IMG/VR virus record: IMGVR_UViG_3300037076_000018
Span: 1 to 29,677 of that record
Strand: one strand, 5' to 3'
DNA: 29,677 nt
Origin: a virus
In this document: in pieces, positions 1 to 29,677 of the stretch
Numbering within the stretch: position 1 is the stretch's first letter
Layout: every line of letters begins with the position of its first letter
Program-made: the position numbers and the translations under genes
Notes under the pieces: model-generated
What the model saw: the letters and a program-made list of their open reading frames with translations, nothing else
Told to the model about the DNA's origin: nothing
Databases searched by the model: none

Positions 1-2
1 AA

Positions 3-1043
3 ATCACGGGTTCGATTATGATTCCGGCGAATGGCACGGTGATGATTGATGATGATGGTATGGCAGTATATGACGGAAACGGAAGTTTGCAGTCGGCCAT
101 CTCAAAATCCTTAACCTCTCTTTCGGGGGCATTACTTGCCAACGGAACAGTAGGACTTTCGGCTGACTGGAACGCTGGAGCACACACCATAACTGCAACT
201 ACTTTTTCAGGAGCTTTAACAGGACACGCCTCATCTGACGCTTTAGTCGGGCAAACTTTTTATATAGGAACTACTCAGCACGCTATAAACCAAGCCAGGG
301 CGGCGGAAGGACTGGCAGGTATTACTTCACTTACTCCAAGTGCGAATTTTACTTTAGTTCAAAACTCGGTTAATGCTTTGACTTCTGTTGAATCTGGAGC
401 AATAGTAAATACCTTATATTTGAAAGCAGGCAACGTCGGCATTGGGACGACGGGACCAACGCACAATCTTGAAGTTGCTGGCACCGCACGTATTTCAGGT
501 AATACCGGCGCAGCTCTGTTTCAGGTTGCTCAGACGGATTCTAACGGTAGCTATATAAATATTCAACCTACCAATGGGAGCAATGGTGGGACGATTTCTT
601 CACAGTGGATAACGGGCTATGGCTCTTTGAGTTTCGCCGTAGGTAATGCTTATGCGAAAATGAGTATTAGTGACCAGGGTATTGTTACCATCGACAATAC
701 ATATTCACTAGGAACGACTCAATTGCTTGTGCAAGGTAGTGGAGCGGCAGGTGACGCAACAACAAATCAGCTTTTCAGAATAAACCAAGGTGGCGGGACA
801 ACGGGGCTAATGGTAGTTCAAGGAAACGGCAACGTCGGCATCGGGACGACGAGTCCGACAGCTAGACTGCACATAGCGGCTGGTGTGGCTGCGGCTCATG
901 GTGCTCCATTGAAACTAACACCTGGAGTATTATTAACAACACCCGAATTAGGTGCGATTGAAATGACCGATGATGGAACCACAGCCCATATATATATGAC
1001 AGTAAGAATATCCACTGTAGTTACAAGGGTGCAGGTTGTATAG
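3..1043 (+). CDS. Tail-fibre-like protein, 5' end outside window
   Basis: The frame is open to the left edge, so this is the C-terminal part of a longer protein; the first internal ATG is at 18. It is rich in Gly, Thr, Ser and Ala and carries two copies of the module G-N-V-G-I-G-T-T-x-P-T followed by a hydrophobic strand (near residues 141-155 and 272-290 counted from the ATG). That module is common in phage tail fibres and in large bacterial adhesin-like proteins. The probable role is host-surface contact at the virion tip. The end lacks the peptidase/chaperone domain that often closes such fibres and stops after a Val-rich tail. Because the sequence changes character at about 1388, this gene may not belong to the same genome as the rest of the window. 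Fibre-like call is fairly sure; target unknown. Confidence 0.6.
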   Translation: MTGSIMIPANGTVMIDDDGMAVYDGNGSLQSAISKSLTSLSGALLANGTVGLSADWNAGAHTITATTFSGALTGHASSDALVGQTFYIGTTQHAINQARAAEGLAGITSLTPSANFTLVQNSVNALTSVESGAIVNTLYLKAGNVGIGTTGPTHNLEVAGTARISGNTGAALFQVAQTDSNGSYINIQPTNGSNGGTISSQWITGYGSLSFAVGNAYAKMSISDQGIVTIDNTYSLGTTQLLVQGSGAAGDATTNQLFRINQGGGTTGLMVVQGNGNVGIGTTSPTARLHIAAGVAAAHGAPLKLTPGVLLTTPELGAIEMTDDGTTAHIYMTVRISTVVTRVQVV

Positions 1044-1064
1044 CTGGAACTGCTACAGCGAATA

Positions 1065-1073
1065 TGCTATAAT
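1065..1073 (+). promoter_or_regulatory. Extended -10 promoter element
   Basis: TGCTATAAT is a perfect extended -10 (TGnTATAAT). Only 6 nt separate it from the ATG at 1080, so a transcript starting at normal distance would begin at or next to the start codon. No convincing -35 was found, which is usual for extended -10 promoters. Confidence 0.4.
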
Positions 1074-1079
1074 TAAAGT

Positions 1080-1390
1080 ATGAAAAACATAACAAAAAAA
1101 GAATACCGTGGAATAAAGGATTAAAAGGTGCTCAAGTTGCTTGGAATAAAGGACTTCCTATGACTTGGAATAGTGGAAAGGATTTTGTAAAAGGAGATAA
1201 AAGATTAGTTGGTAATCAATATGCAAAAGGAAACAAACCAAACCAAACTTCTTTTAAGAAAGGTATGGTTGCACATAATAAGGGAGTTTATTCTGCATTA
1301 ACAGTTGCAAGTATCCATACTTGGATAAAAGGGATTAAAGGAAAACCAAATAAATGTGAAGACTGTGGAACGACGGCAAAAGCATACCAT
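1080..1390 (+). pseudogene. Broken HNH homing endonuclease, frameshifted and 3'-truncated
   Basis: The ATG at 1080 opens M-K-N-I-T-K-K and then runs out of frame. One extra A in the 7-A run at 1094-1100 would join it to the frame reading R-I-P-W-N-K-G-L-K-G and on to 1390. That frame has several W-N-K-G / G-N-x-A-K-G motifs and then H-T-W-I-K-G, C-E-D-C-G-T and Y-H-W-S. This is the N-terminal half of a known class of phage HNH endonucleases, up to the first zinc Cys pair. The second half (the C-x-x-C-H end of the HNH domain) is missing; from about 1388 the sequence codes in another frame for a virion protein. The stretch is visibly more AT-rich than its neighbours. It is either a decayed homing gene or one side of a chimeric junction; the current sequence cannot encode an active enzyme. 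Confidence 0.6.
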
Positions 1391-2418
1391 TGGTCCAAGT
1401 CTTTTATTTTGGTCTTGGTGCCCCGGCGACTGCAACTACTGCTCCCCCTGATGGTATTTGGTTCCAGTATTCAAGTGCCGGATTGATTGGCGTTTTGAAT
1501 TACAACGGTACAATCACTCAAACTGGTGCTTTGCCGACAGCCAACCCATTGACCATTCCTACTAGCACAAACGTTCAATTACAAATTCGTATTCATGATC
1601 GTGTTTGTTCCTTCATGTATAATGGTAACATCATTGGGTCGCTTGCAACACCGGCTGGTCAGGGAACGCCGTTCATGTTTGATGCTTTGCCAATCTTTGT
1701 CCAACAGATCAATACTGGTACTGTAAGTGGTGGAACTTTCATGCAGCTTAAAGTTGCTACCATGTACGTAGATCAACTCGACTCCCAACTTTCAAAACCA
1801 TATCCTCACGTTCAAGCCGCTAAAGGATTGATGGCTTACCAAGCTACGCAAGGCGCTACGATGGGTTCAACATCAAACGTCACCAACAGCTTGGCTCCGG
1901 GTGCTGGTTCTGCGCTTACAAATACAACGGCATTGGCTACTACTTTGGGTGGGCAACTTACGTATCAGCCTACTTTAGCTGCAAACACTGATGGTATTTT
2001 GTGCTCATATCAGGTTCCGACTGGCACTGTTAACCAGACACCCCGCACGCTGTACATCACAGGTGTTCGTATTCAGTCTGTTGTAACTTCTGCCTTTACT
2101 GGTGGCCCGGTCTATGCTGTGTATTCGCTGGCATTTGGAAATTACTCATCTGTGTCCCTAGCAACTGGTGAGCAATTATCATTCACAAGTGGTACAACCA
2201 AACTGCCTCGTCGTATTGCTCTTGGTCTTGAAACTTTTCCGGTAACATCGGCACTTGGTCAGGTGTCTGCAACTAACACTCCTGTTCAAATGTCATTTTT
2301 GTCGCCAATTGTAGTGAATCCTGGTGAATACGTCGCTATTGCTGCAAAGAATATCGGAACAGTAACATCCGGTGGAACCATCACGTCATTTGTAACATTC
2401 GACGGCTATTGGGAATAA
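1390..2418 (+). CDS. Virion structural protein, apparently missing its N-terminus
   Basis: This Thr/Ser/Gly/Val-rich beta-type protein has no Lys/Glu-rich segments and no transmembrane helix, as expected for a phage surface or fibre-associated protein. The frame is closed upstream by a TGA at 1357-1359. The only start near the beginning of the fold is TTG 1390, with no ribosome binding site. The first residues (V-Q-V-F-Y-F-G-L-G) read like the inside of a domain, so the native N-terminus is probably lost or lies elsewhere. The C-terminal half, from about residue 150, contains a T-L-Y-I-T-G-V-R-I strand and ends N-P-G-E-Y-V-A-I-A-A-K-N, a pattern I associate with phage capsid or tail appendage proteins. 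A strong terminator follows directly. No specific family recognised. Confidence 0.65.
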   Translation: MVQVFYFGLGAPATATTAPPDGIWFQYSSAGLIGVLNYNGTITQTGALPTANPLTIPTSTNVQLQIRIHDRVCSFMYNGNIIGSLATPAGQGTPFMFDALPIFVQQINTGTVSGGTFMQLKVATMYVDQLDSQLSKPYPHVQAAKGLMAYQATQGATMGSTSNVTNSLAPGAGSALTNTTALATTLGGQLTYQPTLAANTDGILCSYQVPTGTVNQTPRTLYITGVRIQSVVTSAFTGGPVYAVYSLAFGNYSSVSLATGEQLSFTSGTTKLPRRIALGLETFPVTSALGQVSATNTPVQMSFLSPIVVNPGEYVAIAAKNIGTVTSGGTITSFVTFDGYWE

Positions 2419-2435
2419 CTTTTAACCAGTAAACA

Positions 2436-2466
2436 AAGGGCTGCACCTTCGGGTCGCAGCCTTTTG
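2436..2466 (+). terminator. Intrinsic terminator with UUCG tetraloop
   Basis: GGCTGC-ACC and GGT-C-GCAGCC pair around a C(TTCG)G tetraloop with one bulged C, and TTTTGTGTTTT follows. It lies 18 nt after the stop at 2418 and isolates the upstream gene from the repeat-protein gene. Confidence 0.8.
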
Positions 2467-2485
2467 TGTTTTAGGGGCGTCTTTC

Positions 2486-2493
2486 TCTAAATA
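2486..2493 (+). promoter_or_regulatory. T4-type late promoter
   Basis: TCTAAATA resembles the T4 late consensus TATAAATA. It lies just after the terminator and 45 nt before the ATG at 2539. The same NNTAAATA motif precedes several other plus-strand genes here. Confidence 0.6.
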
Positions 2494-2510
2494 CCTGATG
2501 AGGATGGTCT

Positions 2511-2544
2511 AATACAATAGGCCATGTGAACCAATACAATGGCC
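2511..2544 (+). repeat. Short direct repeat spanning a start codon
   Basis: AATACAATAGGCC at 2511-2523 and AATACAATGGCC at 2533-2544 are a 22-nt-spaced near-duplicate. The second copy contains the ATG at 2539. It may be a simple duplication or a leader element; there is no clear Shine-Dalgarno sequence in front of this ATG. Confidence 0.5.
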
Positions 2545-3525
2545 GACTACGGTAGAACAAAGAACTACGGGTTTTTCGACAATGGCGTTCCACAAGCCAC
2601 CCCGCCAGTTCGTACCTTCTTCGACGGCACATTCACTTATCAAACCCTCGATACCACAACGAAGACCCAATCTGGCGTCTGTCGCATTCAAACAACAACT
2701 AAGAAGACTCAAACTGGTGTAACTAACGTCCGTCACACGACACAGCGCACGCAGGGCGGTGTGTCCAGAATTCGAGTTGCTGGAAATCAAAAGACACAAA
2801 CTGGCGTTTCTCGTATAACTGCGAGAACACAGAGAACTCAACTTGGTGTTACAAATATTGCGCTTAACACCATCACCACAACCAAGACGCAGACTGGTGT
2901 AACTCGCATTCGTGTCACGGCCAATCAGAAGACCCTAATCGGTGTCTCACGAATTCGAGTTGCTGGTATTCAGAAGACGCAACTTGGTGTGGCCCGCATT
3001 TTGGTCACTGCCAACCAAAAAACACAGCTTGGTATTTCTAGGATCAGAGTTACGGCGAACCAGAAGACACAAACAGGTGTCTCTCGATTTAGAGTAACAG
3101 GAAACCAAAAGACTCAGCTTGGCGTTTCACGCATTCGAGTTGCTGGTATTCAAAAGACACAGATCGGTGTTTCTCGTATTCGAGTTGCTGGTATTCAGAA
3201 GACGCTGACCGGCGTCTCTCGTATCACCGTAACCTCACAGAAGACACAGACCGGACATTGTTTCATCAACACAAGAACTACGAAGTCGCAAGTCGGTATT
3301 TCCCGTATCAGGGTTACTACGCTACAAACTCAGACCGGCCATTGCTTCATCAACCGGGAAGATCAAAAGACCCAAGCTGGCGTCAGCAGAATTCAAGTTA
3401 ATGGCAATGCTGTCAATCAGCTTGGTGCTTCCAGAATCAGCAATCGCAAATTCCAAATTCAGTTTGGACGCCTGTACATTTTGTCTAGTTCGTTTGGCTT
3501 CATTAACGCACAGCAATGGCTATAA
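2539..3525 (+). CDS. GVSRI-repeat virion protein
   Basis: After a head of about 35 residues, almost the whole 328-residue protein consists of about 19 tandem units of 14-15 residues with consensus Q-K-T-Q-x-G-V-S-R-I-R-V-x-x. Two units (near 3250 and 3340) carry the variant G-H-C-F-I-N. The alternating polar/hydrophobic pattern suggests a beta-solenoid or fibrous shaft; this is inference. It has its own late promoter and lies immediately before gp13, so it is probably a neck, whisker or fibre component. A second, shorter protein with the same repeat lies just after gp15 (17219-17797), and the two genes share an identical 24-nt stretch (3373-3396 and 17603-17626). The function is unknown. The periodic DNA is coding, not a CRISPR array. 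Confidence 0.8.
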   Translation: MADYGRTKNYGFFDNGVPQATPPVRTFFDGTFTYQTLDTTTKTQSGVCRIQTTTKKTQTGVTNVRHTTQRTQGGVSRIRVAGNQKTQTGVSRITARTQRTQLGVTNIALNTITTTKTQTGVTRIRVTANQKTLIGVSRIRVAGIQKTQLGVARILVTANQKTQLGISRIRVTANQKTQTGVSRFRVTGNQKTQLGVSRIRVAGIQKTQIGVSRIRVAGIQKTLTGVSRITVTSQKTQTGHCFINTRTTKSQVGISRIRVTTLQTQTGHCFINREDQKTQAGVSRIQVNGNAVNQLGASRISNRKFQIQFGRLYILSSSFGFINAQQWL

Positions 3526-3542
3526 GTTGCCGATCCTGTTGA

Positions 3543-3550
3543 GCTAAATA
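3543..3550 (+). promoter_or_regulatory. T4-type late promoter for the neck gene
   Basis: GCTAAATA lies 19 nt before the gp13 ATG, in the short gap after the repeat-protein gene. It is followed by a weak purine-rich GAGAG that could serve as ribosome binding site. Confidence 0.6.
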
Positions 3551-3569
3551 GATTTGAGAGTCCCAAACT

Positions 3570-4307
3570 ATGCCAGCGTCTCGTCAAGATTTGATAGATT
3601 ACTGCTACCGTCGCCTGGGTGCGCCGGTTATTGAAATCAACGTCGATCCCGATCAAGTTGAAGATCGAATTGACGATGCGTTTCAATTCTTTCAGGACTA
3701 TCACTTCGACGGTGTAGAAAAAGTTTTCCTGCGCCACCAACTTACGGCGCAAGATGTTGCGAATCATTACATTCCGATTCCAGCACCAGTTATTTCCGTT
3801 CTTCGGGTTATGCCCATCTCTAACTCGAATCAAAGTATGGGAATGTTCGATATTCAGTATCAGATGCGTCTGAACGATCTGTATACGTTCACTAGTACGT
3901 CGATCATGCACTATGACATTATGCAGAAGCACTTGGCGTTGCTGAACTTTGAGTTCAACACAGAACCCGGTATTGAGTTTGAGCGCCACCAAGGGCAGCT
4001 TCGGATCAATTGGGATTGGACCAATTCAGTCACGGTCAACAGCTATGTCATTATTGAGTGCTATCGTATTCTCGATCCTAATTTGTATCCTGATGTCTAC
4101 AATGATCGTTGGTTGAAGGCGTATGCTACGGAATTGATTCGCAAGCAATGGGGCGAGAATTTGATGAAGTATGCCGGTGTATCGTTGATTGGTGGTCCGC
4201 AGTTGAATGGTGGAGAGATCTATCAAAAGGCTTTGGATAATCTTGATAAATTAGAACATGAAGTTCAAGAAGCCTACCAACTCCCAATAGATTTTATCCT
4301 TGGTTGA
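3570..4307 (+). CDS. 13: T4 gp13-like neck (head completion) protein
   Basis: The 245-residue product begins with R-Q-D-L-I-D-Y-C-Y-R-R-L-G-A-P-V-I-E-I-N-V and D-D-A-F-Q-F-F-x-x-Y-H-F-D-G-V, the typical N-terminus of gp13 in T4-like phages. The family then has a conserved middle (I-P-I-P, F-D-I-Q-Y-Q), W-L-K-A-Y-A-T-E-L-I-R-K-Q-W-G, and an N-G-G-E-I-Y-Q-K-A segment, all present. gp13 joins gp14 at the portal to complete the DNA-filled head and form the neck to which the tail attaches. The length fits somewhat shorter members of the family. In T4 gene 14 follows directly; here gp14 begins only at 15848. Confidence 0.92.
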   Translation: MPASRQDLIDYCYRRLGAPVIEINVDPDQVEDRIDDAFQFFQDYHFDGVEKVFLRHQLTAQDVANHYIPIPAPVISVLRVMPISNSNQSMGMFDIQYQMRLNDLYTFTSTSIMHYDIMQKHLALLNFEFNTEPGIEFERHQGQLRINWDWTNSVTVNSYVIIECYRILDPNLYPDVYNDRWLKAYATELIRKQWGENLMKYAGVSLIGGPQLNGGEIYQKALDNLDKLEHEVQEAYQLPIDFILG

Positions 4308-4337
4308 TGTCAATAGGTAGTCCAATCTTCACATTGT

Positions 4338-4345
4338 TCTATATA
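4338..4345 (+). promoter_or_regulatory. Variant late promoter abutting endonuclease start
   Basis: TCTATATA (consensus TATAAATA, weaker match) ends 5 nt before the ATG at 4351. The spacer TGAGC matches the length, and partly the sequence, of the spacers at 15238-15242 and 25611-25615. Confidence 0.4.
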
Positions 4346-4350
4346 TGAGC

Positions 4351-5073
4351 ATGGTAATTTACATACTCACTAATACAGTCAATGGAAAGCAGTATGTCGG
4401 TAAAACGATTGTTACTGCAATGAAGCGATTTCAACAACATAAAGCGGATGCTCGAAAAGGTTCAGAGACAGCGATTCATAGAGCCATCCGAAAATATGGT
4501 CCTGAAGCGTTTCTTGTCGAGACAGTTGACACAGCTACTACCAAGGAAGAATTGAATCAAAAAGAACGAGAATGGATTTCCAAACTTGGAACCTTCGGTG
4601 TTTATAACATGACTCCTGGCGGTGAAGGCCACGGGCACATCCATTCCGAAGAAACTAAGCAAAAACTTCGTGAATGTAGAATTGCCTATTTTCAAGACAA
4701 TCCTGAAGCACGACAAAAGGCTGCTGAATATGGCCGTCTTGCTAAAATGACAGATGAAGAAAAAGAAAGACGACATTTTTGTATGATAGGGAATCAACGG
4801 TCAACAGGTATGACTTATCAACACACAGCCGAAGCCAAAGCAGCGATCAGTAAATCACATAAAGGAAAATTTGTATCTGAAGAAACGATAGCCAAATTTC
4901 GTGCAACCAGAATTGGAAAAGGATGTGGAGAACGCAACGCAATGGCCGATCCTATGAACAGAGCTAAGGTGGCTGCTTCAAAGATTGGTCGCAAGAAAAT
5001 GTATCGAGAGGATGGCACAGCGTACATGGGCTATCCTAGTAATCTAAATACTCATTCGGAATCACCTAGTTAG
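4351..5073 (+). CDS. GIY-YIG homing endonuclease with NUMOD-type DNA-binding motifs
   Basis: The N-terminal ~95 residues are a GIY-YIG nuclease: I-Y-I-L then Q-Y-V-G-K-T, the R-F-Q-Q-H-K arginine helix, and the metal-binding Glu in N-Q-K-E-R-E-W-I. The C-terminal part has NUMOD3-like helices (H-S-E-E-T-K-Q-K-L and A-A-I-S-K-S-H-K-G-K), as in I-TevI/Seg-type free-standing enzymes. Such enzymes cut a related phage genome and spread their gene by repair copying. It sits between gp13 and a late gene and has no ribosome binding site. I prefer ATG 4351, which gives M-V-I-Y-I-L and a 5-nt gap to the late motif; ATG 4345 is the alternative. Its 3' end contains the late promoter of the next gene. Confidence 0.85.
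   Translation: MVIYILTNTVNGKQYVGKTIVTAMKRFQQHKADARKGSETAIHRAIRKYGPEAFLVETVDTATTKEELNQKEREWISKLGTFGVYNMTPGGEGHGHIHSEETKQKLRECRIAYFQDNPEARQKAAEYGRLAKMTDEEKERRHFCMIGNQRSTGMTYQHTAEAKAAISKSHKGKFVSEETIAKFRATRIGKGCGERNAMADPMNRAKVAASKIGRKKMYREDGTAYMGYPSNLNTHSESPS
5043..5050 (+). promoter_or_regulatory. T4-type late promoter inside the endonuclease 3' end
   Basis: TCTAAATA lies within the last codons of the GIY-YIG gene, 34 nt before the ATG at 5085, which has a good TAGGAG ribosome binding site. Confidence 0.55.
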
Positions 5074-5084
5074 GAGTTATCACA

Positions 5085-7355
5085 ATGCAATTTTTTAGAG
5101 ACATGTCAGAACCGGCATCAACGGACATCACACAATACTCTGGATACACTAAGCTATCCGGCGATCAGCAGAAGAAGGTTGCGGAAACGTACACCAACGT
5201 CTACAATAACAACCAAGGCAAACTTGGATTCAAAGTCGCACAGGGCATTGCCTACGAGACTGCCAAGAAGATGTGTGAAGGCTTCGAGAATGGTATGCTT
5301 GCCACTCGTGATGCCTCTCCTGGCACCATTGCCGACGATACTGGCATCGACAATAGCATCAGTAAGCCGGGTCCGACATATGAAGCTCAGAAAAAAGATC
5401 CCGTCTCTGGAATGCCGACAATGGATTTGGAAAAGTCGGCCATGATGAAGGGCATTTTAAAAAAGGCTCGTGACCCGGAACCACCCAAAGGTAAGAAGTG
5501 GGTCCAATCTTCTGGCATGAAGAAAGGCTGGAAGGTTCAAGAAGGCGATGCTGAAGACTTTCAAGCTGGTAATGACGCTTTGGTCGGCATGACTGAAGAT
5601 GAAGCCGGTCTTGTGAGTGGAGCCAATCCAGAAGAAGACGGCGCTGCCAAGATCCTTCGTATGAACCACGATACAATGTGTTCTGGTTGCGGTGCGGTTC
5701 ATCCGGTTGACGTAATGTGTTTCAACGGTAGAACTCATTCGGAAGCTGGTGCTGGCGGCGGCAATGGCTCTGCGGACATTCTCAAGCAGAACCACGCACA
5801 GAAAGGTATGAAGGTCGAAGACAGCGATCCTGAAATTGCTGCCGCTGCAAGATATCTCACCAACCGTGCCAAGGTCTCCGGTTTGATGGAGAGTTTGGAA
5901 GAAGGTTCCGGCGACATTCAGAAAAAGAACGTAGGTCAAAAGTGCCCGGATTGTGGTGCGATGCATGATCCAAAAGATGAATGCAACAACCAATCTGAGC
6001 CTGATACCGACAAAGAGACCAAGAAGGAAGTTGATGACGCCAATGAAATTCTGAAGAAGAATCACAAAGACAAGGGTCTCGAAGAAAAGCACATTGGCTT
6101 CAAGGCACTTCAGGGTAAGCTAGAGCGCAGTGGTAAGAGCGCAGAGAGTGCTGGTGCTATTGCTGCTTCCATCGGAAAGAAAAAGTATGGCGCAGCCGCA
6201 ATGCACAAAGCTGCTGCATCACACACTCCACTTGGCGAAGATGTAGAACTTTCTGAAGAGATCGAGCAAATGTGGGCAGAGAACTTCTATCCGGCCAAGC
6301 CGCTAGAAGAGTCATGCGGCAATTGCAGTCACCCGAAGTCATATCACTCTAAGGGATGCCAAACGTGTAATGAATGCGAACGCTTCACTATAGAAGCCGT
6401 AGAAGAATCTGAACATAAGAAAACACAGATTTGTTACTGCGGTCACGAATATGGTCATCACGGCAACGGCGGATGCAAGACTTGTAAGCATGAAGGTGTT
6501 GTAACTCAGACAAAGGCCGCTCATCAGTTCCGCAAGAATGACTACAAGGAACGTTTTGAAGATGAATACAATCAAATCTTCGCAGCACAGCAAGGCAAGA
6601 TCAATACTTCATTGGCAAATGCTTCTTTGAATTGGTTGCCGGAAGAGCTTGAATTGCAGGAAGGCAAAGGATACGACGACATTGGTCCTGGCGATCATGT
6701 GAAGTTCAATCATCCTCTTCGTGGCAGCGACAAGGTTCCACAACAAGGCAAAGGCAAGGTCGTAATGAAAGGACCGGCTGGTTGGGTTGTGAACATGGGC
6801 GGCAAGCATGGCACTCCTGGCATCGTCTCGAAAGACAACTATGTAAGTCATCGCAAAGCTGTAAAGAAGATGACGGAAAATCAAATGATCGACAGTATGA
6901 CGGAAGATGAATCTCCAAAACCAGCAGTCGATCCAAAGAAACAAGCTGCTCGAAAGAGAGCAAATGAAAACCGCAAAGAAAGAGAATCGGTCATGCGTGA
7001 TATGGGCTTGAAGAAAGCGAAAGGAGCTTTGGGTGGAACGTATTGGGAATCTGAAGAACTTCCTGAAGCAGAAACCGTGAAAGAAGAAACCGATCCTTTG
7101 ATGTCGGCGGCACTTGGCTACATCAATCATGAAGTTTCACGTGCTGGTGGACCTAGCGATTTGGAAGAGTGGAAAAAGGGTCGCAGTCAGTTTGCCGATC
7201 CAGGCGGCAACAGTGCGCTTCGTGCATCATCGAAGTCGAATCCTCGTAACCTTCCCTGCCCAACATGCAAGGAACCAAACAAGCTGACGCCAGCCGACAA
7301 AGCAAAAGGCTATCAGTGCGATGGTTGCGCCAACATGGAAGAGCGTGGGTGGTAA
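5085..7355 (+). CDS. Large Cys-rich multi-zinc-knuckle protein of the late region
   Basis: This 756-residue, charged, Lys/Glu-rich soluble protein has no signal or membrane segment. At least five Cys clusters look like zinc ribbons or knuckles: C-S-G-C-G near residue 199, C-P-D-C-G near 287, C-G-N-C...C-Q-T-C-N-E-C near 411-430, C-Y-C-G-H...C-K-T-C near 450-470, and C-P-T-C...C-D-G-C near 725-746. Residues about 339-379 hold the module F-K-A-L-Q-G-K-L...I-G-K-K-K-Y-G, which I have seen in many phage proteins of unknown role. Residues about 527-585 (G-D-H-V-K-F...G-K-G-K-V-V) look like a small KOW/SH3-like barrel. It has its own late promoter and ribosome binding site and is followed 6 nt later by another gene. 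The reaction and partners are unknown; a scaffold or DNA/RNA-binding virion protein is possible. Confidence 0.8.
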   Translation: MQFFRDMSEPASTDITQYSGYTKLSGDQQKKVAETYTNVYNNNQGKLGFKVAQGIAYETAKKMCEGFENGMLATRDASPGTIADDTGIDNSISKPGPTYEAQKKDPVSGMPTMDLEKSAMMKGILKKARDPEPPKGKKWVQSSGMKKGWKVQEGDAEDFQAGNDALVGMTEDEAGLVSGANPEEDGAAKILRMNHDTMCSGCGAVHPVDVMCFNGRTHSEAGAGGGNGSADILKQNHAQKGMKVEDSDPEIAAAARYLTNRAKVSGLMESLEEGSGDIQKKNVGQKCPDCGAMHDPKDECNNQSEPDTDKETKKEVDDANEILKKNHKDKGLEEKHIGFKALQGKLERSGKSAESAGAIAASIGKKKYGAAAMHKAAASHTPLGEDVELSEEIEQMWAENFYPAKPLEESCGNCSHPKSYHSKGCQTCNECERFTIEAVEESEHKKTQICYCGHEYGHHGNGGCKTCKHEGVVTQTKAAHQFRKNDYKERFEDEYNQIFAAQQGKINTSLANASLNWLPEELELQEGKGYDDIGPGDHVKFNHPLRGSDKVPQQGKGKVVMKGPAGWVVNMGGKHGTPGIVSKDNYVSHRKAVKKMTENQMIDSMTEDESPKPAVDPKKQAARKRANENRKERESVMRDMGLKKAKGALGGTYWESEELPEAETVKEETDPLMSAALGYINHEVSRAGGPSDLEEWKKGRSQFADPGGNSALRASSKSNPRNLPCPTCKEPNKLTPADKAKGYQCDGCANMEERGW

Positions 7356-7361
7356 ACGAAA

Positions 7362-8564
7362 ATGACTGACTGGACGGACAAAGCAACTAATGACGTTCTC
7401 TCCAAGCACGGGTATAAGAAACCGGCGAATGGACCGACACACATTCGTACCTTTGCCCATCCAGAGGGTCACAAAATTGAAATTGATCGGAACATGTACA
7501 AGCACACGAAAGGAAACGGAGAAGTTACTCGTGGGCACGTTTCTAATCTTCCTGTAGCGATGCGGCAGATCCATCCAGACAAAATCAGAGAAGCTGAATT
7601 AGACATCTATAACTCAAAGCGGAAAGATGCCGCCGACGATAAGATGACTGGTAAAGGTATCACTGCTCGTTTCAAAAACGATACTGCATTCGGAAAAGGT
7701 GATTGGGGAAACACACAGAAGAAGTACGCTCCCGGCCCAACATACGAAGAGGATAAGATGACGGAAAATTTTCAACTATTGAGGGCTGTTCTTGTAGAAG
7801 CCCAATCCTTTGACCCACAAGATACTGAGCATACCGAAGATCCGATAACTGCTTGCTCTGTCTGTGGTGTGAAAGGTCATGTTCCGGCCAAGCATTTTGG
7901 TAGAGCTTTGGGCGGCGAGAACAATATTGGTACCAAAACTAAGACTTATAAAACGAAGAAACTCTTGTTTGGTGATGAAAAAACTCCCATTAAAGAAGGC
8001 ATGAAATTCTCCCGGCAGCATGATACACCAGAAGCAGCAGAGAAGCATAAAACTTCACTTGAGAAGCAAGGCGTCAAGGCGTGGGTAAACCATTCGCAAG
8101 ACGGCACACACCACACTTTCTGGATGCAGGAAGACGAACAGAAGGTACAGCAATCCATTGACGAAGCCAAGAAAAAGAAGTGGGATAAGATTGCTCACGT
8201 TGCTGCTATCGCTCGAAGCACAATCGGCCCGATCAAAAAGGGTCAAGTAATCACGCCGAAGAAAGACCGGAAAGAAAAGTACAAAGTCAATTACATGAAA
8301 GAAGAGGGCGAAGAGTCGAAGCACGCATACGCAGCACGCAAGCACGATGAAGCTGCTGAACATGCAGGCAGTGAAGGTCGAGTAATTGATCGTCCGTACA
8401 AAGACGCTGTACGTGCTTCTGAGAACACCAAGCATCCAAGGATTAACGAGTACATTCGCAACACTTCTGCTAAATGGGGTGGCGATCCTATTCCACATGC
8501 CGGTGGCCGTAAAGCATGGCATACGAAATTGGCGCAGATGCACCGAGACGCCGACAAGGAGTAA
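7362..8564 (+). CDS. Unknown late-region protein with HicA-like N-terminus and a Cys-x2-Cys motif
   Basis: The 400-residue hydrophilic protein is basic in its second half. The N-terminal ~70 residues (V-L-S-K-H-G-Y-K-K...H-I-R-T-F-A-H-P-E-G-H-K-I-E-I-D) have the order of elements of the HicA / dsRBD-like fold, but this is a resemblance only. A C-S-V-C-G-x-K-G-H zinc-knuckle-like site is at about residues 165-172. Around residues 222-250 (T-P-E-A-A-E-K-H-K-T-S-L-E-K-Q-G-V) the sequence is like a small alpha/beta repeat domain. It follows the 756-residue gene by 6 nt and precedes a 53-residue gene by 1 nt, so the three are probably translated from one late message. Both large proteins contain the phrase K-M-T-E-N and P-G-P-T-Y-E, suggesting shared segments. 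Confidence 0.75.
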   Translation: MTDWTDKATNDVLSKHGYKKPANGPTHIRTFAHPEGHKIEIDRNMYKHTKGNGEVTRGHVSNLPVAMRQIHPDKIREAELDIYNSKRKDAADDKMTGKGITARFKNDTAFGKGDWGNTQKKYAPGPTYEEDKMTENFQLLRAVLVEAQSFDPQDTEHTEDPITACSVCGVKGHVPAKHFGRALGGENNIGTKTKTYKTKKLLFGDEKTPIKEGMKFSRQHDTPEAAEKHKTSLEKQGVKAWVNHSQDGTHHTFWMQEDEQKVQQSIDEAKKKKWDKIAHVAAIARSTIGPIKKGQVITPKKDRKEKYKVNYMKEEGEESKHAYAARKHDEAAEHAGSEGRVIDRPYKDAVRASENTKHPRINEYIRNTSAKWGGDPIPHAGGRKAWHTKLAQMHRDADKE

Positions 8565-8565
8565 T

Positions 8566-8727
8566 ATGAATTTCATGCGAGACGATGATGGAGTGCCGCA
8601 TCTTGTTGGATGCGGGATTTTCACTGAGAAGAAAATTTGCACATGTCGAAAACCGGCTGAAGCGAAGGCGGCTCAAGAAATGGTCGATGCGGCGTCTGCC
8701 GTGGCTCAGGGCATCGCCGGAAGGTAG
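8566..8727 (+). CDS. Small Cys-containing protein, 53 residues
   Basis: The start at 8566 has an AAGGAG ribosome binding site overlapping the end of the preceding gene, one base between stop and start. The product has C-G-I-F and I-C-T-C-R, so up to three Cys within about 15 residues, followed by an Ala-rich amphipathic helix. The tight packing on both sides (the cupin gene begins 5 nt later) supports it as a real gene. The function is unknown. Confidence 0.6.
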   Translation: MNFMRDDDGVPHLVGCGIFTEKKICTCRKPAEAKAAQEMVDAASAVAQGIAGR

Positions 8728-8732
8728 GGCAC

Positions 8733-9137
8733 ATGAAAACGTTTGCCATATGGTTGACAGAAGCGTATGCCGGAAACATTGAAAAGGACACACTTCAAAA
8801 CACGGACTACAGACGAGTCATTTCCACTGGCCCAAATTTGCAATTGGTCTTGATGGCGATTCCTTCGGGGGAAGAAATCGGCACCGAGATTCATCACGAC
8901 CACGACCAATTCATTCGTATTGAATCCGGCGAAGCCAAAGCCGTTCTTAATGGCAAGGAAACAAAATTGACTGATGGCATGGCGATAGTTGTCCCGGCTG
9001 GCACCAAGCACAATTTCATCAACACCGGCAGTGGCGTTTTGAAGTTGTACACTTTGTATGGTCCACCAGAGCATCCGAAAGGCACCGTCGAGAAGACCAA
9101 GGCCGAAGAGAAGAAGGAAGGCAGCATCGACAAGTAG
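8733..9137 (+). CDS. Cupin-domain protein
   Basis: The 134-residue single-domain cupin belongs to the E-I-G-x-E-I-H-x-D-x-D-Q-F-I-R-I-E-x-G type (residues 48-66), with second motif G-M-A-I-V-V-P-A-G-T-K-H-N-F-I-N (82-97). His54/55/57, Gln59 and His93 are the candidate metal-site residues. Relatives are small metal-binding beta-barrels annotated as mannose-6-phosphate-isomerase-like, mostly with unproven substrates. The C-terminal ~25 residues are a charged Lys/Glu tail. It is the last gene of the plus-strand run before the minus-strand island and is followed by a strong terminator. A metabolic gene in a late cluster is unusual; it may modify a host sugar or be virion-associated, and the sequence does not decide. 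Confidence 0.88.
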   Translation: MKTFAIWLTEAYAGNIEKDTLQNTDYRRVISTGPNLQLVLMAIPSGEEIGTEIHHDHDQFIRIESGEAKAVLNGKETKLTDGMAIVVPAGTKHNFINTGSGVLKLYTLYGPPEHPKGTVEKTKAEEKKEGSIDK

Positions 9138-9174
9138 CGATTCCTGGCTCGTAGAAGCCCCTAGAAACGCCGAA

Positions 9175-9207
9175 AGGCCCCTGGACGTATCCAAGGGCCT
9201 CTTTTTG
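9175..9207 (+). terminator. Strong intrinsic terminator between convergent genes
   Basis: AGGCCCCTGGA (9175-9185) pairs with TCCAAGGGCCT (9190-9200), an 11-bp stem with one mismatch and a 4-nt loop, followed by CTTTTTG. It ends the cupin transcript. Read on the minus strand it also lies downstream of the last island gene (stop at 9231) and may work both ways. Confidence 0.85.
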
Positions 9208-9230
9208 TTTGGGTGTGTTTGTAGGGCTTC

Positions 9231-9401
9231 CTACGCAATGTAGTTTTGGACGACGGCGATGCGCTTGCATTCATTCGCCGTCGCTGTTGCCAATTTCTTG
9301 GTTCTGAAGCTGAGAATGCCTTTGGGCATCTGGAGTTTCCACGGCGTCTTTGCAACGAAAGCCGGGACTTCTTTCCATACGGAGTACAGTTCGTGTGTCA
9401 T
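9231..9401 (-). CDS. Small basic protein, 56 residues
   Basis: The product begins M-T-H-E-L-Y-S-V-W-K and has no Cys. It is basic (K-G-I-L-S-F-R-T-K-K) with a short Ala-rich helix before the end. AAGGAAG lies upstream at proper distance and overlaps the stop of the 63-residue gene, so the pair is one operon behind the promoter at 9631-9659. It is the last gene of the island. Small size and basic charge are typical of early phage host-takeover proteins, but no family is recognised. Confidence 0.6.
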   Translation of the reverse strand: MTHELYSVWKEVPAFVAKTPWKLQMPKGILSFRTKKLATATANECKRIAVVQNYIA

Positions 9402-9412
9402 GTTAGTCTTCC

Positions 9413-9604
9413 TTAGTTGATTCCGGCATCGCCCATGTTGTCGTTGATTTCGGAGAAGGCACGGATGGCCTGACGAAGAGTGCGCTTCGCCTCCTGGAAT
9501 TTGGTCCTGTGGGCGGGATAAGGACGAAGCTCGTTGTCCACTTGATCCAGTTGGGATTCGATGTTGTTCAGAACGTTGATGAGGACTCGAAGAGCAAGGC
9601 GCAT
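9413..9604 (-). CDS. Small coiled-coil protein, 63 residues
   Basis: Leu/Ile/Val heptads run through most of the product (V-L-I-N-V-L-N-N-I-E-S-Q-L-D-Q-V and A-K-R-T-L-R-Q-A-I-R-A-F), indicating two amphipathic helices joined at R-P-Y-P. GAAAGGAAA serves as ribosome binding site, and a good TTGACA-17-TAAATT promoter lies just upstream. It forms an operon with the 56-residue gene. The function is unknown. Confidence 0.65.
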   Translation of the reverse strand: MRLALRVLINVLNNIESQLDQVDNELRPYPAHRTKFQEAKRTLRQAIRAFSEINDNMGDAGIN

Positions 9605-9630
9605 GTTGTTTTCCTTTCGTCTACTCTTCT

Positions 9631-9659
9631 AATTTACCAAATTCCGCCTCGAATGTCAA
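9631..9659 (-). promoter_or_regulatory. Sigma70-like early promoter
   Basis: On the minus strand TTGACA (9654-9659), a 17-nt spacer and TAAATT (9631-9636) stand 26 nt before the ATG of the 63-residue gene. A perfect -35 with ideal spacing. Confidence 0.75.
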
Positions 9660-9673
9660 TAGATGTATCAACT

Positions 9674-9877
9674 TTATTTGTCGATGGTCCATTTTCCCGG
9701 TTGGTACGGGTTTTTCGACTTCGGATCACGGAGAACGAGGTTGACTCGCTTGGCGGTAGCGCCGGAACCACAGAGCACGTATTGCACGCCTTTGCTGTCG
9801 GCCTTGACCCGGAAGCCACTATGTGCTTTGTGGCATAGTCCGCAGTCGGTCGTGCTGGCGTGCAATTCGGTTTTCAT
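9674..9877 (-). CDS. Small putative zinc-binding protein, 67 residues
   Basis: C-G-L-C-H (residues 12-16) plus Cys36 near the middle (Y-V-L-C-G-S-G) suggest a small metal-binding fold. The pattern resembles short phage/bacterial proteins in which C-x-x-C-H is followed by a beta hairpin. The ATG at 9877 overlaps the stop of the preceding gene as ATGA. It is the last gene of the four-gene operon that starts at 10468. The function is unknown. Confidence 0.6.
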   Translation of the reverse strand: MKTELHASTTDCGLCHKAHSGFRVKADSKGVQYVLCGSGATAKRVNLVLRDPKSKNPYQPGKWTIDK

Positions 9878-10113
9878 ACGGCGAGGCTGAAGCGATAGGA
9901 ACGCAAAGGGAGCGTAAAGAGATCGCCTGTCTTGGCATACTCCGTATCGACGCTCAATTCGATGATGAGATTGAGATCGTTGGGGATGCCGGAATGGTCG
10001 ATGCCATTCGCCACCATATAAGCACCACGGATAAACCCCTCGTAAAAGAGCTTGATTTCCACACGCTCGTAAACCTTCACTTGCTTGTTCAAAAGTCCGT
10101 CGATGTTCAGCAT
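9874..10113 (-). CDS. Unknown protein, 79 residues
   Basis: The start is set to ATG 10113 because GGAG stands 8 nt upstream; an in-frame GTG at 10122 lies inside the preceding gene's end. The product has several beta-like stretches (V-K-V-Y-E-R-V-E-I-K-L-F-Y) and no Cys. The next gene overlaps it as ATGA at 9874-9877, so translation is probably coupled. No family recognised. Confidence 0.6.
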   Translation of the reverse strand: MLNIDGLLNKQVKVYERVEIKLFYEGFIRGAYMVANGIDHSGIPNDLNLIIELSVDTEYAKTGDLFTLPLRSYRFSLAV

Positions 10114-10115
10114 GT

Positions 10116-10325
10116 TTACCACTCCATTAGTTTCTCCGGGAGTCGTTCCCCGGCGTCATATTTGCGTTGCACATGATCGGCGGCATCATAAAGATCCTGG
10201 ACGTTTGCCAATCGGATAAGTTCGGTTGCGCTCTTTGGGCAGCAGACACAGCCGATTTGAGCTTGGTAGAATGACCGAAGCCATTCCAGTTGTTCTTGTG
10301 TCGAGAATTGCGCCTGGGGCATCAT
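10116..10325 (-). CDS. Unknown Cys-containing protein, 69 residues
   Basis: The product begins M-M-P-Q-A-Q-F-S-T-Q-E-Q-L-E-W-L and carries C-V-C-C-P near residues 26-30, followed by a long amphipathic helix. The first Met codon overlaps the TGA of the 48-residue gene (ATGA at 10322-10325), which fixes the start better than codons further upstream. The function is unknown. Confidence 0.6.
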   Translation of the reverse strand: MMPQAQFSTQEQLEWLRSFYQAQIGCVCCPKSATELIRLANVQDLYDAADHVQRKYDAGERLPEKLMEW

Positions 10326-10468
10326 TTTACAGGCTCCGTGCGAGGATCGACGCCGGTACACGAACGCCCTTTGCACCGGGCAGGATCGGACGCTGGCGAG
10401 GTTTCGGGCCAGTTCAGACCACTTCGGAATCCATCGTCATGGGCTTTTTGAATGGCTTCGTTATCCAT
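10322..10468 (-). CDS. Small protein, 48 residues, first of a four-gene operon
   Basis: M-D-N-E-A-I-Q-K-A-H-D-D-G-F opens a short helical segment followed by a Pro/Arg/Cys tail (C-K-G-R-S-C-T-G). The -10 element of its promoter ends only 6 nt before the ATG, so the message would be leaderless or nearly so; no ribosome binding site is visible. It is followed by three genes linked by ATGA or tight junctions. A longer minus-strand frame extends upstream, but there it overlaps the peptidase gene in another frame. The function is unknown. Confidence 0.55.
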   Translation of the reverse strand: MDNEAIQKAHDDGFRSGLNWPETSPASDPARCKGRSCTGVDPRTEPVK

Positions 10469-10474
10469 GCTTGA

Positions 10475-10504
10475 AGAATAGCACACAGGTACATCTATTG
10501 TCAA
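10475..10504 (-). promoter_or_regulatory. Sigma70-like early promoter with extended -10
   Basis: On the minus strand TTGACA (10499-10504), an 18-nt spacer and TGC-TATTCT (-10 at 10475-10480). The -35 overlaps the stop region of the upstream peptidase gene. The -10 lies 6 nt from the ATG at 10468. Confidence 0.65.
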
Positions 10505-11037
10505 GCGCCAGCGACCATAATTTTTGGCTCCGCTTTTTTCTGGTAGTACTTCACTTTGGCGGTCCACTTCTTCACCAGGACGGCGGCACGCTTCAGCTTG
10601 GCCTCGTTCTTCGCCAGCATCGTCATGGCATGGGCCAGCTTTGCGTCCACAGGCGCTACAACGGGCTTTGCCTTGGGTTCCCGGTGTCTGATAGGGTATT
10701 CGTTCGCCCATGCGTAGAACGCCTTGTAATCGCCATGCTTCCATGAGTACCGGGCGCAGTGCATGTCAAGATGCTTTACACCCCGCATGTGTGCCATTTC
10801 GTGAGCGATAGTTTTGGCGATGGCTGGCATGTCGAGCTTATGCTTTGGATGGGGCAGCTTGATATAGGCAACGTTGCTGTTGTAATAGGCATAACCACCA
10901 GTCCAGTTGCCACGCCAGTACTTGAATGTGATGACAGCTTTCTTGGCGTGCTCCGGTTGCAATTCGTCTTTTGCAATTCGTGTCACCAGCTTCCGTAAGT
11001 CACGGGTGCTGTATTCTGTCTTGTTGACAAGTTTCAC
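10501..11037 (-). CDS. Zinc metallopeptidase with HExxHxxGxxH motif
   Basis: H-E-M-A-H-M-R-G-V-K-H at residues 79-89 fits HExxHxxGxxH, with His79, His83 and His89 as zinc ligands and Glu80 as the catalytic base. The ~60 residues before it form a beta-rich N-lobe (G-G-Y-A-Y-Y-N-S-N-V-A-Y-I-K-L). The layout resembles SprT-like/WSS1-like proteases, which clear proteins from DNA, or small minimal gluzincins. The C-terminal ~60 residues are a basic, Lys/Ala-rich helix (K-L-K-R-A-A-V-L-V-K-K-W) that could bind nucleic acid. The start is GTG 11037 with TAGGAG 8 nt upstream, behind its own promoter at 11055-11084. Peptidase call is firm; substrate unknown. Confidence 0.75.
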   Translation of the reverse strand: MKLVNKTEYSTRDLRKLVTRIAKDELQPEHAKKAVITFKYWRGNWTGGYAYYNSNVAYIKLPHPKHKLDMPAIAKTIAHEMAHMRGVKHLDMHCARYSWKHGDYKAFYAWANEYPIRHREPKAKPVVAPVDAKLAHAMTMLAKNEAKLKRAAVLVKKWTAKVKYYQKKAEPKIMVAGA

Positions 11038-11054
11038 AGTTTGCTCCTACGAAT

Positions 11055-11084
11055 AGTATAACACAGTTCGTATGTGAATGTCAA
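11055..11084 (-). promoter_or_regulatory. Sigma70-like early promoter for the metallopeptidase
   Basis: On the minus strand TTGACA (11079-11084), an 18-nt spacer and TATACT (11055-11060), followed by TAGGAG and the GTG start at 11037. Confidence 0.75.
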
Positions 11085-11090
11085 GTGGGT

Positions 11091-11651
11091 CTATTGGTGA
11101 GCGTATTGCCATTCCCGCTGTGTTAATGGAGTTTCTTTGGTGTAAGCCATGTGATGCAACAGTTCACCAAGCGAGATCGTCATGAACGTGCAGTAAGACC
11201 AGTCATGGCCGTATTGGTCGGGGTCAGGGCGCATGATATGTTCGGCTTCAAAATCCTTGCCGTCTGAATGGGCACGTTGGGTGACACGAATCTCTGAATT
11301 ATATCCAGGCTTGCGGAATTTGATCTGGCGTCCAGTCTTAATGTCTTCTGTGCTGATGATTAACCAGCCATAGTCGGCCAGCGCACGAATCCAGCGATAA
11401 AAGATCGCATCCGAAGACGGCTCTGGATGCGATTGCGGTCTCTGTGTTTCTCCAGGCTTCGGCGCACTGGCTGTGGGTCTAGTGCTGGTGGGCTTTGGAA
11501 CCCCAACCGTGAATTCACACGTTAGGCCATATTTCAGACATAACTCAATAGCAAGGTTACGTGCGGCATCACCCTCTTGGGGTGTACCCGGACGCTTTGC
11601 TAATCGAATGAGACTCGCAATCTTTCTATGTATATTCTTATCCGCAAGCAT
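11091..11651 (-). CDS. DUF2786-like protein
   Basis: Residues about 9-45 (K-I-A-S-L-I-R-L-A-K...T-P-Q-E-G-D-A-A-R-N-L-A-I-E-L-C-L-K-Y-G-L) match the short helical DUF2786 domain found in many phage and bacterial proteins of unknown role. A Pro/Thr/Ser-rich linker (about 50-78) joins it to a second domain of about 100 residues containing F-Y-R-W-I-R-A-L-A and a His-rich E-L-L-H-H-M segment. The ATG at 11651 lies inside the 3' end of the upstream HNH gene (14-nt overlap), so it is probably co-transcribed with it. The TAG stop at 11091-11093 lies just beyond the next promoter. The 186-residue length is ordinary for this family. Confidence 0.7.
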   Translation of the reverse strand: MLADKNIHRKIASLIRLAKRPGTPQEGDAARNLAIELCLKYGLTCEFTVGVPKPTSTRPTASAPKPGETQRPQSHPEPSSDAIFYRWIRALADYGWLIISTEDIKTGRQIKFRKPGYNSEIRVTQRAHSDGKDFEAEHIMRPDPDQYGHDWSYCTFMTISLGELLHHMAYTKETPLTQREWQYAHQ

Positions 11652-12114
11652 ATTTAGTCCCAGTTAGATACGCAGCGGCATTTTTACACACATCAGGATC
11701 ATCTTGAAGTAGTCCAATTGCTCGATTACACGCACCACAAAGCAATCCTCTTGTTTTTCCTGTCTTGTGTGAATGGTCTATGTGCGAGGGTTTCTCTGTA
11801 TCAAATTTTCGATGGCAGATGGCACATTGATTATTTTGTAAGACTAACAGTTGAGTGTATTCATCAGGAGTTAGATCGTGTGCTTTTAGCCGCCACCGAT
11901 GTTTGGCAGCTTTGCCTTGTGGTGATTGTCTGTAGGATTCGTGGTACTGTCGGTATTTTGGAGTTTTCTTGCGAATGCTATATTTGTCTTTGCAAACTTG
12001 GGAAACATCATATTCGTGCTTGCACGCAACGCAGTTTTTGTTGCATACATATCGCAACGTAGACCCACATTTTTTGCATGGTTTACCGTCGAATTTTTTG
12101 GTTTCTTGCTTCAC
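11638..12114 (-). CDS. Endonuclease VII-like HNH nuclease
   Basis: An N-terminal zinc finger (C-K-K-C-G...C-V-A-C-K, residues about 13-31) and a basic middle precede a C-terminal endonuclease VII-type domain: C-A-I-C-H, H-I-D-H-S-H-K-T-G-K-T-R-G-L-L-C, and C-N-R-A-I-G-L-L-Q-D-D-P (about residues 97-140). The family includes T4 gp49, which resolves branched DNA before packaging, and many free-standing homing nucleases; the 158-residue size and the added finger favour the homing type. The start is GTG 12114, only 5 nt after the late motif CCTAAATA and without a Shine-Dalgarno sequence; an early-type promoter stands further upstream. The stop overlaps the start of the DUF2786-like gene. Confidence 0.88.
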   Translation of the reverse strand: MKQETKKFDGKPCKKCGSTLRYVCNKNCVACKHEYDVSQVCKDKYSIRKKTPKYRQYHESYRQSPQGKAAKHRWRLKAHDLTPDEYTQLLVLQNNQCAICHRKFDTEKPSHIDHSHKTGKTRGLLCGACNRAIGLLQDDPDVCKNAAAYLTGTKYACG

Positions 12115-12119
12115 ACAGC

Positions 12120-12127
12120 TATTTAGG
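12120..12127 (-). promoter_or_regulatory. T4-type late promoter motif abutting a start codon
   Basis: On the minus strand CCTAAATA, then GCTGT, then the GTG at 12114. This is the only minus-strand gene here with the late motif in front of it, and the spacing (5 nt) is the same as in front of the plus-strand endonucleases at 15243 and 25616. Confidence 0.5.
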
Positions 12128-12140
12128 ATAACGTGTGAAT

Positions 12141-12168
12141 ATCATATCACCAAAACAAGTTTTGTCAA
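12141..12168 (-). promoter_or_regulatory. Sigma70-like early promoter for the HNH gene
   Basis: On the minus strand TTGACA (12163-12168), a 16-nt spacer and TATGAT (12141-12146). It lies just after the stop of the 43-residue gene and upstream of the late motif, giving the HNH gene two stacked promoter types. Confidence 0.65.
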
Positions 12169-12169
12169 G

Positions 12170-12301
12170 TCAATCTACGATCCAGCCAGCGGCTATCAAA
12201 TCGTCTATAGAATCATAGCAGAATGTGACGCCAACTTCGGTGTGGACAGTTGGAACGGTTCGATTGCGGTTGTTTCGGATGACGTAGCCGTAGTTTTCCA
12301 T
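12170..12301 (-). CDS. Small protein, 43 residues
   Basis: The product begins M-E-N-Y-G-Y-V-I-R-N and ends D-D-L-I-A-A-G-W-I-V-D, with balanced composition and one Cys. It fills the otherwise empty 274-nt gap between the HNH gene and the 280-residue gene, and its TGA abuts the -35 of the next promoter. No Shine-Dalgarno sequence is visible. An opposing plus-strand frame also spans the region, so coding is likely but not certain. The function is unknown. Confidence 0.45.
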   Translation of the reverse strand: MENYGYVIRNNRNRTVPTVHTEVGVTFCYDSIDDLIAAGWIVD

Positions 12302-12330
12302 CGACGGACTTTTGGTATTGCGTTTGACAC

Positions 12331-12362
12331 AGCACACCGGCCGGCCACAAAGCCGGTGTGCT
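12331..12362 (-). terminator. Perfect 11-bp hairpin, possible terminator
   Basis: AGCACACCGGC (12331-12341) and GCCGGTGTGCT (12352-12362) are perfectly complementary around a 10-nt loop, 26 nt past the stop of the 280-residue gene. There is no T-run on either side, so it may stall or protect RNA rather than act as a classical intrinsic terminator. Confidence 0.5.
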
Positions 12363-12388
12363 TATCATCATGTGGTCATCGAATGGCA

Positions 12389-13231
12389 TTACTTACCGGC
12401 TTCGCAGTAACCGTTACAGTCACCCGCTGCCAATTGCTTCGGAGGGGCAGGCAATTCTTTCGGTGCTTCCGGGTGTGTTATTTCAACGTGTGGATACTTT
12501 TGGCGGAAGGTGCCGTCGAACGGAAACAACTGACGTTTTCCGGCCTTGATCTGATCGGAGATGGCGAATGTTGCCATTGTGTCGCTGTTGGGCAATTCAC
12601 GATCTGTGCCGTACTTATCGTATATGGTGACTAACGGGCCAGGAGTTTCATCACGAAAGGATCGTGGCCGGTCGCCGCTTGGATCGTGAGTCACCCATTG
12701 CGAACCGCAGCTATCGCAGTGCCAGAAGCCGATGCCATTGCCGCCACCAGAACAGGTTGCTCCGGTGCCGCAAAATTCGCAGGGGTATTGTGTTTTGGAG
12801 TTCATCCAGTAGGCGTCATTGCCTTCGGTGAGATAGTACTTCGTCATTTGGTTCATGCGCCGGGATGTCATGCGTTCGGCACAGATACCGCTGGAGTCGC
12901 CGCCATACCAGACTTCGCAATCCTGGATGTTGAAGATACACCACATCATGATCCAGGAAAGCGACTTCCAGTCACCACGTGCGTAGTCTTCGCCGTAGTA
13001 GCGACCACCGACGTGGACTTCGAGGAACTGTTCGTTGGGTTCGGCTACGATGTCGTCGCCGTCTTGTGAATAGATGGCGGGTCCGTTGAGACTGAAGTTG
13101 GGATATTCGTCTGGATATTTTACGGCCCACTTACGGGTTTCTTCCAGAACGAAAGACAGTGCGTGCCGGTCTTCTTCCGGTCGCAGGAAAAAATATTCTG
13201 GTCCGATGACGTTTGTAAGTCGTGCGGACAT
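12389..13231 (-). CDS. Unknown protein with treble-clef-like zinc site, 280 residues
   Basis: The N-terminal 110 residues are acidic and aromatic-rich (L-E-V-H-V-G-G-R-Y-Y-G-E-D-Y). Residues about 152-178 hold C-E-F-C-G-T-G-A-T-C and C-D-S-C-G, a four-to-five-Cys zinc ribbon with a Gly-rich hinge. The C-terminal 60 residues are Pro-rich and end in a small C-N-G-Y-C pair. ATG 13231 is chosen over the adjacent TTG because AGGAG is 7 nt upstream. It overlaps the end of the preceding gene by about 100 nt and is followed by a hairpin. No family recognised; a zinc-binding early phage protein is the most that can be said. Confidence 0.65.
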   Translation of the reverse strand: MSARLTNVIGPEYFFLRPEEDRHALSFVLEETRKWAVKYPDEYPNFSLNGPAIYSQDGDDIVAEPNEQFLEVHVGGRYYGEDYARGDWKSLSWIMMWCIFNIQDCEVWYGGDSSGICAERMTSRRMNQMTKYYLTEGNDAYWMNSKTQYPCEFCGTGATCSGGGNGIGFWHCDSCGSQWVTHDPSGDRPRSFRDETPGPLVTIYDKYGTDRELPNSDTMATFAISDQIKAGKRQLFPFDGTFRQKYPHVEITHPEAPKELPAPPKQLAAGDCNGYCEAGK

Positions 13232-13385
13232 CAATCAACTCCTGTGCGGTGGTTTCCGTGCGATAGTGATACACGCCACGCTCATCGTTGCGGCCCCAAG
13301 ACAAAGCAGTCGTCGGGACTTGATCGGAGTAGTGAAGTCCACCTGTCTGGTCAACGGTTAGATCGTCAACGTACCAATAAGTCAT
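13131..13385 (-). CDS. Small unknown protein, 84 residues, overlapping the next gene
   Basis: M-T-Y-W-Y-V-D-D-L-T-V-D and following residues to about 52 look like a normal acidic globular protein, and this stretch (13232-13385) has no other gene. The last ~33 residues are Arg-rich and lie in the overlap with the start of the 280-residue gene, so the reading there may be a by-product. No ribosome binding site is evident; a TTG at 13400 is an alternative start. It probably belongs to one transcript with the Ku-like gene upstream. Confidence 0.45.
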   Translation of the reverse strand: MTYWYVDDLTVDQTGGLHYSDQVPTTALSWGRNDERGVYHYRTETTAQELIDVRTTYKRHRTRIFFPATGRRPARTVFRSGRNP

Positions 13386-13399
13386 ATCTAACTGGTACA

Positions 13400-13429
13400 A
13401 CGGCGCACCGGAGTGACCCGATGCGCCGT
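13400..13429 (-). other. Inverted repeat between the Ku-like gene and the next gene
   Basis: ACGGCGCA (13400-13407) and TGCGCCGT (13422-13429) form a perfect 8-bp stem with a 14-nt loop that can itself pair. No T-run follows on the minus strand, so an RNA-processing or attenuating hairpin is as likely as a terminator. Confidence 0.45.
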
Positions 13430-13469
13430 CAGCGTTACAATGCGGTATGTGCGTTACGTGCGTGAGAGA

Positions 13470-14354
13470 CTACACCGTGACGGCTTCGTCCTTGACCACC
13501 TTGACCTTCGCAGCGTGCAGCGAGGCGGTCAGAGCGGCCAGGAGGCTGTCCTGTTCGTTGGCAACGGGAGCAGCTTCGGGCGTAGGCGGAACCGCAGCGC
13601 CGGTCGCTTCGGCAGTCTTGCGGGCGATCAGGGCATTCACCTTGTTGTCCGTGGTGGAAGTGACATCGTTGGCATCGAAGTCGCCGGAAAGCGCTTCAAC
13701 CAACTGGATGCCCATCGACATATTTGCATCGGTGAAGGTCAGGCCCGACTTGGGCACTTCGACGTTGCGGACTTCGTTGGAAGTGAAGATGGTGTGCAAC
13801 ATCAGCTTCGTGCCGTCGAAAGTCGGACGGATGATGACGTTGTATTCCTTGTCACGGTCGTACATCTTGGCCTGACCGACTTTCTGCATCTTGACCAGGA
13901 CGGCCAAAAGCAGATCGTACAGGTTAGCGGCCTGTACGTTGTCCTTCGTGTCGGCACCGATGACGTAGCTGTTGTCGAAGAAGGTCGGATCGACTTGGGC
14001 CAGGGGAACGAACTTCGTGATTTCGATTCCCTTTTTGCCCTTGGTGTCGGACTTCACGCTGGCGAGTTCTTCCGGCGTCAGCGGCATGAGCTTGTCGCCA
14101 ACTTCAACGGCACGGCCAAGCATTCCGATGGGGAAGTATTCTTTGCGGTCGGCAGTGTACAACTGCGTCACGGGGAGGGCCGTTCCATCTTTCACGACGG
14201 CGAGACGGAAACCGCTCGACTCATCACGAGCAGCGGCGAACAGCTTTGCGGGGAAAGTGGTGAAGGCACCAAGGCTGATTACTACGTTTTTGTATGACCG
14301 GGCGGCAGCAGCCGGGGTCGTTTTTGAAGCAGATGCTTTAGTTTGCGTTGGCAT
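13470..14354 (-). CDS. ku: Ku-family DNA-end-binding protein
   Basis: Bacterial-type Ku forms a homodimeric ring that threads onto double-strand DNA ends and recruits ligase in non-homologous end joining. From about residue 19 the 294-residue product follows the Ku core: S-Y-K-N-V-V-I-S-L-G-A-F-T-T-F-P-A-K-L-F, then P-V-T-Q-L-Y-T-A-D, L-T-P-E-E-L, I-E-I-T-K-F-V, Q-V-D-P-T-F-F-D-N-S-Y-V-I, L-L-A-V-L-V-K-M-Q-K-V-G, Y-N-V-I-I-R-P and F-T-S-N-E-V-R. The tail (about 245-294) is an Ala/Pro linker plus a short helix. Start ATG 14354 has AAGGAAA in front and a promoter at 14402-14431; a longer frame upstream would read through that promoter. No LigD-like ligase is seen in the window, so it may use a host or distant phage ligase, or protect its own ends. 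Confidence 0.85.
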   Translation of the reverse strand: MPTQTKASASKTTPAAAARSYKNVVISLGAFTTFPAKLFAAARDESSGFRLAVVKDGTALPVTQLYTADRKEYFPIGMLGRAVEVGDKLMPLTPEELASVKSDTKGKKGIEITKFVPLAQVDPTFFDNSYVIGADTKDNVQAANLYDLLLAVLVKMQKVGQAKMYDRDKEYNVIIRPTFDGTKLMLHTIFTSNEVRNVEVPKSGLTFTDANMSMGIQLVEALSGDFDANDVTSTTDNKVNALIARKTAEATGAAVPPTPEAAPVANEQDSLLAALTASLHAAKVKVVKDEAVTV

Positions 14355-14401
14355 TTGCGTTTCCTTTTTCTGTAAGCGCTTTGTTTCTTGCTTACAAACC
14401 C

Positions 14402-14431
14402 ATCCTACCGCACAATTGATGTATCTGTCAA
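14402..14431 (-). promoter_or_regulatory. Sigma70-like early promoter for the Ku-like gene
   Basis: On the minus strand TTGACA (14426-14431), an 18-nt spacer and TAGGAT (14402-14407). A repeat array lies directly upstream of it. Confidence 0.65.
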
Positions 14432-14469
14432 TAGACTTTTGAAAATATTTTTGAAGATCGGCAGGAAGA

Positions 14470-14602
14470 CCGGCAAACAACCGGACATCTAACCGGCCAT
14501 CCAACTGACCGAAATTCTCCCATCTCTATGAAAAGACAGGAGAAAGATCGGCCAACAAAGCGGACATTTAACCGGACATTAAGCGGCACTTTTGGCGGCA
14601 TT
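14470..14602. repeat. Array of short CGGACAT-like repeats upstream of the Ku promoter
   Basis: Two clusters, 14470-14511 and 14549-14602, each hold four to five imperfect units of 11-12 nt of the form aaCCGGaCATt (for example ACCGGACATCT, ACCGGCCATCC, GCGGACATTTA, ACCGGACATTA). The spacing is close to one helical turn, so a protein binding the units would lie on one face of the DNA. The array fills the gap between the phosphoesterase stop and the Ku promoter; no gene is seen in it. Confidence 0.6.
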
Positions 14603-15170
14603 ATTCGTCCAAAACTGGAAGTCCCGGCTGTTCGACCCGTCCATTTATGAGGTCGTCCATCTTCACAAAGTCGTAGTTGACGGCTTCCAGGCTGAGAAGC
14701 AAGTGCCGTTTGGTATAGATGGCCTTCATTTCAGCCTCTTGCAGCCGGTGGAAGTTGTTGTGGAAATGCCCGTGGAGGTTCATATCCCACTTTCCATCGT
14801 CCGGTACAGGCACGTGCGTAAGCAGCAGCCGAGTGTGGCGTCCGTTCACCTTAGCCTGGAGCATGAGTTCGGTGTGAACTTCGTTCCAGCCATGCGAAAG
14901 GTACCACGCTTCTTTTTGCTTGTCGTGGTTGCCGACAATGAGGATTTTGTATCCTGGGTTGCCCTGAATGTACTTGGCGTGCGCTTCGGCCTGTCCTTTG
15001 AAGCATACGTCGCCAAGGCAGTACACAACATCGGTCGGGCCAACACGGAGTTTCCAGTTGGCGTCAATAAGGGCTTCAAACCCTTCCGGGCGGTCTCCCC
15101 ATTCGACAAGTCGATGGTGATTAAAATGGGGATCGGTAAAGACCCACGAGTTTGGTTCAAGTAGTCGCAT
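14601..15170 (-). CDS. Calcineurin-like metallophosphoesterase
   Basis: The 189-residue product has the binuclear-metal motifs in order: D-P-H (residues 13-15), G-D (53-54), G-N-H-D (80-83), T-H (118-119) and G-H-F-H (134-137). The fold hydrolyses phosphodiesters or phosphomonoesters, with Mn/Fe at the active site. The size and the opening F-T-D-P-H-F-N-H fit the small phage/bacterial subgroup rather than nuclease members such as SbcD, which are larger. It is the first gene of the minus-strand island, behind the promoter at 15199-15226. A GGAA near the ATG is a weak ribosome binding site. The substrate is unknown; a link to DNA end processing with Ku is possible but only by position. Confidence 0.88.
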   Translation of the reverse strand: MRLLEPNSWVFTDPHFNHHRLVEWGDRPEGFEALIDANWKLRVGPTDVVYCLGDVCFKGQAEAHAKYIQGNPGYKILIVGNHDKQKEAWYLSHGWNEVHTELMLQAKVNGRHTRLLLTHVPVPDDGKWDMNLHGHFHNNFHRLQEAEMKAIYTKRHLLLSLEAVNYDFVKMDDLINGRVEQPGLPVLDE

Positions 15171-15198
15171 ATCTAAAGGTTCCGGCGATGTTCATCTC

Positions 15199-15226
15199 AT
15201 TCTATCACAGATTTTTCATTCGTCAA
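15199..15226 (-). promoter_or_regulatory. Sigma70-like early promoter, divergent from a late promoter
   Basis: On the minus strand TTGACG (15221-15226), a 16-nt spacer and TAGAAT (15199-15204). It stands 3 nt from the plus-strand late motif at 15230-15237, so both transcript types start from the same short gap. Confidence 0.6.
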
Positions 15227-15229
15227 GGC

Positions 15230-15237
15230 GCTAAATA
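15230..15237 (+). promoter_or_regulatory. T4-type late promoter abutting an endonuclease start
   Basis: GCTAAATA followed by CCAGC and the GTG at 15243. It is the first late motif after the minus-strand island and is therefore also the likely promoter for gp14 and gp15. Confidence 0.6.
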
Positions 15238-15242
15238 CCAGC

Positions 15243-15848
15243 GTGGCTTCAGGAATCTACAAAATCACATGCCGTTCAAATGGCAAGTCGTATATCGGAT
15301 CAGCGATCAATTTCACAAAACGCTGGTGGGCGCACAAACACGATTTGAATGCTAAACAACACGTCAACATTCATCTCCAACGTGCATGGAATAAGTACGG
15401 TGCTTCAAATTTTGAATTCTCTGTCATAGAGACTATTGATGATCCAGACTGCTTACTTATTGCAGAGCAGCGCTGGTTGGATACGTCCGACAATTTATTT
15501 AACATTTGTTTAGTGGCTGGTTCATCGTTGGGACGTGTCGCCTCCACAGAAACCAAACACAAAATGTCAATTGCAAGACAAGGAAAGGTGTTTACGGAAG
15601 ATACTCGTAAAAAAATTGGTGAGGCAAATCGTCACAGAGTTATAAGCGAAAAAACAAGAGAAAAGCAAGTCAATGCAAAAATTGGCAACACATATTGTAA
15701 AGGACGATCAATGTCAGAATCCACTAGATCTAAAATTGGTGCGGCCAACAGCGTAGCTAATCGTGGAAAAACACGCTCAGAGGAACAACGTCGTAATTAT
15801 TCATTAGCGGCCTATCGTAGATGGGAAAAGCGACGGGAGATGAGTTAA
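15243..15848 (+). CDS. GIY-YIG homing endonuclease
   Basis: G-I-Y-K-I begins at residue 4 and S-Y-I-G-S-A follows, then R-W-W-A-H-K with the conserved Arg and the catalytic Glu in L-I-A-E-Q-R-W-L. The C-terminal half has NUMOD-like repeats (E-T-K-H-K-M-S-I-A-R, T-R-K-K-I-G-E-A-N, T-R-S-K-I-G-A-A-N) that bind the target DNA. The GTG at 15243 is the only usable start, because the GIY motif comes directly after it and no other start codon lies in frame nearby. There is no Shine-Dalgarno sequence, and the late motif ends 5 nt before the GTG. It is joined to gp14 by a TAATG overlap. It is 201 residues, shorter than the GIY-YIG protein at 4351, with which it shares fold rather than close sequence. 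Confidence 0.88.
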   Translation: MASGIYKITCRSNGKSYIGSAINFTKRWWAHKHDLNAKQHVNIHLQRAWNKYGASNFEFSVIETIDDPDCLLIAEQRWLDTSDNLFNICLVAGSSLGRVASTETKHKMSIARQGKVFTEDTRKKIGEANRHRVISEKTREKQVNAKIGNTYCKGRSMSESTRSKIGAANSVANRGKTRSEEQRRNYSLAAYRRWEKRREMS

Positions 15849-16528
15849 TGGCAAGAACAATTTCGCAATACTTCAATCAGATCGGTGCAAAGGGTGAACA
15901 ACGGTTAGTTGAAGATTTGATAATCGAAAGTATAAGAATAAACGGCATGGAAATTTTCTACGTTCCACGCACATTGGTGAAGGCCGATCCCATATTTGGT
16001 GAAGATCCTCTTTCCAAATTCGAGAAAGTCTTCCCAATTGAGATGTATTATGACAACCCGCAAGAAGGTTGGCAGGGTGACCGATACATCATCAGTAAGT
16101 TCGGCCTTGAAATGCGTGAGACGGCCAACTTCATTGTATCTAGGCGCAGATTCAACGAGACCGTGCGGTACGATGGGTTCAATGCGATGCCCATTACAAG
16201 GCTCTCTACCCAAGAAGAAAGACCAAAACCCGGCGACTTGATCTATTTACCACTCACCAATGACTTGTTTCAAATCAGTTTCGCAGAGCATGAGAGTGTG
16301 TTCTATCAATTGGGCTATCGTTACATTTGGCGCATAGATGTTCAGAAGTATGACTACTCGCATGAAAAAATGAAAACCGGCAAACCAGAAATTGACAGAG
16401 TGCAGCAGTTCTTTGAAAATGTGGACAGCGCCTCGAATGATCCTCTTGCTCAAAATGATGAGTTGCAAAAAGAAGGCAAGAAGATTCTTGATACAACAGA
16501 GAAGAATCTGTTCGGAGATCCCGTCTAA
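15848..16528 (+). CDS. 14: T4 gp14-like neck (head completion) protein
   Basis: The 226-residue protein begins M-A-R-T-I-S-Q-Y-F and contains E-D-L-I-I-E-S-I-R-I-N-G-M-E-I-F-Y-V-P-R, P-I-E-M-Y-Y-D-N and I-S-K-F-G-L-E, the conserved body of gp14 in T4-like phages. Near the end, F-F-E-N-V-D-S-A-S-N-D-P-L-A-Q-N-D-E-L is the family's usual tail. gp14 with gp13 seals the filled head and receives the tail. ATG 15848 overlaps the GIY-YIG stop (TAATG) behind GGGAGATGAG; an in-frame start at 15821 would lie inside the endonuclease and is rejected. The next gene overlaps in the same way. Confidence 0.93.
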   Translation: MARTISQYFNQIGAKGEQRLVEDLIIESIRINGMEIFYVPRTLVKADPIFGEDPLSKFEKVFPIEMYYDNPQEGWQGDRYIISKFGLEMRETANFIVSRRRFNETVRYDGFNAMPITRLSTQEERPKPGDLIYLPLTNDLFQISFAEHESVFYQLGYRYIWRIDVQKYDYSHEKMKTGKPEIDRVQQFFENVDSASNDPLAQNDELQKEGKKILDTTEKNLFGDPV

Positions 16529-17217
16529 TGCTACAGAACAATCCATTTTATTGGGGAACGATCCGCAAGGTTGTAGCGGCATTCGGTGCAATCTTCTCTG
16601 ACATTCATATTGTCCGGGAAAACAAGAACGGCGACCCAGTACAAGCCATTCAGGTTCCGATAGAATTCGGGCCGCATGAGAAGTGGTTGACCAATCTTTT
16701 ACAAAATCCACAACCGGGTGTAGACGATCAAGTTGAGATGGTCCTGCCACGCATGAGTTATGAGATCACCAGTTTTACATATGACTCAGACAGAAAGCTC
16801 ACCAGCACCGGCAGGACGGTTAAAGCACTTGTAGATGGAAACAAAACATTGATGGCGCAGTACAATCCTGTGCCGTATAACATCGGCTTCCAAGTGAACA
16901 TCATGACGAAGACGATTGAAGATGGATTACAGATCATAGAACAGATCATCCCGTTCTTCACGCCGGATTATTCCATTACGGTAAAAGACATTCCTGAACT
17001 GGAACTTACAAAAGATTTGATAGTTATATTGAACGGCGTCCAGAATGAAGACACGTGGGACGGCCAGTTTCAGCAGCGCAGAACCGTGATTTGGACATTG
17101 GCGTTTACCGTGAAGGCTTACTTGTATCCGCCAGTTGGTCTTACGAAGGTCAACCTAAGAACGAATATTCAATGGCGCTTGGGCCAGCCAGAATCAACGA
17201 GTCCAACAGGAATGTAA
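16528..17217 (+). CDS. 15: T4 gp15-like tail completion and sheath stabiliser protein
   Basis: The 229-residue product opens F-Y-W-G-T-I-R-K-V-V-A-A-F-G-A-I-F-S-D-I, then I-Q-V-P-I-E-F-G-P-H-E-K-W-L, Q-V-E-M-V-L-P-R-M-S-Y and N-P-V-P-Y-N-I-G-F, all landmarks of gp15. In T4 a gp15 hexamer caps the contractile tail on the head side and couples the sheath to the neck. The ATG overlaps the gp14 stop (TAATG at 16526-16530), and the gene order 14-15 is as in T4. It ends two bases before the second repeat-protein gene. Confidence 0.94.
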   Translation: MLQNNPFYWGTIRKVVAAFGAIFSDIHIVRENKNGDPVQAIQVPIEFGPHEKWLTNLLQNPQPGVDDQVEMVLPRMSYEITSFTYDSDRKLTSTGRTVKALVDGNKTLMAQYNPVPYNIGFQVNIMTKTIEDGLQIIEQIIPFFTPDYSITVKDIPELELTKDLIVILNGVQNEDTWDGQFQQRRTVIWTLAFTVKAYLYPPVGLTKVNLRTNIQWRLGQPESTSPTGM

Positions 17218-17218
17218 A

Positions 17219-17797
17219 ATGGCGATTCCACCAGGAGTATTACAAACCGATCAGTTCAATCCAACGCCGGGTAGGGTGATACGAGAACAGCGTGGAACTG
17301 CGCTCATTGTCAATCGCACACGATACCTTCCTGGCAGCACCAGAATTAAAAAGTTAAGCAACACAATGCAATCGACCCCACATAGAGGAACAGGTCGAGT
17401 CAGAAACCCGCTTCAATACACACCAGCATTCCAGATAGAGCCGCTGCAAACCAATACAGAATTGAAAGTTGAGTTTCAACGAGGCGTGACTTGTATCGTA
17501 AAGCATTCTTTTGTGACCCAAAATGGTGTAACTAGTATCAGAAATGCAGCAACCAGAGGTTTGTCTGGTGCATCTCGTATCATCAAGGTTTTGTTGATGA
17601 ATCAAGCTGGCGTCAGCAGAATTCAAAATACAACTTCCGATGATTTGCTTGGCGTGTCCAACATCATAACGACTCTGCTGATGGATCAAACCGGCGTAAG
17701 CAGAGTTCAAAGCACAACGTCTGGCGACTTGTTAGGCGGGACGCTGGTACAGGTGACTACCACGCATACGCAGAATGGTGTGTCAAATATCGCCTAA
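17219..17797 (+). CDS. Second GVSRI-repeat virion protein
   Basis: The 192-residue protein has a basic N-terminal third (R-V-I-R-E-Q-R-G-T-A) and, from about residue 80, some eight units of about 14 residues with consensus x-x-Q-x-G-V-S-R-I-Q-x-T-T. This is the same repeat family as the protein at 2539-3525. Units alternate between a Q-x-G-V-S-R form and a D-L-L-G-V-S-N form, giving a two-unit period. Its 17603-17626 stretch is identical to 3373-3396 in the other gene. It follows gp15 by one base and is therefore probably neck- or tail-associated. No known domain. Confidence 0.75.
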   Translation: MAIPPGVLQTDQFNPTPGRVIREQRGTALIVNRTRYLPGSTRIKKLSNTMQSTPHRGTGRVRNPLQYTPAFQIEPLQTNTELKVEFQRGVTCIVKHSFVTQNGVTSIRNAATRGLSGASRIIKVLLMNQAGVSRIQNTTSDDLLGVSNIITTLLMDQTGVSRVQSTTSGDLLGGTLVQVTTTHTQNGVSNIA

Positions 17798-17806
17798 AAT
17801 ATGCTA

Positions 17807-17814
17807 CATAAATA
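17807..17814 (+). promoter_or_regulatory. T4-type late promoter
   Basis: CATAAATA, one base from the T4 consensus, stands 21 nt before the ATG at 17836 with GAGGGAAA as ribosome binding site between. Confidence 0.7.
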
Positions 17815-17835
17815 CGTTCAAGAGGGAAACACTAC

Positions 17836-18285
17836 ATGAGCAACCTTGTAATTAGAAAAAGACGTGGAACCATATCCAGCATGTCTTCGCTCACAGCCAA
17901 TTCTGGAGAGGTCTACATTCGTCTGAGTACCGATCCCCACGATGCGGACCAAAGAACCACGCTGGTTGTTCATAACGGGTACACAGCCGGTGGAGTCGCC
18001 CTATCGAGGGAAGATCACGTTCACCCGGTTGCAACGGAAATGACTGCTGGATTTCTATCCGCTGCTGACAAGACGAAGTTGGATGTTTTGTCCATCACTG
18101 GAGGTATTCAGAATGTTCTGTCTAATACTACCGTAGTCACTCCACCACAGAACACGGCAAATTTCAGCACAGATTTCTCAGTAGTTTCCAACGTGGGCGC
18201 ATCTCGATTTGATTTCGCAATCTCTCAGACTTTCCGAAGTGAAATGATGAACGACATGATAGCCTTTGTTGTGGCTCTTGGATAA
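17836..18285 (+). CDS. Tail-fibre-like virion protein, 149 residues
   Basis: The N-terminus (L-V-I-R-K-R-R-G-T-I...S-L-T-A-N-S-G-E-V-Y) is the common attachment module of phage fibres that usually reads L-x-x-R-R-G-T...A-x-x-G-E. The middle has H-V-H-P-V-A-T-E-M-T-A-G-F-L-S-A-A-D-K-T-K-L-D, a very frequent fibre hinge motif. The C-terminal ~60 residues are beta-rich. The gene has its own late promoter and heads a run of small virion genes. It probably sits at a tail or neck appendage; the receptor is unknown. Confidence 0.78.
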   Translation: MSNLVIRKRRGTISSMSSLTANSGEVYIRLSTDPHDADQRTTLVVHNGYTAGGVALSREDHVHPVATEMTAGFLSAADKTKLDVLSITGGIQNVLSNTTVVTPPQNTANFSTDFSVVSNVGASRFDFAISQTFRSEMMNDMIAFVVALG

Positions 18286-18296
18286 GGTAAAAACGA

Positions 18297-18629
18297 ATGC
18301 CAAATAACTTCAAAAACGCAAAACAAATTTGTACAACATCATTGACTGATGTGTATACGGCTCCTGGCGGCGGTGGTGCTGCTTCAGTTGTTCTATTACT
18401 CCAGGCAACTAATGTGACCAACCGGGCAGATGTGTTTACTCTTGTCTGGACTGATTCCAGCAACAGCAACGCAGTGACCCATCTTTGTTATCAGATACCG
18501 ATTCCGGCTCAACAGTCTGTTGGCTGCTTGACTGGAAAATTGGTATTGGAAGCAAGTGACAAGATCAGAGCGCAGTGCGGAACTTTTCAAGCGATTGAGC
18601 TTTCTTGTTCTTTTCTGGAAATCACCTAA
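18297..18629 (+). CDS. Small beta-rich virion protein, 110 residues
   Basis: V-Y-T-A-P-G-G-G-G-A-A-S-V-V-L-L-L-Q-A-T-N-V and T-D-S-S-N-S-N-A-V-T, then G-C-L-T-G-K-L-V-L-E-A-S-D-K-I, follow the layout of a family of small structural proteins that I associate with T4-like cyanophages and other marine phages. It probably forms one beta-sandwich. AAGG before the ATG and the 11-nt gap to the preceding gene suggest one message; the next gene overlaps as TAATG at 18627-18631. Confidence 0.72.
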   Translation: MPNNFKNAKQICTTSLTDVYTAPGGGGAASVVLLLQATNVTNRADVFTLVWTDSSNSNAVTHLCYQIPIPAQQSVGCLTGKLVLEASDKIRAQCGTFQAIELSCSFLEIT

Positions 18630-19093
18630 TGGACATTCCGCAACTTACATCAACGATTCCATCTGGAATGCTGCGTCACAAAATTGTGCTACGGCAGAAT
18701 CCTCCAGGTCCAGTTGCGTTCACGGCGACTGATACGACGCAGACGATATTTCTGTTTGGAACACCACCGAAACATGTGGTTGTTGGTGTTGTGGCAAGAT
18801 TGGTGCTGCCGTTCGTTGCTGTTGCTACAGGCGGCTTGAATGTATGTAATGCAATGTTGGGAGCAACCTCACAGCTTGATGGAACATTTACGACGACCAA
18901 CTATTACATGCCGTCGTTTTCATGCACACAATCTGTGACGCCGCCGCATTACCCAATCATGTACTGGACACCTTTTGCGATGTTTACGACGGACCCACAA
19001 GATATCAAGGCGACGTTCCAAAGCACGGGCGCACAGTTGGCAAGTATCACGGCTGGTGAGATCGAGTTTACGATCATGTACCGTGCAATTTAG
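18629..19093 (+). CDS. Virion appendage protein A, 154 residues
   Basis: ATG 18629 overlaps the previous stop; an in-frame start 24 nt earlier is less likely. The product has F-G-T-P-P-K-H-V-V-V-G-V-V-A-R-L-V-L-P-F, a central Gly/Thr-rich loop region and an end A-S-I-T-A-G-E-I-E-F-T-I-M-Y-R-A-I. The same plan recurs in the next two genes, which look like local duplicates (154, 275 and 156 residues). Beta-sandwich composition, no Cys pairs conserved. Its role on the particle is unknown. Confidence 0.72.
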   Translation: MDIPQLTSTIPSGMLRHKIVLRQNPPGPVAFTATDTTQTIFLFGTPPKHVVVGVVARLVLPFVAVATGGLNVCNAMLGATSQLDGTFTTTNYYMPSFSCTQSVTPPHYPIMYWTPFAMFTTDPQDIKATFQSTGAQLASITAGEIEFTIMYRAI

Positions 19094-19101
19094 GAGTTTT
19101 G

Positions 19102-19929
19102 ATGCTACAGACACTTACAGGAAACATTTGGACGCACAAAGCGGTCTTTGACTACACTGCATTGCAGAGTGGTAGCCCAGATTTTCTACTCAATGAAAGT
19201 ATCGTAACCAATTCGACTGGTGGAAACTATTACATCAGTACGCCGACGCCGGTGAATCTATCTGGGATGACTGCTACTGTCATTTCTGGAACTGGACTTG
19301 GTGAGACTGCAACTGTTGGACCGAGTGGATACACACCAAACACGTCGGTCATTTATTTTCCTCATGATTTTTCACCGACACTTGATACAACGAGTGTCAT
19401 CCAATTTCAGAGATATTCTTCGTACAAAGACATTGGGTTGTTTGCTCTTCCAACAAACCACATGATTACCAGTGTGAAGATTACGACGCTGGTTAGTTAC
19501 AATGCCGGGTTGCATTTCGGGCAGCAGAATAACGTCTACGTCTTCATTGGTGACACTTTTCCGACTCCTATCAATCATGGAGATACGGTTGTCACTAGCA
19601 TTCATGGAACATATGGCGTAAGCAATTTGACTGTACCCACTGGCAGCGATGAAACGTATGAGTATGGATCGTTCCGTTGGTTCACAGTCTCATCTCCGGG
19701 TGCTGCAACGTATGCAAGAAATCTTCTTTCAGGAAATACGAATACTGGATCGTATTGCATTCCAACACGAGTGGACGGGCCGCAATTGTACGCCCGATTC
19801 TGCATTTTTGATTACACAGACAATTCCTATCTAACGAGCGACGTACCTAAACTGAACACCAACTGGAATTTCAACTCGAATGTGACTTCTGGCGTTGCCG
19901 AAATTGCAATTCAATATATGGCCATCTAA
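19102..19929 (+). CDS. Virion appendage protein B with inserted domain, 275 residues
   Basis: It starts at ATG 19102 with AGGAG upstream. The N-terminal F-D-Y-T-A-L-Q-S matches I-D-Y-T-A-L-S-S of the third copy. The shared core resumes at about residue 106 (S-S-Y-K-D-I-G-L-F-A-L-P-T-N-H) and ends V-A-E-I-A-I-Q-Y-M-A-I. The ~80 residues between (Gly/Thr/Pro-rich, I-S-G-T-G-L-G-E-T-A) have no counterpart in its neighbours and look like an inserted domain. The middle paralogue of a three-gene array, probably arisen by tandem duplication. Confidence 0.72.
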   Translation: MLQTLTGNIWTHKAVFDYTALQSGSPDFLLNESIVTNSTGGNYYISTPTPVNLSGMTATVISGTGLGETATVGPSGYTPNTSVIYFPHDFSPTLDTTSVIQFQRYSSYKDIGLFALPTNHMITSVKITTLVSYNAGLHFGQQNNVYVFIGDTFPTPINHGDTVVTSIHGTYGVSNLTVPTGSDETYEYGSFRWFTVSSPGAATYARNLLSGNTNTGSYCIPTRVDGPQLYARFCIFDYTDNSYLTSDVPKLNTNWNFNSNVTSGVAEIAIQYMAI

Positions 19930-19930
19930 C

Positions 19931-20401
19931 ATGCTCACATACCTACCAACAATTCCGAGCAATTCAATCATCGAATACCAAGTCTCTATCGACTATACGG
20001 CGCTTTCGTCTCCACAGACCACATACAGCGTTTTGATAGTCGGTCTTCCAGTGAATTACGTCGTGTGTGGAACTTGTACACGACTTGTAAATACTTTCGC
20101 TGGATCTACACTTACAAGTTTGACGTGTTCGTTGGGAGCATTTGTTCCAAACACCATTTTGACAGATTTGAATTATTACGGCATGTCGCAGGAATTGACT
20201 GGCTTACCGACTTCACAGAGCTTTACAACATCTGGTCCGACGAACAACGATCTTTCAAACCATTCAACATTTTCACCACCGACAGGGCTGTACTTCAACG
20301 GGCCGCATGATGTAGCGGCGTATTTCACAGCAATAGGAACGAATCTGAATAACCTGACGGCTGGAACCGTAGAAGTGACCGTTCTGATTCGACCATTATA
20401 A
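19931..20401 (+). CDS. Virion appendage protein C, 156 residues
   Basis: ATG 19931 is one base after the previous stop; an earlier in-frame start lies inside that gene. The product shows I-D-Y-T-A-L-S-S, G-L-P-V-N-Y-V-V-C-G-T-C-T-R-L-V and the end L-N-N-L-T-A-G-T-V-E-V-T-V-L-I-R-P-L, matching protein A from the G-T-P-P-K-H strand to the C-terminus. The stop overlaps the small terminase start (TAATG at 20399-20403). The function is unknown. Confidence 0.72.
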   Translation: MLTYLPTIPSNSIIEYQVSIDYTALSSPQTTYSVLIVGLPVNYVVCGTCTRLVNTFAGSTLTSLTCSLGAFVPNTILTDLNYYGMSQELTGLPTSQSFTTSGPTNNDLSNHSTFSPPTGLYFNGPHDVAAYFTAIGTNLNNLTAGTVEVTVLIRPL

Positions 20402-20928
20402 TGACACCACAGACCGTGAACCAAAAACTTGATGAACTCCTTGGGCTGGCCGCTGCTACAGAATCGCAGGAGCTAGTCCCAACAAAACCCGCTGAAGTTG
20501 TCTCATCCGGCAATCCAGATAAGGACATGCAGGACGATTGGGATATTGTACGCAGCGGGGTACGCAACCTGATCGAAAAAGGCAGTGAGCTTGTTGACAA
20601 TGCCAATTTCTTCGCCAAAGAAAAGCAGGACGCACGATCTGTGGAAGCCGCTTCGATGGCGCAGAAGGAAGCTAGAGAAAATTTGATGGCGCTTCTCAAC
20701 ATGCACAAAGTCCGTAAGGAAATTGAAAAGGTCTCTGCGGTATCTCCTGGCGGCGGTGGTGGCGACACAAACATACAGAACAATGCCGTCTTTGTGGGAA
20801 ACACTGCCGAGCTTCTGAAGTTCACCAAGGAAAATAGCAAACCGCTGGCTGACATGTTGAAAACTATCAATGTCCAACCGGAGATACAGGCACTAAATAG
20901 TCCTGAGACTGAGGACGATGCCGAATAA
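20401..20928 (+). CDS. 16: T4 gp16-like small terminase subunit
   Basis: In T4-like phages gp16 recognises DNA for packaging and stimulates the gp17 motor. The 175-residue protein has the acidic D-D-W-D-I-V-R segment followed by a long central coiled coil (V-E-A-A-S-M-A-Q-K-E-A-R-E-N-L-M-A-L-L-N), and then N-I-Q-N-N-A-V-F-V-G-N-T-A-E-L-L. The last part closely follows the N-I-Q-N-A-T-V-F-M-G-S-P-T-E-L of T4 gp16 as I remember it. In T4 it lies directly after gene 15; here five or six virion genes intervene. An HNH endonuclease gene starts within its last codons, and no gp17 is found in the window. Its present last residues (D-D-A-E) may be shorter than the original. Confidence 0.9.
   Translation: MTPQTVNQKLDELLGLAAATESQELVPTKPAEVVSSGNPDKDMQDDWDIVRSGVRNLIEKGSELVDNANFFAKEKQDARSVEAASMAQKEARENLMALLNMHKVRKEIEKVSAVSPGGGGGDTNIQNNAVFVGNTAELLKFTKENSKPLADMLKTINVQPEIQALNSPETEDDAE
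20892..20899 (+). promoter_or_regulatory. T4-type late promoter inside the terminase 3' end
   Basis: ACTAAATA lies in the last codons of the gp16 gene, 18 nt before the HNH start at 20918, with GAGG between. Confidence 0.5.
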
Positions 20929-21424
20929 AGATCCGATACTGTACAAAGCGTATCAAAAGCAATATCGTGAGAAGCATAGGGATGCTCTAAATGAGTATTT
21001 GAAGACTCATCGTGTAGAGAATCTTGAGAAGGTTCGTGAAATAGATCGACTTCGGGCGGCTCACAAGAGACACGAATATCGTGAGGAAGTGAATGCCTAC
21101 CACAGAATTTACACATCGAGACCTGAATTCAAAGCAAAAGATTTAGCAAGACGATTGGTCAACAATCACAATTATAGGGCGAGACGAAAGGGGGCTATTG
21201 GAAAATTCACATTAACGGAGTGGAATGATCTTCTCTTCCAATATGGCAATAAATGCTTGTGTTGCCAAACAAGAGAAAAACTTACTGCGGATCATGTGAT
21301 TCCGTTGGCCAATGGCGGGAGCAACGCCATAAATAACATTCAGCCTTTGTGTAGATCTTGTAATTCAAGTAAAGGCATAAAGACGACAGACTACAGGAGA
21401 AAAATTTGTGCCGAATCCCAATAA
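20918..21424 (+). CDS. HNH homing endonuclease
   Basis: The basic, Tyr/Arg/Lys-rich N-terminal ~95 residues (L-Y-K-A-Y-Q-K-Q-Y-R-E-K-H) are followed by a classical HNH domain: C-L-C-C near 114-117, A-D-H-V-I-P-L-A-N-G-G near 128-138, N-I-Q-P-L-C-R-S-C-N-S-S-K-G near 144-157. The two Cys pairs bind zinc; D-H and N are the catalytic and metal residues. The start lies in the gp16 3' end (11-nt overlap) and the stop lies 17 nt into the next virion gene. The gene is bounded by the 8-bp direct repeat TGCCGAAT, suggesting precise insertion. Confidence 0.9.
   Translation: MPNKDPILYKAYQKQYREKHRDALNEYLKTHRVENLEKVREIDRLRAAHKRHEYREEVNAYHRIYTSRPEFKAKDLARRLVNNHNYRARRKGAIGKFTLTEWNDLLFQYGNKCLCCQTREKLTADHVIPLANGGSNAINNIQPLCRSCNSSKGIKTTDYRRKICAESQ
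20919..21416 (+). mobile_element. HNH cassette bounded by TGCCGAAT direct repeats
   Basis: TGCCGAAT occurs at 20919-20926 and again at 21409-21416, exactly 490 nt apart, at the two ends of the HNH gene. Collapsing one copy would join gp16 to the next gene so that gp16 ends D-A-E-S-Q and the next gene starts with ATG-CCG-AAT-CCC inside it. This tight overlap resembles those elsewhere in the cluster. No transposase or inverted ends are present, so homing is more likely than transposition. Confidence 0.6.
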
Positions 21425-22511
21425 CCCCGTATTTCCGGCTGCACTAGCAACTGATCTTGACTTGATGGTTGCGACGAATAGAGCTTTGAGTACGCTCACC
21501 AACGCTATCAATTCTTCACAGACACAGATTACGGTTGTGGACGGTACAAAGTTCCAGGTTCCGTGTCTTGTGCAAATTGACACAGAAATTATCAAGGTGG
21601 GGTCGCTATCTGGTAACAACTTCATGTCTTGTGTGCGTGGGTTTGCTTTCACGTCGCCCGCCAGTCACGGTCAGAACGCAGACGTGAAAGGATACGTGCT
21701 GTCTTACCACCACAACCAACTTGCAGCCGAAATCAAAGCGATTGAACTGGGTCTTGGTGTAAATTTCGGAAACACCGTCATGCAATACGATTATGCCGGT
21801 GGTCCTGATATTGGCGGCGTGTTCTCGAACCTCTATCTGAGAAACAACGGTGTCCCGGCAGGAACCTATGGTGGATTCGACATGAACATTTTGCTCTCAG
21901 TCGATTCTACGGGGCGCATCACCAGCATTCAAAACAGTCCTGGCAATATCAACTACCCGATCATTTACAAAGCAGCTATCGTTCAGGGACCGAATGCCGT
22001 TCTTGGCTTTTCGTTTGCAAATACCAATGCTCCGAATGCTCAGATTTACGATGGCGGATCGGGCTTGTACTATGCTGTAGCTCAGTTTACTCAAGGAAAT
22101 GATTATTGGGTTCAGGATCATTTCTACTTACCGGATGACTTTGACAACAATCCGTTCACCACACCAGGACATCATACTGACATTCCGTTGTCTATGGACG
22201 TTTATTGGCGCACTCCCGCAATCACTGGTGCGGTGAGATGGCAAGTACAAGTTGGAGCTTTGCGGGCAGGAGTAGGCCCGGATGTTACCTGGAGTGGTTA
22301 TGTTGGACAGACAACCGTGGTTCAACCTTCTGCCAACCAAACGCAAAAAACAAGAATTACATCTATTCCTACATCGGGTCTTCAACCTGGAGATGAGTTG
22401 TTCTTTCAATTCGGAAGAAATGGGACCAGCGTTACCGATACAGCGGCAGCAGTAGCAGAGTTGATTTCAATCAAGTTCAACATGAACAGAGATTTTGCAT
22501 TGGTACAATAA
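21408..22511 (+). CDS. Large virion fibre/appendage protein, 367 residues
   Basis: The start is GTG 21408 after AGGAGAAAAATTT. The N-terminal ~100 residues (I-N-S-S-Q-T-Q-I-T-V-V-D-G-T...V-Q-I-D-T-E-I-I-K-V-G...C-V-R-G) match a common phage module for surface proteins with the phrase I-x-I-D-x-E-x-I-x-V-x-x...R-G. The rest is a jelly-roll-like beta domain with aromatic G-G-S-G-L-Y-Y and W-R-T-P-A-I-T-G-A-V-R-W-Q-V. It begins the long array of fibre-like genes; the HNH gene overlaps its start. Host-contact or decoration role inferred. Confidence 0.75.
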   Translation: MPNPNNPVFPAALATDLDLMVATNRALSTLTNAINSSQTQITVVDGTKFQVPCLVQIDTEIIKVGSLSGNNFMSCVRGFAFTSPASHGQNADVKGYVLSYHHNQLAAEIKAIELGLGVNFGNTVMQYDYAGGPDIGGVFSNLYLRNNGVPAGTYGGFDMNILLSVDSTGRITSIQNSPGNINYPIIYKAAIVQGPNAVLGFSFANTNAPNAQIYDGGSGLYYAVAQFTQGNDYWVQDHFYLPDDFDNNPFTTPGHHTDIPLSMDVYWRTPAITGAVRWQVQVGALRAGVGPDVTWSGYVGQTTVVQPSANQTQKTRITSIPTSGLQPGDELFFQFGRNGTSVTDTAAAVAELISIKFNMNRDFALVQ

Positions 22512-22512
22512 C

Positions 22513-23553
22513 ATGGCTCTTCAATTCATGACAGGTTTCGACTTTTACGATCAGACACAAACGGGCAGAGTGTGGACTCTAGCGCAGGGTGGAAATAGTC
22601 TTGTGCCTGGACGCTTTGGTGGTCGAGGTTGGGTATTCAACAATGAAACCGCCCACTTGTCAACGTTGATTCCAGCCGCTTCTACAACAGTTGTGGGATT
22701 TGCGATGGCTGCTCAATATGGCGATGCAACCAATCCAATTCTTGTATTAGAAGACGCAACTTTGAGTCGCACCAGTCCGATCACACAAGTTGACATGCGC
22801 CTCGCCGCCGATGGAACTTTTCAGTTCACTAGGAATGGAACAATTCTCACTTCCACGCCGCCGTTTGTTTTCACATTTTCGACACTCACAACGACAGCTT
22901 GGAATTATATTGAACTCAAAACGTTCATCAACAATGGTGCTGGATTTGTTGACCTGAGAGTTGGTGGGCAGACATTTTTGAATGCAACAGGACTGGACAC
23001 ACAGTACACCGGCAACAACTACGTGAACATGGTTCGGTTCCAGCCATTTGCCAACAGCGGAGCTTATCAGATGAAGTTGGACGACATCTACATTGTGGAT
23101 GATACTGGCTCGTCTCCAAATAACACGTTCTTGGGTGAATGCAGAGTCCAGACTCAATTTCCGACTGCTAATGGAGAGACGAGCAATTTTTCAGTCATTG
23201 GAGCGGCAAATAACTGGCAAGCTGTAAAGGAAACGGTTTCAGATGACGATGCCACATATGTTCGTTCTGGTGTTGTAGGAAACGTTGACGATTACATGAT
23301 GGGAACCGTGGCATTGACAGGTACGATTTATGGAGTTCAATTGAATCTTACACACCGCAAGGATGACGTTGGTACTAGAACAATCACACCGACTATCAAG
23401 AGCGGAGGATTCTTTTATGAAGGGGCACTCTTCCCGTGTCAGAGCAATTATACGGTAGCTCAAACATTGTGGCCATTAGAGCCACATGCTAACGCTACCT
23501 GGACGAATGTGAGTGTGAATGCTCTCACAGCGGGGATTAAGATAAAGGCATAA
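22513..23553 (+). CDS. Lectin-like virion protein 1, 346 residues
   Basis: ATG 22513 lies one base after the previous stop. The product opens G-F-D-F-Y-D-Q and has G-R-F-G-G-R-G, A-W-N-Y-I-E-L-K-T-F, V-D-L-R-V-G-G-Q-T and L-D-D-I-Y-I-V-D-D-T-G, the strand order of a concanavalin-A/laminin-G-like jelly roll (residues about 5-205). It then has F-L-G-E-C-R-V-Q-T and a C-terminal domain of about 130 residues with L-T-H-R-K-D-D-V-G-T-R. The next gene is a paralogue of the whole length, and a 47-residue fragment at 27960 matches its F-L-G-E segment. Likely sugar binding or capsid/tail decoration. Confidence 0.78.
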   Translation: MALQFMTGFDFYDQTQTGRVWTLAQGGNSLVPGRFGGRGWVFNNETAHLSTLIPAASTTVVGFAMAAQYGDATNPILVLEDATLSRTSPITQVDMRLAADGTFQFTRNGTILTSTPPFVFTFSTLTTTAWNYIELKTFINNGAGFVDLRVGGQTFLNATGLDTQYTGNNYVNMVRFQPFANSGAYQMKLDDIYIVDDTGSSPNNTFLGECRVQTQFPTANGETSNFSVIGAANNWQAVKETVSDDDATYVRSGVVGNVDDYMMGTVALTGTIYGVQLNLTHRKDDVGTRTITPTIKSGGFFYEGALFPCQSNYTVAQTLWPLEPHANATWTNVSVNALTAGIKIKA

Positions 23554-23556
23554 ACT

Positions 23557-24678
23557 ATGAGCGTCATATTCTTGGATGGTTTCGATTACTATAACGGATT
23601 TGGTCCTGGTGGCCGAAAATGGGATGCTGGTTCGTCTGGAAGTTTTGCGGGCGGCAGATTTGGAGGGCAGTGTCTAATCACCGGAAATCAAAGAACTCGT
23701 GGTATGGGAACCCAGATCACGTTCAAAAATCTTGACAACACAATTCGTAATGTCGATACGATTGTTTTAGGATTTGCGATGGTCATTGGTGGATACTCAG
23801 GCGCTTGGGGTGACCCGGAAATGCCGAGCAACCCCCTTCTTACCTTTATGGACCTTGGAACGCCGCAATGTTCTTTGTGGATTGATCCAACTACACAATT
23901 TCTCAAAATTTTGTTGGGTGATGGTTACGGATCTCCGACAGTCGTCTTGACAACCGCCTTTGTTCCGCCATTGACTTTGTGGTTTTACCTGGAAATAAAA
24001 CTCACGGTTGGTACTACGGGAAGCATTGAGTTGCTGGTTGATGGTACTAGCATTGGAAGCGCATCGGGCGTCAATCTACAACAAAGTGGTAATTCGTATT
24101 GCAACCAAATCGCATTCTATTCGTTCAATAACTATAGCGGTGGTGTACAGCCGGGTGCGTGGGCGGTTGACGACCTATATGTTGTCGATACAACGGATGG
24201 TTCCGGCAGTGTTGATTATCTTGGAGAAGTTCGCATTCAGACCAAAGTGCCTGATGCTAACGGATCTGAAATCAACTTTTTGAGATCAACTGGTTTGGTC
24301 AATTCTAACAACGTGAACATCTTACCTATGGGCTTCTATGAAAATGGTTACTTTAACTACAGTGGAACCGTAGGTGAGAATGATTTGTACTCTATTGCAA
24401 ACTTTACGGTCTCAGGCACGATCTTCGCAGTTCAGGAAAATATTTCGTACAAGAAAGACGACGTAGGAAATCGACAAGTTGCACCTATTCTGAAAACGGC
24501 GGCGATCAAATATATTGGGAATTATGTAGCAGGAACAGAGCCGCATACGTTGTGGCATTCTTGTTACTCCAGTTATACATATGCAAGTCAGATTTGGGAA
24601 ATCAACCCTAGTACCAGTGCTCCGTGGGAATTGCTTGACTTGAATTTGGCAGAGTTTGGCGTCAAAGTGGTGAGCTAA
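23557..24678 (+). CDS. Lectin-like virion protein 2, 373 residues
   Basis: It repeats the architecture of the gene before it: G-F-D-Y-Y-N-G, A-G-G-R-F-G-G-Q-C, F-Y-L-E-I-K-L-T-V, V-D-D-L-Y-V-V-D-T-T-D-G, Y-L-G-E-V-R-I-Q-T-K-V-P-D and I-S-Y-K-K-D-D-V-G-N-R. The two are clearly paralogues with many substitutions, so the duplication is old. It ends in a TAATG overlap with the next gene. A carbohydrate-binding jelly-roll fold is inferred from strand motifs, not from a search. Confidence 0.78.
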   Translation: MSVIFLDGFDYYNGFGPGGRKWDAGSSGSFAGGRFGGQCLITGNQRTRGMGTQITFKNLDNTIRNVDTIVLGFAMVIGGYSGAWGDPEMPSNPLLTFMDLGTPQCSLWIDPTTQFLKILLGDGYGSPTVVLTTAFVPPLTLWFYLEIKLTVGTTGSIELLVDGTSIGSASGVNLQQSGNSYCNQIAFYSFNNYSGGVQPGAWAVDDLYVVDTTDGSGSVDYLGEVRIQTKVPDANGSEINFLRSTGLVNSNNVNILPMGFYENGYFNYSGTVGENDLYSIANFTVSGTIFAVQENISYKKDDVGNRQVAPILKTAAIKYIGNYVAGTEPHTLWHSCYSSYTYASQIWEINPSTSAPWELLDLNLAEFGVKVVS

Positions 24679-25577
24679 TGGCAATCGAATACGCTAGTGG
24701 AACGAAGATCAACAGTACAACAGTGGTGAACGATAAGACATCGCTGTGCGGCGCAATTGATTCAGCGTTGACCGGGGCGGGGTGGACAGTAGCAAACCAC
24801 ACAAGCTCGACTGATAATACCTATCAGAGCGTCCTGACTCCACAAAACAATCAAATCAGAGTGCGTGTGTGGGATAGCGGCGGCAACTGTGTTCGTCTTA
24901 GAATGTCAAATGTCGCACAGACGATCACACAGGCCAACAGTTGTTTCTTATACGTGACAACTTCGACCACGTACACCATCATTGCTAATCAATACCAGTT
25001 TTTGATCCTCGTTCCTGGTTCTTTATCTTCTCGTAACTTTGCGATTGCCAGCGCTTTGTACATTCCTCCGAATCTGGTAGCAATGGGTCTGACTACCTGT
25101 GCCCTACTTTTAGGAAACGGAAATTCGGATGTTGATGCTTCAAATTTGACTGGCAGTTGGCGGTCTTCTTTGACATCTCGTGGATTTACCAATGCCAATC
25201 CATCGCAAGGCTGGACACTTCTGAATGCCACGCCCGTAGAGTACGACGGACTCACATACGACACTTATCCTCATCCCGGACTTCCGGCTATTGCTACGCT
25301 TCAATCGGCGGCAACCGACTTTGTGTCTGGGTATCGCTGGCACGATGATTCGGCTCTGATTATGGACCCGTTAGTATGTTGGGGAGCGCCTACAATGGAC
25401 AGCGAAGGAAAGCTCCGTGGACAACTGTGGGATGCCTTTGTTGCGACGGAATCATATCCTGGTGACATCACAACTATTGTGGATTCGCACAACTATTACA
25501 ACGTCACAAGTAATAATGACGGACATCTAGCCATTCCATCTTCAATGAGGGGATCTATTTTTGTTGTTGTACCCTAG
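24678..25577 (+). CDS. Virion protein, paralogue series member 1 (299 residues)
   Basis: The opening M-A-I-E-Y-A-S-G-T-K-I-N-S-T and A-L-T-G-A-G-W-T-V is shared with the genes at 27048 and 28578. Also shared are I-A-N-Q-Y-Q-F-L-I, W-H-D-D-S-A-L-I-M-D-P-L-V-C-W-G-A, L-R-G-Q-L-W-D-A and D-S-H-N-Y-Y-N-V. The series looks like a two-domain beta protein made for assembly next to lectin-like neighbours. No catalytic motif seen. It ends before a hairpin and an HNH cassette. Confidence 0.75.
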   Translation: MAIEYASGTKINSTTVVNDKTSLCGAIDSALTGAGWTVANHTSSTDNTYQSVLTPQNNQIRVRVWDSGGNCVRLRMSNVAQTITQANSCFLYVTTSTTYTIIANQYQFLILVPGSLSSRNFAIASALYIPPNLVAMGLTTCALLLGNGNSDVDASNLTGSWRSSLTSRGFTNANPSQGWTLLNATPVEYDGLTYDTYPHPGLPAIATLQSAATDFVSGYRWHDDSALIMDPLVCWGAPTMDSEGKLRGQLWDAFVATESYPGDITTIVDSHNYYNVTSNNDGHLAIPSSMRGSIFVVVP

Positions 25578-25596
25578 AGAGGATGGCTATCTCTCT
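25576..25596 (+). other. Small hairpin at the end of a virion gene
   Basis: AGAGAG (25576-25581) and CTCTCT (25591-25596) can pair, extendable by AT/AT with one bulged G. It overlaps the stop codon at 25575-25577 and lies just upstream of the perfect late promoter. No T-run; it could reduce readthrough of endonuclease mRNA from upstream. Confidence 0.35.
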
Positions 25597-25602
25597 GGTG
25601 TG

Positions 25603-25610
25603 TATAAATA
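25603..25610 (+). promoter_or_regulatory. Perfect T4 late promoter abutting an endonuclease start
   Basis: TATAAATA matches the T4 late consensus exactly. It is followed by CTCGC and then ATG 25616, the same 5-nt gap as at 15230 and 12120. Confidence 0.8.
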
Positions 25611-25615
25611 CTCGC

Positions 25616-26194
25616 ATGGCACAAAAAGCGATAGATTTAACAGGGAAAAAACAGGGATATTTAACCGTCATTAGAAGAACTGAAAATGTATCATCTAGTC
25701 GGCGTCCAATTTGGGAATGTTTGTGTGAATGTGGAAAAACAGTGCTTATTGATTCTCGTGAATTGACACGAAAAGATCCTGCCGAATGCAAACGGCGTAG
25801 GTATCGACAAACAAGTTGTGGATGCAAACAAAAACTTGAACAAGGATTGTCGAATAGAAGAACAGTAACCATGCGCTATAAACATGGAGCGGAGCTTCGT
25901 AATCTTGAATGGAATCTCACTGACAAAAATTTAGATCTCTTGTTTTTTGATTCATGTTATTACTGTGGTTTGCCGCCATCGAATGTATGCCACCAAAGAG
26001 GAAGCAATGGACCATTCATTTACAGCGGAATTGATCGGAAGGATAATGCCGTAGGTTACATTATGAGTAATGTAGTTTCGTGTTGCAAGATGTGCAATCA
26101 ATCAAAACGTGATTTACAACTTGACGAATTTATATCTTGGATCGACCGACTGGCATCGTGGCGCAACACAATGGTGAAATCATGCCAGCTTTAA
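25616..26194 (+). CDS. HNH homing endonuclease with AP2-like/zinc N-terminal region
   Basis: The N-terminal region (A-I-D-L-T-G-K-K-Q-G-Y-L-T-V...W-E-C-L-C-E-C-G-K-T...T-S-C-G-C) is the usual start of a class of phage HNH proteins that carry a small Cys-cluster DNA-binding domain. The HNH part has C-Y-Y-C-G near 128-132, S-G-I-D-R-K-D-N-A-V-G-Y and V-V-S-C-C-K-M-C-N-Q-S-K-R-D near 160-170. ATG 25616 is chosen over an in-frame ATG at 25583 because it begins the family motif directly and follows the late promoter; the earlier ATG is upstream of that promoter. No Shine-Dalgarno sequence is present. Its stop overlaps the next virion gene by 13 nt. Confidence 0.85.
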   Translation: MAQKAIDLTGKKQGYLTVIRRTENVSSSRRPIWECLCECGKTVLIDSRELTRKDPAECKRRRYRQTSCGCKQKLEQGLSNRRTVTMRYKHGAELRNLEWNLTDKNLDLLFFDSCYYCGLPPSNVCHQRGSNGPFIYSGIDRKDNAVGYIMSNVVSCCKMCNQSKRDLQLDEFISWIDRLASWRNTMVKSCQL

Positions 26195-26577
26195 GCAACT
26201 ATGCTGAAACTACAGTCATCAACCTCTTTTTGAAAGGGGTTAATGCGACTGCGCCTACTCAATGGTGGCTTGCCTTGTATACTACAAACCCCACAGCGGC
26301 GGATACGGGAGCCGAGGTTTCATTTACAGGAGGAAGCGCATATGCAAGACAACCACTCACCTTCGGAACGCCCTTGGGCGGTCTAATTTCAAGCACAGGA
26401 GAGCTAGATTTTCCGGTTGCTGGAACCAATTGGGGCACGATTGGTTGGGCAGGAATTCGAGATGCGGCCACTGCCGGTCATTTGCTGTTCTATGGACCTC
26501 TTGTGACATCACGCTTCATTTCTGCTGGAGACGTGCTGAAATTCCTCATAGGCAACGTTTCGGTAACTGTAAGCTAA
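26182..26577 (+). CDS. Small tail-fibre-like protein 1, 131 residues
   Basis: W-W-L-A-L-Y-T-T-N-P-T-A-A-D-T-G-A-E-V, Y-A-R-Q-P-L-T-F, F-P-V-A-G-T-N-W-G-T-I-G-W-A-G-I-R-D-A and L-L-F-Y-G-P-L follow a widespread small phage fibre family (L-A-L-F-T...P-T-x-x-G-x-E-V...Y-x-R-Q-x-I...W-G-T-V-T-x-x-G-I). ATG 26182 lies inside the HNH 3' end; an in-frame start at 26137 would lie deeper in the HNH gene. A paralogue follows at 26638. Confidence 0.82.
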   Translation: MPALSNYAETTVINLFLKGVNATAPTQWWLALYTTNPTAADTGAEVSFTGGSAYARQPLTFGTPLGGLISSTGELDFPVAGTNWGTIGWAGIRDAATAGHLLFYGPLVTSRFISAGDVLKFLIGNVSVTVS

Positions 26578-26586
26578 AAACGTCAG

Positions 26587-26594
26587 CCTAAATA
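26587..26594 (+). promoter_or_regulatory. T4-type late promoter
   Basis: CCTAAATA stands 43 nt before the ATG at 26638, leaving room for a leader with a hairpin and a good AGGAGA ribosome binding site. Confidence 0.6.
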
Positions 26595-26609
26595 CTGGAG
26601 AAACCAAAC

Positions 26610-26626
26610 GTTATCGTAAGGATAAC
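26610..26626 (+). promoter_or_regulatory. Leader hairpin before a fibre gene
   Basis: GTTATC (26610-26615) and GATAAC (26621-26626) pair perfectly around a 5-nt loop, ending 4 nt before AGGAGA. Hairpins at this place can protect the message or aid ribosome access. Confidence 0.5.
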
Positions 26627-26637
26627 ACAGGAGAATT

Positions 26638-27048
26638 ATGGCTGGTGGCAAGGGCGATACGCTCAGAAACGCAATTTTAGATCACGTACTTGGTGGTCCC
26701 GATTATACACGTCTTGCGACAGTGTACATCGCTTTATATACGACTTCTCCAACGTCTTCGGGCGGCGGAACAGAAGTTTCGACATCTGGTACGGCATACG
26801 GACGACAGTCCATTACAAACAACACAGGTAGTTGGACCGCAACGGCGGCTGGCGTCAAAAGCAACGTCAACTTGATCGACTTCGGTACAGCTACATCGAA
26901 TTGGGGCACGATTAACGCTGGAACCATCATGTCGGCTGGTTCGGGTGGATACATTCTCTACTTTGGTCCGTTGACGACTCCGAAGACCATTAACACGTCT
27001 GACGGTTTCCGTATTCCTATCGGTGGCCTTGTTCTTACGGAGTCCTAA
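26638..27048 (+). CDS. Small tail-fibre-like protein 2, 136 residues
   Basis: This paralogue of the gene at 26182 has V-Y-I-A-L-Y-T-T-S-P-T-S-S-G-G-G-T-E-V, Y-G-R-Q-S-I, S-N-W-G-T-I-N-A-G-T-I and I-L-Y-F-G-P-L-T-T-P-K-T-I. It differs by a longer N-terminus with D-T-L-R-N-A-I-L-D-H-V-L-G-G, a feature of many members of this small fibre family. It has its own late promoter, leader hairpin and ribosome binding site, and ends in TAATG with the next gene. Probably a subunit of a tail appendage. Confidence 0.82.
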   Translation: MAGGKGDTLRNAILDHVLGGPDYTRLATVYIALYTTSPTSSGGGTEVSTSGTAYGRQSITNNTGSWTATAAGVKSNVNLIDFGTATSNWGTINAGTIMSAGSGGYILYFGPLTTPKTINTSDGFRIPIGGLVLTES

Positions 27049-27959
27049 TGTCAATTCAATATTCTGGAACGAATATCAACAACACGTTTGTGAACACTGT
27101 TGGTACTCGTCTTGAAATCGTTACAGGTCTGTCTACTGCTCTCGTAGCAGCAGGATGGAATGTCATTTCCGGTGGTGGCACGGGAAACCAGTTGCTTGAA
27201 TCGGCAACGACGCCATCGCCGCAGAATCTTGTTTGCCGTATCCAGTTGTACGATCCTGGCTCCGGTAATTGTGCTCAGATCAAGTTCCGTAATCAAGCCG
27301 GTACAGCTACGCAGGCAAACTTCCATCCGTTGTATGCCCAAGCAAGCAAGACCTGGAGAGTCATCGCCAATCCGTATCAATTTTTCATTTTCTCAACAGC
27401 ATCCACCAGCGTTGGTAGAGAATTTGTTGGCGGTGGCGTTCCATACTTGCCTAGTTTCTTACAAGGCGTCATTACGGAAGGCATTTGGTCGATGGGCAAT
27501 GGACGCAACGATATTGACTCATTCAATTCTACGACATTCCGAAACAACCTCGTTACGTCAACTCCATCAAGCCAACCAAATCTTTGGATGGACGTGAATT
27601 TGAACGTATGGGAAAATTTCAACAACTATGTGACCAACGCATACACCGGCTGGCCGCAGCTTATAGGGCAGCAGGGCGCACAGTGGACCCAGGTTGCCGG
27701 TACGAACCTCTATGCGACCTACAAGTGGCATGACGACTCTCTGATGGTCTACGAGCCTCTAATCGCATGGGGAGCGTCCGGGTACACAGACGAAAGCAAA
27801 ATTCGTGGTCAACTGTGGGACGCCGCAATTGTAAGCGATGCGTTTGGGGCCGATCAGACGACATCGTTCGATACTCGCAACTGGTGGGTTCTCACAAATG
27901 GAAATTATGGAACCTCTGGGTTGTTTGCTAGAGGTTCGCTTTTGGTGGTGATACCGTAA
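27048..27959 (+). CDS. Virion protein, paralogue series member 2 (303 residues)
   Basis: It has the same plan as 24678-25577: S-I-Q-Y-S-G-T-N-I-N-N-T-F, A-A-G-W-N-V-I-S-G-G, I-A-N-P-Y-Q-F-F-I-F, W-H-D-D-S-L-M-V-Y-E-P-L-I-A-W-G-A, I-R-G-Q-L-W-D-A-A-I and F-D-T-R-N-W-W-V. The ATG overlaps the preceding stop. The following 47-residue frame starts on the next base after its TAA. No enzymatic motif seen; structural role inferred from context. Confidence 0.75.
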   Translation: MSIQYSGTNINNTFVNTVGTRLEIVTGLSTALVAAGWNVISGGGTGNQLLESATTPSPQNLVCRIQLYDPGSGNCAQIKFRNQAGTATQANFHPLYAQASKTWRVIANPYQFFIFSTASTSVGREFVGGGVPYLPSFLQGVITEGIWSMGNGRNDIDSFNSTTFRNNLVTSTPSSQPNLWMDVNLNVWENFNNYVTNAYTGWPQLIGQQGAQWTQVAGTNLYATYKWHDDSLMVYEPLIAWGASGYTDESKIRGQLWDAAIVSDAFGADQTTSFDTRNWWVLTNGNYGTSGLFARGSLLVVIP

Positions 27960-28103
27960 ATGACAGATTTTCTTGGCGAAATCAGAGTCCGGACAAAGTA
28001 TCCTGACACAGACGGCAGCGCAGAACTTGATTGGTTCCCATCGAACGGCACGGTCCATGCCAACAACGTCAATGCGGCAGTTATTAACTATACGGAAGAC
28101 TAG
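27960..28103 (+). pseudogene. 47-residue remnant of a lectin-like virion protein
   Basis: The frame begins M-T-D-F-L-G-E-I-R-V-R-T-K-Y-P-D-T-D-G-S and ends Y-T-E-D at a TAG. It aligns with the internal segments F-L-G-E-C-R-V-Q-T and Y-L-G-E-V-R-I-Q-T-K-V-P-D-A-N-G of the two lectin-like proteins at 22513 and 23557, but lacks both the jelly roll before it and the C-terminal domain after it. It starts cleanly after the previous stop (TAAATG), so it could be translated. An HNH gene begins 1 base after its stop, so homing with loss of the 3' part is a likely cause. Confidence 0.6.
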
Positions 28104-28104
28104 C

Positions 28105-28575
28105 ATGGGGCTTTCATCAAAAGAAAAAAGCAAGAGGTATTACGATTCTCCGCATGGCAAAGCAGCTAGAAAACTGTACAGCCAGTCAGAGGCGCACAAA
28201 CGAGCGCAAAAAATCGTGAACACTCGGCAATATCAAACAGAAACATCTACACCGGAAGGCAGAGCGGGAATACTTTGGCGGGCCGCAAAACAACGTGCAG
28301 GATTGAAAAATCTGCCATTCACAATTACCAAACAATTCCTAATTGAGAAATTGACAACCATACATACTTGTGAAGTAACAGGTGCGTCATTTGACTATTC
28401 ATTGCGGCACGATGTTCAACAAAATCCCTATATGCCGTCATTGGATCAGCGGGTTCCGGGCGAAGGGTACACCCCAGAAAATGTTCAAGTAGTCATTTCT
28501 TGGTACAACCGTTTCAAAGGAGACTTGTCTGATTCTGAAGCATTACGAATTCTTGATTCGTGGAAGGAGAGATAA
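28105..28575 (+). CDS. HNH-type homing endonuclease, minimal form
   Basis: The 156-residue protein opens L-S-S-K-E-K-S-K-R-Y-Y-D-S-P-H-G-K-A-A-R, then L-W-R-A-A-K-Q-R-A-G-L-K, F-T-I-T-K-Q-F-L, C-E-V-T-G near residue 91, and M-P-S-L-D-Q-R-V-P-G-E-G-Y-T-P-E-N-V-Q-V-V near 111-131. This last motif corresponds to the S-L-D-R-I-D-x-x-x-G-Y-T-x-x-N-V-x-x-V signature of many small phage nucleases; here the usual R-I-D is Q-R-V, so activity is uncertain. ATG 28105 has GGAAGA at good distance; an in-frame ATG at 27973 would lie in the preceding frame. It has no late motif at its start, unlike the other cassettes. Confidence 0.78.
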   Translation: MGLSSKEKSKRYYDSPHGKAARKLYSQSEAHKRAQKIVNTRQYQTETSTPEGRAGILWRAAKQRAGLKNLPFTITKQFLIEKLTTIHTCEVTGASFDYSLRHDVQQNPYMPSLDQRVPGEGYTPENVQVVISWYNRFKGDLSDSEALRILDSWKER

Positions 28576-28577
28576 CC

Positions 28578-29677
28578 GTGTCAATTCAATACGCAGTTGG
28601 AACAAAAGTCCACAATACATTTTCAGGAGTCTACAAGAACGATCTTCTTACGGCAATCCCTGGATATTTGATTACCGCAGGCTGGACCCAAATTTCTGGC
28701 CTGACCTCTCCGTCTACTGTCTCGTTTACGATTGCATCGCCGGGTGTGGTTAACCTTTCTGGTCACGGTCTCGCAGCCGGAACACAAGTAGTCTTTACGA
28801 CGACAGGTAGCTTGCCAACAGGCATCTCAGTAAGCACACCGTACTATGTTCTGTCTCCCCTGACGAACTCATTCAATCTTGCTTCAACTATCGGCGGCAC
28901 GGCCATCAACTTTTCTGGTTCGGCAAGCGGAACGGCGACAATGAACTCAGAAATCTTGATGCAAACTGGAACCACACCGCAAGGGTATCAAATCAATTGT
29001 CGGATGCGTGACAACGGTGGAACCTGTGTAACTTTCACGATTGAAACCACCGATGGTATTTACAAAGGAACCAGCAATACGACATATGGTGGTCAACTAC
29101 GGCCAGCGACGGGAAAGACATGGCATATCGTCGCTAACCAATTTCAATTCTGGATGTGGGTTGATGCGGATTACAACGTTGGAAACGAGTTTTTGCTTGT
29201 GTCGTGTCCTTACGTTCCTCCATTCCTGACTCCAAAATACATCGGCGTCATGCAGTCGGCAGGACGAGGCGACGGCACTGGATGTGTAACTTGCAGCGGA
29301 AACTGGCGATATTCCCTTGATGGAAATCCGAATGACAATGCCCAAAATTGGTACAACGCAATCTATGGAACACAGTTGTTAGATTCACCAACAAGTCCGG
29401 GCGGCGCTAACACACCCGGAGAATTGGGAATTATTAACGCATTGTATCCCGTAGTAGTAAATTCAGCCAATCCTGGTGGGCTTACGACTCGTTACGCCAA
29501 TTTAGATTTGTACACAATTGACACTAATATGGCATGGGGTTCACCGTACATCTCCAACGAACCATTGATGCGATGTCAACTATGGGATTCGATTGTCATC
29601 TTAGATCAATTTCAAGGAGATGCTACAGCGACGTTCGATTCTCACAACTGGATCTGTCTCACGTCATCGCTTACCTC
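28578..29677 (+). CDS. Virion protein, paralogue series member 3 with inserted domain, 3' end outside window
   Basis: GTG 28578 follows GGAGA and 2 nt after the HNH stop. The opening S-I-Q-Y-A-V-G-T-K-V-H-N-T-F and T-A-G-W-T-Q-I-S-G, and later I-V-A-N-Q-F-Q-F-W and L-W-D-S-I-V-I-L-D, place it with the genes at 24678 and 27048. Residues about 42-123 (28701-28947) are an extra domain absent from both: F-T-I-A-S-P-G-V-V-N, H-G-L-A-A-G-T-Q-V-V-F-T-T-T-G, L-P-T-G-I-S, Y-Y-V-L and G-T-A-I-N-F-S-G. This is a widespread beta-sandwich module of phage surface proteins. Reading stays open to the right edge (366 codons seen). Confidence 0.78.
   Translation, partial: MSIQYAVGTKVHNTFSGVYKNDLLTAIPGYLITAGWTQISGLTSPSTVSFTIASPGVVNLSGHGLAAGTQVVFTTTGSLPTGISVSTPYYVLSPLTNSFNLASTIGGTAINFSGSASGTATMNSEILMQTGTTPQGYQINCRMRDNGGTCVTFTIETTDGIYKGTSNTTYGGQLRPATGKTWHIVANQFQFWMWVDADYNVGNEFLLVSCPYVPPFLTPKYIGVMQSAGRGDGTGCVTCSGNWRYSLDGNPNDNAQNWYNAIYGTQLLDSPTSPGGANTPGELGIINALYPVVVNSANPGGLTTRYANLDLYTIDTNMAWGSPYISNEPLMRCQLWDSIVILDQFQGDATATFDSHNWICLTSSLT

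Follow-up and report, generated by a model that had tools for sequence, protein, structure and literature searches.

What is a Ku-like protein doing in a T4-like phage? The mycobacteriophages in which Ku has been discussed circularise via short overhangs, and a first-pass annotation had pointed to a Ku-like gene in a very different setting, the IMG/VR record IMGVR_UViG_3300037076_000018. In bacteria and in humans, Ku is a ring that grips the ends of broken DNA. We analyzed all 29,677 bases of this record (the window), together with related contigs, and asked whether the product is a Ku, whether its setting is T4-like, and what it might do there.

A Ku-family gene among T4-type neck genes

Homologues of gp13, gp14, gp15 and the small terminase (gp16) occur in T4 order within the window, in agreement with the T4-like setting that had been claimed from the neck and terminase genes. 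The Ku gene belongs to an island of minus-strand genes located between gp13 and gp14.

3570..4307, plus strand, T4 gp13 homologue (head-tail adaptor); phrog_211 4.3e-38, T4 gp13 1e-13
13470..14354, minus strand, Ku gene, 294 aa, intact; ATG at 14354, stop at 13470
14362..14365, minus strand, AGGA, likely ribosome-binding site of Ku, 7 nt upstream of the ATG
15848..16528, plus strand, T4 gp14 homologue (neck protein), reading frame open from 15821; PF11649 4e-35, T4 gp14 2e-24
16528..17217, plus strand, T4 gp15 homologue (tail sheath stabilizer); phrog_227 5.1e-73
20401..20928, plus strand, small terminase (gp16 type); phrog_445 5.8e-20

The product of 13470-14354 is a genuine Ku-family protein, as the first-pass annotation had proposed. 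Pfam PF02735 (Ku) matches it with 74.8 bits (1e-20; gathering cut-off 25), phrog_4873 ('Ku-like DNA end binding') aligns over residues 19-285 (5e-29), the bacterial NHEJ Ku model TIGR02772 is covered over its whole length (4e-34), and a sequence search of the PDB retrieved solved Ku chains at about 7e-16. The TIGR02772 score of 118.2 bits is below the curated cut-off of 150, and we therefore file the protein as a member of the Ku family and not as a bacterial NHEJ Ku equivalog. A Pfam scan at E <= 1 returned Ku and a chance calpain-inhibitor match, and no Gam family. The Ku proteins of three related contigs described below (L003, L006 and G006) also pass the PF02735 gathering score, and the presence of intact, syntenic copies on other contigs rules out chance.

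The unusualness that had been claimed for the gene was borne out by a search of 50,697 phage records, in which Ku relatives were confined to 80 records from mycobacteriophages and a single faecal scaffold lacking annotation. One survey counts Ku in 11 phages (PMC8136500), and published lists also include Streptomyces phage BillNye as a carrier (PMC11936186). Among the open-licence papers searched, none described a Ku from a T4-like phage. To the phage Ku previously known mainly from mycobacteriophages is thus added a T4-like group of uncultured phages with a Ku of its own.

Several other features adjoin the neck genes. Proteins made of ~15-aa repeats of the KTQTGVSRIRV type flank them in the window (2539-3525 and 17219-17797, plus strand), where a 45-bp tandem array lies at 2884-3203; on the related contig L001 (7479-8651, minus strand) gp15 carries a repeat of this type as a C-terminal fusion. 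A cupin protein is encoded at 8733-9137 (plus strand; PF07883 3.5e-16, phrog_13536).

Conserved and variable neighbors of Ku

Searches with Ku and gp14 placed Ku next to gp14 on four more IMG/VR contigs, L001, L003, L006 and L008, the last being part of G006, a contig of 166,602 bases. The L001 Ku is 58% identical to that of the window, and the L006 Ku is interrupted by the contig end. L004 and L005 end short of the Ku site, so its presence or absence there cannot be judged. Ku is absent from G008, a more distant T4-like contig of 143 kb whose gp14 is 37% identical. The remainder of the island in the window is as follows.

10501..11037, minus strand, zincin-like protein with HEMAH motif, conserved Ku neighbor; 55% identity to the G006 copy
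11091..11651, minus strand, DUF2786 protein, conserved Ku neighbor; PF10979 3.1e-5, 71% identity to the G006 copy
11638..12114, minus strand, endonuclease VII/HNH gene; PF02945 4.1e-21
12389..13234, minus strand, orf281, conserved Ku neighbor; 65% identity to the G006 copy, no Pfam match
14601..15170, minus strand, phosphoesterase adjoining Ku; phrog_547 2.7e-29
15243..15848, plus strand, GIY-YIG-type homing endonuclease at the island edge, recognized from its translation; same position in L003-L006 and L008

The endonuclease VII/HNH gene is missing between these genes in L001 and G006 and is therefore probably a mobile insertion. For the zincin (HExxH), which has counterparts at L001 13749-14348 and L008 5359-5856, only sub-threshold matches to SprT-like and other peptidases were obtained, and a role in DNA-protein crosslinks would be a guess.

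Joint action of Ku with the adjacent phosphoesterase had been suggested, and this suggestion did not survive the comparison. Between Ku and gp14, some relatives carry a phosphoesterase and L001 a KptA/Tpt1 RNA 2'-phosphotransferase, and nothing fills this slot in G006; the constant company of Ku consists of orf281, the DUF2786 protein and the zincin. We therefore rejected the phosphoesterase as a partner. The slot itself (window 14601-15170, L001 9383-9916, L008 9021-9295) is a site of gene swapping beside the GIY-YIG homing endonuclease.

Origin, exchange and selection

A tree of 20 Ku proteins united the four full-length T4-like sequences in one clade (support 100/100), subtended by a long branch and closest by path to one Ku from a Cupriavidus plasmid and one from a deltaproteobacterium, while mycobacteriophage Ku grouped with actinobacterial Ku. 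The faecal scaffold (MT838252) was considered as a further member of the T4-like clade and rejected, the tree placing it with actinobacterial and mycobacteriophage Ku. A single clade of phage Ku including the mycobacteriophages was likewise absent from the tree, although constraining all phage Ku to one clade was not rejected by the AU test (p-AU 0.129). An origin of T4-like Ku separate from that of mycobacteriophage Ku is thus favored, but not proven.

The full-length T4-like copies are 39-67% identical, monophyletic, found in the same place and all intact, and their dN/dS of 0.16-0.45 indicates purifying selection. The GC3 of Ku is the highest among the 115 G006 open reading frames longer than 150 aa (0.62 versus a mean of 0.36). 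The Ku genes of L003 (857-1714) and L006 (1-414) are nearly identical, with a dS of 0.07 versus 0.755 for gp14, which argues that the Ku region was recently exchanged between these two phages.

Predicted fold and working residues

Comparison of a predicted structure with bacterial Ku, proposed in the first-pass annotation as a check, gave Ku-DNA complexes as the top fold matches. The AlphaFold model was built from ten sequences and is of middling confidence (mean pLDDT 67). Foldseek against the PDB returned bacterial Ku-DNA complexes first (1.7e-12), and VIA-align gave a Z of 14 over ~150 residues with PDB Ku; the first-ranked structures were those of M. tuberculosis, B. subtilis and other Ku. 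The only good matches in a viral structure library were Ku of Mycobacterium phage Dylan and an uncultured Caudovirales Ku homologue, A0A6J5RUZ1 (15% identity).

To map individual residues, the four full-length T4-like proteins were aligned to B. subtilis and M. tuberculosis Ku, with the DNA contacts taken from B. subtilis Ku (PMC12784961). R161, R188 and Y128 (B. subtilis numbering) are identical in all four copies, K79 and H19 are conservatively replaced by R, and R49 is present in two of the four. Two further elements could be located in the window.

14244..14270, minus strand, equivalent of the GLVNIP loop, GAFTTFPAK, residues 29-37, with one extra residue; from the alignment
13518..13550, minus strand, minimal C-terminal helix, DSLLAALTASL, residues 269-279, aligned to M. 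tuberculosis Ku 249-259

In both B. subtilis and M. tuberculosis, Ku depends on the GLVNIP loop to form filaments and to bridge ends (PMC12784961, PMC12658125). The extra residue is shared by all four T4-like proteins and is absent from all 18 other Ku proteins compared, and the N32 position of this stacking loop is T, S, N and N in the four copies. The longer loop may impair bridging. The C-terminal helix, which spans residues 267-281 in the model, retains L255 and S258 in every copy, L251 in three (I in the fourth) and D250 in two. The basic extended C-terminal tail has been lost, and what remains of the tail is short and non-basic. In B. subtilis and P. aeruginosa Ku the minimal C-terminal region alone contacts LigD, and that of M. 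tuberculosis Ku suffices for stimulation of ligation; the M. tuberculosis helix also tunes DNA binding (PMC9638933).

Ligases and end protectors on the phage contigs

No DNA or RNA ligase is encoded within the window, so the remark that no ligase was in view stands. A check of the rest of the genome had also been advised, and this could be carried out in part: DNA ligases of the PF01068 type were not found in the window, L001, L003-L006, G006 or a new 60.9-kb relative, nor those of the PF01653 type in the window, L001, L004 or G006, but the contigs are incomplete and absence per genome is therefore not conclusive. As no DNA ligase was found on any contig of the clade, end joining would depend on an enzyme from the host, provided that the missing part encodes no ligase. 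G006 encodes two RNA ligases, one Naegleria RNA ligase-like and one linked to HNH nucleases; as both belong to RNA-ligase families, we think it unlikely that either serves as an NHEJ ligase. A number of counter-defense genes (Acb1, Tad4, NADAR, NAMPT and Prs) and a Mom-like protein are also found in G006 (L014-L022).

The product of gp2 protects T4 DNA ends. A gp2 end protector is encoded beside gp4 in the Ku-less G008 (phrog_429 2.4e-50); the window, L001, L004 and the Ku-carrying G006 gave no gp2 match. However, G006 also yielded no gp4, gp53, gp5-gp8 or gp25, genes that T4 needs, which indicates that the contig misses this block and makes its lack of gp2 uninformative. The 60.9-kb relative ends ~0.7 kb past the end region of G006 and does not reach the missing block.

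Possible roles of the phage Ku

Taken together, the phage Ku probably protects the ends of phage DNA or delivers them to a ligase of the host. Judging from the modeled fold and the contact residues, it is expected to assemble, as a homodimer, into a ring on the ends of double-stranded DNA. Such a ring would most likely load on the ends of the phage genome, both the termini that are injected and those created when restriction or CRISPR nucleases of the host cut the DNA, and would shut out nucleases of the RecBCD/AddAB type. The ends might then be handed via the C-terminal helix to a host ligase, probably LigD; we infer both this step and the partner, in parallel to the proposal for mycobacteriophages Omega and Corndog, and LigD may be absent from the host of this phage. 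The result would be an end-joining or end-saving route alongside the T4-type recombination-dependent replication of the phage. Being terminally redundant and strongly recombining, T4-like phages do not need end joining for replication itself, and T4-type recombination genes (UvsW, UvsY and gp46-like) are present in G006.

Cooperation of the ring with a host ligase is the reading that we tentatively favor, at somewhat less than an even chance, over one in which Ku is purely an end protector, capping linear phage DNA and blocking RecBCD/AddAB in the manner of gp2 or Mu Gam with no ligation. Cooperation with a ligase draws on the full-length match and fold, the kept DNA contacts, the largely retained C-terminal helix, the failure to find a DNA ligase on the clade contigs, the purifying selection on intact syntenic copies and the precedent of Omega and Corndog; the longer stacking loop and D250, kept in two of four copies, speak against it. 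The end-protector reading we regard as possible but rather doubtful. The altered stacking loop and the absent basic tail fit a cap better than a bridge, gp2 turned up in G008 but in none of the Ku-carrying contigs searched, and Mu Gam, whose dimer binds DNA ends and blocks RecBCD, is described as a homologue of eukaryotic Ku (PMC12407980). Yet the gp2 pattern loses its force where G006 misses the whole gp2/gp4/baseplate block, and the retained C-terminal helix is not obviously needed by a cap, even though this helix tunes DNA binding in M. tuberculosis Ku. We would go further only speculatively, and consider it unlikely that the T4-like lineage adopted Ku, independently of the mycobacteriophages, as a replacement for gp2, its altered-loop ring capping single ends without bridging them. 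The pattern is attractive but confounded by the incomplete G006; if the replacement were real, a joining factor would here have become a shield.

Two other explanations were weighed. That Ku occupies DNA ends of the host or sequesters the host's LigD, aiding takeover or blocking defense, is made reasonable by the many counter-defense genes of G006, but nothing ties Ku to such a target and the kept DNA contacts make plain end binding simpler; we judge this improbable. Still less credible, and in our estimate very improbable, is a recently captured bacterial Ku carried as a passenger with no selected role. Both the high GC3 and the recent L003/L006 exchange would suit such an arrival, but high GC by itself is no proof of one, and the divergent, monophyletic, syntenic and intact full-length copies under purifying selection mark an old and maintained gene. 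Ku is therefore maintained in a group of phages related to others that depend on recombination for replication, which raises the question of whether end joining or end capping is important to T4-like phages. As a natural variant with an altered loop, the T4-like Ku offers a test of recent cryo-EM models of end bridging, and it could be compared cleanly with gp2 and Gam in their action against RecBCD and Gabija defense.

Comparison with known Ku proteins and end protectors

Bacterial NHEJ Ku, as in B. subtilis (YkoV) and M. tuberculosis, shares with the window protein a full-length alignment, the fold, the main DNA contacts and most of the minimal C-terminal helix; the phage protein differs in scoring below the TIGR02772 cut-off, in having no adjoining ligD and no basic tail, and in its altered stacking loop. 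The Ku proteins of Omega (cluster J) and Corndog (cluster O) resemble it in their ~280-290 aa core with a minimal C-terminal helix and in their membership of phrog_4873. According to Pitcher 2006, as cited in PMC7719229, phage Ku works with M. smegmatis LigD in these two phages; no phage LigD is known for them, and use of the host LigD has been proposed, as here. However, Omega and Corndog are siphoviruses whereas the window phage is T4-like (myovirus-type), and mycobacteriophage and T4-like Ku are 20-29% identical. The tails differ as well, those of cluster J Ku being Lsr2-like (PMC3706429), as does the loop, which is GLVNVP or GMVNVP in the Omega type and GLVTVP in the Corndog type and is one residue longer in T4-like Ku. 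T4 gp2 is alike in proposed role, keeping RecBCD off phage DNA ends, but belongs to a different protein family. Mu Gam is also a dimeric end binder; the window protein instead matches Ku itself (PF02735).
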